From Tahibacter harae (GTDB lineage: Bacteria; Pseudomonadota; Gammaproteobacteria; Xanthomonadales; Rhodanobacteraceae): a stretch of DNA of 64,000 nt. The stretch is taken from positions 62,001 to 126,000 of the forward strand of contig NZ_JANFQO010000007.1 in NCBI RefSeq assembly GCF_024437735.1, read 5' to 3'. Positions 1-64,000 of this stretch are shown piece by piece. The stretch's first letter is position 1, and each line of letters begins with the position of its first letter. A model generated the notes under the pieces. That model was not told the DNA's origin and searched no databases. It saw nothing but the letters and a program-made list of their open reading frames with translations. The translations under genes and the position numbers were made by a program.

Positions 1-487
1 TGGCCGTGGTGCTCACCGAGAGCGCGGCGCTGTCGGCGGTGTTGACGGGGATCAATGTGTACTCGCTGTCCGCCGCCGCACTGTTGACGCAGAAATCGCT
101 GGCCGCGGCCGGATCGAGCAGCCGCACCTCGCCCAGGTTCAGGGTGACGCAGGCCGCGGTGCCGACCGTAATTGGCAAGGCACGCGAGGCGACGCAGCCG
201 TTACCATCGGTGGCAACGATGCGCGCCATCGCGCTACCGAGGGAAGCCGGTGTCGGCGTGCCGCTGAGTATGCCGGCGCTGGACAGGCTCAGACCGTCAG
301 GCAGCCCTTCGGCGGTGTACTGGTAGGTGCCGCCGGCGCTGACCGAGAACTCCACCGGCGTATACGACTGCAGAATATTGGCATTGGGCAGGCTGCCCGG
401 GGCCACGTTGGCGGGCAGGCATTGCGCGCCCGCGGCGCCGGCGAACAGGGCGGCGCTGCCGGCCAGGACAGAAAGCGTCTTCTTCAT
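1..487 (-). CDS. Secreted protein with putative Ig-like (He_PIG) domain, 3' end outside window
   Basis: The reading frame opens at ATG 487 and is still open at the left window edge, giving 162 residues of an incomplete protein. A signal peptide is clear: MKKTL, a hydrophobic stretch, and a probable cut after AGA-Q. Residues about 35-85 contain the pattern YTAEGLPDGLSLSS...G.LSGTPT followed by a D.NGC element, which is typical of the He_PIG putative-Ig family of surface and adhesin-like proteins. A TGAGG sequence lies seven bases before the start. It sits 8 bp downstream of another secreted-protein gene on the same strand, so the two are probably co-transcribed. The C-terminus, which would show any sorting tail, is outside the window. 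The function is unknown; a role at the cell surface is inferred. Confidence 0.75.
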   Translation of the reverse strand, partial: MKKTLSVLAGSAALFAGAAGAQCLPANVAPGSLPNANILQSYTPVEFSVSAGGTYQYTAEGLPDGLSLSSAGILSGTPTPASLGSAMARIVATDGNGCVASRALPITVGTAACVTLNLGEVRLLDPAAASDFCVNSAAADSEYTLIPVNTADSAALSVSTTA

Positions 488-495
488 GCGCGGCC

Positions 496-1143
496 TCATT
501 CGACGTCAAACTGCATCAGGGTGACGGGGACGCCGGACGCATTGTGGAAAACCACCTGGTCGAAGCGCGCGCTGTGCACGTCGCTACCGCTGAGCTGCTC
601 CACGAAGATACGCACCTGGGCGCTGGAGGTGCCGGCCGGCGCCGTGGCCGAGCCGACGAAGCCGCTGCCCGGCGCCGCATTGCCCGGTATGCCGCCCCAG
701 ACCGTGTCGCTGAGCGGATAGGCCGTGCCGATCACCGCGCCCTGGCCCTGGGCGCCGTCGAATGTGGATGAGCATTCGACGTTCGGGAAGAACGCCACTT
801 CCATCATCGCGCGCGCCAGGCCGACGGTCTGGCCAGTCAGGAACTTGACGCGGGCGTAGTAGGAATAAGTCTGGCCTGCCGTCACCGGCACGCACTGAGC
901 CAGGCCGATCTGCGAGCCGGCTTCTTCCACCGTGAACTCGGCCGAGCCCGACGTCGGCATTGCGTCGACATCGTCGGCATTCCACGTACGTGTACCGTCG
1001 CCGGGCGCGGTGGAACCGAAGTCCAGCCAGCCACTGAGGTCGGTGGCGAAACCGGTGTTGTTCACCAAGTTCTGCGCCTGCCCTTGCGCGCCCCAGAACA
1101 GGATCAGGCCGGCCACGAACAGATGAAGGTAATTACGGCGCAC
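496..1143 (-). CDS. Secreted protein, carbohydrate-binding-module-like fold, PVTL..F.VE tail
   Basis: I place the start at GTG 1143 because GGGAGG lies five bases upstream and the product then begins with a signal peptide (MRRNYLHLF, hydrophobic core, GAQGQA-Q). Longer upstream extensions in the frame lack a ribosome site. The mature protein (about 190 residues) opens with NLVNNTGFATDLSGW, and has a tryptophan- and glycine-rich body ending in SARFDQVVFHN. This layout (N..F..L.GW at the front, D.V at the back) is typical of jelly-roll carbohydrate-binding modules of the CBM4/9 kind, but the family is not proven. The last residues, VPVTLMQFDVE, match the tails of two other secreted proteins in this window. 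It is first in a probable two-gene unit with the He_PIG-like gene. The substrate is unknown. Confidence 0.75.
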   Translation of the reverse strand: MRRNYLHLFVAGLILFWGAQGQAQNLVNNTGFATDLSGWLDFGSTAPGDGTRTWNADDVDAMPTSGSAEFTVEEAGSQIGLAQCVPVTAGQTYSYYARVKFLTGQTVGLARAMMEVAFFPNVECSSTFDGAQGQGAVIGTAYPLSDTVWGGIPGNAAPGSGFVGSATAPAGTSSAQVRIFVEQLSGSDVHSARFDQVVFHNASGVPVTLMQFDVE

Positions 1144-1390
1144 GTACACCTCCCATAGTGGACTTCCCCGATTGCGTTTTCGTGAAAACTGTCGAACGCA
1201 AGTCGTCGCGAACTCGCGCACCAATGCATGCGCCGAGACTATGCGCTGCGCCAGCGCCGTGCAACAGTCTCCATTTTTCACAAATCATTGACAAAACAGC
1301 GGCTGGTCGCGCTGGCGACATGACTTGTTCGACCTTACAACGACTACTTCAAGCAAACCTCCGCTCCGCTCGACGAGCGTTCTCGGATAC

Positions 1391-2344
1391 CTATAAAGCA
1401 AGCCGTAGCGCCAACCGAATGCCCTTGAGCCAACGCTGCCCAAGCTTTTCCGCCCAGGCCGCAAGATCGTGCGCCGATCCGACAGCACGGTACCAGCCAT
1501 CACCATAGCCGCGGACACGCAGCGTCCAGCGGGAGGAAGATTCTTCGATCCGGGCAAGCGCCACTGGAGCGCCCGCCGTTATCTTGCCGGGTTTTCCGGG
1601 CGCCAGAACACGTCCTGTCCAGTCGAGAATCTGCAGGTATTCCCCTGCGCTCAACGACAATTTCGGCAGCGGCGTCCCCATGACCGGCCGCATCGGTTCA
1701 GTGAGTGTTTCAGGCGAATTTCCACCTGTCGAAATCCGCTTATGCACACTGGTATGCGTGGACTCGTCCAGCCGCTCTACCGTGCCCGCCCGGATCGGAT
1801 TGAGATCCACATAAGCCATAGCCGCCAGCACAGCACGCTCATCACAGAGAACCTGACACTTGAAACGCCCCTCCCAGAAACGTCCTTTACAGTCGTCTTC
1901 CCGATTGGCACGGCGTGCGATGGGCTCGGCCAGGCAGCGCATGAACCAGGACAGATTGCTCAGCCGCCTGCGGATCACGGCAAGCCGTTCAGGGTTGGCG
2001 ACCAGTTGCTCACATCTGAGCTTCACATCGTCATCGCCGGCCGCAGGGAAAAGCCGAAGCCAGCGCGCCGCCACCTCGGCATCACTCCACGACGAAGCCA
2101 GCGCCGGATTGATCTGGACAACGAGGTGGAGGTGATTACTCATGATCGCAAATGCATGGATCGCCACGGCGAAACACTCGCCCAACAATCGCAAGCGATC
2201 CTCGACCCAGACTTTGCGATGCTCGTAAGATCGACCGGTATAGCGATCTTCGCCACAGAGAAAAGCACGGCGTACGCAGCGTTGAATGCAGTGGTAACAC
2301 CCTTCGGCATCGGGTGCGACGAGATGAGATCTGGCAACGGTCAT
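1391..2344 (-). mobile_element. Y1 (HUH) transposase, REP-associated tyrosine transposase type
   Basis: This 317-residue protein is a single-strand DNA transposase of the IS200-like Y1 superfamily. With the start at ATG 2344 the HUH metal-binding motif is H71-L-H73 (MSNHLHLVV), and the catalytic tyrosine is probably Y178 in AYVDLNPIRAG. The N-terminal RCVRRAFLCGED...SYEHR stretch is typical of the long, solitary branch of this family. Residues about 220-317 form a C-terminal extension also seen in that branch (YLQILDWTGR). I prefer 2344 over ATG 2368 because family members begin M.xARS-like just before this point; 2368 lies inside the adjacent repeat. No TnpB partner and no terminal inverted repeats are visible. 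The frame looks intact, so it may be active or domesticated. Confidence 0.85.
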
Positions 2345-2364
2345 GGCCAACAGCATGACCGACT

Positions 2365-2602
2365 GCATAGGCGGATGCGTGAGGAATCATCCGGGGTGGT
2401 GGTCAGAGGATTCTGAGTTGTGGGTGTCCCGCTTATCGCCGCCTATCGTCTTCGATGGGTGTCCCATTTGTTGCTGTTGTTCGGCATAGGCGGATGCGTG
2501 AGGAATCATCCGGGGTGGGGGTCAGAGGATTCTGAGTTGTGGGTGTCCCGCTTATCGCCGCCCATCGTCTTCGATGGGTGTCCCATTTGTTGCCCCATTT
2601 GT
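2365..2602. repeat. Tandem 119-bp direct duplication at the transposase 5' end
   Basis: The sequence beginning GCATAGGCGGATGCGTGAGG at 2365 starts again at 2484, a period of 119 bp. Over 2365-2474 versus 2484-2593 (110 bp) I find only two differences (2400 T versus 2519 G; 2444 T versus 2563 C). The 9-mer GGGTGTCCC occurs six times across this block and its right flank, at 2422, 2457, 2541, 2576, 2613 and 2642. The array directly abuts the 5' end of the transposase gene, so it is either its leader/promoter region or a set of recognition sites. Confidence 0.9.
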
Positions 2603-2660
2603 TGCCTTCGATGGGTGTCCCATTTGTTGCTGTTGTTCGATGGGTGTCCCAATTGTTGGA
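2454..2660. repeat. Four copies of GATGGGTGTCCC(A)ATTTGTTG-type repeat
   Basis: The unit GATGGGTGTCCCATTTGTTG begins at 2454, 2573 and 2610, and a one-base variant (CAATTGTTG) begins at 2639. Two copies belong to the 119-bp duplication; the other two are extra and carry the array toward the next gene. Short units with a near-palindromic GGGTGTCCC core next to a Y1 transposase are candidates for REP-like substrates, but no other copy was seen elsewhere in the window. Confidence 0.8.
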
Positions 2661-2696
2661 TTCGCCCCATCTGCAGCCCGATCCAATCAGCTGCAA

Positions 2697-3470
2697 TCAA
2701 TCGAAGTAGACCGAAACTCCCACTCCGCCCTGAATGTCGGCCGCGGCCTCGTTCAGACCAAAATCCGCCGAAATATCCAATTGCACGGAAGGTGTCGCCA
2801 TCCAGGTGAACCCACCGCCCGCTACCGCCGTCGCCGCCACTCCGCTGCCATCGCTGTAACCGGCCTCGATGAAGGCGCCACCACGCTCGCCGAGGGCAAA
2901 GCCCATGCCCGGAGAAAATGTATAGGTTTCCACACCGTCAAGGCGATTTACGCCGGCATACAGCGACAGCGAACGCGAGCCGCCAAGATCGATACCAAGC
3001 GTACCGGCAAGATCGTACTGGGTTCCTCCTGCGCTGAACGCCGCATCGCCGGTGGCCAGAGTGACGCCGCCGAGCACGGCCCAGGAGAGGGTTTCCGACC
3101 CCGACGGCAACGCCGCCTTGAGCGCAACGCCCAGATCGCCGCTACCGTTGATGCTGCTGCGAAAGCCGGGACCGCTCGCACGCTGATAGTTGAACGCCGC
3201 GCCGCTGAGCTGCATTTCCAGCCGCGGCGCCAGGCCGAAGCGCAACGTAGTATCGGCGCTGTAGCTGCGCGAACGGACGCCGCCTTCGTCGTCGAATGCG
3301 AAATCCGGCAGGCCTTGTTCCAGCGACAGTGCGCCGACCGCAATCGTCAAAGTGGAAAAGGCGATGCCGGGGCGGTCGAAGGCCGGGCCTTCGTCGGCAG
3401 CGGCAGTATCAGCCGCAGCAAGCAACGAAAGCAGCATTGCCATGGAATGCAGACAGCGGCTGTAGCGCAT
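2697..3470 (-). CDS. Outer-membrane beta-barrel protein, phenol-degradation MetA-like family
   Basis: The 257-residue product starts at ATG 3470, which has GGAG eleven bases upstream; an in-frame ATG at 3485 is less likely. A signal peptide (MRYSRCLHSMAMLLSLLAAADTAAA) precedes a body of alternating short hydrophobic strands and turns, with recurring motifs such as DTTLRFGLAPRLEMQL and PSVQLDISADFGLN. This is typical of the MetA-pathway-of-phenol-degradation/transporter-like family (Pfam PF13557). The last strand ends in an aromatic (VYFD), as expected for outer-membrane barrels. The family name comes from gene context in other species; the transported substrate here is unknown. It stands alone, downstream of no obvious promoter and next to the transposase repeats. 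Confidence 0.7.
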   Translation of the reverse strand: MRYSRCLHSMAMLLSLLAAADTAAADEGPAFDRPGIAFSTLTIAVGALSLEQGLPDFAFDDEGGVRSRSYSADTTLRFGLAPRLEMQLSGAAFNYQRASGPGFRSSINGSGDLGVALKAALPSGSETLSWAVLGGVTLATGDAAFSAGGTQYDLAGTLGIDLGGSRSLSLYAGVNRLDGVETYTFSPGMGFALGERGGAFIEAGYSDGSGVAATAVAGGGFTWMATPSVQLDISADFGLNEAAADIQGGVGVSVYFD

Positions 3471-3991
3471 TTTCTTTCTCCGCATGAATCCGCCTCTGCA
3501 GATCGCTGCCGGGTACTAAACAGGTTTGATGCCGCCCACGGGACAGGTTTCGATTCCACGCCAATGGGCGTGGCTCCGGCCAGAGCAGGATGCCAGTCCG
3601 CTGCCAAAAGGAAAAATCCGACCGGTGGATTTCCCGACTACAGAACCGACCATGCCAATCCAGCTGTGCGGAATGAACCACCAGCTTTCGCCCTGGATCC
3701 GTCGTTGCAGGTCGGACCCTGGCACGCTGCTCAGCCGACCGCCGACGCTTGCAGCCGCATGCAGGAACCAGTCGCGCGAAAACATCGGAACGTGCGCCAT
3801 AGGCCCGGAAAAGCGCATGCTTTTGCAGCATGCCCGATCATCGTCGACAAAGTCCGCGGCGATGGCCAGTGCACGCGCTCGATTCCGCAGGCGTTCCGCC
3901 CGCGCCCTTGCCACAGCTCTGGCAAGCCTCGCCATCGAACACTGACACGCCCGGCCTCCGGTTCGCAGGATCGGAGCTTCGCGCCCCGCCA
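3471..3991. other. Intergenic stretch of about 520 bp with no supported gene
   Basis: Several open frames cross this stretch on both strands, but none has a plausible start site, domain or codon pattern, and they overlap each other. In related genomes zipA is usually followed by ligA; here zipA transcription runs into this non-coding stretch instead. The only structure I see is a short perfect hairpin at 3556-3573. Confidence 0.6.
3556..3573. other. Short perfect hairpin
   Basis: CCACGCC, loop AATG, GGCGTGG: a 7-bp stem with a 4-base loop and no following T-tract. It lies downstream of zipA and upstream of the barrel gene. It could be a REP-like or processing hairpin; there is too little to assign a role. 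Confidence 0.4.
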
Positions 3992-4789
3992 CTACCAATC
4001 AGCGCGTATCCGACTCCCATCCTGCTTCCTGTCCCACGCGCGCAGATCATCGCGGATATGCGAGATGCGCTGCCGCCCCAGCGCGTTGCGTTCCTCGTCC
4101 AGCACCACCGCATCGAGCAGTTCGGCCAGGCGCTGGGCGGTGGGCAGCATGGTGTCCCAGGCATCCAGCGCGGGCAGCGGTCCAGGCAAGGCCATGAAGA
4201 AGCTCAGGCCCGGAGTGCTGAGTTCGTCGATGCGGCTCATGTCGAAATGGCCGGGCTTGACCATGTTGGCGACGCTGAAGATCGGTCCCAGCTCGCGCTT
4301 GCCGTCGACCAGGCGGTGGAAGATGCCAAGGTCGCCGAATTCCATGCCGCATTTTTCCGCCGCGACAACCAGGTCGCTGCCGCGGATGGCGGTGCCGGCG
4401 CGCGCAGCGATGAACAGGGTGACGATGCGTTCCACCGGCTGCTCGGGACGCTGGCCCAGGCTGGAGCGCGGCGGTGCGGCGAACAGATCGCCGGGGTCGC
4501 TGTAGCGCGGTGCGGTGCGGGCTGTGCCGGTATCGGCGTCGGTGTCGTAGTCCTCAGCCGGATCACCGGCGTCGTCGGTGGCGCGCATCGACGGCAGGCC
4601 GTCGTCCTCGGCATCGCCGCCGAGGGTGGGTTCGCGCCGGCCGGAGGCCTCGCCCTTGCCGCCGGCGACGCGGCGGCCCTGGCCGGGCTTGCGCGGCGTG
4701 CCCAGGAAATAGATCACGGCGAGCACGATCGCGCCCAGCACGATCAGGATAAGCCGCAGTTCGTTGGCGCTCAGGCCTTGCTGTTCCAT
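3992..4789 (-). CDS. zipA: Cell division protein ZipA
   Basis: ZipA is the inner-membrane anchor that binds the C-terminal tail of FtsZ and stabilises the Z ring. The 265-residue product has the expected plan: a short N-terminus with one membrane helix (LRLILIVLGAIVLAVIYFLG, residues 12-31), a charged and proline/aspartate-rich linker (about 35-115), and a C-terminal FtsZ-binding domain beginning near PVERIVTLFIAAR and containing the family element GMEFGDLGIFHR and the FDMSRIDELSTPGLSFFMALPGP region. GGGAGA precedes the ATG. It follows smc by 16 bp on the same strand, the usual smc-zipA pairing. The expected next gene, ligA, is absent. Confidence 0.93.
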   Translation of the reverse strand: MEQQGLSANELRLILIVLGAIVLAVIYFLGTPRKPGQGRRVAGGKGEASGRREPTLGGDAEDDGLPSMRATDDAGDPAEDYDTDADTGTARTAPRYSDPGDLFAAPPRSSLGQRPEQPVERIVTLFIAARAGTAIRGSDLVVAAEKCGMEFGDLGIFHRLVDGKRELGPIFSVANMVKPGHFDMSRIDELSTPGLSFFMALPGPLPALDAWDTMLPTAQRLAELLDAVVLDEERNALGRQRISHIRDDLRAWDRKQDGSRIRADW

Positions 4790-4805
4790 GCCCTGTCTCC
4801 CTTGC

Positions 4806-7800
4806 TCAGGCTGCGCCGACCAGCTTGGACGCCTCGGCCAGGTCGACCTGGACCAGGCGCGACACGCCGGGCTCGCGCATGGTGACGCCGCAGAGCTGGT
4901 GCGCGGCCTCCATGGTGGTCTTGTTGTGCGAGACGAACAAGAACTGCACGTGTTCGGACATTTCGTTGACCATGTTGGAGAAGCGGCCGACGTTGGCCTC
5001 GTCCAGCGGCGCGTCCACCTCGTCCAGCAGGCAGAACGGCGCGGGGTTGAGACGGAAAATGGAGAACACCAGGGCGACCGCGGTCAGCGCCTTCTCGCCG
5101 CCGGACAGCAGCGAGATCGAGGTCACGCGCTTGCCGGGCGGCCGCGCCATGATGGACACGCCGGTGTCGAGCAGGTCGTCACCGGTGAGTTCCAGGTACG
5201 CATGCCCGCCGCCGAACAGGCGCGGGAACAGCTCCTGCAGGCCGCTGTTGACCTTGTCGAAGGTTTCCTTGAAGCGCTGGCGCGTCTCGCGGTCGATCTT
5301 CTTGATCGCGCCTTCCAAGGTCTCCATCGCGGTGCTGAGGTCGGTCAGCTGCGCGTCGAGATAGGTCTTGCGCTGGGACTGTTCCTCGTATTCCTGGATC
5401 GCGGCGAGGTTGACCGGTTCCAGGCGGCGGATCTTGCCTTCCAGTTCGGTCAGCGCCTGGGCCCAGTCGCCGATGTCGGCATGGGCCGGCAGGCCGGCGA
5501 TGACGGCGTCGAGTTCCAGCCCTGCCTCGGCGATGGCCTGGGCGAGATTGTCGGCGCGCAGCTTGAGGCTGTGCTCGGACATGCGCCGCTCGGCCAGCGC
5601 TTCGCGGCGCTGGGTCAGCACGTGATCCACGCGCTGGCGCTCCTGCTCCAGCCGGCGCAGTTCCGCGTCGCAGTCTTCCAGCGCGCGGCGCGCGTCGACC
5701 AATTGGCGGTCGACCAGCAGGCGCTGGTTGAGATAGGTCTGCCGTTCGCCGTCGAGTTCAGTCAGCGGATCCTCGTCGGCAGCGAGTTGGGCGGCGATGT
5801 CCTGGCGGCGCGTCTCCAGTTGGGCGATCTGCGCCTGCATGCGGCCCAGCGCCTGTTCCAGCGAACCGATCGCGCTGCGCTTGGATTCCAGCGACAGGGC
5901 CAGCTGGTGCGCCTGCTCGCGCGCTTCGCGCGAGTTCATGCGCGCTTCCTCGCGCTGTTCCAGCGTGCGCCGGCGCTGGCTTTCCAGCTGCTGGCGCTGC
6001 TGTTCCAGGTCGCCCATGCGGATCACCGCCGCATCCAGGCGGCCGCGGGCTTCCTTGACCTGGGCCTCGTCCTCGGCCAGCTTGGCGGCGAGCTGGGCGA
6101 TCTCGGCATCGACCTTTTCCAGCCGCGCCTGGGCCGTCTCGACCTTGCCGCGGTGACTCTGCAGCTGGCCGCCGATCTCGGCCAGGCGGCGGTGCGCCAT
6201 GTACAGCTCGCGCTGGGCGTCGTCGCGCTGGCGCTCGCTTTCCACTTTGCTCGATTTCAACTCGTCCAGTTGTTCGGCCAGATCCTGGGCGCGCTCGTCC
6301 AGCGCCTCGCTCTGGCCCTGCAGGGCGTGAATCTCGCGCTCGCGCGCGAGCACGCCGCTCTGCGCACCGCCGCGGCGCAGCACGCGCACATGGCCGGCGC
6401 CGAACCACTCGCCGCTGCGCGTGATCACCGACTGGCCGGCGGCCAGTGCGGCGGCGAGGCGGCCCGCCTCGTCCAGATCCTGCGCCAGCTGTACCTGGGC
6501 CAGCAGGCCCAGCACCGCGGCCGGGCCGCGCGTGACGGCGGACAGGGTGCCGGGCACGGCCTCGCCGCCCTGGGCACTGGCGATCAGCACCATGTCGGCT
6601 TCGCGCAGGCCGGCAAGCTCGGCGGCGTAATCCTGCGGCGCCTCGACCAGCACGCCTTCGAGCAGGCCGGAAAGCACGGTCTCCACCGCGGTTTCCCAGC
6701 CCGCGTCCACGTCCAGCGCCTCGCCCAGGCGGCGCGCGTCGCTCAGGCCGGCCTGGGCCAGCCACTGGCTGGCGGCGCCTTTTTCCTGGCCCAGCGCGGC
6801 GTGCTGCAGCGCCTCCAGCGAGGCCAGGCGCCCGCGCAACGTCTGCAACTGCTGGCGCGTATCGCTCAGGCCCGACTGCGTGCTGCGCTCGGTTTCGAGC
6901 AGGCGCTCGTAGGCGGTCTTGCGCTCGTCCAGCAGCGCGGTCAGGGTTTCCACTTTTTCGCGCTGGTTTTCCTGCTCGTCGCCCAGCGATTCGGCCGCGG
7001 CGCTGAGCGCGCCCAGGTCGGCGGCGCGCTTCTCGCCTTCAAGGGTTTCCAGGCGGCGCGCCACGTCCAGGCACTGGCGGTCCAGGTAGTCCAGGCGGGT
7101 GCGCTCGACCTCGGCCGCGCGGGTGGATTCCGAACTGGAGGCCGAATACTGATCCCAGGCCTGCTGCCATTCGGCCAAGCGCGCCTCGGCGTCGCGCAGC
7201 ACGTCGGCGGTGGCCTCGTCGGCCTCGCGCAGCGCTTCCAGGCGCGGCTGGCCCTGGGCGACGGCTTCGCGCAAGGTCTCGATCTGTTCCAGGTCGCCGG
7301 CGATGTGCTCGGCCAGCTCGCGGTGAGCGCGCTCGGTTTCCTCGCGGCTCTTGTCCAGGCGCTCGCGCAGCTCCCGGTTGTGGGCGATCTGCTGCTCCAC
7401 CCGGGCGATGTCGGCGCCGACCTTGTACACCTCGCCCTGGACCAGGCCCAGGTGTTCGTTGGCGCTGTGGTGGCGCTCGCGGCTGGCTTCGATCTGGGCT
7501 TCGATCTGGCGCTGGTCGGCGACGAATTTCTCGATCTCGATTTCCGCCTGGCGCAGCGCATTGCCCTGTCCTTCCACCTCGTCGGCGATGGCGCGGTAGT
7601 TCAGTGCACGCAGTTCGGCTTCTTTCTGCTTCTGCTCGGCCTTGAGTTCCTGCCAGCGCGCCGCAGCCTTGGCCTGGCGGTTGAGGTGTTCGAGCTGCTT
7701 GTCCACTTCGTCGCGCACGTCGCGCACGCGGTCGAGGTTCTCGCGCGTGGACTTGATGCGGTTTTCGGTTTCCTTGCGCCGCTCCTTGTACTTTGAAATA

Positions 7801-8306
7801 CCGGCGGCTTCTTCAAGGTGATGGCGCAGGGCTTCCGGATCGGATTCCACCACCTGCGAGATCATGCCCTGCTCGATGATGGAATAGCTGCGCGCGCCCA
7901 GGCCGGTGCCCAGGAACAGATCGGTGATGTCGCGGCGGCGGCAGCGCGCGCCGTTGAGCAGGTACTGCGACTGGCCATCGCGGCTGACCACGCGCTTAAC
8001 CGAGATTTCGTTGAACTTGGCGTATTCGCCGACGATGGTGCCGTCGGAATTGTCGAACACCAGCTCGACCGAGGCCTGCCCCACCGGCTTGCGTGCGCTG
8101 GAGCCGGAGAAGATCACGTCGGTGAGCGAATCGCCGCGCAGGCGGCTGGCGGCGCTTTCGCCCATGACCCAGCGGATCGCGTCGATGATGTTGGATTTGC
8201 CGCAGCCGTTGGGACCGACGATGCCGGTCATGTTGGTGGGCAGGTGCAGCGTGGTCGGATCGACGAAGGACTTGAATCCGGCCAGTTTGATCGTGGTCAG
8301 GCGCAT
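4806..8306 (-). CDS. smc: Chromosome segregation protein SMC
   Basis: The 1166-residue protein is the condensin ATPase that organises and segregates the chromosome. The start is set at ATG 8306 so the protein begins MRLTTIKLAGFKSF, the conserved SMC N-terminus; an ATG 18 bases upstream adds only six unconserved residues. Walker A is GPNGCGKS (31-38). Long heptad-rich coiled coils flank a globular hinge near residues 510-640. The C-terminal lobe carries the ABC signature LLSGGEKAL and Walker B FCLLDEVDAPLDE. Length matches the family. It is upstream of zipA in what looks like one operon. The frame is intact. Confidence 0.97.
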   Translation of the reverse strand: MRLTTIKLAGFKSFVDPTTLHLPTNMTGIVGPNGCGKSNIIDAIRWVMGESAASRLRGDSLTDVIFSGSSARKPVGQASVELVFDNSDGTIVGEYAKFNEISVKRVVSRDGQSQYLLNGARCRRRDITDLFLGTGLGARSYSIIEQGMISQVVESDPEALRHHLEEAAGISKYKERRKETENRIKSTRENLDRVRDVRDEVDKQLEHLNRQAKAAARWQELKAEQKQKEAELRALNYRAIADEVEGQGNALRQAEIEIEKFVADQRQIEAQIEASRERHHSANEHLGLVQGEVYKVGADIARVEQQIAHNRELRERLDKSREETERAHRELAEHIAGDLEQIETLREAVAQGQPRLEALREADEATADVLRDAEARLAEWQQAWDQYSASSSESTRAAEVERTRLDYLDRQCLDVARRLETLEGEKRAADLGALSAAAESLGDEQENQREKVETLTALLDERKTAYERLLETERSTQSGLSDTRQQLQTLRGRLASLEALQHAALGQEKGAASQWLAQAGLSDARRLGEALDVDAGWETAVETVLSGLLEGVLVEAPQDYAAELAGLREADMVLIASAQGGEAVPGTLSAVTRGPAAVLGLLAQVQLAQDLDEAGRLAAALAAGQSVITRSGEWFGAGHVRVLRRGGAQSGVLAREREIHALQGQSEALDERAQDLAEQLDELKSSKVESERQRDDAQRELYMAHRRLAEIGGQLQSHRGKVETAQARLEKVDAEIAQLAAKLAEDEAQVKEARGRLDAAVIRMGDLEQQRQQLESQRRRTLEQREEARMNSREAREQAHQLALSLESKRSAIGSLEQALGRMQAQIAQLETRRQDIAAQLAADEDPLTELDGERQTYLNQRLLVDRQLVDARRALEDCDAELRRLEQERQRVDHVLTQRREALAERRMSEHSLKLRADNLAQAIAEAGLELDAVIAGLPAHADIGDWAQALTELEGKIRRLEPVNLAAIQEYEEQSQRKTYLDAQLTDLSTAMETLEGAIKKIDRETRQRFKETFDKVNSGLQELFPRLFGGGHAYLELTGDDLLDTGVSIMARPPGKRVTSISLLSGGEKALTAVALVFSIFRLNPAPFCLLDEVDAPLDEANVGRFSNMVNEMSEHVQFLFVSHNKTTMEAAHQLCGVTMREPGVSRLVQVDLAEASKLVGAA

Positions 8307-8636
8307 GGGGTTACCGCGGCGCACGCTGCTGGGCCGGAGCGGTGAACGCGGGAAGGCCCGACCCGGCCCTTCCTTCTGCCGCCGGCAGGCTCAGCGCATG
8401 CGCCTGCATTGAAGACTTGCCGTGTCCGACTGCCGCCAGAAGGCGCGGCCGGACGCCAGTTTCCCCCGCCGGAGGCCCGGCGCGTGGGCTGGCAGTATAG
8501 CCGAGGGTACCGGCGCCGGGGGCGCCGCCCGCACCGGCGGCGAGGCTGGCGCCCGTGCTCGGGCGCCAGTCATCTTCCGCGTAGTTTCAAATGTTTGCAG
8601 CGTATTGCTGGGACCGATTCCAGCTCTGCGGCGGGC
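8307..8636. other. Intergenic region of 330 bp upstream of smc
   Basis: This very GC-rich gap separates the smc start from the end of the parvulin gene on the same strand. A -10-like TATACT on the minus strand lies at 8494-8499, but no acceptable -35 element sits 16-18 bp above it, so I do not call a promoter. No gene or strong hairpin is evident. Confidence 0.5.
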
Positions 8637-9530
8637 TCAGCCCTGCTTGGCCGGGGCAGGCTGCGCGGGCGCTTCCGGCGCCGCTGCGGGAGCACCGGGG
8701 ACGCCCGGCGTACTGCCCTTGGGGCTCTTGAGGTCCAGGATCACCGCCTCGGTGCGCATCTTCTGCATCCAGGCCTCGCTCTGGCGCTGCAGCATCAGCC
8801 GGCGCAGCTCCGCGCTGACATCGGCAAAGGCCGGCGGGGAAACCGGCTTGCTCGCGCTCAGGTGCAGCAGGTGCCAGCCGTACTGGGTCTTGACCGGCAC
8901 CTTGGTCGAGTCGCCGGGCTTGAGGTTCTTGATCGCGCTGATCAGCTCCGGCGCCGGCAGCTGGATCAGGCGCACGTCGGTGAACTCCCGCGCCTGCTTG
9001 GCCTTGTCCTTCCATTCGGCATAGACCGCGGCCCAGTCCTTGCCGCCGAGCAGTCCTTCGGCCGCCTTGAGCGCATCGGCTTCGCTGGCGAACAGGATCT
9101 GGCTGAAGTCGTAGCTCTCGCTGCCGGCCTTGGCCACCTGCTCGTCGTATTCGGCCTTGACCACCTGGTCGGCGATGGGATGGGTGCGGTCGTAGGCCAT
9201 CACGGTGGCATTGGCCACGCCCTGCAGGCGCTGGGCCTCGACCGCGGCGTTGAACTGGGGATCCTTGTCGTAGCCCTGGCGGCGGGCGTAGTTGGCCAGC
9301 AGCACGTAGTCGGACAGTTCCTTGATCGCCGCCTGGCGCTGCTCGGGATTGGACAGGTCCAGGCCGCGGCCGCGGGCGACTTCGTCCAGCAGGGCCGAAA
9401 CCACGGGCTGCTCGTTCACGCGCAGCACGGCTTCGCCGCCGGAATACTGGATCACCGGCGCCTGGCCGCTGTCGCCGGAGGAACAGCCGGCCAGCACGGC
9501 GGCCAGCAGCAAGGGCATCACTCTACGCAT
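8637..9530 (-). CDS. Peptidyl-prolyl cis-trans isomerase lipoprotein, parvulin (PpiC/SurA) type
   Basis: The 297-residue protein is a predicted periplasmic folding catalyst anchored by lipid. It begins MRRVMPLLLAAVLAGCSSG: the lipobox LAGC predicts cleavage and lipidation at Cys15. A SurA/PrsA-like N-terminal chaperone part (about 30-120) includes a YVLLANYARRQGYDKDP segment. The parvulin domain follows (about 140-240), with YDFSQILFASEADALKA, LKPGDSTKVPVKTQYGWHLLHL near its end. The C-terminus is an Ala/Pro-rich tail. It resembles the EpsD/PpiC family sometimes tied to exopolysaccharide or PEP-CTERM loci, but no such genes are nearby, so I leave the role at general envelope folding. Confidence 0.88.
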   Translation of the reverse strand: MRRVMPLLLAAVLAGCSSGDSGQAPVIQYSGGEAVLRVNEQPVVSALLDEVARGRGLDLSNPEQRQAAIKELSDYVLLANYARRQGYDKDPQFNAAVEAQRLQGVANATVMAYDRTHPIADQVVKAEYDEQVAKAGSESYDFSQILFASEADALKAAEGLLGGKDWAAVYAEWKDKAKQAREFTDVRLIQLPAPELISAIKNLKPGDSTKVPVKTQYGWHLLHLSASKPVSPPAFADVSAELRRLMLQRQSEAWMQKMRTEAVILDLKSPKGSTPGVPGAPAAAPEAPAQPAPAKQG

Positions 9531-9698
9531 GGCAACTCCTCTAGGAATTTCTGATCATGTGTCCGCAGCGCGGTTCGTACACTCGGCCGCCGGTCTGCAC
9601 AACCCCGCCGCATGCCTACTCGCAGGCGTCCGGTCGCCCCTTGAATCCAGGGGTTCGGCGCAATCCCGGGCGGGATCCCGGCTTGTCCGGGGGAATGC

Positions 9699-9965
9699 CT
9701 ACTGCTCCTGCGGCGCGCGCGCCTCGATGGCGAGCGCGTGGATATCGGTCTGCATCAGCTCGCCCAGCGCCGCGTAGATCAGGCGATGGCGCGCCAGCGG
9801 CGCCTTGCCGGCGAACTGCTCGCTGACCACGCGCACGCGGAAATGGCCGCGGCCGTCGCGCGCGCCTTCGTGGCCTAGGTGCTTGTGGCTTTCGTCGATC
9901 ACATCCAGCTGCTGCGGCGCCAGGGCGGCCTGCAGCGCGCCGCGGATCTGTTCCAGCCGGGTCAC
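9699..9965 (-). CDS. BolA family protein
   Basis: BolA-family proteins are small (about 80-105 residue) class II KH-fold proteins that bind monothiol glutaredoxins and affect iron-sulfur metabolism and cell shape. This 88-residue product starts at GTG 9965 with GGAAGG seven bases upstream. It has the family signature [23 protein letters not shown] and the [13 protein letters not shown] helix followed by IHALAIEA. The conserved His of the family is present. Its start overlaps the end of yciI by GTGA, so the two are translationally coupled. Confidence 0.93.
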
Positions 9966-10261
9966 GGCAGGACCTTCCGGAACGGCTTCACCGTCACGCC
10001 GGCATAGACGCCGGCGGCGACGTAGGGATCGGCCTCGGCCCAGGCCCGCGCGGCGGCGAGATCGGCGAATTCCGCCACGATCAGGCTGCCGCTGAAGCCG
10101 GCCGGGCCGGGATCTTCCGCGTCGACGGCGGGGAACGGACCGGCCAGCAGCAGGCGGCCTTCCGTTTTGAGCTGCTGCAGCCGCGCCAGATGCGCGGGCC
10201 GTGCTTCCAGGCGGCGCGGCAGCGAGCCTTCGGCATCCGTTCCTTCGATCACATACCACAT
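9962..10261 (-). CDS. YciI-like protein
   Basis: The 99-residue product belongs to the YciI family, small proteins of ferredoxin-like fold with an unknown reaction. Family features are MWYVIEG at the start, [24 protein letters not shown] (the His and Arg-rich active-site-like region at about 22-45), the [25 protein letters not shown] element, and a final VKPF. It overlaps bolA by four bases; the yciI-bolA pair is frequent in gammaproteobacteria. The start codon ATG 10261 is the first residue of the conserved MWYVI motif. Confidence 0.92.
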
Positions 10262-10361
10262 GGTTCAGGTCCTTTCGCAGTCCGGCGCCCGCCGCGGCTG
10301 GCGCCGGCGGCGGGCGAGCGAGAAATGGAACCGGCGTCCCGCGGGGCGCGGAAACGCAGGG

Positions 10362-10381
10362 AATCCGCATTCTAGCGGATT
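10362..10381 (-). terminator. Hairpin downstream of the DGFD-tailed protein gene
   Basis: AATCCGC, loop ATTCTA, GCGGATT form a 7-bp stem about 40 nt after the stop of the upstream minus-strand gene and ahead of yciI. There is no good U-tract, so it is only a possible terminator or processing hairpin. Confidence 0.35.
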
Positions 10382-10420
10382 GCCCCAGCCCGGCTGCGTT
10401 AAAGCCCTGTCAGTATCGCC

Positions 10421-11341
10421 CTACGGGTTCTGGTCGAAACCGTCGAGGAACAGGGTCGGCTCGATGCTGCGCTGGTCGCCATTGTCGGCCGGGTTCAGTT
10501 CCGTCTCCGCCATCGCCGGGTTGAGCGCGGCGCTGGCATCGAGCGTGTTCAGCGGCACGCCGGCCTGCAGCGGAATGTCGGCGAAGAACGTCACCGACGC
10601 GCCTGCCGCCAGCATGCCCGGGATCAGCGTATAGCTCCGGTTGCCGGGCTGGGCCGCCGCGCACAGGCCGGACTGGGTGGACTGGCAGCTCCAGCGCACC
10701 GGCGGCGCATCCTGCGGAGAAACAGCGGTGCGCAGGGTCGGCTGGCGCGCACCGTAGGTGCTGTCGTTGCGGAAGCGGATGCTGCAGCGGACGAAGCGCT
10801 CCTGCCGGTTCTGCGGCGCGCAGGCCACGTCGGTGCGCAGGTCCAGCGGCACGTAGATGCGCTGCTTCAGCAGCACGATTTCGTCGCCGGGCCGGGTTTC
10901 GCTGTCGTCGGAAGCGACGCTGGCGGAAAATTGCACATGATTGCGCGCATCGGCGGGAACGCTCATCTGCAGGAGGTAGTCCGCACTGCTGCCGGCGGCC
11001 AGGCTGTCCGCGAGATTGCACTGCGGGTATTGCGTACCCGCGGTGCAGCCGGCGGCGGCGACGAAGCTCAGGTTGTTCGCCGTGGCGACGGTACGCACGC
11101 GCTGCGCCGCATCCAGGCCGCTATTGGTCACCGTGACCAGCAGCAGCACATCCTGTCCGGGCACCAGGCTGGCGGTGGGGGAAATGGCGGCCGCGATACT
11201 GAGATCGACGCTGCCGTAATACCCCTGCGCCTTGAGCAGCGAACTCCAATCCGGTGACAGCGCGGCCGCGGCGGCGGTGGCCGCAAGCCCACAGGCGAAG
11301 AGCGCGCGGCGCAGGCCGCTGTTGCGTGCATTGGAATTCAT
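10421..11341 (-). CDS. Secreted DUF11-like protein with LFLDGFD C-terminal tail
   Basis: The start ATG 11341 has AGGGA nine bases upstream and overlaps the stop of the membrane-protein gene (ATGA). The 306-residue product has a signal-like N-terminus (RRALFACGLAATAAAAAL), then repeats of a domain with the signature VPGQDVLLLVTVTNSGLDAAQRV and AGSSADYLLQMSVPADA. These resemble the DUF11/conserved-repeat Ig-like domains found in bacterial surface proteins. Cysteines are paired in a way that suggests disulfides in the exported protein. The final residues LFLDGFDQNP carry the [IL]FxDGF[DN] tail also seen on the secreted protein at 41292. Function is unknown. It is translationally coupled to the O-antigen-ligase-like gene. 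Confidence 0.75.
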   Translation of the reverse strand: MNSNARNSGLRRALFACGLAATAAAAALSPDWSSLLKAQGYYGSVDLSIAAAISPTASLVPGQDVLLLVTVTNSGLDAAQRVRTVATANNLSFVAAAGCTAGTQYPQCNLADSLAAGSSADYLLQMSVPADARNHVQFSASVASDDSETRPGDEIVLLKQRIYVPLDLRTDVACAPQNRQERFVRCSIRFRNDSTYGARQPTLRTAVSPQDAPPVRWSCQSTQSGLCAAAQPGNRSYTLIPGMLAAGASVTFFADIPLQAGVPLNTLDASAALNPAMAETELNPADNGDQRSIEPTLFLDGFDQNP

Positions 11342-12486
11342 TGACGTCCCTGATACGTGGTTGAAACAGCGGTCTGCCGCGCCAGTAGCCCCAGCAGCAG
11401 GGCTCCCAGCGTCCACACCCATAGTCGTAAAAAGCTGAGTTCCGTGATCGCGAGCAAAACGAATACGAGCAAGGCCGCTGCCGTCGCACACGCCAGCGGC
11501 TGCTCCTCGCAGCACAGGCGCAGCGCACGGCGCCGCATCGTCTCCGCCAGGGCCAACAGCGCCGCAAGACCGGCCGCACCCAGTTCCGCCAGCACTTCCA
11601 GCGCAAGGCTGTGCGGCCAGGGCGTGAGGCGCGGATCCACCAGGGCGGCGGCCGGCACGGCCGAGGACTCCCGGTAGGCAAGGACGAAATTGTGCAGTCC
11701 CACCCCCAAGGGATGTTCGGCGAAGACGTGCAGCGCCGCCTGCCACAGCTGCAGCCGCGCCAGCATCGACGGCAGCAGCGTCGCCGCGGCCATCAGCGCC
11801 AGCAACGCCGCCGCCACCGTCGCCAGCAGCAGCGGCAGCGCGAACAATCTGACGCCGCGGCGCAGCAGTTCCTGCGCGGCGAGCGCGAGCAGCACGGCGC
11901 CCAGCAGCGTCAGCGAATGCAGCCACAGCGCCAGCGCGAGCAACACGGCGGCGGCCGGCGGCCCTAGCCAGCGCGGCGCGGCGGCGCGCACGAAAGGCAG
12001 CAGACAGGCAGTCCAGGCCAGGTCGTTGGGCACCACCAGCCAGGCCGCGCCGCTATCGCGCACCCAGGCGGCGGGTTCGCCGCCCGGCTGGCGCCACGCG
12101 GCGAACGCAAGCAGCGCGATCTGGGCCGCGGCGGCCAGGCCCAGCGCCGGCGCGATCCAGCGCGCCAGCGCCGGCCAGGCATCGCCGCGCACAAGCAGGA
12201 ACCACAGCGGCACCGCCGCAAGCACGGGCACGCTCAAGGCCAGCGAACGGCGCGGGTCCAGCCCCGCGAGCGAAGCCACGGCCGCCACGGCGAGAAAGGC
12301 CAGCAGCGACCATTCCAGCGCGTCCGGCGCGCGGCTCAGGTCGATGCGGTCGCGCCACAGCGCCAGCGCGGTTGCCAGCACCAGGCAGGCCCAGGCCGGC
12401 CCCAGCGTGACATCGGCGCCCTGCAGTGCGAGAAAGCCGGCGAGGCCTGCTGCACTGGCCAGGCCTGCCCCCCGCAGGCCGGCCAC
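11338..12486 (-). CDS. O-antigen ligase/polymerase-like (Wzy_C) membrane protein
   Basis: This 382-residue protein has about ten hydrophobic membrane segments spread over its whole length. The large periplasmic loop contains RLQLWQAALHVFAEHPLGVGLHNF, which matches the signature of the O-antigen ligase/Wzy_C family (WxxAxxxFxxxPxxGxGxxxF), and a histidine in WPHSLALEVLAELG, the conserved PHS/H element. These proteins join or polymerise lipid-linked glycans in the periplasm. No glycosyltransferase cluster surrounds it, so its acceptor could be lipopolysaccharide or a glycoprotein; either is inference. It sits five bases downstream of lysS and overlaps the following secreted-protein gene by ATGA. 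Confidence 0.75.
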   Translation of the reverse strand: MAGLRGAGLASAAGLAGFLALQGADVTLGPAWACLVLATALALWRDRIDLSRAPDALEWSLLAFLAVAAVASLAGLDPRRSLALSVPVLAAVPLWFLLVRGDAWPALARWIAPALGLAAAAQIALLAFAAWRQPGGEPAAWVRDSGAAWLVVPNDLAWTACLLPFVRAAAPRWLGPPAAAVLLALALWLHSLTLLGAVLLALAAQELLRRGVRLFALPLLLATVAAALLALMAAATLLPSMLARLQLWQAALHVFAEHPLGVGLHNFVLAYRESSAVPAAALVDPRLTPWPHSLALEVLAELGAAGLAALLALAETMRRRALRLCCEEQPLACATAAALLVFVLLAITELSFLRLWVWTLGALLLGLLARQTAVSTTYQGRQ

Positions 12487-12491
12487 GGAAT

Positions 12492-14030
12492 TCAGGCTTC
12501 CGGACGCATGTACGGGAACAGCAGCACGTCGCGGATCGAGGCGGCATCGGCCAGCAGCATGACCAGGCGGTCTATGCCCACGCCCAGGCCGCCGGTCGGC
12601 GGCAGGCCGTATTCCAGCGCGCGGATGTAGTCGGCATCGAAGTGCATGGCTTCGTCGTCGCCGGAATCCTTGGCCGCGACCTGGGCCAGGAAGCGTGCCG
12701 CCTGGTCTTCCGGATCGTTCAGCTCGGAAAAGCCGTTCGCCAGTTCCTTGCCGCCGACGAACAGCTCGAAGCGGTCGGTGATTCCCGGATCGCTGTCGTT
12801 CTCGCGCGCCAGCGGCGAGACCTCGGTCGGGTACTGGGTGATGAAGGTGGGCTGCACCAGGGTCTGCTCCACCGTGGCCTCGAACAGTTCCAGCAGCAGC
12901 TTGCCCCAGCCGTAGGACGGCTTGACGTGGATGCCCTTGCGCGCGCAGTGCGCGGCCAGGGCGTCGCGGTCGCGCAGTTCATGTCCGGCAATTTCCGGAT
13001 TGAACTCGCGCACGGCCTGCTCCATGGGCCAGCGCCTGAACGCGGGGCCCACGTCGATATCGCGGCTTTCCCAGCGCAGCGCCGTGGTGCCCAGGGTGGC
13101 CTGGGCCGTGTCGCGGATCATGGCCTCGGTCAGGTCCATGATCTCGTTGTAGGTGGCGTAGGCCTGATACAGCTCCAGCATGGTGAATTCGGGGTTGTGC
13201 CGGGTGGACACGCCCTCGTTGCGGAAATTGCGGTTGATCTCGTAGACGCGCTCGAAGCCGCCGACGACCAGGCGCTTCAAATACAGCTCCGGCGCCACGC
13301 GCAGGTAGAGTTCCAGATCCAGCGCGTTGTGATGGGTGACGAACGGCCGCGCGGTCGCCCCGCCCGGGATCACGTGCATCATCGGCGTCTCCACTTCCAT
13401 GAAGCGGCGCGCCGGATCTTCCAGCCACTTGCGGATATGGCCGATCACCGCCGAGCGCAGCTTGAACACGCGGCGCGATTCCTCGGTGACGATCAGGTCG
13501 ACATAGCGCTGGCGATAGCGCTGTTCCACGTCGCTCAGGCCATGCCACTTGTCCGGCAGCGGGCGCAGCGACTTGGTCAGCAGGCGCAGGCTTTCCACCT
13601 TTACCGAAAGTTCGCCGGTCTTGGTGCGCGTCAGCAGGCCTTCGGCGGCGATGATGTCGCCCACGTCCCAGCCCTTGAAGGCGGCATAAGTTTCTTCACC
13701 GACCGCGGCCTGCTGCAGGAACAGCTGCAGCCGCGCCGACATGTCCTGGATCTGGGCAAAGCTGGCCTTGCCCATCTGGCGCTTGGCCAGCAGGCGGCCG
13801 GCCACGCGCACGCGGCGCTGCAGGGCATCGATGGCCTCGGCGGACCACTGCTCCTTGTCGGCGAATTCGGCCTGCAGGTCGCCGGCGAAGGCGTCCGGGG
13901 CGAAATCGTTGGGGAAGGCGATGCCGGCGGCGCGCAGGGCCTTGAGCTTGTCGCGGCGTTCGGCGATCAGGCGATTCTCGTCGGCGGCGGACGGGGCATC
14001 CTGGGCGGTGGTTTCGGTCTGGCTGTTCAT
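12492..14030 (-). CDS. lysS: Lysine--tRNA ligase (class II)
   Basis: LysS charges tRNA-Lys. The 512-residue product starts at ATG 14030 ([12 protein letters not shown]), since the upstream in-frame sequence is low-complexity and Arg/Pro-rich. The N-terminal OB-fold anticodon-binding domain spans about 60-190 ([19 protein letters not shown]). The class II catalytic core follows: motif 1 in the [19 protein letters not shown] region, motif 2 [15 protein letters not shown]...HNPEFTMLE, and motif 3 [14 protein letters not shown] near the end. Its neighbourhood (prfB and recJ-rpfE-greA-carBA-dapB upstream) matches the rpf region of Xanthomonas, but rpfG does not follow it here. Confidence 0.97.
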
Positions 14031-14112
14031 CGCATTCGTTTCCGGTTCGGCCCGCCGGCGGCGGCTTGCACGACGGGGGTAATCGGCCGCCACGGGCGGC
14101 GGCCTGGGCAAC

Positions 14113-14733
14113 TTACTTGGCCGTCGCGCGCTTTACCAATGACATTAGCTTCGCATTGTCCTGCTGGCCTTCACTGAGCTTGGCCGCGCCTTCGGCCGAA
14201 AGCCGGGCGCCGGCGTCGATCAGTACTTCGGCGTTGTCGTATTTGCCCACGATCAGCGCCATCGACAGCGGCGTGAAGCCCTGCGGCAGGCGCACATCGA
14301 GCTTGGCGCCGCCGGCGATCAGGCGCTTGACCACGGCCGGCGTGCACTGCTGCGCGGCCAGGATCAGCGGCGGCATCATGCCGCTGTCGTCGGCGCGCGC
14401 GCCGTAGCGGAACAGCAGATCCAGGGTCTTCAGCACGTCGGCCTCGGCGATGCGCTTGTCCATGCAGGCCGAGACGGCGAATTCCATAGTGCTCTGCGGC
14501 GTCTGTTCCAGCTTGCCGTTGGGATCCACGCCCAGCACCAGCATGGCCTCGACGATGTCGGCCTTGGCGTTGAACAGGTTCACCGGCAGGTTTTCCTGCA
14601 TCACGTCGGTGCCGTCTTCCTCCATCAGCGCTTCGGCCTGCGCGCGCGTCATGCGCGCATCGGCAGGCTGTGCGGAGGCGAAGCCGGCGCAGCCCAGCAG
14701 GACGGCGGCGGCGAGATAAGCGTAGCAACGCAT
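14113..14733 (-). CDS. Exported ankyrin-repeat protein A
   Basis: The 206-residue product starts at ATG 14733, with AAGGAG six bases upstream and a signal peptide [21 protein letters not shown] immediately after. An ATG at 14787 overlapping the stop of the upstream gene is an alternative start but would bury the signal peptide. Two to three ankyrin-like repeats are visible: [26 protein letters not shown] and [26 protein letters not shown]. These helical repeats bind proteins; the partner is unknown. The C-terminal half is clearly paralogous to the neighbouring gene at 14784-15860, so the two arose by tandem duplication. They lie between prfB and lysS. Confidence 0.8.
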
Positions 14734-14783
14734 GCGTTTCTCCTTGAGTGCGAGGCACCGCGCCATGCCTGGCGCGGCCGTGT

Positions 14784-15860
14784 TCATTGGCCGGGCTTGA
14801 TCGCGCGCTTGAGCACGGCCAGCTGGGCCGGATCCTGCGGCTTCTCGAAGAACAGCTGGTCGGCTTCCCCGGCCGTGATGCGCGCGCCCTTGCCGACGAG
14901 GAAGTCGGCGATGTCCCAGTGACCGCCGATCAGGGCCATCTTCAGCGGCGTGAACTGCTGCGCGTTGACCGGATCGGGCTCTGCGCCGCCGGCGACGAAT
15001 TTCTCGATCACCGGCAGCGGACAGGACTGCACCGCCGCCATCAGCACGGTATTGCCCTGCGCGTCGCGCGCATTCACCTGGGCGCCGCGGCGGAACAGGA
15101 TATCCAGCACGTCCAGCTGGCGTTCGACCGGGTTCTTGTTGCTGCAGGCGATCATCGCGCCAACGGTCAGCAGGCTCATGCCGGCCGGCCCCGGCGCGTT
15201 CACGTCGACGCCCGCGTCCAGCAGCGCGGACACCACATCCGGGCGGCTCTTGCCGACGGCATCGCTGAGCGAATCCGCCGATACGCCGACGCTGCGCGTG
15301 CGCAGCAGTTCCAGCGCCTGCTGTTCCTTGGCCGCGTCGGCGGGCCTGGCCGCCGCGCTGCTGCGGCCGCTGCGGCGGCGGCTGTCCTTCCAGTCTTCCA
15401 GCAGGGCGCCGCGGCTGCGGATATAGCCTTTCTGCTCGCTCGTATCGGCGCGGGCAATGGCGATGGCCTCGTCCAGCACCACATCGGACGCATCCAGCGT
15501 GCGCAGCGCCATCAGCGCGTCGCCGCGCAGGCTCCAGCCGGCCTGGCTGCGCGCCACGTCCAGCAGCACCGGCGGCGCCTGCTCGGCGAACCAGGCCTTG
15601 ACCGCGGCCGGGCTGGCGCCGTCGGCGTCGCCGAGTTTCTCTATCGCCGAAATCAGGCTGTGCCGGGCGCTTTCGTCCCTGACCGCACGCAGGTTTCGCA
15701 GCAGCGGTTCAAGATCGCGCTGCGGATCGGCCGTGCCCTGCTCCACCTGGGCCTCGGCCCGCTCGATCAGCTGGGCAGGGCCGGGCGGCTGGCGCGCCAG
15801 GGCCGCGCCGGCCAGGGCGCAGCCCAGCGCGAGGGCAAGCAGGTTTCGCTGCAGCTTCAT
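14784..15860 (-). CDS. Exported ankyrin-repeat protein B
   Basis: The 358-residue product starts at ATG 15860 behind a strong GGAGGAA site. MKLQRNLLALALGCALAGAALA is a signal peptide. Residues about 25-200 are an alpha-helical region without a recognised domain; after a basic, low-complexity linker (DSRRRSGRSSAAARPAD) come ankyrin-like repeats such as RPDVVSALLDAGVDVNAPGPAG and QGNTVLMAAVQSCPLPVIEKFVAGGAEPDPV. The last 90 residues align well with ankyrin protein A downstream. It lies 26 bp after prfB, so it may be read from the prfB promoter. Export suggests a periplasmic adaptor or inhibitor-like role, which is inference. Confidence 0.8.
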   Translation of the reverse strand: MKLQRNLLALALGCALAGAALARQPPGPAQLIERAEAQVEQGTADPQRDLEPLLRNLRAVRDESARHSLISAIEKLGDADGASPAAVKAWFAEQAPPVLLDVARSQAGWSLRGDALMALRTLDASDVVLDEAIAIARADTSEQKGYIRSRGALLEDWKDSRRRSGRSSAAARPADAAKEQQALELLRTRSVGVSADSLSDAVGKSRPDVVSALLDAGVDVNAPGPAGMSLLTVGAMIACSNKNPVERQLDVLDILFRRGAQVNARDAQGNTVLMAAVQSCPLPVIEKFVAGGAEPDPVNAQQFTPLKMALIGGHWDIADFLVGKGARITAGEADQLFFEKPQDPAQLAVLKRAIKPGQ

Positions 15861-15886
15861 GCACTTCCTCCGTGAGTGGCCGCGGC

Positions 15887-17012
15887 TCAGGCGTCGATGC
15901 GCTTGGCGCCGGCTTCCAGGCCCAGCTTGAGGCTGGCTTCGATGTATTCGTCCAGGTCGCCGTCGAGCACTTTCTGCGTGTCGGTGCGCTCCACGCCGGT
16001 GCGCAGATCCTTGATGCGCGACTGGTCCAGCACGTAGGAGCGGATCTGGCTGCCCCAGCCGATGTCGGACTTGGTCGCTTCCAGCGCATCCTTCTCGGCG
16101 TTGCGCTTCTGCATCTCGATCTCGTACAGCTTGGCCTTGAGCATCTTCATCGCGCGGTCGCGGTTGGCGTGCTGCGAACGCTCGGTCTGGCAGGCCACGA
16201 CCACGCCGCTGGGCACATGGGTGATGCGCACCGCGGATTCGGTCTTGTTCACGTGCTGGCCGCCGGCGCCGGAGGAGCGGTAGACGTCGGTCTTCAGATC
16301 GGCCGGATTGACTTCGATGTCGATATCGTCGTCCACCTCGGGCGAGACGAAGATGGACGAGAACGAGGTGTGGCGGCGGTTGTCCGAATCGAACGGCGAC
16401 TTGCGCACCAGGCGGTGCACGCCGATCTCGGTCTTGAGCCAGCCATAGGCGTAATCGCCCTCGACCCGGAACGAGGCGCTCTTGATGCCGGCGACATCGC
16501 CGGCGGAGACTTCCATCAGCTCCGTCTTCCAGCCCTTGTTCTCGCACCAGCGCAGGTACATGCGCAGCAGCATCTCGGCCCAGTCCTGCGCCTCGGTGCC
16601 GCCGGCGCCGGCCTGCACGTCGACGAAGGCGTTGGCCGCGTCCATCTTGCCGGAGAACATGCGCTGGAATTCCAGCTTGTCCACCTTGGCGGCAAGCGAT
16701 TCCACATCGTCGGCGACCGCGAGCGCGGTGCCTTCGTCGGCTTCGGCGACGGCCATTTCCAGCAGTTCGGCGGCGCCGTCCAGGCCTTCGACCAGGCTCT
16801 TGATGCCGTGGACGATCTTTTCCAGCTGGGCGCGTTCCTTGCCCAGGTCCTGGGCCCGTTGCGGGTTGTCCCAGACGGTGGGGCTTTCCAGCTCGCGGCT
16901 TACTTCTTCGAGGCGTTCAGCTTTGCTTTCGTAGTCAAAGATACCCCCTAAGCGACTGCACCCGACCCTTGAGGTCGTCGATGCGCGCGGAGATCGGATT
17001 GGTCTCGATCAT
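15887..17012 (-). CDS. prfB: Peptide chain release factor 2 (programmed +1 frameshift)
   Basis: RF2 terminates translation at UGA and UAA. Frame 0 opens at ATG 17012 and codes 25 residues ([25 protein letters not shown]) before an in-frame TGA at 16935-16937. The T at 16937 is skipped, and the second frame (16936 to 15887) codes 349 more, giving 374 residues, close to the usual 365. The SPF tripeptide that reads UGA/UAA is in [12 protein letters not shown], and the GGQ hydrolysis motif is in [10 protein letters not shown]. No in-frame stop other than the recoding site interrupts it. A 235-bp gap separates it from the divergent secreted-protein gene. It heads a run with the two ankyrin genes and lysS. 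Confidence 0.97.
16932..16951 (-). promoter_or_regulatory. prfB: prfB autoregulatory +1 frameshift site
   Basis: Reading the minus strand, AGGGGG (internal Shine-Dalgarno-like sequence) is followed by TAT CTT TGA C. CTT is the slippery codon and TGA C is the weak stop context, the classical arrangement by which low RF2 activity causes +1 slippage and restores RF2. Spacing from AGGGGG to CTT (three bases) matches the known element. Confidence 0.95.
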
Positions 17013-17247
17013 GGTCGTGGCAATGGTTGAGCGGGGAAAAAGATTGGCAGAATACCAAAACGGGGGGCCCAGCTGGCGATCAGGGCGCTCAGCTGGCCGG
17101 AAAGGGGGCCCGGCCACCCTCCGCAGTCCGGGGCGTCGCAGGAGCGAATCCGTCTGACGCCACGGGCCGGCCGTTGTAGCAGACGGCCTTTGTCGAGCCG
17201 CAGTCACCGCACCATTCCGGCCGGGCCGGACCAACTGGGGAAATGAC

Positions 17248-18030
17248 ATGCTTCGATCTGTTCGTGTGTCCGCCATGATCCTCGCTTTGCTCTGCAGCAC
17301 CGCAGTCCTTGCCCAAGGCACCATTACCGATGGAGCCGCCACGTTTGCCCGCACCGGCACTCCCTTCGACGCCACCCCTACCGGCAACTTCACCGGTGTT
17401 TCCGCGACCACGGTCCAGGACCACCTGTTCGAAGCCGGCTGGTACTTCCGCGTCTCCGGCGACACGCGCGAGTTCTTCTTCCCCGCGCCGTCGACCCAGA
17501 ACTACACCGCCAATACCGCGACCCTGGACTGGACCGACGTCGGTGCCCGCGGCCTGTTCTCCGCGCGAGAAGTGTCGGTCGTGACGAATTTCAACGGCCC
17601 TTCCGGCCGGGTCGAGCAGACCATGACCATCACCAACCTCAGCCAGACCAATCCGCTGGTCATCGACATCTTCCACATGCTCGACTTCGACGTGCAGCCC
17701 ACGGCCGGCAATGACTCGGCCACGCAGATCGGCACCACCCGCATCGGCCTGACCGATCCCGGCGGCGCCACCGGCGAATACGTCGGCATCGGGGCGAGCG
17801 CCTTCATGGTGCGCCCGTTCGGCGGCACCGACCTGGGCGCCGTACTGGACGACGCCGCCGTGACCAACCTCGACAACAGCGGCCTGCCCTTCGGCCCCGC
17901 CGACTACACGTCGGCCATGCAATGGGCCAGCCAGACGATTGCCCCCGCCGCGTCGGCCAGTTTCGTGGTGCAGTTCTCGGTCAATACGACGACGGTGCCG
18001 GTGACGCTGCAGTCGTACTCCGTCGATTGA
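17248..18030 (+). CDS. Secreted protein of unknown function with VPVTLQSYSVD tail
   Basis: The 260-residue product starts at ATG 17248 with GGGGAAA upstream, and has a signal peptide (SAMILALLCSTAVLA-QG). The mature part is rich in Thr, Asp, Phe and Gly, with a beta-sandwich look: TREFFFPAP, RVEQTMTITNLSQTNPLVIDIFHMLDFDVQP. The segment on linear-order 'norm' phrases (FHMLDFDVQPTAGNDSA) resembles secreted repeat-less proteins seen in planctomycetes and xanthomonads, but I cannot name a family. The last residues VPVTLQSYSVD share the P-V-x-L-x-x-[FY]-x-V-[DE] pattern with the proteins at 496 and 30330. It is a single-gene unit with a strong intrinsic terminator directly after it. Confidence 0.8.
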   Translation: MLRSVRVSAMILALLCSTAVLAQGTITDGAATFARTGTPFDATPTGNFTGVSATTVQDHLFEAGWYFRVSGDTREFFFPAPSTQNYTANTATLDWTDVGARGLFSAREVSVVTNFNGPSGRVEQTMTITNLSQTNPLVIDIFHMLDFDVQPTAGNDSATQIGTTRIGLTDPGGATGEYVGIGASAFMVRPFGGTDLGAVLDDAAVTNLDNSGLPFGPADYTSAMQWASQTIAPAASASFVVQFSVNTTTVPVTLQSYSVD

Positions 18031-18037
18031 AGACTCG

Positions 18038-18068
18038 CCCTCCCCTGGCTCGCCTGGGGAGGGTTTTT
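18038..18068 (+). terminator. Intrinsic terminator after the secreted-protein gene
   Basis: CCCTCCCC (18038-18045), a 10-base loop, GGGGAGGG (18056-18063), then TTTTT. The 8-bp all-GC/AT perfect stem plus T-tract starts 8 bases after the stop codon, so it ends transcription of the 17248 gene. Confidence 0.93.
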
Positions 18069-18122
18069 CCGGTTTCATACGACAGCCTGGGTATCCATGG
18101 CGAGCACGGCCATGGGTAGCGC

Positions 18123-19988
18123 TCAGAACACCACGACGTCGGTATCGCTGAAATTCGCCGTGGTCACGAGCAGTTCGACAGCGACCGGTGCGGCGCATTC
18201 TTCACACCCGTAGACGCGCGAGACCGCATCCCCGCCCAGCAGCCGCGGCTGCGGAGCGCCGCCTGCGAAGGCCACCTCGGCCGCGGCGATGAAGAACGCG
18301 GTCTCGGACACGGCGATGCGCTCGCCAGGCTGCAGCAGCAGGCTGAAGCGGCGCGTTTCCGGCGCATTGGCCTGCGGCAGGTGGATGGGATAGACCGGCG
18401 TCTGCGGCATGGGGAAGGCATCGCCATTCAGCACGCGGCGCACCGGAAACAGCTGCAACGGACCCAGGCTGCGTTCGGCCCGCAGGCCCGCCTGGGCGGT
18501 CAGCGTGCGCGCCAGTCCCAGCCAGTGCTGCCGCGCCGGATCGGCACCGCCGGCGATCGCATCGCTGCGGCCGCAGGCCAGGCGCATCTCGATGGCGTAG
18601 TCGTGCAGCAGGTGGCGCGCATAGGCGCCGTGCACGCTGGGCGCGGCCTGGCTGCAGAGGAACTCGCCGCTGGCCCGCATGGCCCGCGCCGGCAGCAGCG
18701 GCAGACGCTGGGCAGCGGCGCCCGTGCCGGTCACATCGAACAGCGCGGCGAAATCGAAGGGCCAGTCGCCGCGGCGCAGATAGGCATTCGCCGCGAGCAG
18801 GCTGGCCAGGTTGAAGGCCAGCACCAGCCCGGTCAGCGCCGCGGCGCCGGCGCACCGCCAGCCGCGCGGCGCCGCAGCGCCGGCACCGCCGCCCAGCGCC
18901 GCCAGGCCCAGCGCAATGCCGCCGAGCGCGGCGATGCGCAGCGGCGTGGTCATGTAGTAGGTGGTCTGGGCGCGGATCAGGGCCGTGGTCAGCGCAATCG
19001 CGGCTATCGCCGCCAGCACCTGCAACGCCAGCGCCGCGCCGCCGGGTTGCCGGCGCAGCCGCCACAGTCCGGCGGCGGCGCCCAGCGGCAGCAGCGCGAG
19101 CAAGGTCAGCGCGACAGGCAGCAGTGCCCGCGGCAGGTTCAACATGTGCTGCAGCCAGTACAGCGCGCCGCCGAGCGCCGACTGGTACAGCACCTCCGGC
19201 AGGCTGGCCAGGTTGCCCGTGCTGCGGCCGTCGCTGAGATAGACGCCGCCGGCACGCAGGTCGGCGAAATCGTTGTTCCAGCTCCACAGCAGATACGGCA
19301 GCAAAGGCAGCAAGGCCAGCGCCGCAGCAACCAGCAGCGATTTCAGGCGCAGTTCCCGCCGCAGCGCCGTCGCCGCCAGCACGCCCAGCACCGGCCAGGC
19401 GAAACCGACGCTGCTCGGATGCGCATGCACTGCCAGCACCAGACCCAGCGCCATGCCCGCCAGGTATCGGGTGCGCGGCGCGCGGCGGTAGCGCAGCAGG
19501 CACACCAGCGTGGCCAGCAGCAGCGGCGCGGTGAGCACGTAATGCTGCGGCAGCAGCCATTCGAACGAACTCCAGGCCGGCAGCGCGAGCAGCACGGCCC
19601 AGAGCAGTCCCGTACCGCGGCTGTGCAGTTCCTTGCCCGCCAGATAGGCCAGCGGATACTGCAGCGCCGACAGCACGCCCAGCAGCAGCAGCACGCCCAG
19701 CCAGCTGCGCGTCAGCGCCAGCAGCGCGGCCAACAGCCAGTACCAGGCCGGTCCCAGGTGGATAGTCGCCGCCAGCACCGGCCCGGCCAGCGGCACCTCC
19801 TCGCCGTGCAGGAAACGCCAGGCGACGAAGATGTCGCGGGCCAGATCCAGATGCGTGGCCGCGTACGGCACGCGCGCCAGCGCCAGCAGTACCAGCACGG
19901 CCAGCAGCACATAGCCGGCGATGCGGCACGTGCGCGGCCTGGCCGGGGCGGCGTTCAGGCGGATTTCCGGGCCTGCAACTTTATCCAC
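18123..19988 (-). CDS. Polytopic GT-C-fold glycosyltransferase-like membrane protein
   Basis: The 621-residue product starts at GTG 19988 (GGAG upstream). It has about 10-12 hydrophobic helices within residues 20-420 and a soluble C-terminal domain (about 430-621). After the first helix comes the loop HLDLARDIFVAWRFLHGEEVPLAGP; an acidic pair in the first periplasmic loop is the hallmark of the GT-C superfamily (ArnT/PMT-like), which move sugars from polyprenyl phosphate donors. I cannot name the sugar or acceptor. It is only 19 bp upstream of recJ and so may be in that operon, or it may be an insertion between recJ and prfB. An unrelated polytopic protein cannot be excluded. Confidence 0.6.
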   Translation of the reverse strand: MDKVAGPEIRLNAAPARPRTCRIAGYVLLAVLVLLALARVPYAATHLDLARDIFVAWRFLHGEEVPLAGPVLAATIHLGPAWYWLLAALLALTRSWLGVLLLLGVLSALQYPLAYLAGKELHSRGTGLLWAVLLALPAWSSFEWLLPQHYVLTAPLLLATLVCLLRYRRAPRTRYLAGMALGLVLAVHAHPSSVGFAWPVLGVLAATALRRELRLKSLLVAAALALLPLLPYLLWSWNNDFADLRAGGVYLSDGRSTGNLASLPEVLYQSALGGALYWLQHMLNLPRALLPVALTLLALLPLGAAAGLWRLRRQPGGAALALQVLAAIAAIALTTALIRAQTTYYMTTPLRIAALGGIALGLAALGGGAGAAAPRGWRCAGAAALTGLVLAFNLASLLAANAYLRRGDWPFDFAALFDVTGTGAAAQRLPLLPARAMRASGEFLCSQAAPSVHGAYARHLLHDYAIEMRLACGRSDAIAGGADPARQHWLGLARTLTAQAGLRAERSLGPLQLFPVRRVLNGDAFPMPQTPVYPIHLPQANAPETRRFSLLLQPGERIAVSETAFFIAAAEVAFAGGAPQPRLLGGDAVSRVYGCEECAAPVAVELLVTTANFSDTDVVVF

Positions 19989-20007
19989 AAAGTCACTCCG
20001 CCGGCCG

Positions 20008-21738
20008 CTACAGCGGTTCGATATGGCGGATCAGCAGGCGCAGCCGCTCGCGCCCGTTCCAGTCGTCGATGCCGAGCTGGAAAGCCGCGCGCAGCCGCGC
20101 CGGCGGCGGGCTGCCCTGGTAGCCGCCGAACATCACCGCGGCCAGCGGCTCGCGGCAGCGCGCGTGGCGCAGGTTCAGGCGCAGGTGAGTCTCGCCCATG
20201 GTCTTCCAGTCGATCAGCTGGAATTCGTCGTCGAACAGCGGCTCGGGAAAGGCCTGGCCCCAGGGCCCGGCGAAGCGCAGCTGGCGCGCCAGTTCCAGGT
20301 CGTAGTCAGCCGCATCGAGACAACCGTCGGTGTGCAGCACCGGATCGAGCAGGGCCGCATCCAGCCGGCGCCGCGCGACCGCATCGAAGGCGGCGGCGAA
20401 ATCGTGCAGGCGTGCCATAGAAAGGCTCAGCCCCGCGGCCATGGCATGGCCGCCGAAGCGCTGGATCAGGCCGGGTTCGCGCGCATCGACTTCGGCCAGC
20501 GCGTCGCGCAGGTGGAAGCCGGCGATGGAACGGCCCGAGGCCTTGATTTCGTCGCTGCCCTCGCCGGCCGGCGCGCAGGCAATCACCGGCCGGTGCAGGC
20601 GCTCCTTGAGCTTGGATGCGACCAGCCCGACCACGCCCACATGCCATTCCGGCTCGAACAGCACCACGCCCAGCGGCAAGGTGTCGGCGCCGTGGCGCGC
20701 GAGGTATTGCGCCACGGTAGCCTCGCCCTGCTCCACCATCTGTGCCTGCAAATCGCGCCGTTCGGCGTTAATCGCCGACAAGGTATCGGCCAGCTCGCGC
20801 GCGCGGCGCGGCTCGTCGCAGAGCAGGCAGGCTATGCCCAGGCGCATGTCGTCCAGGCGTCCGGCTGCGTTGATGCGCGGCCCCAGCGCGAAACCGAGAT
20901 CGCCGGCGCACAGCGTGGCCGCATTGCGCTTGCTCGACTCGATCAGCGCGGCCACGCCGGCGCAGGCCAGGCCGGCACGGATGCGGCGCAGGCCGGCTTC
21001 GACCAGGATGCGGTTGTTGTAGTCCAGCGGCACCAGGTCGGCCACCGTGCCCAGCGCGACCAGGTCCAGCAAGGTGGACAGATCCGGTTCGGCACGCCCG
21101 GCGAACCAGCCGCTGCCGCGCAGGCGCGCGCGCAGCGCCAGCAGCACGTAAAACATCACGCCGACGCCGGCCAGGGCCTTGCTGGGAAAACCGTCGCCGT
21201 CGAGATTCGGATTGACCAGGGCCGCGGCGGCGGGCAGCGCATCGCCGGGCAGATGATGGTCGGTGACGATGACGGCGATGCCGTGCGCGTTCGCCGCGGC
21301 TACACCTGCATGCGCGGCGACGCCGTTGTCGACGGTGAGGATCAATTGCGGCCGGCGCGGCAGCAGTTCCTCCACCAGCGCCGGACTCAGCCCGTAGCCG
21401 TGGGTGAACCGGTTCGGCACCTGGAAATCCACCTCGGCCGCGCCGAGCAGGCGCAGGCCGCGCACGGCGACCGCGGTGCCGGTGGCGCCGTCGGCATCGA
21501 AATCGCCGACAACGACGATGCGCTGCTGCTGGCGCAGCGCCTGTTCCAGCAGTTCGCAGGCGCGCTCCATGCCGCCAAGCTGCTGCGGCGCGAGCAGATG
21601 CGCCAGACGGTGTTCGACCTCGCGCGCCGCGGCGATGCCGCGCGCGGCGTAGATGCGGCGCAGCACCGGATGCATGCCCTCGGGCCAGCCGTCGTCAACG
21701 GCGGCGGCCTCGCGGCGCACGATGCGCCACGGTCTCAT
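20008..21738 (-). CDS. recJ: Single-stranded-DNA-specific exonuclease RecJ
   Basis: RecJ degrades single-stranded DNA 5' to 3' in recombination and repair. The 576-residue product starts at ATG 21738, overlapping the rpfE-like stop by ATGA. Motifs in order: the DHH phosphoesterase VVVGDFDADGATGTAV (motif I), LILTVDNGV, VIVTDHHLPG (DHH motif III), NPNLDGDG, and ALGTVADLVPL (motif IV). The DHHA1 nucleic-acid-binding part holds SGRSIAGFHLRDAL and RFGGHAMAAGLSL near residue 430. The C-terminal OB fold spans about 460-576. Length and motif order are standard, with nothing missing. Confidence 0.96.
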   Translation of the reverse strand: MRPWRIVRREAAAVDDGWPEGMHPVLRRIYAARGIAAAREVEHRLAHLLAPQQLGGMERACELLEQALRQQQRIVVVGDFDADGATGTAVAVRGLRLLGAAEVDFQVPNRFTHGYGLSPALVEELLPRRPQLILTVDNGVAAHAGVAAANAHGIAVIVTDHHLPGDALPAAAALVNPNLDGDGFPSKALAGVGVMFYVLLALRARLRGSGWFAGRAEPDLSTLLDLVALGTVADLVPLDYNNRILVEAGLRRIRAGLACAGVAALIESSKRNAATLCAGDLGFALGPRINAAGRLDDMRLGIACLLCDEPRRARELADTLSAINAERRDLQAQMVEQGEATVAQYLARHGADTLPLGVVLFEPEWHVGVVGLVASKLKERLHRPVIACAPAGEGSDEIKASGRSIAGFHLRDALAEVDAREPGLIQRFGGHAMAAGLSLSMARLHDFAAAFDAVARRRLDAALLDPVLHTDGCLDAADYDLELARQLRFAGPWGQAFPEPLFDDEFQLIDWKTMGETHLRLNLRHARCREPLAAVMFGGYQGSPPPARLRAAFQLGIDDWNGRERLRLLIRHIEPL

Positions 21739-22679
21739 GCGCGCAGCGGACGCACGCGGCGCCAGAAGCGCCAGCGATGGCCGGGCCTGACCACGGCGCG
21801 CTCGCCGCTGGCCAGGTACAGGCGCAGTTCGGCGACGCGCTTGCTGCCGAGCGCGTTTTCCGCCAGCGGCAGCCAGTGCGCGCCCAGTTCGCCCAGGGAC
21901 TGGGCATCGTCGAGATCGATCAGGGTATGCCCGTCGAAGCCGGCCAGCTCGCCCGGTCTGGGCGCGACCACGGCGACCTTGGCCCGCGCCGCCAGCGCCG
22001 CCAGGGCCTCGTCGCGGCTCAGCACGCGGCTGAGCGGGCTCTTGACCCAGTCCGGCAGGCTGCCCGCGCCCCAGAACCACAGGCTGTTGACCGGCAGCTG
22101 GCCGCGCGCGGCGCGCTGCTGGTTGAGCGGATGGTTGTGCAGCACGATCTGCGCTTCGTTGAGCAGGCTGCGCCAGCGCCGGCCTTCATCGCCCTCGGGC
22201 AGGTGCAGGCGCAGATCGTCGCCGAGGGCCTGTTCCGGCGGCACGAACGCGGGCAGCTTCGCGCCGGTCGGCGCGCGCAGATACCAGCGCGACGGCCGCG
22301 CGGCGTCGATGGGAAAGCCGCTGTCGCCGAACAGCGGCTTGAGCGGGCGCAGCAGTTCGGCGCAATCCTCGGCGCTGAGGCCCAGCTCGCCGCAGGCGAG
22401 CATGCGCGCGGTGGCCATGTCGGCGCGCACATGGGCCGGATCGGCGCGCAGCCAGGTGAAGCCGGCGGCATCGCCGCAGTCGGCCTGGCGCGTCAGCGCC
22501 GCGACCGGGATGCGCGTGCCGGCAAACTGGAAAAATTCACGAATGACGGTTTCGCGGCCGACGGCGGCGGCCGGCAGCGCATCGCCGCGGGTGAACCAGC
22601 GCGCCAGCGGCGCGCCGGCGAGGCGGCTGTCGGCGGCCAGGCGTACGCGCGGCGGCAGCAGCAGCGACAGTATGTTCAT
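21735..22679 (-). CDS. rpfE: RpfE-like protein (recJ-linked conserved protein)
   Basis: The 314-residue product occupies the position between greA and recJ where Xanthomonas and Xylella carry rpfE. From its position and features (HVRADMATARM, NSLWFWGAGSLP, WYLRAP) I assign it to that family, which databases often label 'phosphoglycerate mutase' without biochemical proof. RFHVxAD-like and GxWFWGGG-like elements are its only landmarks; no signal peptide or membrane helix is seen. rpfE mutants in Xanthomonas have modest effects on extracellular enzymes, but the molecular function is unknown. Transcription is coupled to recJ (overlap of four bases). The symbol rests mainly on synteny. Confidence 0.75.
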   Translation of the reverse strand: MNILSLLLPPRVRLAADSRLAGAPLARWFTRGDALPAAAVGRETVIREFFQFAGTRIPVAALTRQADCGDAAGFTWLRADPAHVRADMATARMLACGELGLSAEDCAELLRPLKPLFGDSGFPIDAARPSRWYLRAPTGAKLPAFVPPEQALGDDLRLHLPEGDEGRRWRSLLNEAQIVLHNHPLNQQRAARGQLPVNSLWFWGAGSLPDWVKSPLSRVLSRDEALAALAARAKVAVVAPRPGELAGFDGHTLIDLDDAQSLGELGAHWLPLAENALGSKRVAELRLYLASGERAVVRPGHRWRFWRRVRPLRA

Positions 22680-22743
22680 GCGACTCCCTCCGCCGGCTCA
22701 CCGGCCGCGGCGGCGGAACCGCGCCGCCGCGCCGGGTGCCGCA

Positions 22744-23216
22744 TCAATCGTAGCGGACTGCCGTGATCTCGTAGCGCTTGACGCCGTTGGGCGCCTGGAA
22801 CTCGAAGGAATCGCCCTGGCTCTTGCCGATCAGCGCGCGCGCGATGGGCGAGCTGACTGCGATCAGGCGCTGCTTGATGTCGGCTTCGATGTCGCCGACG
22901 ATCTGGTAGGTGACCTGGTCGCCCGAATCCTCGTCCTCCAGCTCCACCGTCGCGCCGAACACGATGCGCGGCGCCGCTGCCAGCTTGGCCACGTCGATGA
23001 CCTCGGCATAGCTCAGCGTGGCTTCCATTTCCTGGATGCGGCCCTCGACGAAGCCCTGCTGCTCGCGTGCGGCGTGGTACTCGGCGTTTTCCTTGAGGTC
23101 GCCGTGGGCGCGCGCTTCGGCGATGGCTTCGATGATGCGCGGGCGGTCTACGGTCTTGAGCTTCTCCAGCTCGTCGCGCAGGCGCTCGGCGCCCTTGAGG
23201 GTCAGTGGCGGACGCT

Positions 23217-23220
<4 letters not shown>
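22744..23220 (-). CDS. greA: Transcription elongation factor GreA
   Basis: GreA stimulates transcript cleavage in backtracked RNA polymerase. The 158-residue protein has the N-terminal coiled coil with the conserved acidic tip ([22 protein letters not shown] and E in the hairpin loop) and the C-terminal FKBP-like domain ([35 protein letters not shown]). Its start overlaps the carB stop by ATGA. It matches the family length. The order carB-greA-rpfE-recJ is conserved in Xanthomonadales. Confidence 0.97.
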
Positions 23221-26427
<3,207 letters not shown>

Positions 26428-26444
<17 letters not shown>

Positions 26445-26763
26445 TGTCGTCTCCGGCGGAAGCTTCAGTTTCGGTCAGGACTTCGACGTCCTTGACCGAG
26501 CTGCTGGGAATATCGAGTTCTACGCCGCCGTCGGCCGGGCTCAGCCGCAGCCGCAGGGCGGTCTGGGTATGGCGCACCAGGGTTCCGGCGCGGCGCGAGC
26601 CCAGGGTGGTGCGTACCACGATCTGGGCGCCCACGTGGTTGCCCAGCTGGGCGTAGCTGACCACTTCGACCACGCGCACGCGGCCGGCGGCGAACACGAC
26701 GGCGCTGGCCAGGCTCAGACCGGCCAGCACCGCGATGCGGCGCATCAGGGAAAAACCGTTCAT
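26428..26763 (-). CDS. Small exported protein between carA and carB
   Basis: The 111-residue product starts at ATG 26763 ([15 protein letters not shown]...SAVVFA) with a signal peptide. The mature part ([35 protein letters not shown]) has a repeated basic/beta pattern ending with [16 protein letters not shown]-like sequence. A gene at this site, between carA and carB, is present in Xanthomonas genomes as I recall, where it is also uncharacterised. It overlaps carB by 17 bp and starts eight bases after carA. The function is unknown; a link to carbamoyl-phosphate metabolism through position is only suggestive, because it is exported. Confidence 0.8.
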
Positions 26764-26771
26764 GGCCGGAC

Positions 26772-27911
26772 TCAGGCGGCCGCGCGCTGGCGCGACTGCA
26801 TCATGTGGATGAAGGGATCGAACAGCGCGATCACGTCCTGCGGACCCGGGCTGGCTTCCGGATGGCCCTGGAAGCTGTAGGCCGGCGCGTCGGTCAGCGC
26901 AATGCCCTGCAGCGAGCCGTCGAACAGCGAACGGTGGGTGGGCTTGACGTTGGCCGGCAGGGTGGCCTCGTCCACGGCGAAACCGTGGTTCTGGCTGGAG
27001 ATCATGACCCGGCCGCTGGCAATGTCGATCACCGGATGGTTGGCGCCGTGGTGGCCGAACTTCATCTTCAGCGTCTTCGCGCCGCTGGCCAGGCCGAGCA
27101 GCTGGTGGCCCAGGCAGATGCCGAACAGCGGCAGGCGCGCAGCGACGAATTCGCGGATCGCGGCGATGGCGTAATCGCAGGGCTCCGGATCGCCCGGGCC
27201 GTTGGAGAGGAACACGCCGTCGGGCTTGAGCGCGAGCACCTCGGCCGCCGGCGTCTGCGCCGGCACCACGGTGATGCGGCAGCCGCGGTCGGCGAGCAGG
27301 CGCAGTATGTTGTGCTTGATGCCGAAGTCGTAGGCGACGACGCGGAAGCTGGCCGGACGCTGGGCGAAGGCCATGCCGTCGAGGTCGTAGCTGCCTTCGG
27401 TCCACTCGTAGCTGCGCGCCGTGCTGACCACCTTGGCCAGGTCCATGCCCTTGAGGCCGGGGAAGGCGCGGGCCGCGGCCAGCGCGGCTTCGGCGTCGAT
27501 GGTGGCACCGGCGACGATGCAGCCGTTCTGGGCGCCGCCGTCGCGCAGGATGCGGGTCAGGCGGCGGGTGTCGATATCGCTGATCGCCACCAGGTTGTGG
27601 CGGCGCAGGTAAGCGTCGAGAGTCTCGCTGGAACGCCAGTTGCTCGCGAGCAGCGGCAGGTCGCGGATCACCAGGCCGGCGGCGGCGACGCTGGTGGATT
27701 CCACGTCGACCGGATTGCAGCCGGTATTGCCGATGTGCGGATAAGTCAGCGTGACGATCTGGCGCGAGTAGGAAGGATCGGTGAGGATTTCCTGGTAGCC
27801 GGTCAGCGCGGTGTTGAACACCACCTCGCCGGTCGTCATGCCTTCTGCGCCTATGCCAATGCCATGGAACAGGCTTCCGTCGGCGAGGGCAAGGAGTGCT
27901 GGCAGTGTCAT
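26772..27911 (-). CDS. carA: Carbamoyl-phosphate synthase small subunit (glutaminase)
   Basis: CarA hydrolyses glutamine and channels ammonia to CarB. The 379-residue product has the CarA-specific N-terminal domain (about 1-180; [21 protein letters not shown]) and a class I glutamine amidotransferase domain with the nucleophile Cys in [12 protein letters not shown] and the His-Glu pair in [20 protein letters not shown] (oxyanion region) is present as [11 protein letters not shown]. It is the first gene of the carA-orf-carB-greA block. The 428-bp region upstream holds its probable leader. Confidence 0.98.
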
Positions 27912-27970
27912 GCGGTCGCCTTATGCGTAGTGGCCCGGCACCTTGCCAATATCAGGTGCGCGAAAACCCG

Positions 27971-27991
27971 CGGACTGGCTCTACCAGTCCG
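27971..27991 (-). promoter_or_regulatory. Hairpin in the carA leader
   Basis: CGGACTGG (27971-27978), five-base loop, CCAGTCCG (27984-27991) form a perfect 8-bp stem 60-80 bases upstream of the carA start codon. carA leaders are regulated by arginine and pyrimidines in many proteobacteria; whether this hairpin takes part is not known. Confidence 0.4.
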
Positions 27992-28061
27992 TGGATTCGG
28001 GCGAAAAGGGAATCGAGGCGAGGCGCGATTTTAGGGCGCGGCGGGCTGGGTGTCCACTGTG

Positions 28062-28093
28062 GCCGGGAGCCGGGAGTCGCGATCCGGGATTGG
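28062..28093 (+). repeat. GGGATTC-type intergenic repeat, single copy
   Basis: GCCGGGAGCCGGGAGTCGCGATCCGGGATTGG is an imperfect example of the CGGGATT heptad repeat seen at two other places in the window (42916 and 55554). It lies in the non-coding region upstream of carA. Confidence 0.5.
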
Positions 28094-28339
28094 AAAAAGC
28101 ACGGCGCGGTCCTGTTTGCCGGCCTGTTCTGCGCGGATTACCGTGGTGAAATCCGCACCGCATTTGCAGCGCAGCAAGCCTTGCAGTGCGCTGAAACACG
28201 CAATGGCGGCAGATTCTTTTTCCCGCGCGCGGCGCCGGCTGCGCCTGGCGCCGCGTTCGCCTCGACCCACCGCCGTCGTTTGCAATGCGACGAATGTCCT
28301 GTCCGCCGATTCAGCTGCCATCCGACCGGAGCCGCACGC

Positions 28340-28663
28340 ATGCAAACCTTGTCGCCATCCGCCGCCAGCGTTCCGGCCCGCGGCAGCCTGCTCGCCGGCA
28401 CCGGCCTGGGCCTGGGCGTGCTGCTGGGCGGCTATTTCCTGCTGTGGCAGGTTGCGCCCAGCCTGCAGGAAACCTTGCCCGCACTGCTTTTCCTGGTACT
28501 GCCCTGGCTGGGCCTGGGCGGACTGGCCGTGTTCCTGCTGCGCGAAGGCCGCTCCCGCACGGCGCTGGGGCTGGGTGTGGCCGGGCTGATCGTGCTCGGC
28601 ATCGTGGCGCTGCTGATCGGGCTGGTGTGGTTGCTGTTCGCCAACAGCAACGGCTGGCATTGA
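28340..28663 (+). CDS. Small polytopic membrane protein A
   Basis: The 107-residue product starts at ATG 28340, with GGAG nine bases upstream. It has three hydrophobic segments: about 21-40 (GTGLGLGVLLGGYFLLWQVA), 46-66 (LPALLFLVLPWLGLGGLAVFLL), and 74-103. It shares spacing and phrases such as LGGYF, LPxLxLGxxAxFxxRRS and a final LFA with the gene 135 bp downstream, so the two are paralogues. No domain is recognised. It lies between carA and dapB. A role in envelope or transport is not supported beyond membrane location. Confidence 0.75.
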   Translation: MQTLSPSAASVPARGSLLAGTGLGLGVLLGGYFLLWQVAPSLQETLPALLFLVLPWLGLGGLAVFLLREGRSRTALGLGVAGLIVLGIVALLIGLVWLLFANSNGWH

Positions 28664-28752
28664 ACCTGCGCCGCGTCCACGCACACGTTTTTCCGCGGTG
28701 CCCACGCAATGCGGCGCTAGTGCGTTTGGCTGCGCGTGGGCATCGTCAGGCG

Positions 28753-28776
28753 GGCGGGGCCGTTTCCGGCCCCGCC
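28753..28776 (+). promoter_or_regulatory. Strong hairpin between the two small membrane-protein genes
   Basis: GGCGGGGCCG (28753-28762), loop TTTC, CGGCCCCGCC (28767-28776) is a perfect 10-bp GC stem that ends about 6 bases before the ribosome site of the second gene (GGAGAGG, 28782-28788). There is no T-tract. It may act as a partial terminator or mRNA-stability element. Confidence 0.6.
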
Positions 28777-28797
28777 GGCCTGGAGAGGAACCGCACA

Positions 28798-29115
28798 ATG
28801 GATAACCCGTCCGCATCCGGCACCTCCCTGGCGCAGCGCGGTGGCGTGGGACGCGATATCTGGCTGGGCCTGCCCATACTGCTGGGCGGCTATTACTTCG
28901 CGGCGAAGTTCGCGGCCGGTTCGGCATCGTGGTGGGAAAACCTGATCTATGTGAGCCTGCCCTTGCTGGCGCTGGGCGTGTTCGCTGCCGGCTTCGGCGC
29001 GAGCAGACGCTCCACGGTCTTCGGGCTTTTTCTGGCGGCCGTTGTGCTGCTGGCGCTGGTGATCGCGTTCTGGCTTGTGGCCGTGCTGTTCGCCGACCCG
29101 GCGCAGCATCACTGA
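28798..29115 (+). CDS. Small polytopic membrane protein B
   Basis: The 105-residue product begins MDNPSASGTSLAQ at ATG 28798, ten bases after GGAGAGG. Three membrane segments are seen (about 22-40, 46-66, 73-99). It is paralogous to the preceding gene (GLPILLGGYYFAAKFAAGS, LPLLALGVFAAGF, FGLFLAAVVLLALV). The pair may encode a two-subunit membrane unit. It is convergent with dapB, 126 bp away. No functional family is recognised. Confidence 0.75.
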   Translation: MDNPSASGTSLAQRGGVGRDIWLGLPILLGGYYFAAKFAAGSASWWENLIYVSLPLLALGVFAAGFGASRRSTVFGLFLAAVVLLALVIAFWLVAVLFADPAQHH

Positions 29116-29240
29116 CATCCGGCGCGACGCCGGCTGTCCCGGCTGCGCACGGCATTGGAATCGGACCCGTGACCTCCCGCAGCCGGCGCGCAACCAAACA
29201 TCGGCATCGGCACTGCGCAGGAAAGCCCGCTACGCTGCGC

Positions 29241-30059
29241 CTAGCCGCAATCGCCGAGAATATCGTCCATGCCGTAGCTGCCCGGCGGCGCCGCCGCCAG
29301 CCGGCGCGCCGCCAGCAGCGCGCCGCGGGCGAAGATGTCGCGATTGGCGGCACGGTGGGTGAATTCCACGCGCTCGTCCTCGCTGGCGAACAGCACCGTG
29401 TGCTCGCCGATGACGTCGCCGCCGCGCAGGGCGTGGAAGCCGATCTGCCCCGCCGGGCGCGCGCCGGTCTGGCCGCTGCGGCCATGTGCGGCCACTTCGG
29501 CCAACCCTACGCCGCGGCCTTCGGCCACGGCCTGGCCCAGACTCAGCGCCGTACCCGAAGGCGCGTCGGCCTTGCGCCGGTGGTGCATCTCGACGATCTC
29601 GCAGTCCCAGTCCGGCAGCACCTTCGCGGCCATGCGCGAGAAGCGCAGCATCAGCGCGATACCCAGGCTGAAATTCGAGGCCCACAGCACCGGAATCCGC
29701 TCGGCCGCGCGGCGCAGCGCGGCGAACTGGGCCTCGTCCAGCCCGGTGGTGCCGCTGATGAAGGCCGCGCGGCGTTCCAGCGCCAGCGCCAGGGCGCCGT
29801 CGAAGGCCTGCGGACCGCTGAAATCGATCAGCGCCTGCACCTCGGTTTCCGGATCCAGTGCCGCGCGGAATTCCAGATCCGCCGTCTGCGCGCCCAGGAT
29901 GCGCTGCAGGGGCACATCCACCAGTCCCGAGCCCGGCCGCACCAGAGCCGCACTGATGCGCACGCCGCCCTGCCCCGGCGCCGCACGCAGAATCGCCTGT
30001 CCCATGCGTCCCGCGGCGCCGTGGACGGCGACAGAGACGGGTGATACGGCTTCGGTCAT
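29241..30059 (-). CDS. dapB: 4-hydroxy-tetrahydrodipicolinate reductase
   Basis: DapB catalyses the NAD(P)H reduction step of lysine/meso-diaminopimelate synthesis. The 272-residue product starts at ATG 30059. The N-terminal nucleotide-binding loop is VAVHGAAGRMGQAI, and the C-terminal substrate domain holds the family signature EMHHRRKADAPSGTAL (HHxxKxDAPSGTAL). GRSGQTGARPAGQIGFHALRGGDVIGEH matches the tetrahydrodipicolinate-binding region. Length is usual. dapB downstream of carA on the same strand is part of the conserved Xanthomonadales order; here two small membrane-protein genes are interposed. Confidence 0.97.
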   Translation of the reverse strand: MTEAVSPVSVAVHGAAGRMGQAILRAAPGQGGVRISAALVRPGSGLVDVPLQRILGAQTADLEFRAALDPETEVQALIDFSGPQAFDGALALALERRAAFISGTTGLDEAQFAALRRAAERIPVLWASNFSLGIALMLRFSRMAAKVLPDWDCEIVEMHHRRKADAPSGTALSLGQAVAEGRGVGLAEVAAHGRSGQTGARPAGQIGFHALRGGDVIGEHTVLFASEDERVEFTHRAANRDIFARGALLAARRLAAAPPGSYGMDDILGDCG

Positions 30060-30120
30060 GGCGGACGCTCGCAGTCGGGAAGACAGGATTGTTCCAGCTG
30101 CGTGGTGGCGCGTGAAGTGA

Positions 30121-30145
30121 AGGTTGGGGATTGGAGGTTGGGTAT
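30121..30145 (+). repeat. Degenerate GGGATT-type repeat upstream of dapB
   Basis: AGGTTGGGGATTGGAGGTTGGGTAT is a weakly matching copy of the GGGATT heptad seen elsewhere in the window. It lies in the 270-bp gap upstream of dapB. Confidence 0.35.
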
Positions 30146-30292
30146 CGCCGCGGTGCGGCAGGCCGGGCGCGCGGGCTCGACCGGCGATCCGGGCCGCAGG
30201 CCTGGCGCCGATCGCCGGCCCGTCGCGCGTGTTACGCATCGGGCCGGTGCTGCGGCAGCGGCCCCTTCCGATTCGATGAAGCGGATTTCCGC

Positions 30293-30318
30293 ACGCCGCC
30301 CGCGGCTGCGGGCGGCGT
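30293..30318 (-). terminator. GC-rich hairpin downstream of the secreted PPC-like gene
   Basis: ACGCCGCCCGC, loop GGCT, GCGGGCGGCGT form an 11-bp perfect stem beginning 11 bases after the stop of the 30330 gene on the minus strand. The expected U-tract on that strand is missing, so termination is likely only partial or helped by other factors. Confidence 0.5.
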
Positions 30319-30329
30319 TTCAGGCGGGA

Positions 30330-31019
30330 TCAGTCGACCGAGAACGTCTGCAGGCCGACGGGCACCAGGTTGCAGCCGGTGCCGGCGATGTTCAGGTCGT
30401 AGGTACCTGTCGCGGCGTTGAAGCCATCGACGATGACGAAGTACTGGGTACCGGCCGTGGCGTTGAAGGTGACAGTCTCGGTGATATTGGCGCCGCCGTT
30501 GTCATCCATGGTGATGCACTGCCCGTCGGCCAGCGACGGCAGCGCCGTGCAGGCGGCGCCCGGAGCGGCCAGCACGTACAGGGCAAGATCCCAGCCCGTC
30601 GCGCCGGTGGGATCGGCGGTGACGGTGACGCTGCAATCCTGGTCGGTCACCACGCCGTAGGCCCGGTCGAGCGCGGCACCGGTGCCGCCGAACAGAGTCT
30701 GTCCGGTACCGCAGACCGTGGCGATGTCGTAATCGTTGGTGGCGCCGACCGTGGTCGAGGAAATGGTGAAGGGATTGACCGGCGACGGGCTCGCCGCCGT
30801 GCACACGTCGCCCTCGACCGGGCCGCGGGTCGCTGCCCAGCCGGCGCTGACGGCTGCATATTCCGCGGCGAGCGCCTTGTCCAGTTCGCTGCGTTCTGCC
30901 GCTGAGGCTGTGGGATAGCGCTCTTTGTAGCTGTTCAGGTCGACAGCATTCTGGGCCAGGGCCGCAGCAGCCGGCAGCAGCGCGAACGTCGTGGCCAGGG
31001 CCAAGTTCTTCAGGATCAT
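30330..31019 (-). CDS. Secreted pre-peptidase C-terminal (PPC)-like protein with PVGL..F.VD tail
   Basis: The start is ATG 31019 with GGAG twelve bases upstream. The 229-residue product has a signal peptide (ILKNLALATTFALLPAAAALA-QN), a helical 40-residue stretch (YPTASAAERSELDKALAAEY), and then a beta-sandwich domain with ITETVTFNATAGTQYFVIVDGF...GTYDLNI, the closing motif of bacterial pre-peptidase C-terminal domains. Cysteines are paired in the body. The final VPVGLQTFSVD matches the tail of two other secreted proteins here. It is a single unit with a hairpin after it. The substrate is unknown. Confidence 0.8.
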   Translation of the reverse strand: MILKNLALATTFALLPAAAALAQNAVDLNSYKERYPTASAAERSELDKALAAEYAAVSAGWAATRGPVEGDVCTAASPSPVNPFTISSTTVGATNDYDIATVCGTGQTLFGGTGAALDRAYGVVTDQDCSVTVTADPTGATGWDLALYVLAAPGAACTALPSLADGQCITMDDNGGANITETVTFNATAGTQYFVIVDGFNAATGTYDLNIAGTGCNLVPVGLQTFSVD

Positions 31020-31249
31020 GAGCAAGTCTCCGCAGGGCAGACAGCAGGGACGCACGCGACGGTACCGCGCCGGGGTCGCTGCCGGTCGGATGGACTGATG
31101 GATGAGACGGGATCATCGCCTCCCCCAGAGGCGAAGCCCGACACTCGCTCAAGCCCGGGCAGGCGTCAAGTACCCGCCCCGCCATGCGCGCAGGGTGCCG
31201 GCGCCGCCGGGCGGGCGGCGCCAGGTCTGTTGCAGGTCACGCAAACCGC

Positions 31250-31570
31250 TCAACCGCAGTAGGCGCGGACGATCTTGTTGGTGGCGGGATCGGTTTCTAT
31301 GGTCACGCGCTCCTGGCGGAAGTCCAGGGTGACCGGGCTGTTGGGGGTGATCTGGCGCACGATGGTCGATCCGGTGAGTTTCCTGGCCTGCTCGTCCGTC
31401 ACGCGGTCCTTGCCGACCAGCGCGTCGGCAGCGTCGCGGTTGCACACGGCCTGCGGCTGCGCCGCGCCGTTTTCCGCCGCCGGCCGTTTCGATTCCGCCT
31501 GGCAGGCCGCCAGCAGCAGCGGGACCAGCAGTACAGCGGTGAAAGCCGGCAATTTGCGTCCAGGGTTCAT
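31250..31570 (-). CDS. I78-family peptidase-inhibitor lipoprotein
   Basis: The 106-residue product starts at ATG 31570, preceded by [25 protein letters not shown] contains a lipobox with lipidation predicted at Cys23. The mature 80 residues match the potato-inhibitor-I78 family as found in bacteria: CNRDAADALVGKDRVT, LTGSTIVRQITPNSPVTLDFRQERVTIETD and a C-terminal VRAYCG. Such proteins inhibit serine proteases; in bacteria they may protect the envelope from the cell's own or external proteases. Two cysteines flank the domain. It stands alone downstream of a region with no gene. Confidence 0.85.
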   Translation of the reverse strand: MNPGRKLPAFTAVLLVPLLLAACQAESKRPAAENGAAQPQAVCNRDAADALVGKDRVTDEQARKLTGSTIVRQITPNSPVTLDFRQERVTIETDPATNKIVRAYCG

Positions 31571-31776
31571 GGCGATGCTCTCCTTGATCGGTGACCGCGA
31601 TCCGCGCGATATGCGTGCGACGTTCGGCGCGTGCCAGCTTACTGCCGTCCTGCCAACCGTGGCGAGGCGCACAGGCTGGAACGACGCGACACCGGCGCAA
31701 GCGGAAACGCCCTGCCCGCTCAGCCGCCGGCGCAGAACCGGAGAGCCCGCCTGAAACCAAGGAAAAAAATGGATAT

Positions 31777-32577
31777 TCAGCCTATGCGCAGCGGCGGCGG
31801 ATAGACGCGGCCGCTGCGCAGCGGCCGGAAGCATTCGCCGTCGCGGTAGAACGTTTCGTCGGCCGTGGCCGCATGCCAGCCCGCCACGCCGGAGATCGGC
31901 AGCGCGCGCAGTTCCTGCGGATCGTTCAGCGCGGCGCCGGCGGCAATCGCAGCGGCAACCGCGGCGGCGGCATCGCCGCCGCCGGCAGGATCGAACACGG
32001 CCAGGGCCTTGCCGGTAATCAGCTTGCCCGGCGCCAGCGCCATCTCCAGCAGCGCATGGCCGAACACCTGGGCGCCGATGCGGCCGTCCAGCCAGGCCTG
32101 GCGCGAACGCCAGAACAGGCCGTGCCAGTCGTGCGCATCCCACAGCGCCAGCAGGGCCGCGTCGCGCAGCACCACGATGACGCCGCCTTCGTCGAAGTGG
32201 GTCAGCGCGCACTGGGCGCGGCTGCGCTGCTTGTCGCCCATGCGCGCGATCTCGGCCACTTGGCGCGCATTCAGCGCCTGCTTGATGGCGGGGAAGCGGC
32301 GCCATACCAGGGCGTTGAAAAAGTCATGCCAGTTTTCAGCGCGCGTGGCGATCTCGCCGCGCGCATGGATGCGCGATTCATAATGCAGGCCGTCGGCCAG
32401 CAATTGCGGCGTCTGTTCGACGAAGCGCCAGCCGGCGTCCCAGCCGGCATTGAGTTCGTCGATGGCCGGAAACTGCGGCGACTGCAGCCACTGCGCATGC
32501 TCGGACCACAGCGACAGCGGCGGCCGGGCCAGTACCGCGGGATCCAGCTGCGCGCGGGCGGGCGCGATGAAACGCAT
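31777..32577 (-). CDS. DUF3025 domain-containing protein
   Basis: The 266-residue cytoplasmic product carries the DUF3025 signature: NWHDFFNALVWRRFPAIKQALNARQVAE in its middle and RSRAQCALTHFDEGGVIVV after it. HARGEIATRAENWHDFF is the most conserved stretch. The family has no known reaction; the acidic and basic residues in NWHDFFN and CALTHFDE suggest enzymatic use but this is not shown. It lies 12 bp downstream of rimO and is probably in its transcript, which is its usual neighbourhood only in some xanthomonads as far as I know. Confidence 0.8.
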   Translation of the reverse strand: MRFIAPARAQLDPAVLARPPLSLWSEHAQWLQSPQFPAIDELNAGWDAGWRFVEQTPQLLADGLHYESRIHARGEIATRAENWHDFFNALVWRRFPAIKQALNARQVAEIARMGDKQRSRAQCALTHFDEGGVIVVLRDAALLALWDAHDWHGLFWRSRQAWLDGRIGAQVFGHALLEMALAPGKLITGKALAVFDPAGGGDAAAAVAAAIAAGAALNDPQELRALPISGVAGWHAATADETFYRDGECFRPLRSGRVYPPPLRIG

Positions 32578-32589
32578 GGGCCGGCGCGG

Positions 32590-33909
32590 TCAGCCCGGCA
32601 GGCGGGCGAACAGGTCGTGCTGGTCGGCGTTGATCACTTCGACTTCGGCGAACTGGCCCGGGCGCAGCTTCTGGCCGTTGTCGACATGCACCACGCCGTC
32701 GATCTCCGGCGCATCCGCGGCGGAGCGGGCGACCGCGCCGTCGGCGTCGACGCTGTCCACCAGCACGGTGATGCGGCGGCCGATCTTCTCGCCCAGGCGC
32801 ACGCTGCTGATCTCGGCCTGCACTTCCATGAAGCGTTCCAGGCGTTCTTCCTTGATCTCGTCGGGCACCGGATCCGGCAGATCGTTGGCCTTGGCCCCTT
32901 CCACCGGCGAATAGGCGAAGGCGCCGACGCGGTCGAGCTGGGCTTCGCGCAGGAAATCCAGCAGTTCCTCGAATTCTTCCTCGGTTTCGCCGGGGAAACC
33001 GACGATGAAGGTGCTGCGTATGGTCAGCTCCGGGCAGATCGCGCGCCACTTCTTTACCCGCGCCAGCACCTTGTCCACGGCGCCGGGGCGCTTCATCAGC
33101 TTCAGGATGCGCGGGCTGGCGTGCTGGAAGGGGATGTCCAGGTAAGGCAGCAGTTTGCCTTCGGCCATCAGCGGCACGACTTCGTCCACATGGGGATACG
33201 GATAGACGTAGTGCAGGCGCGTCCACACCTTGAGTTCGGCCAGGCCTTCGCACAGCTCGGTCATGCGCGTGCGGTAGGACTTGCCGCGCCATTCGCGCTC
33301 GGCGTATTTCATGTCCACGCCGTAGGCGCTGGTGTCCTGGGAGATGACCAGCAGTTCGCGCACGCCGCCCTTGACCAGCTTTTCCGCTTCCTGCAGCACC
33401 TGATCCACCGGCCGCGACACCAGATCGCCGCGCATGGACGGGATGATGCAGAACGAGCAGCGGTGATTGCAGCCCTCGGAAATCTTCAGATAGGCGTAGT
33501 GCTTGGGCGTGAGCTTGAGGCCCTGCGGCGGCACCAGGTCGAGGAAGGGATCGTGCTTGGGCGGCAGCTGGGCATGCACCGCGTTCATGACGCTGGTGTA
33601 GTCCTGCGGGCCGGAGATGGACAGCACATCCGGGTGGGCCTGGCGGATCACGTCGGCCTTGGCGCCCAGGCAGCCGGTGACGATGACCTTGCCGTTCTCG
33701 GCCAGGGCTTCGCCGATGGCGTCCAGCGATTCCTCCACCGCCGCGTCGATGAAGCCGCAGGTATTGACCACGACCACGTCGGCGTCGTCGTAGGTCGGGA
33801 CTATGTCGTAGCCTTCCACCCGCAGCTGGGTCAGGATGCGCTCGGAATCGACCAGCGCCTTGGGACAGCCTAGGCTGACGAAGCCGACCTTGGGATTCTG
33901 GCGGGACAT
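32590..33909 (-). CDS. rimO: Ribosomal protein S12 methylthiotransferase RimO
   Basis: RimO adds a methylthio group to Asp88 of ribosomal protein S12. The 439-residue product has the UPF0004 N-terminal domain with three cysteines ([30 protein letters not shown]), the radical-SAM motif CNHRCSFC (Cys triplet that binds a 4Fe-4S cluster), and a C-terminal TRAM domain (about 370-439; [14 protein letters not shown]). RimO-specific signatures such as [18 protein letters not shown] are present. All cluster-binding cysteines are in place. Confidence 0.96.
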
Positions 33910-34138
33910 GGCGGAACTCGGCTGAAAGGCAAGCCGGCCATTGTACGGAGCCCGGCCGCCGGCGTCGAACCGCCGCCGCGCCGTACGGCGCTGCCGGCGG
34001 ACCGCAACGGCGGCGAAAGTAAATGCAACAGACGTGTAATTTGTTTACGCAACCGTCATGACGCCGCCCGCCGGGCTCGGGTTAGCATTGACCAGCTCCC
34101 GTATGGGGCGGGGGCTTGGTCAAGGACGCTTTTGCGCA

Positions 34139-36253
34139 ATGCCGACCGGCCTGTCATTTCCTCTGCTGCGCCGGCGCGCCCTGACGGTCATGGCCACCGC
34201 CTTGCTGGTCTGCGGCTTCGGCAGCACCGGCCGCCTGTACGCCGACGATCTTTCCCCGGCCATGGCCGGCCAGCTGGCCGCCTCGGCCCAGGCCATCGCC
34301 GTGCGCCTGGGCAGCGTCTGGCACAGCACCGACCAGCTGGCCGGCCCGCTGCTGGGCCCGCTGGGCCGCATGCACCTGGCCCGCCAGGTCGGTCTGCTGG
34401 AACAGTCGCTCGGCGCCAGCCGCCAGGCCGGCGAGGCCTGGAAAGCCGTGGCCGCGCACGCCCGCCGCCTCAACGACACGCCCCATCTGATCGAGGCGCT
34501 GGACCGCAGCGTAGCCCTGGCCCTGGCCCGCGGCGATTACGACGATGCCTCCGCCCTGGCCAGCGAGCTGCTGGAACGCGCCCGCCGCCTGGGCCTGATG
34601 CGCGCCCACGCCGCGGCCGAGGGCTATCTCGGCGTGGTGGCGCGGCGCCGCGGCAACCTGGAACAGGCGCGCCAGCACCAGGAAACCGCCCTGGCCCTGC
34701 GCCGCAGCCAGGGCGACCGCGCCGGCGAGGCCCAGGTGCTGATGAATCTCGGCACCGTGCACCGCGACCTGGGCGATTTCGCCCGCGCGCTGGAACTGCA
34801 GATCGCCGCGCTGGAACTGCGCCGCACCCTGGGCAGCCGGGAAAAGCTGGACCTGTCCTACCGCAACATCGCCCTGCTCTACCGCGAGATCGAGGACACG
34901 GAACAGGCCAAGGCCAATTTCGAGGCCGCCCTGGCCTCCTCCGAAGCGAATCTGGATCCCCAGTCCATGGCCGGCGCCCTGGGCAGCTACGCCAGTTTCA
35001 GCAACGACATCGGCGACGCCGCCGCGGCCCTGACCATGGCCGAGCAGGCCCGCGCCATCGACGCCAGCATCGGCAACCGGCCCTATGTCGGCCTGGAAAA
35101 CGTCGAGATCGGCCGCGCCCTGATCCGCCTGGGCCGCGACGAGGAAGCGCGCGCCGTGCTGGAACAGGCCCTGGCCACCGGGCGCGAACTCAAGCACCGC
35201 GAGATCACCGGCGGCGCCCTGCTCTACCTGGGCCGCATCGCCCTGCGCGCCGGCGACGAGCCGCTGGCCACGCGCCACCTGGACGAAGCCATACAGCTGC
35301 TCGCCGAAGCCGGCCTGAAATCGCCGCTGAGCGAAGCCTTCGCCGCGCGCGAGGAAATCGCCCTGGCCAGCGGCCAGCTCGCCGCCGCAGTGGATTTCGC
35401 CCACCGCCGCGCCGCCCTGCGCGAAGAACTGCTGGGCACCCGCGCCGGCCGCCAGCTGGCGGCACTGAAATCGCGCTACGAGCGCGCCGACGCCGAGCAG
35501 CGCATCCGCCTGCTCAGCCTCACCAACGAACTGCAGAGCCTGCGCCTGAACCAGCAGGCCCTGCTGCGCAATTTCGGCGTGGGCGCCGCGGCGGTATTGG
35601 GCGTGCTGTTGTTGCTGCTGCTGCGCCGCTACCGCGCCAGCCACCGCCTCAACCGCGAACTGCAATCCAAGAACGCGGAGATCAGCGCCCACGAGGCGCG
35701 CCTGGAAGCGGCCAACGCCAAGCTCAGCACCTATGCGGCCGAGCTGTACCAGGCCGCCATCACCGATCCGCTGACCGGCGCCTACAACCGCGGCCACCTG
35801 CTGCGGCAGATGGAGGAAAACCTGCGCCATGCGCAGAGCGCCGGCCAGGACCTGTCGGTGCTGCTGATCGACTTCGATCACTTCAAGGCCATCAACGACG
35901 AGCACGGCCACCAGTTCGGCGACCGCGTGCTGGCCGGCGGCATACAGATCGTGCGCCAGTGGCTGGAGCCGGGCGACCTCGTCGGCCGCTATGGCGGCGA
36001 GGAATTCGTGGTGCTGATGCCCGGCCGCGACGCCGCGGCCGCGGCACCCATCGCCGAGCGCCTGCGCGACAAGGTCGCCCAGGGGCTGACCGCGCTGGCC
36101 CAGTCGCGCCGCGCGCTGACCATCAGCATAGGCCTGGCCAGTCTGCGCGCCAGCGGCGCCGCCACGCTGGAAGACCTGCTCGGCGCCGCCGATGTGGCGG
36201 TGTACCGCGCCAAGGCCCAGGGCCGCAACCGCGTGGTGCCCTACGCAGCGTAG
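34139..36253 (+). CDS. TPR-containing diguanylate cyclase (GGDEF) with one membrane helix
   Basis: The 704-residue product starts at ATG 34139 (alternatives 34058 and 34103 add residues without a signal; AAGGA is 14 bases upstream). An N-terminal signal (RRALTVMATALLVCGFG) exports a long TPR region (about 70-460; LMNLGTVHRDLGDFARALELQIAALELR is a clear unit). A membrane helix at about 477-500 (GVGAAAVLGVLLLLLL) precedes a coiled coil and a GGDEF domain (about 541-704: ITDPLTGAYNRGHL, the active site RYGGEEFVV near residue 619). The inhibitory RxxD site is replaced by EPGD. This is a predicted sensor making c-di-GMP in response to a periplasmic signal. Confidence 0.88.
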   Translation: MPTGLSFPLLRRRALTVMATALLVCGFGSTGRLYADDLSPAMAGQLAASAQAIAVRLGSVWHSTDQLAGPLLGPLGRMHLARQVGLLEQSLGASRQAGEAWKAVAAHARRLNDTPHLIEALDRSVALALARGDYDDASALASELLERARRLGLMRAHAAAEGYLGVVARRRGNLEQARQHQETALALRRSQGDRAGEAQVLMNLGTVHRDLGDFARALELQIAALELRRTLGSREKLDLSYRNIALLYREIEDTEQAKANFEAALASSEANLDPQSMAGALGSYASFSNDIGDAAAALTMAEQARAIDASIGNRPYVGLENVEIGRALIRLGRDEEARAVLEQALATGRELKHREITGGALLYLGRIALRAGDEPLATRHLDEAIQLLAEAGLKSPLSEAFAAREEIALASGQLAAAVDFAHRRAALREELLGTRAGRQLAALKSRYERADAEQRIRLLSLTNELQSLRLNQQALLRNFGVGAAAVLGVLLLLLLRRYRASHRLNRELQSKNAEISAHEARLEAANAKLSTYAAELYQAAITDPLTGAYNRGHLLRQMEENLRHAQSAGQDLSVLLIDFDHFKAINDEHGHQFGDRVLAGGIQIVRQWLEPGDLVGRYGGEEFVVLMPGRDAAAAAPIAERLRDKVAQGLTALAQSRRALTISIGLASLRASGAATLEDLLGAADVAVYRAKAQGRNRVVPYAA

Positions 36254-36406
36254 CGGCGGCGATTACGCCGGTCCGCCCGCGCCGGTCCAGCCTCGGGATG
36301 CCCGCCGGCGGCCGCTGTCGCCCGCACACACCTTTCGCACGGCCGAGCTGCTAACGTCGCCGGCGTGATTTCGCAGCGAGCAGCCGATGCGGAGGTCGGC
36401 AGACGC

Positions 36407-37081
36407 ATGAGCCAGTACATCAACATTCCCACCGCCGGCATGCACTGCATCAGCGCCTACCGCGCCGATCCGGCCGGTACACCCCGCGGCGGTATCGTGG
36501 TGATGCAGGAAATCTTCGGCGTGAACGCGCATATCCGCCGCGTCGTCGACAGCTATGCCGAGGCCGGCTACGTGGCCATAGCGCCGGCCATCTTCGACTA
36601 CGTGGAAAGCGGCGTGGAACTGGACTACGACGAGGCCGGTGTCGCCCGCGGCCGCGCCCTGGCCGCGGAAGTCGGCTTTGAACGCGCGGTCGAGGCCGTG
36701 GCCAGCGCCGCCCAGGCCATCGCCTCGGCCGGCCGCAAGGGCGTGGTCGGCTATTGCTGGGGCGGCACGGTCGCCTTTCTCTGCAACACCCGGCTGGCGC
36801 TGCCGGCGGTGGTCTACTACGGCGGGCGCAGCGTGCCCTTTCTGCACGAAAAGGCCCAGGCGCCGCTGCTGTTCCACTTCGGCGAACGCGACCCCATCAT
36901 TCCCGCCGCCGACCGCGAAAAACATTACGCCGCCCAGCCCCAGGCCACGTTCCACGTCTACCCGGCCGGGCACGGCTTCAACTGCGACATGCGCGGCGAC
37001 TACGACGCGCAGGCCGCCGCGCTGGCGCGCACGCGCAGCCTGGAATTCTTCGCCCGGGAGCTGGGCGGGGAAGCCGCATGA
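36407..37081 (+). CDS. Dienelactone hydrolase family protein
   Basis: The 224-residue cytoplasmic alpha/beta-hydrolase starts at ATG 36407 (GGAGG upstream). The catalytic triad is visible: nucleophile Cys in GVVGYCWGGTVAF, Asp in FGERDPIIP, and His in YPAGHGFNCD. GGIVVMQEIFGVNAHIRRVVD is the conserved N-terminal stretch. Such enzymes cleave lactones and related esters; the physiological substrate is not known. It heads a tightly coupled unit with the HIT protein and pxpB (overlap ATGA at 37078). Confidence 0.88.
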   Translation: MSQYINIPTAGMHCISAYRADPAGTPRGGIVVMQEIFGVNAHIRRVVDSYAEAGYVAIAPAIFDYVESGVELDYDEAGVARGRALAAEVGFERAVEAVASAAQAIASAGRKGVVGYCWGGTVAFLCNTRLALPAVVYYGGRSVPFLHEKAQAPLLFHFGERDPIIPAADREKHYAAQPQATFHVYPAGHGFNCDMRGDYDAQAAALARTRSLEFFARELGGEAA

Positions 37082-37512
37082 GCGCCGCCGACACCGCGTT
37101 TGCGCTGGATCCGCGCCTGGCCGCCGACTGCATCGTCGTCGGCGAGCTGGGCCTCTCGCGCGTGCTGCTGATGGACGACCTGCGCTTTCCCTGGCTGATC
37201 CTGGTGCCGCGCATCGCCGGACTGCGCGAGCTGGTGGAATTGGCGCGCGAGCAGCAGCACGAGCTGCTGGACGAGATCAACCGCGTCGCCCATGTGCTGC
37301 ATGCGATCGCCCATCCGGACAAGATGAACATAGCCACGCTGGGCAATGTGGTCGCCCAGCTGCATGTGCACGTGATCGCGCGCCACGTGGGCGACGCGGC
37401 CTGGCCGCGGCCGGTCTGGGGTGTGGGCGAACGCATCGCGCATACCGCGGCCGAGCGCGAGCGCGTACTCGGCCTGCTGCGCGCCGGCCTGGCCCTGCCG
37501 CGGCTGGAATGA
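37078..37512 (+). CDS. HIT-family protein (histidine triad-like hydrolase)
   Basis: The 144-residue product has the HIT layout: PRIAGLRELVEL, HAIAHPDKMNIATLGN and, in place of the strict H-x-H-x-H triad, QLHVHVIARHVGDAAW. It keeps the first two histidines, as in the HIT branch with the LHxHVIAR...D..WP pattern. HIT proteins hydrolyse nucleotide derivatives. It overlaps the hydrolase before it (ATGA) and pxpB after it (ATGA), so the three genes are translated together. A specific substrate cannot be assigned. Confidence 0.85.
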   Translation: MSAADTAFALDPRLAADCIVVGELGLSRVLLMDDLRFPWLILVPRIAGLRELVELAREQQHELLDEINRVAHVLHAIAHPDKMNIATLGNVVAQLHVHVIARHVGDAAWPRPVWGVGERIAHTAAERERVLGLLRAGLALPRLE

Positions 37513-38243
37513 ACGCCGCGCCGCGCGCCGAGGCGCTGGGCGACAGCGCCGTGCTGCTGCATTTCGGCGAAGCCATCGACGCGGCGGTCAATGCCCGCGT
37601 CCACGCCGCGGCGCGACATATCGCGGCGCTGCAGCTGCCGGGCATCGTCGAGCTGGTGCCGGCCTATGCCAGCCTGGCGGTGCAGCTGGATCCGGCCTGC
37701 TGGAGCGGCGGCGCGCCCGCGCCGGCGCAGCGCTGCGCCGCGGCGCTGCTCGACGCGCTGGCGGCCGCGCCGGAAGCACGAGGATCATTTTCCACAACAA
37801 TAGAAATTCCCGTCTGCTACGGCGCAGGGTTCGGCCCCGACCTCGACGCCGCCGCCGCGCGCTGCGGCCTGGCCGTGCCGGAACTGGCCGCCCTGCATGC
37901 AGCGGCCGACTACCGCGTCGCCCTGCTCGGCTTCGCGCCGGGTTTTCCGTATCTGCTGGGACTGGATCCGCGCCTGCACCTGCCGCGGCTGGCCACGCCG
38001 CGCACGCGCGTGCCGGCCGGCTCGGTCGCCATCGGCGGCGCCCAGACCGGCATCTACCCGCGCGAACTGCCCGGCGGCTGGAACCTGATCGGCCGCACGC
38101 CGCTGCGCCTGTTCGATGCCGCACGTACGCCGCCCAACCGCATCGCCGCGGGCATGCGCCTGCGTTTCCGCGCGATCACGGCGGAGGAATTCCGCGCGCT
38201 GCAAGCCGAAGAGGACAAGGCGGCCGCGGACAGCACCGCGTAG
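37509..38243 (+). CDS. pxpB: 5-oxoprolinase subunit PxpB (KipI/YbgJ-like)
   Basis: PxpB and PxpC with PxpA convert 5-oxoproline (pyroglutamate) to glutamate with ATP. The 244-residue product has the AHS1/KipI allophanate-hydrolase-like fold, with the cyclophilin-like core: EIPVCYGAGFGPDLDAAAARCGL, YRVALLGFAPGFPYLLGLD, and PRLATPRTRVPAGSVAIGGAQTGIYP. These are the standard KipI signatures. In most genomes pxpB is followed directly by pxpC; here pxpC is about 5 kb away (43305) across two unrelated genes. It is coupled to the HIT gene upstream (ATGA). Confidence 0.92.
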   Translation: MNAAPRAEALGDSAVLLHFGEAIDAAVNARVHAAARHIAALQLPGIVELVPAYASLAVQLDPACWSGGAPAPAQRCAAALLDALAAAPEARGSFSTTIEIPVCYGAGFGPDLDAAAARCGLAVPELAALHAAADYRVALLGFAPGFPYLLGLDPRLHLPRLATPRTRVPAGSVAIGGAQTGIYPRELPGGWNLIGRTPLRLFDAARTPPNRIAAGMRLRFRAITAEEFRALQAEEDKAAADSTA

Positions 38244-38247
38244 CAGC

Positions 38248-38275
38248 GGCAGGGCCGCGCCGCCGCGGCCCTGCC
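38248..38275. terminator. Strong hairpin between convergent pxpB and kinase genes
   Basis: GGCAGGGCCGC (38248-38258), 6-base loop, GCGGCCCTGCC (38265-38275): an 11-bp perfect stem filling nearly all of the 37-bp gap between the stop codons of the two convergent genes. No T-tract on either strand, so it is a bidirectional hairpin that may hinder readthrough. Confidence 0.6.
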
Positions 38276-38280
38276 CGCAC

Positions 38281-40989
38281 TCAGCGCCCGGCCAGGGCCT
38301 GCCGCGCCAGCGCGGCCATGCGCTCGCCTTCGCTGTTCTTGAGCCCTTCCACACCGGAGCGCAGCAGCGGCTGCGCCGCGGCGCGGTCGCCGCCCTGCAG
38401 CAGCAGCAGGCCGCGCGCCGCATCCAGCCGCGCCGGCCAGTTGCCGTCGGCGGCAACGGATTCCAGCGCCTTGGCATCCAGGGTCTGCAGCAGCGGCGCC
38501 GCGGCTTCGGTCTGGCCCAGGTCCAGGCGCACGGCGGCCAGCCAGTAGGCCGCGGCCTGGCTCTGCGGATTCTCCGGCTTGAACTGCGCCACCAGCCGCG
38601 CATAGGCCGGCTCCAGCAGGGCCAGCGCCTGGCGCGAATCGCCGCTTTCAAACAGCACCTGGCTCAGGCTGATCGCGGTGACATTGGTGAAGGTGTGTTC
38701 CGGCCCGAACTTGGCGAGGAAGCCCTGGTGCATGCGCTGCGCGTAGTCCAGCGCCTGGGGCCAGTCGTGGCGCTTCACGGCGACATCGAGCAGGTCGCTG
38801 AGCACCATGATGTTGCGGGTGTGGTCCGGCCCGAGCAGCTCCACGATGGTCTTCTGCGCCTGCTTGAGCTGTTCCTCGGCCTTGGCCAGTTCGCCCTGCA
38901 TGGTGTAGGTGCGGGCGATGGCGGCCTTGGCGAAGGCCGGCACCAGGCCGTTGTCGTCGCCGCGGGCGTTGATCTCGGCGATCAGGCTTTCGCCTTCCTG
39001 GCGCGCCTCCGCCAGCTTGCCGTTCTGGGTATAGGCGTAGATCAGGTCCATGCGCATGGAATCGCCGACGGTGAAGTTGTCGGGCTCCGCCTCGCGCTGC
39101 GCCGGCACGGCAATCAGGTATTCGGGCAGGGCCTTGGCGTATTCGCCCTGGTTCATGTGGTACATGCCCCAGGCCGCATTGCGCAGGTAGCGCGAATAGC
39201 TGTCCTGCGCGGCGCCGGTCAGGCGGTCCAGCGTCTGCAGCTGCGTATGCGCCTCGTCGAACTTGGAGGTGCGCGTGAGCACGCGGATCAGCATGGCGCG
39301 GGCGCGCAGCGCGTCCAGGCTGGCCTCGCCCTGGCTGCGTTCGTACAGGGCCAGGGCCTGGCGCGCCTCGGCCTCGGCCTCGGGCAGCAGGTCCAGCATG
39401 TTGAACAGCGTGACCAGGCTGTTGCGGATCGAAGCCTCGGTCTCGGGCTGGCCGGCGAAGCGCCGGGCGATGCGCTCGCGCGCGCCCAGCAGCAGATCCT
39501 TCAGGGTGACGCTCTGCCCCTTGGCCACCAGCAGCGGATTGGAACGGCCGATAAGATCCTCGTTGAGGAAGCGGTTGATCGCCACTGCGCGCTGCAGTTC
39601 CTGGCGCGCCGCATTGCGCGCGCGCAGCGCGGTCTGGTACAGGCCCAGCACGATCAGGATGCCGACGACCAGCGCCGTCATCAGCGCCACCAGGTAAGGC
39701 CGCCGCGCGCGGTTGCGCGCGAGCAGGTCGCGCGCCTGTTCCGCCTGCTGCTCCCGGCGCGCGGTGTGCTCGCGCAGGGCGCGGCGTTGCTCGCGTTCGC
39801 GCAGGCGCGCGGCGAATTCGGCCGCGCTGGCCAGGCGCCGCTGCGGCTCGCCGTCGGTGGCCAGGCGGATGTCCTCGCGCAGCAGGTCGTCGCCGATGTC
39901 CTGTTCCCAGCCCGACACCATGGGCCTGTTGAGACGGCCGGCCAGCAGCTGGTACAGCATGATGCCCAGGGCGAACACGTCGCTCTGCGCCGTCGGCGTA
40001 TGCCCGGCGAACACTTCCGGCGCGATGTACAGCGGCGTGCCCGAGGACGAATCCGCCGCCAGGTTCTGCGTCATGGTCAGGCCCAGCCGGGTGATGCCGA
40101 GCTTTTCCACGCGCTCGGGATCGAGCAGGCGGCCGCTGCCGAAATCGGTCAGGCGGATCAGCCAGCCGCCGTCCTGCGGCGCGATCAGCACGTTGGCGGG
40201 CTTGAGATCCTTGTGCAGCACGCCGACGCTGTGCGCATCGGCCACCGCGTCGGCAATCTGCAGGAACAGCTCCAGGCGCTGCTCCTGGCTGGTCGCGGCC
40301 AGTTCGGTCTCGGCCCATTCCAGCAGGTTCTGCCCGCCGAATTCGCATTCGAGGAAGAACGGCGCGCTTTCAAAATTCCAGTCGATGATGTCGACGAAGT
40401 GGCGGCGGTCCTCCAGGCTTTCCTGCAGCACCCGCGCCAGGGTGACCTCGCGCTTGAGCGCGCGCAGGCGCTCGCCGTCGGCGGCAAACTTGTAGACGCG
40501 CTGCTCGCGCGTCTTGGCGTGTTCGGCCAGCCAGACCTCGCTGCCGCGGTTGCTGCCGAGCTGGCGCCGCAGCAGGAAGTTCTCCCGCCCCGGCACCGGC
40601 TGGCCGGCGCCGACGTCGAGCTGGCTGGCCATGCGCCGGCCCACGGCCACGCGCTCGACCGCGCCATCCAGGCGGTAGCCGACGCGCGGCTGGGTCAGCA
40701 GGCGTTCGGCATTGGCCTCGCCCAGGGCACGGCGCAGCTTGTTGATGGCGTTGGGCAGCACCTTGTCCACGGTGATGCGGCCGGCCCAGACCTCGCGCAG
40801 CAGTTCTTCCTTGGTCACCACTTCGCCGGCATGGCGCAGCAGGTAGAGCAGCACTTCCAGCGCGCGCCGCTCCACGTCAACCGGCAGGCCGGCGACGCGC
40901 AGTTCAAAGCGGGCTTCATCGAATTCGGCCGTGCCGAAGCGGTAGCTGTAGGAAGTTCGTTCGCTGGATTCTGGTTCGTTCTTCATCAT
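38281..40989 (-). CDS. Winged-helix / Ser-Thr protein kinase / TPR membrane protein
   Basis: This 902-residue protein (start ATG 40989) fuses four parts. Residues about 15-112 are an OmpR/PhoB-type winged-helix DNA-binding domain (RRALEVLLYLLRHAGEVVTKEELLREVWAG, VLPNAINKLRRALGE, RVGYRLDG). About 135-400 is a eukaryotic-type kinase: ATP-binding K167, catalytic HKDLKPANVL (D261), DFG (282-284), GTPLYIAPE (323-325). A single membrane helix lies at 432-451. The rest, about 470-902, is helical TPR-like repeats, predicted periplasmic. A membrane protein that binds DNA and phosphorylates is plausible as a CadC/ToxR-like signalling regulator with a kinase. It is divergent from a secreted-protein gene. 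Confidence 0.9.
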   Translation of the reverse strand: MMKNEPESSERTSYSYRFGTAEFDEARFELRVAGLPVDVERRALEVLLYLLRHAGEVVTKEELLREVWAGRITVDKVLPNAINKLRRALGEANAERLLTQPRVGYRLDGAVERVAVGRRMASQLDVGAGQPVPGRENFLLRRQLGSNRGSEVWLAEHAKTREQRVYKFAADGERLRALKREVTLARVLQESLEDRRHFVDIIDWNFESAPFFLECEFGGQNLLEWAETELAATSQEQRLELFLQIADAVADAHSVGVLHKDLKPANVLIAPQDGGWLIRLTDFGSGRLLDPERVEKLGITRLGLTMTQNLAADSSSGTPLYIAPEVFAGHTPTAQSDVFALGIMLYQLLAGRLNRPMVSGWEQDIGDDLLREDIRLATDGEPQRRLASAAEFAARLREREQRRALREHTARREQQAEQARDLLARNRARRPYLVALMTALVVGILIVLGLYQTALRARNAARQELQRAVAINRFLNEDLIGRSNPLLVAKGQSVTLKDLLLGARERIARRFAGQPETEASIRNSLVTLFNMLDLLPEAEAEARQALALYERSQGEASLDALRARAMLIRVLTRTSKFDEAHTQLQTLDRLTGAAQDSYSRYLRNAAWGMYHMNQGEYAKALPEYLIAVPAQREAEPDNFTVGDSMRMDLIYAYTQNGKLAEARQEGESLIAEINARGDDNGLVPAFAKAAIARTYTMQGELAKAEEQLKQAQKTIVELLGPDHTRNIMVLSDLLDVAVKRHDWPQALDYAQRMHQGFLAKFGPEHTFTNVTAISLSQVLFESGDSRQALALLEPAYARLVAQFKPENPQSQAAAYWLAAVRLDLGQTEAAAPLLQTLDAKALESVAADGNWPARLDAARGLLLLQGGDRAAAQPLLRSGVEGLKNSEGERMAALARQALAGR

Positions 40990-41150
40990 TTCTGAACGCG
41001 CTGTACGCCGATGAGCCGTCTGCCGGTGTCGCCCGTGCCGCGGCGCGGCCGCCGCGTGCCTGCTGCCGCGCCCGCCGCCGGCGCCGTTGCGGCGCCGCCC
41101 AGCCCCGATTTCCCGCCGCGCCCAGGCTGCCAGAGCCTTTGGATGCGCGG

Positions 41151-41194
41151 CGTTACCCATCCGTTACTGCGTCGTTATCGGTCCGTGCCTACGA
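41151..41194. promoter_or_regulatory. Candidate operator: 11-bp-spaced CGTTA direct repeats
   Basis: CGTTAC starts at 41151 and 41162, CGTTAT at 41173 and CGTGCC at 41184, each exactly 11 bp apart (one helical turn). Such spacing is the signature of PhoB/OmpR-family winged-helix dimers on DNA, the class present in the divergently encoded kinase. A -10-like TAGCAT lies at 41211-41216 toward the secreted-protein gene. Binding is inferred, not shown. Confidence 0.55.
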
Positions 41195-41241
41195 ATTGCG
41201 CCGCGAACACTAGCATGGGTCACCAGCGTCGGCATCGGTAA

Positions 41242-41254
41242 CTCCGTCACGGAG
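41242..41254. repeat. 13-bp palindrome CTCCGT-C-ACGGAG
   Basis: Perfect 6-bp inverted arms around one base, 38 bp upstream of the secreted-protein start codon, in the same divergent region as the 11-bp repeats. It could be a separate operator; nothing else supports a role. Confidence 0.4.
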
Positions 41255-41291
41255 CAGTCACCGCCGGCGTACGGATGAACGAGGGAAATCC

Positions 41292-42905
41292 ATGCTTAAC
41301 CGAAAACTCACGCTTGCGGTGAGCGCGGCGCTGCTGTGCGCGCCGCTGGCCCAGGCCCAGACCTGGACGGTGGTCGCCGCCGAAAGCGGCAGCATCGTCA
41401 ACGCCAACCTGCCCGGCGCCAGCCGCAGCATCACCGACTATCTCTACGGCGACACCGGCAACGACCAGTTCAGTTTCCGCGTCACCGCGCCCACCGCCAG
41501 CATCGGCTATTGGGCCAACCGCGCCGGCGTGCTGACCCAGTACGCCGCCACCGGCAGCAACGGCGTGCTCGGCCCTGGCCGCAGCGGCGCCGAGAGCGCC
41601 CACCAGTTCCTCAATCTCTACGGCAGCGGCGGCGCCGGCGCAGGCGGCCAGCGCAGCTTCATCGCCCGCGCCGGCGATCCGGCGGTGCCCGCCGGCATCA
41701 GCTACGGCGCATGGCGCTGGGATACCAACCGCAACGTCGAGATCGCGCGCACCTTCGTTTCCGACGCCCTGGGTCCGGGCCTGCCCGGCTGGATCTTCCC
41801 CAATGCCTCGGATTTCGCCGACCTGCGCAGCATGGACGGCGGCAAGGCGCTGCTGGACACCAGCGTGACCAACAGCACCAGCGGCGCCACCAGCCGCCTC
41901 ATCGTCAAGCACGTGCCCGGCCTGGGCAACCAGCCCTGCGTCCGCGCCGGCGCCACCGAAGCAGCGCTGGCGCCGGGCCTGACCCCGGGCGATTCGTTCC
42001 AGACACCGTGGGGCATGGGCAATCTGTCGGTGTCGACCACGGGCCGCGTCTACGCCAATCTCAACGCCAGCGGTTCGCGCGGCGGCATCTGGGAGATCTG
42101 CAACGGCGCGCCGCGCGCGCTGGCCGCCGATGACGACGACGGCCCCCTGGGCCCGGACTTCGGCGTGGATACGGCGCAGTTCATCAACGACTTCTATCCG
42201 GCCTTCCCCGCCCAGGGCGGCCATATCTACTTCTTCGCCAGCTTCCGCGACACGCCGAACGTCACCAGCCGCCTGGGCCTGTTCTGGAACAACGACGCCG
42301 GCAGCGGCAACAAGCCGCTGGCCATGAATGAGGCCACCGGCTTCCACGGCCCGAACTGGGAAAGCACCACCTGGAAGAACTTCACCACCAACACGCTCAG
42401 CGTCGGCGGCCGCTACGCCGCGTTCTACGCCTGCGTGGACACGCCCGACAACGGCGATCCCTGCGGCTACTGGCGCGTGCAGCCAGGCCAGCGCCCGGAG
42501 CTGGTCGCGCTGCAGCTGAGCGTGCCCGGGCCGTTCGGCCCCGAGGCCGGCCGCACCTGGCGCAGCTTCGGCGCCAGCGCCGTGCTGCCCAACGGCGACC
42601 TGCTGCTGGAAGCCGCCACCGATCCGAACAACGAGACCGATCTGTGGCTGCTGGAACCCGGCAAGGCGCCGCGGCGCATCCTGCGGGTGGGCCAGCCCAT
42701 CACCTTCCAGACCACCGGCGGCCCGGTCACGGCCAATGTCTCCAGCTTCGACCTGAGCAACGGCGGCGCGGCCTATGCCCGCGGCATCGACTCCTGGGTT
42801 GGCGCCGACGGCAGCGTGGCGGTGGTGGCCACGCTCTCCGGCTACGGCGAAGTGCTGCTGCGCTCGCGCCCGTCCGACCGGATTTTCAAGGACGGATTCA
42901 ACTGA
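41292..42905 (+). CDS. Secreted protein of unknown function with RIFKDGFN tail
   Basis: The 537-residue product starts at ATG 41292, six bases after GAGGGAA. MLNRKLTLAVSAALLCAPLAQA is a signal peptide. The mature protein is Gly/Asn/Asp/Trp-rich, repeating short motifs such as FxASGSRGGIWEICNG and IYFFASFRDTPNVTSRLGLFW, suggestive of a beta-propeller, with GSTS-like loops. The end RPSDRIFKDGFN carries the [IL]FxDGF[DN] tail shared with the protein at 10421. It lies divergently from the winged-helix kinase, is separated from it by candidate operator repeats, and is followed by a strong terminator. No enzymatic motif was seen. Confidence 0.8.
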   Translation: MLNRKLTLAVSAALLCAPLAQAQTWTVVAAESGSIVNANLPGASRSITDYLYGDTGNDQFSFRVTAPTASIGYWANRAGVLTQYAATGSNGVLGPGRSGAESAHQFLNLYGSGGAGAGGQRSFIARAGDPAVPAGISYGAWRWDTNRNVEIARTFVSDALGPGLPGWIFPNASDFADLRSMDGGKALLDTSVTNSTSGATSRLIVKHVPGLGNQPCVRAGATEAALAPGLTPGDSFQTPWGMGNLSVSTTGRVYANLNASGSRGGIWEICNGAPRALAADDDDGPLGPDFGVDTAQFINDFYPAFPAQGGHIYFFASFRDTPNVTSRLGLFWNNDAGSGNKPLAMNEATGFHGPNWESTTWKNFTTNTLSVGGRYAAFYACVDTPDNGDPCGYWRVQPGQRPELVALQLSVPGPFGPEAGRTWRSFGASAVLPNGDLLLEAATDPNNETDLWLLEPGKAPRRILRVGQPITFQTTGGPVTANVSSFDLSNGGAAYARGIDSWVGADGSVAVVATLSGYGEVLLRSRPSDRIFKDGFN

Positions 42906-42915
42906 AGCCTGGAGT

Positions 42916-42995
42916 GGGGATTCGGGATTCGGGACTGGGGAAACCGGGGCGAACTGCGCTCTGAATCCCGAATCCCGAATCACGAATCCCTCCCC
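42916..42995. repeat. GGGATTCGGGATTC inverted repeat
   Basis: Left arm GGGGATTCGGGATTCGGGAC begins at 42916; right arm GAATCCCGAATCCCGAATCA begins at 42963. The arms are imperfect inverted copies of the heptad CGGGATT. The same heptad family flanks the convergent rsxB/tgt ends at 55554-55735. Confidence 0.8.
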
Positions 42996-43113
42996 AGGAT
43001 CCCGATGGCGGCAGCCGGGCAGGAAGCCCGACGGCCGCCCTTGCGAGGCGGAGCCTCCAAGTCCCTGCCATGGATGGTGGTTAGCCGGCCCCTTCCCTCT
43101 TTACCGGCACTGC

Positions 43114-43150
43114 GAGCGAGGTTCCTGCCCGAACCTCGCTCTCTTTTTTT
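43114..43150 (+). terminator. Intrinsic terminator after the DGFN-tailed protein gene
   Basis: GAGCGAGGTTC (43114-43124), loop CTGCCC, GAACCTCGCTC (43131-43141), then TCTTTTTTT: an 11-bp perfect stem with a U-tract. It ends the 41292 transcript before pxpC. Confidence 0.95.
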
Positions 43151-43304
43151 GCGCGTCCGGCAGCGGCGGTTGCCACTGCAGCGGCGGCTTGCGATGCTCG
43201 GCCGATGCCGCCGCCACGCCTGTCCGCATGAATAGCGCCTGTGTTCCCCGTACCCGCCCCTCTGCGGCCGCTGCATCGCGGCGCGCGCTGCAGCGGTTCG
43301 GCAC

Positions 43305-44282
43305 ATGATCGAAGTGCTGCGCGCCGGCCTGCTCAGCAGCGTGCAGGACCAGGGCCGCCGCGGCCATGCGGCGATCGGCGTAGGCCGCGCCGGCGCGATG
43401 GATGCGGATGCGGCGAAACTGGCGAACTGGCTGGCCGGCAATGAGGCCGACGCCGCCGTCATCGAAATCACCCTCAGCGGCCCCGCGCTGCGCTTTGCCT
43501 GCGCGGCCACGGTTGCGCTCTGCGGTGCCGAGGCGGAACTGCGCCTGGACGGCGAACGCATCGCCGGCTGGCGGCCGCAGGCCGTTGCCGCCGGCAGCGT
43601 GCTGGACTGCGGCGGACTGCGCCGCGGCGCCCGCCTCTACCTGGCTGTGGCCGGCGGCATCGCCGTGGCGCCGGTGCTGGGCAGCCGCAGCGTCGATATC
43701 AACGCCGCACTGGGCCCCTGCGAAGGCCGCGCGCTGCGCGCCGGCGACCGGCTGCCGCTGGCCGCCGAAGACGGCCTGCGCCTCCGCCGCACGCCGGCCT
43801 GGTCGCTGGCGCCGGCGCTCTGGTTCGACCCGGATCCGCAGCGACGCCTGCGCCTGCTGCCCGGCGCGCACTACGCCGAACTCGAACCCGAAGCGCAGCA
43901 GGCGCTGCAGACCGCAGCCTTCCGCATCGCGCCCGAATCCAACCGCGTAGGGCTGCGTCTGCAAGGCGCGGCGCTGCGCCTGAGCCGGCCGCTGGAACTG
44001 GTTTCCGCCGGCGTGACCCGGGGCACCGTGCAGTTGCCGCCGGGCGGCCAGCCCATCATGCTCGCGGCCGAACATCCGACCACCGGCGGCTATCCGCGCA
44101 TCGCCCACCTGATCGAAGCCGATCAGTCGCGCCTGGGCCAGTACCGGCCCGGCGACAGCCTGCGCCTGCGCCTGGTCGGCACGGACGAAGCCGAAGCCCT
44201 GCGCGTCCGCCGCGCCCAGGCGCTGGCGCGGGTACACCACTACATCGAACAGAAGCTGCTGGAGATCCGATGCGGCGCATAG
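43305..44282 (+). CDS. pxpC: 5-oxoprolinase subunit PxpC
   Basis: The 325-residue product is the biotin-independent AHS2/KipA-like (YbgK-type) half of the 5-oxoprolinase. Signatures: IEVLRAGLLSSVQDQGRRGHA, the GRAGAMDADAAKLANWLAGNEADAAVIEITLSGP stretch, GSRSVDINAALGP, and PGGQPIMLAAEHPTTGGYPRIAHLIEADQ in the final third. Start ATG 43305 has only a weak ribosome site. The 3' end overlaps pxpA by 13 bases, so pxpC and pxpA are co-translated. The gap upstream holds a terminator that separates it from the secreted-protein gene. Confidence 0.94.
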   Translation: MIEVLRAGLLSSVQDQGRRGHAAIGVGRAGAMDADAAKLANWLAGNEADAAVIEITLSGPALRFACAATVALCGAEAELRLDGERIAGWRPQAVAAGSVLDCGGLRRGARLYLAVAGGIAVAPVLGSRSVDINAALGPCEGRALRAGDRLPLAAEDGLRLRRTPAWSLAPALWFDPDPQRRLRLLPGAHYAELEPEAQQALQTAAFRIAPESNRVGLRLQGAALRLSRPLELVSAGVTRGTVQLPPGGQPIMLAAEHPTTGGYPRIAHLIEADQSRLGQYRPGDSLRLRLVGTDEAEALRVRRAQALARVHHYIEQKLLEIRCGA

Positions 44283-45037
44283 ACCTCAACTGCGACCTGG
44301 GCGAGTCCTACGGCGCCTGGCAGATGGGCCAGGACGAAGCCGTGCTGGACGCGGTCAGCTCGGCCAATATCGCCTGCGGCTTCCACGCGGGCGACCCCGG
44401 CGTGATGCGCCGCACCGTGCAACTGGCCGCGGCCCGCGGCGTCGTCATCGGCGCGCATCCTTCCCTGCCCGACCTGCAGGGCTTCGGCCGGCGCGAGATG
44501 GCGCTGAGTGCCGACGAGGCACGCGACCTGGTGCTCTACCAGATTGGCGCATTGTGGTCTTTTGCAAAAAGCGCAGGCGTGCCGCTGCGCCACGTCAAGC
44601 CCCACGGCGCGCTGTACAACATGGCCGCGCGCGACGCCGCGCTGGCCGCCGCCATCGCCGCGGCCGTGGCGGAATTCGACCGCGGCCTGATCCTGGTCGG
44701 CCTGGCCGGCAGCGCGCTGCTGGCGGCCGGGCGCAATGCCGGCCTGCACGTGGCCGCGGAAGCCTTCTGCGACCGCCGCTACCGCGCCGACGGCAGCCTG
44801 ACGCCGCGGCGCGAGGCAGGATCCGTCATCCATGACGTCGATGCCGCCGTGGCCCAGGGCCTGTCCATCGCCTTGCACGGCCGCGCCGTCGCTGGCGACG
44901 GCAGCGAAGTGGCGATCAGCGCGGATACCTTGTGCATACACGGCGACAAGCCCGATGCGGCGGAATTCGCCCGCCGCCTGCGCGCGGAACTGGAACGCGC
45001 CGGTGTCGCGGTCGCAGCCCTGGGAGCGGCCGCATGA
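44270..45037 (+). CDS. pxpA: 5-oxoprolinase subunit PxpA (LamB/YcsF family)
   Basis: The 255-residue product is the LamB/YcsF TIM-barrel subunit that is required with PxpB and PxpC to open the 5-oxoproline ring. It opens with DLNCDLGESYGAW and SANIACGFHAGDP (metal/active-site motifs of the family) and has HPSLPDLQGFGRREMALS, PLRHVKPHGALYNMA, and DTLCIHGDKPDA near the end. Length is normal. It overlaps pxpC by 13 bases and the DUF969 gene by four (ATGA), in a five-gene unit that ends with pcp. Confidence 0.95.
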   Translation: MRRIDLNCDLGESYGAWQMGQDEAVLDAVSSANIACGFHAGDPGVMRRTVQLAAARGVVIGAHPSLPDLQGFGRREMALSADEARDLVLYQIGALWSFAKSAGVPLRHVKPHGALYNMAARDAALAAAIAAAVAEFDRGLILVGLAGSALLAAGRNAGLHVAAEAFCDRRYRADGSLTPRREAGSVIHDVDAAVAQGLSIALHGRAVAGDGSEVAISADTLCIHGDKPDAAEFARRLRAELERAGVAVAALGAAA

Positions 45038-45711
45038 ACTACTGGCCGCTGCTCGGCATCGCCGTTGTGGTCGCGGGCTTCGCGCTGCGCCTGAATCCCA
45101 TGCTGGTCGTGGTCACGGCCGGTTTCGCCAGCGGCTTCGCCGCGGGGCTGGGCCTGCCCGAACTGCTCGCCCTGATCGGCAAGGCCTTCATTTCCGCGCG
45201 CGCGCCGCTGCTGATCGTGCTCACCTTGCCGGTGATAGGCCTGCTCGAACACGCCGGCCTGCGCGAGCACGCGCAGCGCTGGATCGCGCGCATGGCCTAC
45301 ATGAGCCTCTCGCTGCTGCTGATCTGCTACATGGGTCTGCGCCAGGCGCTGGGCGCATTGGGCCTGACCTCGATAGGCGGCCCGGCCCAGACCGTGCGCC
45401 CGCTGATCGCGCCCATGGCCGAGGCCGCGGCGCGCAAGACCCAGCCCGACTTGGCCAACGCCCAGCGCGAACGCATACGTGCACTGGCGGCGGCCACCGA
45501 CAACGTAGGCCTGTTCTTCGGCGAGGACATCTTCATCGCCTTCGGCGCGGTACTGCTGATCCAGGGCTTCTACGCCAGCAACGGCATCGTGCTGGAGCCG
45601 CTGTCCATCGCGCTGTGGGCGATACCGACCGCCCTGGCGGCCTTCCTGATCCATGCCATACGCATCGTCGTGTTCCAGTACGGCCTGAAGCGACCGGAGA
45701 CCGGGCCATGA
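45034..45711 (+). CDS. DUF969 membrane protein, putative pyroglutamate permease subunit
   Basis: The 225-residue product has about six membrane segments and matches DUF969. It overlaps pxpA and the following DUF979 gene by ATGA (45034 and 45708). Conserved polar loops are seen: [64 protein letters not shown] and [27 protein letters not shown]969 and DUF979 nearly always occur together and resemble membrane-embedded transporter halves. Linkage to pxpA, pxpC and pcp makes 5-oxoproline (pyroglutamate) uptake the likeliest task. This function is inferred; I know of no direct proof. Confidence 0.85.
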
Positions 45712-46679
45712 TCCAGCTGCACCATGTCTGGTGGCTGGCCGCGGCGGTACTGGCCGCCGCCACCTTCTTCGACCTGCGCGCGCGGCGCTGGGGCAATGCG
45801 CTGTTCTGGGGCATCCTGGCCGCGGTGTTCGCCGGCGGCGATGCGATCCTGGTCCAGGACGCTGCGGGCAATCACCTGCCCACGCAGTTGGTCGGCGTGG
45901 CCGTGGTGGTGATGGCCCTGCTCGCTGGCACCGGCGGCGTACAGCGCGCCGCGCCCGGGCCGGACGAAACCGCGCGGCGCGAAGCCTCCGCACAGCGCCT
46001 GGGGCATCGTCTGTTCGTGCCGGCGCTGATGATTCCGGCGGTGACCACCGTGCTGTTCCTGCTCGCACCGTTTCTCGTCGTCGGCGCCTGGCGCCTGCTG
46101 CCGGCGGAAAACGCGACCGTGCCGGCGCTGGCGCTGGGCTGCTGTGTCGCGCTGCTGGTTGCCTTGTATACAACGCGCTCGCGGCCGCAGCAGGCCCTGG
46201 CCGAATCCAGCCGCCTGCTGGACCAGCTCAGCTGGGCCATCGTGCTGCCTATGCTGCTGGCCGCGCTGGGCCGCGTGTTCGAGCACACCGGCGTGGGCGC
46301 GGCCGTGGCCAGCCTGATCGAGATGACCATTCCCACGGACAGCAAGCTGGCCTGCACCCTCGCCTACGGTCTGGGCATGATCGTGTTCACGATGATTATG
46401 GGCAATGCCTTTGCCGCGTTCCCGGTAATGACCGCCGGCATAGGCCTGCCGCTGCTGATCCGCCAGCACGGCGGCGATCCGGCGGTGATCGGTGCGCTGG
46501 GCATGCTGACCGGCTACTGCGGCACTCTGCTTACGCCGATGGCGGCGAACTTCAATATCGTGCCGGCGGTGCTGCTGGAACTGAAGGATTCCTACGGCGT
46601 GATCCGCGCCCAGGCCGTCACCGCGGCGCTGCTGGCCTGCGTCAATATCCTGCTCATGTACCTGCTGGCCTTCCGATGA
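45708..46679 (+). CDS. DUF979 membrane protein, putative pyroglutamate permease subunit
   Basis: The 323-residue product (DUF979) has about nine hydrophobic segments with motifs such as [71 protein letters not shown] and [26 protein letters not shown]. Polar residues inside the last helices ([15 protein letters not shown]) suggest a substrate or ion path. It partners with DUF969 (four-base overlap) and is coupled to pcp (ATGA overlap at 46676). Anion or amino-acid transporter-like topology is supported; the substrate is inferred from the operon. Confidence 0.85.
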
Positions 46680-47329
46680 CCAAGCCCCTGCGCGTATTGC
46701 TGACCGGTTTCGATCCGTTCGGCGGCGAGAGCCTGAATCCGTCCTGGGAAGCCGTGCGCCGCCTGCACGGCCATATCCTGCGCGGCCACACCGTGGTCGC
46801 GGCCCAGTTGCCGACCTGCTTCGGCAAATCGCGCGCGCGGCTGCAGACCCTGCTGAAACGGCAGGCACCGCAGCTCGTCGTCTGCGTGGGCCAGGCCGGC
46901 GGACGTTCGCGCATCTCGCTGGAGCGCGTCGCCATCAATGTCGACGATGCGCGCATACCCGATAACGACGGCCGCCAGCCGGTGGACCGTCCTATCGTGC
47001 GCGGCGGACCGGCGGCGTATTTCTCCACCCTGCCGATCAAGGCGCAGTTGCAGGCACTGCAACAGGCCGGCATCCCCGCGGAAATCTCCCAGACCGCCGG
47101 CACCTTCGTCTGCAATCACGTGTTCTACGGCCTGATGCACGCCCTGCGCGACAGCCCGCAGGTGCGCGGCGGCTTCGTGCATATCCCGTTCCTGCCGCAG
47201 CAGGCGGTGGCGCATGCGGGCGCGCCCAGCCTCGCGCTGGAGACCATCGTGACGGGGCTGGCCACCTTGATCGACCGTGCGCTGGCGCGGCGGCGGGATA
47301 TGAAGGTGCAGGCCGGGGCTACGCACTGA
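46676..47329 (+). CDS. pcp: Pyroglutamyl-peptidase I
   Basis: Pcp removes N-terminal pyroglutamate from peptides. The 217-residue product has the C15 catalytic triad in family context: Glu in [18 protein letters not shown], Cys in [12 protein letters not shown], and His in [22 protein letters not shown] is the N-terminal substrate-binding motif. It is last in the unit pxpC-pxpA-DUF969-DUF979-pcp, which supports a pathway from pyroglutamyl peptides to free 5-oxoproline and on to glutamate. No signal peptide is seen, so it acts in the cytoplasm on imported or internal peptides. Confidence 0.96.
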
Positions 47330-47428
47330 GGCCTACGCTGCGCGGCGGACGGTCGGCAATCGCAACGCGAACGGCAGACCGCCGCACCGCGCTGCACAGC
47401 GGAATCGGCGCCAGCCGCACCTCATTTT

Positions 47429-48148
47429 TCAATAGTGGATTATGCGCAAATCCGACACCTTCCAGCCCAGCCCTTCATCCAGGAAGGCCGACGTCACGAA
47501 CACGTCGCCGTAGTCGCGGTCCACCTCAGGCAATTCCGGGCAGGGCCGGCCGGCGGTCTCCAGGCAGCTGCCGCGCGCCACCGGCAGCCATTCCACGCGA
47601 TCCTCGTAGGCGCGGGTTTGCGCGTTGTAGACCCGGGTGCGGCCCAGGTCCAGCATGATCCAGCTCACATTGTCCCGCGTCGCCGTGATGATGAAGGCGT
47701 GGCGGCGGTTGGGCCGCAGCGGATACGGCACGCAGCTGCCGGCGACGATGGCCTCGGTACCGTCCCAGGCGGCGGTGAAATCCTCCACCGCAATGCCTTC
47801 GCAGACCCCGCCGGTGCCGAAGCCGTCCGGCACACGGCCGAAGGTGATGCCGCGGCCCAGCAGGCAGCCTTCGGCGTACTCCGGCGCATCGCTGAGCGGG
47901 CAAGGCACCAGCGAAGCGCCGCCGCGCAGGCCTATGCCCCAGTGCATGTCGCGGTCGCCGCCGGCCGCGCCCGTCTCCAGCTGGAAGCTGATCTGCTGGG
48001 TTTCGTCGTCGAGCACCGGCCCGTAGCGCCAGCGCGCCCAGTCGCGCGCGCCGCCGTTGCCGATATAGGAGTACGGACCGGCGGCGGAGGCCGCGCCGGC
48101 GAACAGAAGGACGGACAGCAGGGCCGTCCGTGCAAGGGTCGTGATCAT
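47429..48148 (-). CDS. Secreted protein of unknown function (47429)
   Basis: The 239-residue product starts at ATG 48148 with GGAG upstream and a signal peptide (ITTLARTALLSVLLFAGAASA). It carries a cysteine-rich, Trp-rich body (DWARWRYGPVLDD, ISFQLETGAAGGDRDMHWGIGL, WIMLDLGRTRVYN) and ends EGLGWKVSDLRIIHY. The pattern suggests a beta-sandwich enzyme or lectin-like fold but no family is recognised. It is the downstream gene of a run of exported proteins (47429-49900). It converges with pcp. Confidence 0.75.
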   Translation of the reverse strand: MITTLARTALLSVLLFAGAASAAGPYSYIGNGGARDWARWRYGPVLDDETQQISFQLETGAAGGDRDMHWGIGLRGGASLVPCPLSDAPEYAEGCLLGRGITFGRVPDGFGTGGVCEGIAVEDFTAAWDGTEAIVAGSCVPYPLRPNRRHAFIITATRDNVSWIMLDLGRTRVYNAQTRAYEDRVEWLPVARGSCLETAGRPCPELPEVDRDYGDVFVTSAFLDEGLGWKVSDLRIIHY

Positions 48149-48289
48149 AAAGCCGGCTCCGCCATTGCTGCGTGCCCCTGTGGCCCGAGCATGCCAACCG
48201 GCGAGGCCGGCTTCAAGACGCCGCCGGCGGCCTGCGTCATTTTTACCTATGCGGACTTGTGCACAACGATGAGCCCGGCGAGCCGGCGT

Positions 48290-49051
48290 TCAGTCGGCGC
48301 CCGCACCGGCCTTGGCGGATTTGTCTGCGTCCGCCTTGTCCGCACCGGACTTGCCCGCGCTGGCAGTGGCGCTGTCGGACGGCTCGCAGCGCTTGTCCGC
48401 TGCGCTGGGCCGCGGTTTGACGGTAAGCACCAGTTCGCCGGTGGCTGCATACGGCAGCTTCACCTTCACCGCATCGGTGGAATAGTAGAAGCCGCCTTTG
48501 GATGCGGCCTTCACCGAATCGCGCGCACCGGATTCGTAGGACTTGCCCACGTCCGCCTCCACCGTCGCGACCAGGAAGCGGCTGAGCTGTTTGACGCTGA
48601 CGCAGCCGACCAGGTTGGTGGTCTGGAACGGGCGTATGTCGAGCTTGAGCGGATCCACCGCCACCGTCTCGCGCACGTTGCCTTCCTCGTCCAGCAGGTA
48701 GAACAGCGGCCTGAACACAGTGCGGAATTTGCTGGCGGAGGAATCCTGCGCGATCACGCGGACTTCGATCAGCGCTTCGTCCAGGCGCTCGCGCAATTGC
48801 AGGCGGCGGAAGAAGCTGCGGCCGCGTGGCAGCTGGGCCTCGGGCGAGGCCTCGTCCACACTGAAACGGGTGGGCTGGCCGGGCAGCAGGGTGATGGCGC
48901 CGGGCTGGGCCTCGATCACGCCGGGCTTGGGCTTGTCGGGCTCGCCGCCGAGCTTGCGCCGGGCCCAGTCGATGGGGCCGGCAGACACGAGCGCGGGCAG
49001 CGACAACAGGGCCGCCGCCAGCACTACGGATTGAAAGAAATTCCAAGGCAT
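48290..49051 (-). CDS. Exported protein, weakly MalM-like
   Basis: The 253-residue product begins with a signal peptide (MPWNFFQSVVLAAALLSLPALVSA). The middle (PTRFSVDEASPEAQLPRGRSFFRRLQLRERLDEALIEVRVIAQDSSASKFRTVFRPLFYLLDEEG is its most ordered region, about 60-120) has a layout loosely like MalM-type periplasmic proteins; I hold this match to be tentative. The C-terminus is an Ala/Lys/Asp-rich low-complexity tail. The leader includes a run of nine G residues (49094-49102). Confidence 0.55.
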   Translation of the reverse strand: MPWNFFQSVVLAAALLSLPALVSAGPIDWARRKLGGEPDKPKPGVIEAQPGAITLLPGQPTRFSVDEASPEAQLPRGRSFFRRLQLRERLDEALIEVRVIAQDSSASKFRTVFRPLFYLLDEEGNVRETVAVDPLKLDIRPFQTTNLVGCVSVKQLSRFLVATVEADVGKSYESGARDSVKAASKGGFYYSTDAVKVKLPYAATGELVLTVKPRPSAADKRCEPSDSATASAGKSGADKADADKSAKAGAGAD

Positions 49052-49106
49052 CGCAACAGCGACCGCACTATCCCTGCAAAGTTCGCCGCCGGCGGGGGGG
49101 GGCGCC

Positions 49107-49125
49107 GCCGCGGCACAGCCGCGGC
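49107..49125 (-). other. GC hairpin after the 49140 gene
   Basis: GCCGCGGC, loop ACA, GCCGCGGC (49107-49125) forms an 8-bp stem about 15 bases after the stop of the 49140 gene. On the minus strand it is followed by a run of C, the complement of the G9 tract (49094-49102). It may act as a poor terminator. Confidence 0.45.
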
Positions 49126-49139
49126 AGCGTCGGAAAACG

Positions 49140-49463
49140 TCATTCCGTCAGCGGCTGCAGGTCCTTGCCGTCGCCGGCATAGGCCTGGATCTGCAGATAG
49201 TCGGCGATGACCTTGAGCAGGTGCTTGTGCTCGGCGGTGGCCTTGTCCGGATTGCGCAGCACCACGCCGGTGAGCTTGCCTTCGTCCTTGATGGACTGCA
49301 GCGATCCCAGCAGCATGTTCTTGCCCAGCGGATTGCCCTGGAACTCGAACTGGTCCTTCTGTACCGCCTTGACGTAGGCATTGCCGTCCTTCACGTCCTT
49401 GGCGGCATAGGCGGCGAAGGCGAGACCGAAGCAGGCGAACAGCGTGAGCAGGAAACGTTTCAT
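49140..49463 (-). CDS. Small exported protein (49140)
   Basis: The 107-residue product starts at ATG 49463 (GGAG upstream; MKRFLLTLFACFGLAFAAYA signal). The mature 87 residues are helix-rich and charged (DGNAYVKAVQKDQFEFQGNPLGKNMLLGSLQSIKDEGKLTG) with no cysteines. No family is recognised. It is one of four consecutive small exported or lipoprotein genes on the minus strand (47429 to 49900), ahead of dcd. It could be a periplasmic component of a shared unit. Confidence 0.7.
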   Translation of the reverse strand: MKRFLLTLFACFGLAFAAYAAKDVKDGNAYVKAVQKDQFEFQGNPLGKNMLLGSLQSIKDEGKLTGVVLRNPDKATAEHKHLLKVIADYLQIQAYAGDGKDLQPLTE

Positions 49464-49498
49464 CAGCGACTCCGGATCATGGGTGGTGCAGCGGGAGA

Positions 49499-49900
49499 TT
49501 ACTTGGCAGCGGCTTCGCCGCGCACTTCGGTGATTTCACCGCCTTCCTTTTCCTGCAGGAAGGTGCGCGCCTTCAGCTCGAAACCGACGCGGGCCAGGCC
49601 GGTGATATGGCGTCCGGTCACCTTCTGCTTCTCGCCGCGCTTGAGCAGCACGGTCCTGGCGGCGTTGTTCTGGTCGCGGCGGTAGCGCAGCGCGCCCTTG
49701 ACGTCTTCCTCGGACAGGGTCGCACCGTCGAGGTCGAACTGGCCGTCCTTGTCCGCGATCAGGGTCACGTCGAAGCTGGGCGGGATGTCCGGTGCGGCGA
49801 TGTGGTCGGGACGCGCGCGTCCGCCGCAGGCGCTCAGGGCGAGGGCGACGAGCAGAAGCAGCAATCCAGGCAGGATCCGGTTGAAGGCTCGGTAGTGCAT
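49499..49900 (-). CDS. Predicted lipoprotein with ExbD/TolR-like periplasmic fold
   Basis: The 133-residue product begins NRILPGLLLLLVALALSACGG: a lipobox with lipidated Cys25. The region about 43-110 (FDVTLIADKDGQFDLDGATLSEEDVKGALRY...AARTVLLKRGEKQKVTGRHITGLARVGFELKARTFLQE) has the alternation of ExbD/TolR periplasmic domains (DKDGxxxLDG..L....V..AL), but the usual N-terminal membrane anchor is replaced by a lipid. The resemblance is suggestive only. It may work with the neighbouring exported proteins. Confidence 0.55.
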   Translation of the reverse strand: MHYRAFNRILPGLLLLLVALALSACGGRARPDHIAAPDIPPSFDVTLIADKDGQFDLDGATLSEEDVKGALRYRRDQNNAARTVLLKRGEKQKVTGRHITGLARVGFELKARTFLQEKEGGEITEVRGEAAAK

Positions 49901-49962
49901 CAGTCTGTCCAGGCAGGTGGGAGGCGAAGGTTAACACCGCCGGCGCTCGCCGGCAGCGGCGT

Positions 49963-50532
49963 TCAGGTGCGCGGCAAGGTGACGCCGCGCTGGCCCTGGT
50001 ACTTGCCGCCGCGGTCGGCGTAGCTGGTCTCGCATTCCTCGTCGGATTCAAAGAACAGCATCTGCGCCACGCCTTCGTTGGCGTAGATCTTGGCCGGCAG
50101 CGGCGTGGTGTTGGAGAACTCCAGCGTCACATGCCCTTCCCACTCGGGTTCCAGCGGCGTGACGTTGACGATGATGCCGCAACGCGCATAGGTCGACTTG
50201 CCCAGGCATACGGTCAGCACGCTGCGCGGGATGCGGAAGAATTCCACCGTGCGCGCCAGCGCGAAGGAGTTCGGCGGGATGATGCAGACATCGCTCTTGA
50301 TGTCGACGAAGCTCTTGGGATCGAAGGCCTTGGGGTCGACGATGGTGGAGTTGATGTTGGTGAACACCTTGAACTCGTCGGCGCAGCGCACGTCATAGCC
50401 GTAGCTGGAGGTGCCGTAGGAAATCAGGCGGCCGCCGGACACGTTCTGGCGCACCTGGCCGGGCTCGAACGGATCGATCATGCCGCGGCTTTCGGCCATG
50501 CGGCGTATCCACTTGTCGGACTTGATGCTCAT
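49963..50532 (-). CDS. dcd: dCTP deaminase
   Basis: Dcd deaminates dCTP to dUTP for thymidylate synthesis. The 189-residue product has the family signatures [57 protein letters not shown] (catalytic Glu in [10 protein letters not shown]), and [14 protein letters not shown]. Length is standard. It lies 49 bp downstream of mrp on the same strand, a common pairing in Xanthomonadales. Confidence 0.97.
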
Positions 50533-50581
50533 GAGGTTCGCAGGTCGCAGGAAAGGATTCGGTGGGCGCCGCGCACGGGCG

Positions 50582-51673
50582 TCAGGTGTTCTGGATCACG
50601 ATCTTGGGGAACTGGATGGCCTTGTTGCGCGCCTGCAGCGACAGCTTCGCCGCCAGCGAGCGGGCGATCTCGCGGTAGCGCAGGGCCAGGTCCGAGTTCG
50701 CATCGGCCGCCACGCTGGGCGTGCCGGCATCGGCGCCGGCGCGGATGCGGATATCCAGCGGCAGGGAGCCCAGCAGCGGCCGGTCGTACTGCTGCGCCAT
50801 GCGCGCGCCGCCGCCCTGACCGAAGATGGGTTCCTCATGGCCGCAGTTGGAGCAGATGTGGGTGGCCATGTTCTCGATGATGCCGAGCACCGGCACCTCG
50901 ACCTTCTCGAACATCTTCAGCGCCTTTTTCGCATCGATCAGGGCGATGTCCTGGGGCGTGGTGACGATGACCGCCGCGCTCATGGGAATGCGCTGGGCCA
51001 GGGTCAGGGCGATGTCGCCGGTGCCGGGCGGGAAATCGACGATGAGATAGTCCAGGTCCTGCCACAAGGTGTTCGTGGCCAGCTGCATCAGCGCCTGGGT
51101 GACCATGGGGCCGCGCCAGATCACCGGCGTGTCCTCTTCGATCATGTAGCCGATGCTCATGATCTGCAGGCCGTGGTTGCGCTTGGGACTGAAGTTCTGC
51201 CCGTCCGGGCTGTCGGGCTTGCCCGACGTGCCGGTCAGCAGCGGCAGCGACGGGCCGTAGACGTCGGCGTCGAGCACGCCGACGGTGGCACCCTCGGCCT
51301 GCAGGGCCAGGGCCAGGTTGACCGCCGTGGTCGACTTGCCCACGCCGCCCTTGCCCGAGGCCACCGCAACGATATTGCGCACGCCCGGCAGCGGCGACAG
51401 TTCCTTCTGCACCTGGTGGGCGTAGACGCGGTAGCTCACTGTGGCCACGGCGGACTCGACCTCGGGCAGCGCTTCCAGCACCTGCTTGATCTGCGCGGCC
51501 AGCACGCCCTGCCAGCCCGCGGCCGGATAACTCAATTGCACATCGACGGATACCCGGGCGCCGTCCACGCCGACTGCGCGCAGGGCGCCGCCGCTGACGA
51601 TATCCTTGCCCGTGTGGGGGTCCTGGACGGCGGCCAGCGCCTGCCTGACCAGGGCCTCGGTTGCCTGGGACAT
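50582..51673 (-). CDS. Mrp/ApbC iron-sulfur cluster carrier ATPase
   Basis: Mrp/ApbC proteins bind and transfer Fe-S clusters in an ATP-dependent manner. The 363-residue product starts at ATG 51673, preceded by AGGAG. A MIP18-like N-terminal domain (about 1-85) precedes the ParA-like P-loop ATPase: [16 protein letters not shown] (deviant Walker A), [26 protein letters not shown] (Walker B-like). The cluster-ligand pair is CSNC (about residue 275). It is divergent from a lipoprotein gene and lies 49 bp upstream of dcd. Confidence 0.96.
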
Positions 51674-51817
51674 GTTCACTCCTGGGGAACTTTCGGCGCG
51701 GATTGTAGTGTCAAACCGCCCGCGCCGCCGCCCCCGCGGCTGAATCCGCCGCAATTGCGCGATACGCCAAGCCCCGGCATCCTGCGCGCCGCTTCCCTTA
51801 CTGTCCAAGGATTTCCC

Positions 51818-52282
51818 ATGCTTCTGCGCCACCGCTCCCCGCTGCTGCTCGCCCTGTGCCTGGCCGTCGCCGCCTGTTCTGCCGACAAGCCGGCCGAGCC
51901 GGCCCCGGCCGAGAAAAGCGGCGACGCGGCCGTGGCCAAGCCCAGCGTGCGCGACCCGCGCGCCACCAGCAGCGCCGCCGACCGCCGGCCGGCGCCGGGC
52001 CCCGCGCCGGTACGCCCGTACGAAGCCGAGCGCCCGCGCCAGGTCGCCTACGCGCCGCGTCCGCTGGGCGTGCTCGAATGCGACCAGTTCGCCGAGAAGG
52101 CGGTCGCCTGCCTCAACAGCGGCGCCCTGTCGCCCGGCGACACCCAGGCACTGAGCGACCAGTTCCGCGCCGCGTTCAACGACATCAGCTACGGCAACCA
52201 TCCGGATCTGGAAAAGGCCTGCCTGGATCTGCAGCAGTCGCTGCAGCCCAAGCTGATCAAGGCCGGCTGCAACAACCTGTAA
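51818..52282 (+). CDS. Predicted lipoprotein of unknown function
   Basis: The 154-residue product starts at ATG 51818, seven bases after AAGGA. RSPLLLALCLAVAACSAD has a lipobox with lipidation predicted at Cys20. A Pro/Ala-rich linker (about 21-82) precedes a C-terminal domain with three cysteines (LECDQFAEKAVACLNSG, KACLDLQQSLQ, AGCNNL). No family is recognised. It is divergent from mrp and followed by a strong hairpin before metG. Confidence 0.7.
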   Translation: MLLRHRSPLLLALCLAVAACSADKPAEPAPAEKSGDAAVAKPSVRDPRATSSAADRRPAPGPAPVRPYEAERPRQVAYAPRPLGVLECDQFAEKAVACLNSGALSPGDTQALSDQFRAAFNDISYGNHPDLEKACLDLQQSLQPKLIKAGCNNL

Positions 52283-52300
52283 GCGGCCCGCCCCGGGCCA

Positions 52301-52330
52301 GCGGCGCCGCATGCCATAATGCGGCGCCGC
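52301..52330 (+). promoter_or_regulatory. 12-bp-stem hairpin upstream of metG
   Basis: GCGGCGCCGCAT (52301-52312), loop GCCATA, ATGCGGCGCCGC (52319-52330): a perfect 12-bp stem between the lipoprotein stop and metG. A -10-like CATAAT (52315-52320) falls in its loop and right arm. It could be the terminator of the lipoprotein gene, a metG leader element, or both. Confidence 0.6.
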
Positions 52331-52354
52331 AACAGCGCCCAGGACAGCCATCGG

Positions 52355-54487
52355 ATGACTTCACCGCGTCGCATACTCGTCACCTGCGCCTTGCCTTATG
52401 CCAACGGCGCGCTGCATCTGGGCCACCTGGTCGGCTATACCCAGGGCGACATCTGGACCCGCGCCCAGCGCATGAGCGGCAACGTCGTGCATTTCGTCTG
52501 CGCCGACGACGCCCACGGCACGCCGATCATGCTCGCCGCCGAGAAGGAAGGGCTGAGCCCGGAAGCCTTCATCGCGCCCATGCAGCAGTCGCACGAGCGC
52601 GACTTCGCCGATTTCCTCATCCGCTTCGATCACTACCACTCGACCCACAGCGAGGAAAACCGGCTGCTGGCCGAGTCCATCTACCAGCGCCTGCGCCAGA
52701 ACGGCCACATCACGCCGCGCGTGATCGAGCAGCTGTACGACCCGGTCAAGTCCATGTTCCTGCCGGATCGCTACATCAAGGGCGAATGCCCCAACTGCGG
52801 CAAGCCCGACCAGTACGGCGACAACTGCGAGAACTGCGGCGCCAGCTACGCGCCGACCGAGCTGAAGAATCCGCGCTCGGTGGTGTCCGGCGCCGCGCCG
52901 GTGCTGCGCGAGTCCGAGCATTATTTCTTCGAAGTCGGTCATTTCAGCGAATTCCTGCGCGAATGGCTGGCCGGCGACACGGCCCACAGCGGGGTCAAGG
53001 CCAAGCTGCGCGAATGGCTGGACAGCGAACTGCGCGCCTGGGACATCTCCCGCGATGCGCCCTACTTCGGCTTCGCCATTCCCGATGCGCCCGGCAAGTT
53101 CTTCTATGTCTGGCTGGACGCGCCCATCGGCTACCTCGCCAGCTTCAAGGCGCTGTGCGACAGCGGCAAGAAGGCGGCCAACAGCGACGATCCGCTGCAA
53201 ACCTCCGATTACGACGTCTACCTGCGCCGCGACAGCGCCGAATTCGATCCGGCCACGGAACTGCATCACTTCATCGGCAAGGACATCATCAATTTCCACG
53301 GCCTGTTCTGGCCGGCCATGCTGCACGGCGCCGGCTACCGTGCGCCGACGGCGCTGCACGTCAACGGCTACCTCACCGTCAACGGCGCCAAGATGTCCAA
53401 GTCGCGCGGCACCTTCATCCAGGCGCGCACCTATCTCGATGCCGGGCTGAATCCGGAATATCTGCGCTACTACTTCGCCGCCAAGACCGGCGCCGGCGTG
53501 GATGACCTGGATCTCAACCTGGAGGATTTCGTCGCCCGGGTGAACGCGGATCTGGTCGGCAAGTTCGTCAACATCGCCAGCCGCTGCGCCGGCTTCGTTA
53601 ACAAGCGCTTCGGCGGCGTGCTCGCGGCCGCCCTGCCCGAACCGGACATGTATGCCCGCTTCGCCGCCGCGGCGGGCGAAGTACAGCAATCCTACGATGC
53701 CGGCGAATTCAGCCGCGCCATCCGCCAGACCATGGCGCTGGCGGACGAGGCCAACCGCTACATCGACGAGAAGAAGCCCTGGGTCATCGCCAAGCAGGAA
53801 GGCGCCGACGCCGAACTGCTGGCCGTGTGCAGCCAGGGCATCAATTTGTTCCGCGTACTGGCCGCCTGCCTGCGCCCCGTGCTGCCGGCCACCATCGCCC
53901 GCGCCGAGGAATTCCTCGCCAGCCCGCTGCCGCACTGGAACACCATCGGACAGCCGCTGCTCGCACACACGCTGCGCGAATTCCAGCCGCTGTTGACCCG
54001 TATCGATCCCAAGCACGTGGAAGCCATGATTGAAGCCAGCAAGGAAGACCTGCAGCCCGGCACCGATGCCGCCAGCGCCCCGGTGACCACCGCGGCGGCC
54101 AAGACGCAAAACGCACCGGCCAAGGCCGAGGCTGCCGCGCCCGCCGCGGCGCTGCCGGATATCGGCATCGACGATTTCGCCAAGCTCGACCTGCGCGTGG
54201 GCACCGTGCTGGTATGCGAATTCGTCGAAGGCTCGGACAAGCTGCTGCGCTTTGAACTGGACGCGGGCGAGCTGGGCAAGCGCCAGATCTTCTCCGGCAT
54301 CCGCGCGGCCTACGCCGAGCCGGAAAAACTGGTCGGCCGCAAAGTCGTCTTCATCGCCAACCTCGCCCCGCGCAAGATGCGCTTCGGCATCTCGCAGGGA
54401 ATGATCCTCTCCGCCGGCAGCGGCGGCGCCGATCTGCACCTGCTCGATGTCGACGCCGGCGCCAGCGCCGGCATGCCCGTCAAGTAA
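52355..54487 (+). CDS. metG: Methionine--tRNA ligase
   Basis: MetG charges tRNA-Met for initiation and elongation. The 710-residue product starts at ATG 52355. The nucleotide-binding HIGH element is HLGH in [14 protein letters not shown], and the KMSKS loop is [11 protein letters not shown] (about residue 346). A two-knuckle zinc region has [18 protein letters not shown] (four cysteines). The C-terminal extra domain (about 605-710; [20 protein letters not shown]...[15 protein letters not shown]) is the EMAPII-like tRNA-binding domain, separated by an Ala-rich linker. It is followed at 10 bp by the rsxA-like gene. Confidence 0.98.
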
Positions 54488-54497
54488 GCGCGCGCCG

Positions 54498-55073
54498 ATG
54501 GGCCAGGACGGACTCGCCGCGCTGTTCCTGGCCACGGCGCTGGGCAACAGCCTGATCCTGGGCCAGGGCTGGGCACTGGACCGCCTGCTGGAACCGCGCG
54601 CGCTGCGTGAAGCGGCGCTGCACGGCGTGCTCACGGCCCTGGTCATGACCTTGGCCGCCGCAGGCGCCTGGCTGCTGCGCACCTTGCTGCTGCAGCCGTT
54701 CGGGCTGGAACTCTATGCGGGCTTCGCGCTGGTACTGCTGGTCGCCGCGGCGACCGCCGCGGCGGCATCGGCGCTGCGCCGCTGGCGCGCCGGCTTCGCC
54801 GCAACGAACTGGTGGCTGATCGCGACCAACGCCGGCGTGATCGGCACCACCGTCCAGGTGCAGCAGTCAGACACCGGCCTGGCCGCCAGCCTGGTCATCG
54901 GCTTCGGCAGCGGCTGCGCCTTCACCCTTGCCTTGCTGCTGCTCTGCGGCCTGCAGCGCCGGCTGCAGCCGGCACAGGTACCGGCCGCGTTCCGCGGCCT
55001 GCCCATCGCCCTGCTCAACACCGGCCTGCTCGCCCTGGCCTGGAGCGGCCTGACCGGACTGGGCCAGCGCTGA
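54498..55073 (+). CDS. RnfA/NqrE-family membrane protein lacking the cluster cysteines
   Basis: The 191-residue product has six membrane helices in the Rnf-Nqr fold (PF02508). The family-specific motif TNxxVxG is [11 protein letters not shown]; in RsxA/RnfA and NqrE this reads TNCAVLG, and its Cys binds an intramembrane Fe-S cluster together with a Cys in a GLCP/GxCP motif near the N-terminus. Here Ala replaces the former and the N-terminal region ([15 protein letters not shown]) has no Cys. The only cysteines are in other helices (SGCAF, LLCGL). It starts 10 bases after metG and overlaps rsxB by one base. It is clearly related to RsxA but probably cannot hold the cluster. Confidence 0.8.
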
Positions 55074-55553
55074 TGCTGGAAGCCCTGCTCGTCGCCGTCG
55101 CCCTGGCCGCGGTCTTCGCCTTTGCGCTGCGCCGGCTGGCGCCGGCCGAAGCGCCGGCCGCGGACGAACTCACGGCGCGCATCGACGCCCTGCTGCCGCA
55201 GACCCAATGTGGACAATGCAACTTCGCCGGCTGCCGCCCCTATGCCCAGGCCATCGCCGAGGGCAATGCCGACATCAACCAGTGTCCGCCCGGCGGCAGC
55301 GCCGGCATCGCCGCCCTGGCGAAACTGCTGGGCCGCGAGCCCAAGCCGCTCGATCCTGCCCACGGCCAGGAAACCCCGCGCACGCTCGCCATCATCGACG
55401 AAGCCGTCTGCATAGGCTGCACCAAGTGCATCCAGTTCTGCCCCGTCGACGCCATCCTCGGCGCGCCGCAGGTCATGCATACCGTGCTGGCCGGGGAGTG
55501 CACCGGCTGCGGGCTGTGTGTGGCGCCGTGTCCGGTCGATTGCATCAGGCTGG

Positions 55554-55567
<14 letters not shown>
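55073..55567 (+). CDS. Rnf electron-transport ferredoxin subunit RsxB/RnfB
   Basis: The 164-residue product resembles RnfB/RsxB: an N-terminal membrane helix ([19 protein letters not shown]), the Fe-S loop [16 protein letters not shown]...INQCPPGG, and two 4Fe-4S ferredoxin motifs, [12 protein letters not shown] and [12 protein letters not shown]. All cluster cysteines are intact. E. coli RsxB is about 190 residues, and this one is slightly shorter. It overlaps the RnfA-like gene (TGATG). The last codons (gat-tag) fall inside a GGGATTC repeat. No RnfC, D, E or G genes are in the window. Confidence 0.88.
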
Positions 55568-56896
<1,329 letters not shown>

Positions 56897-56976
56897 TCAA
56901 TTTCGGCCGGAACCAGATCCCGCATGGGATTCAGGCCCGCCGTTCAACATGCGCGACAGCGCGGCGCATCGCGGCT

Positions 56977-57161
56977 CCCTCTCCTCCGACCTCGTCGGGG
57001 GTGAGGGACGGGGTGAGGGGCGGCGCCGGAACCTGCGTTACCGTGAAGGTTTTCGCCGCGAGCTTCGACGCACAGCTTCGCGTGAAAACCTGGGCGTAGA
57101 GGCAAACTGAAACGTTGCCCCCTCACCCAACCCTCTCCCCCGAGCGAGCTTGGGAAGAGGG
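56977..57161. repeat. Inverted-repeat element of about 185 bp
   Basis: Arm 1 (56977-57021, CCCTCTCCTCCGACC...GGTGAGGGGC) and arm 2 (57117-57161) are imperfect inverted copies of about 45 bp. They flank about 95 bp that contains a further short symmetry (GAAGGTTTTCGCC ... GCGTGAAAACC). The layout is MITE-like but no target duplication is clear. Confidence 0.65.
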
Positions 57162-57281
57162 CTCAGGGCGCGGCTTGCGGAAGTGCCGCTGCGGCTGTGT
57201 TCTTCTTTCGCCTTCAAAACCTTCATCGCACCTGCTCAGACAACCCAGCGCTGCTGCACTTGCGCTTGCTCCTGCGCTTGA

Positions 57282-57321
<40 letters not shown>

Positions 57322-57602
57322 CGTGATTTTGACTCGGCTTCGGTCTCAGCTTTTGGCTTCCGCCTCCAGCCTTCAGCTTCAGCTTTTAGCTTCTGCCTTT
57401 GGCCTTTGACCTTGCCGTTGCTTCTGCGCACACGGATGTGCGCCGCCTTACCAGGGCTCCATAAGCCGCGGCGAGGCGGCGAAGGACCAGCCCGCGCATC
57501 GCGCGAGTCGGCCGTTGGGCCAGGAAAGCCCTTCGGCCGACCCCGCAGCCGCCTCGCGCACCCGCAGGGCGCGGCTTCTGGGGTGTGTTTTCTTTGCCTA
57601 CG

Positions 57603-57624
57603 TTCTTTTGCACAAGCAAAAGAA
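57603..57624. other. Hairpin TTCTTTTGC-ACAA-GCAAAAGAA
   Basis: A perfect 9-bp stem with loop ACAA, within the non-coding queA-tgt region. On either strand it lacks a following T-tract, but a similar hairpin is part of intergenic repeats I recall from Lysobacter-type genomes. Confidence 0.7.
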
Positions 57625-57769
57625 AGCAGGTCGGCCGCCGCAGGCGGACGAAACCGTCCCCAAAAAACACCGCAGACGCACAAAAACCCTTCAGTCGAAC
57701 CAAGCGCTGCAAACGCCCCAAAACCACAACACACAAAACCAAAAAACCAATCAACCCAAAGAGAAAACC

Positions 57770-58798
57770 TCACCCTCCAGGCCAAATCAACATCCCGTCC
57801 CCATAAGAAAAAAACCGATACCTCCCCGCCACCGCGTGCCGGTAAGCCCCCAGCATGCGCTCCCGCCCCGCAAACGCCGAAACCAGCATCAGCAAGGTCG
57901 ACTCCGGCAGATGGAAGTTGGTCACCAATCCATCCACGCTGGTGATCCGATACCCCGGGAAAATGAAGATCTGCGTCTCTCCGGAAAACGGATAGACCTC
58001 TCCGTCCCGCGTCGCGCTTTCCAGCGCCCGCACCACCGTAGTCCCCACCGCAACGACACGCCCGCCCGCGGCCCGCGTGCGGCGCATCTTCTCCACCAGC
58101 TCCGCGCCGACATTCAGCCATTCGCGATGCATCACATGCTCGCGCAGCTCGTCGCTGCGCACCGGCTGGAAAGTGCCGGCGCCGACATGCAGGGTGACAT
58201 GGCCGAATTCCACGCCGCGCGCGGTCAGCGCGTCGAGCAGGGCCTGGTCGAAATGCAGGCCGGCCGTGGGTGCGGCGACGGCGCCGGGACTGCGTGCGAA
58301 CAAGGTCTGGTAGCGTTCCGCGTCGTCCGCGTCGGCTTCGCGGTCGATATAGGGCGGCAGCGGCATGCGGCCCAGACGCAGCAACAGTTTTTCCAGCGTT
58401 TCCGGGGTGTCGAAGCGCAGTTCAAAAAACGGGCCGTCGCGGCCCAGCACCACCACCGGCGTGCCGTCCTGCAGCAGGATGCGGCCGCCGGGCCTGGGCT
58501 TCTTGGATACGCCGAGCTGGGCGCGCGCCTCGTGGGTGCCGGTGACGCGCTCGATCAGGATTTCGACCGCGCCGCCGGATTCCTTGTGCCCGAACAGCCG
58601 TGCCGGCAGCACGCGGGTGTCGTTGAATACAAGCAGGTCGCCGGGCCTGAGGCAGTCGGGCAATTCCGTCATCTGCCGGTCGGTAAGGGTATCGGCGGCC
58701 GCATCGACCACCAGCAGGCGGCTGGCCGAGCGCTGCGCCAGCGGCTGCTGTGCAATCAGCTCGGCCGGCAAATCAAAGTGGAAATCTGACTTTTTCAC
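57770..58798 (-). CDS. queA: S-adenosylmethionine:tRNA ribosyltransferase-isomerase
   Basis: QueA transfers and isomerises the ribosyl part of S-adenosylmethionine to make epoxyqueuosine in tRNA. The 342-residue product has [18 protein letters not shown] at the start, the family motif [46 protein letters not shown] and [25 protein letters not shown] near the end. All conserved stretches are present and the length is normal. The 3' end abuts an A/C-rich tract. Confidence 0.97.
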
Positions 58799-59086
58799 AC
58801 AATCAACCGTGACACCGGATTCACGGTCCGGCGGACCGGCGATTATCCCCTATCCGCGCAGTCCCTGGCGACCGGCCCCTGCCTGCCCCCCGGGCATGGG
58901 CGCGGCGCCGGCGGCGGCGCAAAGGCGCGTCTTTCCCGGCGGACGGCACCGGCTCCAGCACAACGGAGACAGCGCAGCGCCGCGCTTCACCGGCTACGGC
59001 GCAAAAGCATCGCCCTGCCAGCACGGCCCGCCCTATCGCCCGGTCCCGGTCCAGCCGGCCACCACGACTCGCCCGTCCGCTCCCGC

Positions 59087-61252
59087 TCAGGCCGGCTTGC
59101 GGCGGCGGCGCCAGAAGAATACGCCCGCCCCCAGCACCAGCAGCCCGGCCGCCGCCACGTACGGCGCCGAACGCCGCAGCATCAGCTTGGCCCAGCGCAT
59201 GCGCTCGAAGCTCAGGCGCCGGGCTGCGCCGGCAAAATCCGGCGCCGGGCAGTCATTGCCGAAATTGCCGGCCCAGGGCACCAGCGGCCCTTCTTTCACG
59301 TAGCGTTGGTAGTAGCTGCGCCCGGCGGCGTAGTCGCGGTTGATCACCCAGCCGGTGGCGCTGCACAGCATGGCGGCAAAGGCCTGCGAGCGCGCCGGCA
59401 CCAGGTCGGCGGCCTGATTGGCCAGATCCGCGGCGACGTAGCGGTAGTGGAAGCGCTGGTCGGGCGTTACCTGGCTGGCGGCGACGCGCTGGATCTCGTC
59501 GGCACCGACCAGCTTCTTGTCCTGCTCGGCCAGGGCGACGGGTGCATAGATCTCGTAGCCGCCGCCGTAAACCGCCGCATCCGGCGCCAGCTCGGTGCCG
59601 AGGATTTCCATGCCCGACTCGCGCGCCAGCCTGGCCGCACGGAACAGGGCTTCGGCGCGCTCGATGCGGCCGAGTTTCGGTGCTTCCAGCCGCGCCTTGG
59701 CGTAAGCCGCTGCGGTCTCGCGCAGATCCGGCGCGAAATAGGCGGGCGCTTCCTCGTAACGGCCGGCGCGCAGCAGGCGCCGGCCCAGCAGGCTGCGCAG
59801 GAGCTGGTCGGGATTGGCCGGAACCCATTCGCCGTCGACCGGCTTGGGCGCGGGCTTGGGTTCGGCCACGTTGGCATCGACGTAGGCCTTGAGTTCGTCC
59901 ACGCTGAGCACGCGCTCGGCCACGTGCGCCGCGTCGTTCCAGTACTGGCCGCCCGTATGCAGCAGGCGCAGCGCTTCGACGTAATCGCCGCGGCCCAGGG
60001 CCAGGATGGCGCGCTCGCCGTCGACGCGGCAGGCCGGCTTGAGGCCTTCGTACATGTAGCCTTCGTCGATATTGGCGCCCCAGTCCTCGCCGGCCGGGAA
60101 GGCGCGCGACGCCTGCGCATAGGCCGTCGCCGCAGCCTTGTCGTCGCCGGCGCGCAGGGCCAGCTTGGCGCGCACCCAGTAGGCCAGCGCGGCTTCGCTG
60201 CGCGCGGCCAGCTTGCCGGCCAGTTCGTAGCGGCCGGCGCGATACGCCGCCGCGGCGACGCGGTCGGCGCCGGCGATTTCGCCGCTGGCCGCCGCCACCG
60301 CGGCGTAATAGCGCTCCAGCAAGGGCGAAGGCTTCATCACGCCACCTTCCTCCACCTGCAGCTCGCCGCTGCGGGTGTAGACATAGGCGGCCAGCAACTG
60401 CTGCTGCAGCGGATCCTGCAGCGCCTTGACCAGCACGGCCTCGTCGGCGAACAGCTGGCGCGCGAGGAACAGCAGCGAGGCGCGCCCGGAGCCGGATCCC
60501 TGTGCCGCCTGCTCCGCATACAGCTTCACCGCCGCGGCGGTATCGCCGCGGTGCAGATGCACGGCGGCTTCCTCGCCGTAGCTCGCCACCGCCAGGCCCA
60601 GCGGATCGGCCGCACCGGCGACGACGGCGGCGCGCACGGCCTGGAAGGCCCGCAGCGCCGCGTCGGCATGGGCCTTCACCGCGTTATCGTCCAGTCCCGC
60701 GCCGCCGCCGGCGTAACTCAGGTCCAGGCGGCCGAGCATGTAGCGCGCCCACAGGCCGCGTTCGCGCTGTGCTTCCGGGGCCAGCGCCAGCACGGCTTCA
60801 AAGTGCTGCCGCGCCAGCTCGCTCTCGCCGGCGCTGAAGGCACGCGCGCCGGCGGTATACAAACGCACTTCTTCACTCAGCTCCTGACCCAGGGCCAGGG
60901 CCTCGGCGTCGCTCTGCGCCTGACGCATGGCCTCGACCTTGGCATAGCCGGCTTCGCCCAGCTGTTTCTGTTCCAGCTCGGTGCGCGACTCCTCCGGGCC
61001 AGCCCAGGGGTTCTCGTTCGGCTTCAGCGCTGCCTGCTGCTGCGCGACCAGGCGCGCGACTTCATGATCGAAGGTGCCTTCGACCAGCTCGAACACGCTG
61101 GCATGGCGGTCCTGCAGCAGCTCGTGCGGAAAATCCGGGCCGCAGGCATAGGCCGGCAGGCTGCCCAGCGCCGCGGCGACCACCCAGGCCAAGCGGCGCA
61201 GGCCGGATCGATACGAACGCGCGTGAATTCCCTTTCCCGGACTGCCGTACAT
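59087..61252 (-). CDS. Large exported helical-repeat protein with C-terminal membrane anchor
   Basis: The 721-residue product starts at ATG 61252, with a signal (GLRRLAWVVAAALGSLPAYA) leading to a mature ACGPDFPHELLQDR N-terminus. The body (about 60-640) is a solenoid of helical TPR-like repeats (AGESELARQHFEAVLALAPEA; RAGRYELAGKLAARSEAALAYWVRAKLAL). The C-terminus is a hydrophobic helix (APYVAAAGLLVLGAGVFFW) followed by RRRRKPA, so the protein is anchored with most of it in the periplasm or outside. No enzyme motif is seen. It lies 94 bp after the response-regulator gene on the same strand and may be its target or partner; that link is only positional. Confidence 0.75.
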   Translation of the reverse strand: MYGSPGKGIHARSYRSGLRRLAWVVAAALGSLPAYACGPDFPHELLQDRHASVFELVEGTFDHEVARLVAQQQAALKPNENPWAGPEESRTELEQKQLGEAGYAKVEAMRQAQSDAEALALGQELSEEVRLYTAGARAFSAGESELARQHFEAVLALAPEAQRERGLWARYMLGRLDLSYAGGGAGLDDNAVKAHADAALRAFQAVRAAVVAGAADPLGLAVASYGEEAAVHLHRGDTAAAVKLYAEQAAQGSGSGRASLLFLARQLFADEAVLVKALQDPLQQQLLAAYVYTRSGELQVEEGGVMKPSPLLERYYAAVAAASGEIAGADRVAAAAYRAGRYELAGKLAARSEAALAYWVRAKLALRAGDDKAAATAYAQASRAFPAGEDWGANIDEGYMYEGLKPACRVDGERAILALGRGDYVEALRLLHTGGQYWNDAAHVAERVLSVDELKAYVDANVAEPKPAPKPVDGEWVPANPDQLLRSLLGRRLLRAGRYEEAPAYFAPDLRETAAAYAKARLEAPKLGRIERAEALFRAARLARESGMEILGTELAPDAAVYGGGYEIYAPVALAEQDKKLVGADEIQRVAASQVTPDQRFHYRYVAADLANQAADLVPARSQAFAAMLCSATGWVINRDYAAGRSYYQRYVKEGPLVPWAGNFGNDCPAPDFAGAARRLSFERMRWAKLMLRRSAPYVAAAGLLVLGAGVFFWRRRRKPA

Positions 61253-61346
61253 GCCTGCTCCCGTGCTCGATGGCGCGCGCGGCGAATGCCCGCGCAGGGC
61301 GGCAATCTTGCCGTGTCGCGGCGTGTCCGCGCCAGCCTCGCCGGAA

Positions 61347-61949
61347 CTACAGCCAGCCTTTCTGCCGTGCCAGGCGGTAGGCCTCGATGCGGTTGCCCAC
61401 GCCGAGCTTGCCTATGGCCTCGGACAGGTAATTGCGCACCGTGCCCTGCGACAGATGCAGCTGGGCCGCGACCTCGCCGGCGGAAAGCCCCTCGCCGGCC
61501 AGGCGCAGCACCTGGCGTTCGCGGTCGTTGAGCGGATCGGCCTCGCTCCAGGCATCCACCGCCAGCTGCGGATCGATCACGCGGCCGCCGCGCTGCACCT
61601 TGCGCAGGGCATCGGCCAGCTGTTCCACCGGCGCATCCTTGAGCAGATAGCCGACCACGCCGGCTTCCAGCGCGCGGCGCAGATAGCCCGGCCGGGCGAA
61701 GGTGGTCACGATCACCACCTTGCAGCTGGCGCCGCGCTCGCGCACGCGCTGGGCCAGTTCCAGGCCGGTGAGATTGGGCATCTCGATGTCGGTGACGAGG
61801 ATGTCCGGCGCGTGCTGCTCAATCAGGCGCCAGGCCTCCTGGCCGTCGGCGGCGGAGGCGACTACCTCGATATCGGATTCCAGCCGCAGCAGCGCCGCAA
61901 GCGCACCGCGCAGCATGGCCTGATCTTCCGCCAGGAGAATTCGGATCAT
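61347..61949 (-). CDS. NarL/DesR-type response regulator
   Basis: The 200-residue product has a receiver domain (residues 1-120) with phosphoacceptor D54 (DILVTDIEMP), acidic residues E8-D9, and the VVIVTTF and GYLLKDA segments. A LuxR-type HTH follows (PLNDRERQVLRLAGEGLSAGEVAAQLHLSQGTVRNYLSEAIGKLG). Members of this subgroup act as transcription activators downstream of HisKA_3 kinases such as DesK. It follows the histidine kinase by 103 bp on the same strand. Confidence 0.94.
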   Translation of the reverse strand: MIRILLAEDQAMLRGALAALLRLESDIEVVASAADGQEAWRLIEQHAPDILVTDIEMPNLTGLELAQRVRERGASCKVVIVTTFARPGYLRRALEAGVVGYLLKDAPVEQLADALRKVQRGGRVIDPQLAVDAWSEADPLNDRERQVLRLAGEGLSAGEVAAQLHLSQGTVRNYLSEAIGKLGVGNRIEAYRLARQKGWL

Positions 61950-62052
61950 GCGCGCAGACGCTTCGCAGGCAGCGGGAGGCGCGGCAGGTTACGCGGCCGC
62001 ACGCCGGGGCTCAAGGCCGGCGCCGCAGCGCACCGGCCCTGCGCAGCCGGCC

Positions 62053-63222
62053 TCATGCCAGCTCCGCGGCGATCGTCGGCACGCCGGCCGGCGCGGCCAG
62101 GGCCAGCCCGGCCCGCGGCACGCGCACGCTGAGCAGGGTGCCGCGGCCGCGCACCGCATCCACGCGCAACTGCGCGCCGAGCGCGGCAAGGCGTTCGCGC
62201 ATGCCGGTCAGGCCGTTGCCGGGGACTATGTCGCCGCCGCGGCCGTTGTCCTGCACTTCCAGCAGCAGATCCTCGCCGTCGCTGCACAGCTTCACCGTGG
62301 CGCGGGTGGCGTAGGCGTGGCGGTGGATGTTGGTCACGGCTTCGCGCACGACCAGGGCCAGGCACGTCTCGACCTCCGCCGGCGGCGGCGCCGCGCCCAG
62401 GTCGTACTGGAAGGCCACCCCGGCGGATTCGAGCAGCAGCTTGGCCGAGGCCATCTCCGCGGCGATGCCGGCGGCGCGTATGCCGGTGACTGCGCGGCGC
62501 ACCTGGGCCAGGGCATCGCGGGCGATGCGCTCCACGTCCTGCACTTCCTGCCGCGCCGCGTGTGCGTCGCGTTCCCACAGGCGGTTGGCCAGTTCCGACT
62601 TCAGCGCGATCAGCGACAAGGTATGGCCCAGCAGGTCGTGCAGGTCGCGGCCTATGCGCTCGCGCTCGGCCAGCGCGGCGAGGCGGCGCACTTCCTCGTG
62701 CGACAGGCGCAGCGCGACCTGGCGGCGCTGGCTCTGGCGCATGAAATACGAGCCGACGAAACAGGCCGCGCCGACCAGGTAAGTGATGCCCACGGTCAGC
62801 GGCGCGCCGCGCACGGTGACCAGAATGTAGATCGAGAAACTGGTCGTCAGCAGCAGCGCCAGCAGCAGGGCGTTGCGCAGCGAACGCAGGTGCGGCGCGA
62901 AGGCGCAGGCGAAGATGACCAGCGAATTGGAGAACGGATTCAGCGGCGCCAGCAGCAGGGCCAGCGCCCACATCGCGACGGTGAGCAGGACCAGCTCGCG
63001 TCCCTGCGCCCAGTAGGCGCGGAAATACAGCGGCAGGAAGGCCAGCATGATCACTATGGTCGGCCCCAGCCAGTCTCTCGCGGCGATGCGCGGCAGCAGG
63101 AATGGCAGATAGAGAAAGGCCAGGTAGCCCAGCGAAATGAACGAGGCCCAGCCCATGTCCAGTTCGGCCGGAACCAAGCGGTCGCGCCAGGCGATCAAGC
63201 GGGGATTGGCAAGCAGGCTCAT
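62053..63222 (-). CDS. DesK-type sensor histidine kinase
   Basis: The 389-residue product has about six membrane helices in residues 25-165 and a HisKA_3 domain with the phospho-accepting His in RIGRDLHDLLGHTLSLI, then a HATPase with REAVTNIHRHAYAT (N-box) and DNGRGGDIVPGNGLTGMRERLAALG (G-box). It pairs with the regulator 61347-61949. Kinases of this type sense membrane state or transporter cargo. It lies 22 bp downstream of an ABC-2 permease gene, which suggests the usual transporter-linked stress-response unit. Confidence 0.93.
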   Translation of the reverse strand: MSLLANPRLIAWRDRLVPAELDMGWASFISLGYLAFLYLPFLLPRIAARDWLGPTIVIMLAFLPLYFRAYWAQGRELVLLTVAMWALALLLAPLNPFSNSLVIFACAFAPHLRSLRNALLLALLLTTSFSIYILVTVRGAPLTVGITYLVGAACFVGSYFMRQSQRRQVALRLSHEEVRRLAALAERERIGRDLHDLLGHTLSLIALKSELANRLWERDAHAARQEVQDVERIARDALAQVRRAVTGIRAAGIAAEMASAKLLLESAGVAFQYDLGAAPPPAEVETCLALVVREAVTNIHRHAYATRATVKLCSDGEDLLLEVQDNGRGGDIVPGNGLTGMRERLAALGAQLRVDAVRGRGTLLSVRVPRAGLALAAPAGVPTIAAELA

Positions 63223-63244
63223 GGCGGCAATGCTGCCACGATAC

Positions 63245-64000
63245 TCAGGGTTCGCGCTGCAGGCGCCGCGCGGCCCAGCCGCCGCAGGCCAAAGTGAAGA
63301 TCAGCAGATACAGCAGGTGCCCCGTCAGCGCGCCCTGGCTGGGCTGCGCCATCGCCGCCAGGGCGAGCTGGGCCACATGCCAGGCCGGCCACAGCGGCGC
63401 CATCGTCTGGAACACCGCAGGCAGCGCGCTCAGCGGCAGCCACAGCCCGGCCAGCAAGGCCATGGGCAGATAGATCAGGTTGATCACCGCCGGCGCGGCC
63501 TGGCCGCTGCAGTAGCTGGCCACCAGCAGCCCCAGGGCGCAGAACGGCAGCACGCCGGGCACGATCACCAGGCCCAGCAGCAGCCACTGCTCCCAGGCCA
63601 GACGTACACCGCCGATACCGGCGCCGGCCAGGGCCAGCAGCACGAAGATGATGCTGCTGAAACACAGCGCCATGGCCAGCTTGGAAGCGACATAGTTCAG
63701 CGCCGGCATCGGCAGCGCCCGGCGCAGCGCGAGCAGGCCCTTGTCGCGCTCGTTGGCCACCGATACGCCGAAGCCGAACAGACCCGGCCCCATCACGCCG
63801 AATACGCTGTAGGTCGCCAGCAAATACTGGGTGACCTGCAGCTTGGAGCGGGGATTGGCCAGCAGCACGCCGAACAGCAGGAAGAACATCAGCGGGAACA
63901 GCAGCACCGGCACGGAAAAGCCCGGCGTGCGCAGCAGGCGCAGGAATTCCAGGCGCGCCTCCAGGCGCAGGCTGGCGCGGGAGACGGCGTCGAAAACCAG
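63245..64000 (-). CDS. ABC-2 type transporter permease, 5' end outside window
   Basis: The frame is open to the right edge of the window, so the start is not seen. The visible 251 residues begin LVFDAVSRASLRLEARLEFLRLLRTPGFS, the cytoplasmic start typical of ABC-2 permeases, followed by six hydrophobic helices (PVLLFPLMFFLLFGVLL, SVFGVMGPGLFGFGVSVANERDKG, etc.). The ANERDKGLLALRRALPMPALNYVASK segment is the conserved coupling loop of the family. It leads the kinase and regulator genes, so an ATPase gene is expected to its right. Substrate unknown. Confidence 0.88.
   Translation of the reverse strand: MVFDAVSRASLRLEARLEFLRLLRTPGFSVPVLLFPLMFFLLFGVLLANPRSKLQVTQYLLATYSVFGVMGPGLFGFGVSVANERDKGLLALRRALPMPALNYVASKLAMALCFSSIIFVLLALAGAGIGGVRLAWEQWLLLGLVIVPGVLPFCALGLLVASYCSGQAAPAVINLIYLPMALLAGLWLPLSALPAVFQTMAPLWPAWHVAQLALAAMAQPSQGALTGHLLYLLIFTLACGGWAARRLQREP

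Follow-up and report, generated by a model that had tools for sequence, protein, structure and literature searches.

The kinase gene and its divergent neighbour

The window, i.e. the whole 64,000-nt stretch of DNA that was analysed, comes from Tahibacter harae (Rhodanobacteraceae; assembly GCF_024437735.1, contig NZ_JANFQO010000007.1, positions 62,001-126,000 of the forward strand), and the locus under study occupies its positions 38,281-42,905. The minus strand carries an orf starting from the ATG at 40989 (38281..40989) and encoding a 902-aa protein, P0001, in which a winged helix, a Hanks-type kinase, a membrane helix and a TPR part follow one another. An alternative 959-aa reading of P0001 starts from 41160, and such a start would fall within the box array described below.

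The OmpR/CadC-type winged-helix DNA-binding domain (residues ~14-107; 40669..40950, minus strand) was recognized from Pfam Trans_reg_C (residues 36-107, E 2.6e-13), from structure-chain matches to CadC (5ju7, E 2.7e-8), PhoB and other OmpR-family chains, and from the bbbb-aaa-bb order of secondary structure elements in an AF2 model. This model of residues 1-450 is of low confidence (mean pLDDT 47) and served solely for the secondary-structure order, without a fold search. The recognition helix, VDKVLPNAINKLRRAL, was assigned to residues 74-89 (40723..40770, minus strand) on the basis of the model, the CadC alignment and the family alignment.

The Hanks-type kinase domain (residues 141-353; 39931..40569, minus strand; Pfam Pkinase E 3.8e-25) retains all of the motifs K167, H259-K-D261, N266, D282-F-G and A323-P-E. 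Among the 74 proteins compared K167 is kept in 73, H259 in 74, D261 in 73, N266 in 74 and D282 in 72; G284, P324 and E325 are conserved in 72-74, and K260 and F283 in 66 each. The kinase of P0001 is intact as judged by its residue set from sequence alone, and its activity remains an inference. Hydropathy gave one hydrophobic stretch suited to a membrane helix (residues ~431-455; 39625..39699, minus strand), and the topology too is inferred: since there is one membrane helix and the N-terminal part is cytoplasmic, the C-terminal TPR part (38284..39624, minus strand; Pfam TPR_12 E 2.8e-15) is predicted to be periplasmic. P0001 matched 13 Pfam families when E values up to 1 were allowed, and none of these was a receiver domain with a phospho-aspartate. 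P0001 departs from the ToxR/CadC-like plan in having the full kinase (141-353) between the winged helix and the membrane helix.

The divergently oriented gene on the plus strand (41292..42905) encodes P0002, a 537-aa exported protein that ends with DRIFKDGFN and that matched nothing in Pfam (E up to 1) or in NCBIfam (E up to 0.1). The gap between the kinase start at 40989 and the start of the exported-protein gene at 41292 is 302 bp. In the window the kinase/P0002 pair sits between pxpB (37509-38243) and pxpC (43305-44282), which together with pxpA (44270-45037) constitute the 5-oxoprolinase genes; no match to pxpB or pxpC was found when 37 loci of relatives were inspected, the majority of them covering one side only.

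The original prediction had given the positions of the boxes, of the TAGCAT motif and of K167, the 302-bp length of the divergent region and the limits of the locus, and had named the HKD, DFG and APE motifs; all of this held when checked on the sequence. The set of domains it had named held as well (winged helix, kinase and TPR by Pfam, one helix by hydropathy), the periplasmic placement being still inferred.

The box array in the divergent region

Three hexamers lie head-to-tail on the plus strand of the gap: CGTTAC (41151..41156), CGTTAC (41162..41167) and CGTTAT (41173..41178). Comparison of relatives identified a further element, CGTGCCTAC (41184..41192, plus strand), at the -35 position of the divergent promoter, and a -10-like TAGCAT (41211..41216, plus strand) begins 60 bp past the start of the first box. 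The exact 11-bp spacing noticed in the original prediction was confirmed; its fourth box, CGTGCC, had to be corrected, as these letters are the start of the separate and more conserved terminal element.

When the window was searched for CGTTAY-N5-CGTTAY-N5-CGTTAY with up to 3 mismatches, this was the sole site, recognized as two overlapping matches with 0.04 expected, and none of 100 shuffles had two three-box matches. A canonical sigma-70 promoter, understood as a -35/-10 pair, was not found in 40900-41320.

Conservation of the 11-bp period in relatives

The search of 398 genomes of the order gave 52 with a strong relative (E up to 1e-60), and at E up to 1e-90 a match was present in 36 of the 233 family genomes searched. 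Of 369 genomes drawn from across the class 4 gave a match (E up to 1e-50). Two of these 4 lie outside the order, and neither of their winged-helix kinases has an array. The upstream set comprised 74 regions, namely the window and 73 of the 74 fetched loci, L123 having been dropped as its winged helix is cut by a contig end. Order-search matches left unfetched were G004, G016, G034, G299 and G281:C1, in which the winged helix is partly or wholly missing, and G382:C82, a fragment. Kinase distances are approximate for L072, whose start (TTG) is probably misplaced, and for L077, L088, L097 and L100, which begin with a non-start codon.

A repeat at lag 11, scored as an AT-weighted 7-mer self-match, passed the threshold in 54 of the 74 upstream regions, and the other lags from 6 to 30 gave 2-17. 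In 40 rounds of dinucleotide shuffling of the same regions, lag 11 passed in 7.1 regions on average and never in more than 14. After removal of kinases at least 70 % identical the lag-11 repeat was still present in 32 of 45 regions, in comparison to 0-11 at other lags.

The arrays share a common anatomy when read toward the divergent gene: two to three copies of a 6-mer at 11 bp, the terminal element 11 bp further on, with the family form CGT[GC][ACG][GC][GT]AC, and a -10-like element about 17-18 bp beyond it. The -10-like element is TAGNNT in arrays of the CGTTAC group, and those of the CTTGAA group often have [CG]AGCAT. Among the relatives G291 has a complete array and G332 a two-box form. 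A combined score for repeat and terminal element of at least 13 was reached by 40 of the 74 loci at lag 11, and by 0, 0, 0, 1, 0, 0 and 1 loci at lags 8, 9, 10, 12, 13, 14 and 15, respectively. The terminal element was derived from the scored sequences themselves, and it is the comparison between lags that constitutes the fair part of this test. By the strict score 34 of the 74 loci were without an array; some of them, for example L077, L079, L082, L083, L085, L088 and L089, show an array by eye, in another register or degenerate, and others none. The automatic register was off at L074, L077 and L089; L074 was shifted by one base for the strict score and the other two stayed below the threshold.

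In the CGTTAC group (n=23) the TAGNNT motif is found at +60 from the first box in 14 loci and at +61 in 2, the remainder having it at +50 (one), at +65 (one) or not at all within 30-110 (five). The distance from the array to the kinase start varies, unlike this spacing. These data show that the array is phased to the -10-like element of the divergent gene. The original prediction stood to be refuted if relatives carrying the same kinase and secreted-protein gene had not conserved the repeats; this comparison was run and did not refute it, the 11-bp period itself being conserved in relatives.

Box type follows the kinase clade and the recognition helix

Besides CGTTAC, typical of the clade to which the window belongs, the boxes CGTTAG, CTTGAA and CGTGTG were found, and CTTCAG, CTTCCG and C[AG]TTTG appeared as single cases. 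The CGTTAC and CTTGAA boxes are each present in families f1 and f2, and four genomes with two kinases combine different boxes: CGTTAC at L081 with CTTGAA at L093 in G411, CGTTAC at L077 with CTTGAA at L108 in G332, and a degenerate CGTTAC type with CGTGTG both in G420 (L082 and L114) and in G418 (L083 and L117). Box type tracks the kinase clade rather than the species. A host-wide regulator acting on the array was considered and is disfavoured by such paralogs with different boxes in one genome.

The recognition helix reads VDKVLPNA in proteins associated with CGTTAC, VDNVLANA with CGTTAG, VDHVLATA with CTTGAA and VEGxLTNA with CGTGTG. In the 40 strict loci residue 80 corresponds to the second base of the box: N80 is paired with G at 23 loci, and a T is found together with T80 at 15 loci and with Q80 at 1, so that the rule fits 39 of 40, the exception being L129 (N80 with A). 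K76 and N80 of P0001 align with a His and a Gln of CadC, which we take to be His66 and Gln70 from the numbering in the CadC paper; His66, Gln70 and Lys95 of CadC make base-specific contacts in a docking model (PMC5430869).

In a quick tree built without the winged helix the box and helix traits each change four times and have an identical distribution over the 45 labelled loci. Four independent pairs can be drawn from the tree, of which only two lie on starred branches, and with so few a sign test cannot reach significance. This pair test left out L079, L082, L083, L085, L129 and the loci without a labelled box, and the labels were assigned by hand. The co-variation of box and helix is consistent with recognition of the boxes by the protein's own winged helix; it rests on four evolutionary changes and is not statistically proven.

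Which genes and genomes carry the array

Exact matches to a two-box pattern were sought in 8 genomes of the genus group; the window's own array fits this pattern only with one mismatch. Twelve of the 14 matches lie at kinase/exported-protein arrays, one of these beside a kinase fragment, and none was detected in G324 and G503, the genomes where no kinase was found. The two matches located elsewhere (G291:C7, L154, and G504:C53, L168) are neither kinase nor P0002 loci and were set aside. An extra site in the T. harae genome itself (C18:35882, one mismatch) was also rejected and ascribed to chance, as a backward control pattern gives 3 matches in that genome. In each of 7 genomes of family f2 one match to CTTCAAG-N4-CTTCAAG (up to one mismatch) lies at the kinase, and these 7 make up all but one of the 8 matches found.

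P0002-like genes were present in 18 of the 233 family genomes, as 23 stretches. Upstream of 12 stretches at least 11 of the 12 box letters are kept, 4 linked ones were read as degenerate (9-10 letters), 6 were without an array (7-9 letters) and 1 (G416, L181) lies too near the contig end. Where to draw the line between degenerate and none at a letter score of 9 is a matter of judgement. One G324 copy (9/12) ties with the linked L182 (9/12), called degenerate.

Three P0002-like genes unlinked to a kinase carry the array, all in kinase-bearing genomes (G504:C69, G279:C10 and G279:C13), G279:C10 having its TAG at +65 instead of +60. Those without an array include both copies in the kinase-less G324, which is the only kinase-less genome with the target gene in the sample. 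The array is also missing, despite the presence of a kinase in the genome, from the paralog in the T. harae genome (G000:C27) and from three pieces in G502:C17, all being diverged copies. In G279 and G504 the array also stays by the kinase, though the exported-protein gene lies elsewhere. In G504 the terminal element is kept as CGTGCCTAC in the array copy at the target and is changed to CGTGTTCAG in the copy next to the kinase; as this genome was assembled from a metagenome, a wrong bin or join is not excluded. In G502 the array is found downstream of the kinase, before a P0002-like fragment whose homology was judged by eye.

Divergent genes in other clades

In other clades the divergent genes often encode exported proteins, and these belong to unrelated families: proteins with RCC1 repeats (L093, L108), an OmpA domain (L096, L098), kelch (L114), ankyrin/MORN (L109), DUF11 (L121), CsgG plus peptidoglycan-binding (L080) and DUF3466-FIMAH (L112, which falls just below the strict array score), as well as small lipoprotein-like products without a Pfam match (L094, L097, L099). 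The divergent gene was picked by a rough signal-peptide heuristic, which chose a LytTR protein at L088 and found no candidate in 22 of 72 loci, two of which (L077, L087) have P0002 homologs.

Proposed mechanism and alternative explanations

In the explanation that we favour, P0001 acts as a one-component regulator anchored in the membrane, and transcription factor and Ser/Thr kinase are one and the same protein. The winged helix, on the cytoplasmic side, would bind head-to-tail, with the 11-bp period, on 41151-41192, and the bound protein would most probably aid RNA polymerase at a promoter that has the -10-like TAGCAT and lacks a good -35, so that the divergent gene for the exported 537-aa protein would be switched on. 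The TPR part outside the inner membrane is probably the sensor, and the kinase, placed between the sensor and the DNA-binding domain, is most likely to autophosphorylate, which would alter dimerisation or DNA binding. It is likely that P0001 binds the array through its winged helix and that it controls the divergent gene; both are inferred without binding or expression data, and the binding is supported by the co-variation of box and helix together with the distribution of the array across genomes. Given binding and control, activation is the probable sign of regulation, as inferred from the layout. On the same premise gating by phosphorylation may or may not apply with much the same plausibility; without any phosphorylation data, the inference draws on the conservation of the catalytic residues and on the precedent of PknH-EmbR. 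The notion of a one-protein membrane signalling device in front of a secreted-protein gene, put forward in the original prediction, is supported in this form, and the binding, the sign of regulation and the role of phosphorylation remain inferred.

The array might instead serve mainly the kinase's own promoter, the exported-protein gene being a bystander. Such autoregulation finds some support in G504 and G279, where the array remains by the kinase and the P0002-like gene is elsewhere. It appears unlikely, as the spacing to the -10-like element is fixed on the side of the exported-protein gene (+60/61 in 16 of 23) whereas on the other side the kinase start lies at varying distances, the array is kept at three unlinked exported-protein genes that have no adjoining kinase, and in G502 the array adjoins the P0002-like fragment (homology by eye) downstream of the kinase. 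It could also be argued that another regulator, a response regulator or another CadC-like protein, binds the array and that the winged helix of the kinase acts elsewhere or not at all: there are 33 Trans_reg_C domains in the genome, and tandem sites with an 11-bp spacing are a general property of the OmpR/PhoB family. This is considerably harder to accept, since the box type tracks the kinase clade even where one genome holds paralogous kinases, the recognition-helix residues change along with the box, and exact arrays are nearly confined to the kinase and its target, with none found in the two kinase-less genomes. The idea that the repeats are a chance pattern, to which the many short repeats that GC-rich sequence yields at every lag lend some colour, can practically be discarded in view of the shuffles, the other lags and the 11-bp period conserved in relatives.

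Within the favoured explanation, in which P0001 itself binds the array, it is conceivable that the bound protein represses the divergent gene and that phosphorylation releases it, as the terminal element overlaps the -35 position and a protein bound there could block the polymerase. Against repression stand the tandem array upstream of and abutting the -35 position, the absence of a recognisable -35 and the fixed distance to the -10-like element. Such a layout of array and -10 is that of promoters activated by OmpR/PhoB-type proteins.

A bolder reading may also be formulated: these proteins would form a family of receptor kinases that bind DNA, a single polypeptide combining sensing at the envelope, phosphorylation and occupancy of a private operator. 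Phosphorylation would directly gate the occupancy of the tandem 11-bp boxes, helix residues 76 and 80 would rewire the specificity together with the box, and one clade after another would have acquired a new target among exported proteins unrelated to each other (P0002-like, RCC1, OmpA-domain, kelch and small lipoproteins). We lean slightly against this reading as a whole.

Relation to known systems

Bacterial Ser/Thr kinases usually reach gene expression indirectly, via separate substrate transcription factors (reviewed in PMC4601284). A kinase and a transcription factor in one protein with an evident operator would make the full path from envelope to promoter testable with a single gene and some 60 bp of DNA, and the clade-wise change of box and helix would provide a small natural recognition code for winged helices. 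A fused protein of this kind was not found in the open-access literature searched (titles and the starts of abstracts; subscription papers and preprints were outside the scope).

P0001 shares with CadC/ToxR-like regulators an N-terminal OmpR-type winged helix. In these regulators the domain is cytoplasmic and is followed by one membrane helix and a periplasmic sensor, an order that is predicted for P0001 from its single hydrophobic stretch. The target operon of such regulators lies beside the regulator gene, an arrangement that the divergent gene would match here. P0001 differs from them in the complete Hanks-type kinase between the DNA-binding domain and the membrane, and its array sites are head-to-tail at 11 bp whereas the two Cad1 sites of CadC are described as head-to-head (PMC5430869). 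With the response regulators PhoB and OmpR it has the winged-helix family in common. Their tandem 11-bp direct repeats abut the -35, as does the array at the P0001 locus. Unlike these proteins P0001 has no receiver domain, is membrane-anchored and is fused to a Ser/Thr kinase.

In the PknH-EmbR pair a Ser/Thr kinase is likewise linked to an OmpR-type DNA-binding domain, and phosphorylation of EmbR stimulates its binding to promoters (PMC4601284), but PknH and EmbR are two separate proteins, and P0001 unites kinase and transcription factor in one. In AfsK-AfsR of Streptomyces, too, a Ser/Thr kinase acts on a winged-helix factor that contains TPRs; this system differs from P0001 in comprising two proteins, with a SARP/NB-ARC regulator and a soluble transcription factor. 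The parts are known singly; what did not turn up in the open-access titles and abstract starts searched is a CadC-like membrane regulator that has a Hanks-type kinase inside it together with a private operator specific to its clade.

Related sequences and possibly rearranged loci

In the genome of T. harae itself (GCF_024437735.1), 64 stretches were similar to parts of the query protein P0001, the winged-helix kinase, and the genome holds 33 Trans_reg_C domains, of which 19 fall within open frames longer than 600 codons.

At a locus of one relative (L147, G382:C82), a fragment of the winged helix was followed directly by a fragment of the TPR end, with an in-frame stop inside the match and with CGTTAC-type boxes of its own. 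This locus appears to be the leftover of a second kinase gene. In another relative (L198, G502:C14), the array and a fragment resembling the exported protein P0002 both lay downstream of the kinase, an arrangement that would fit an inversion of the kinase gene with the operator left beside its target.

Surroundings and C-terminal motif

The kinase/exported-protein pair interrupts the 5-oxoprolinase genes, with pxpB on one side (37509-38243) and pxpC and pxpA on the other (43305-45037). A short C-terminal motif resembling D-x-I/L-F-x-x-G-F-D/E/N was frequent in exported proteins of the window (41214-42905, forward strand; 10421-12052, reverse strand) and of relatives (several proteins), and could be a C-terminal sorting signal.
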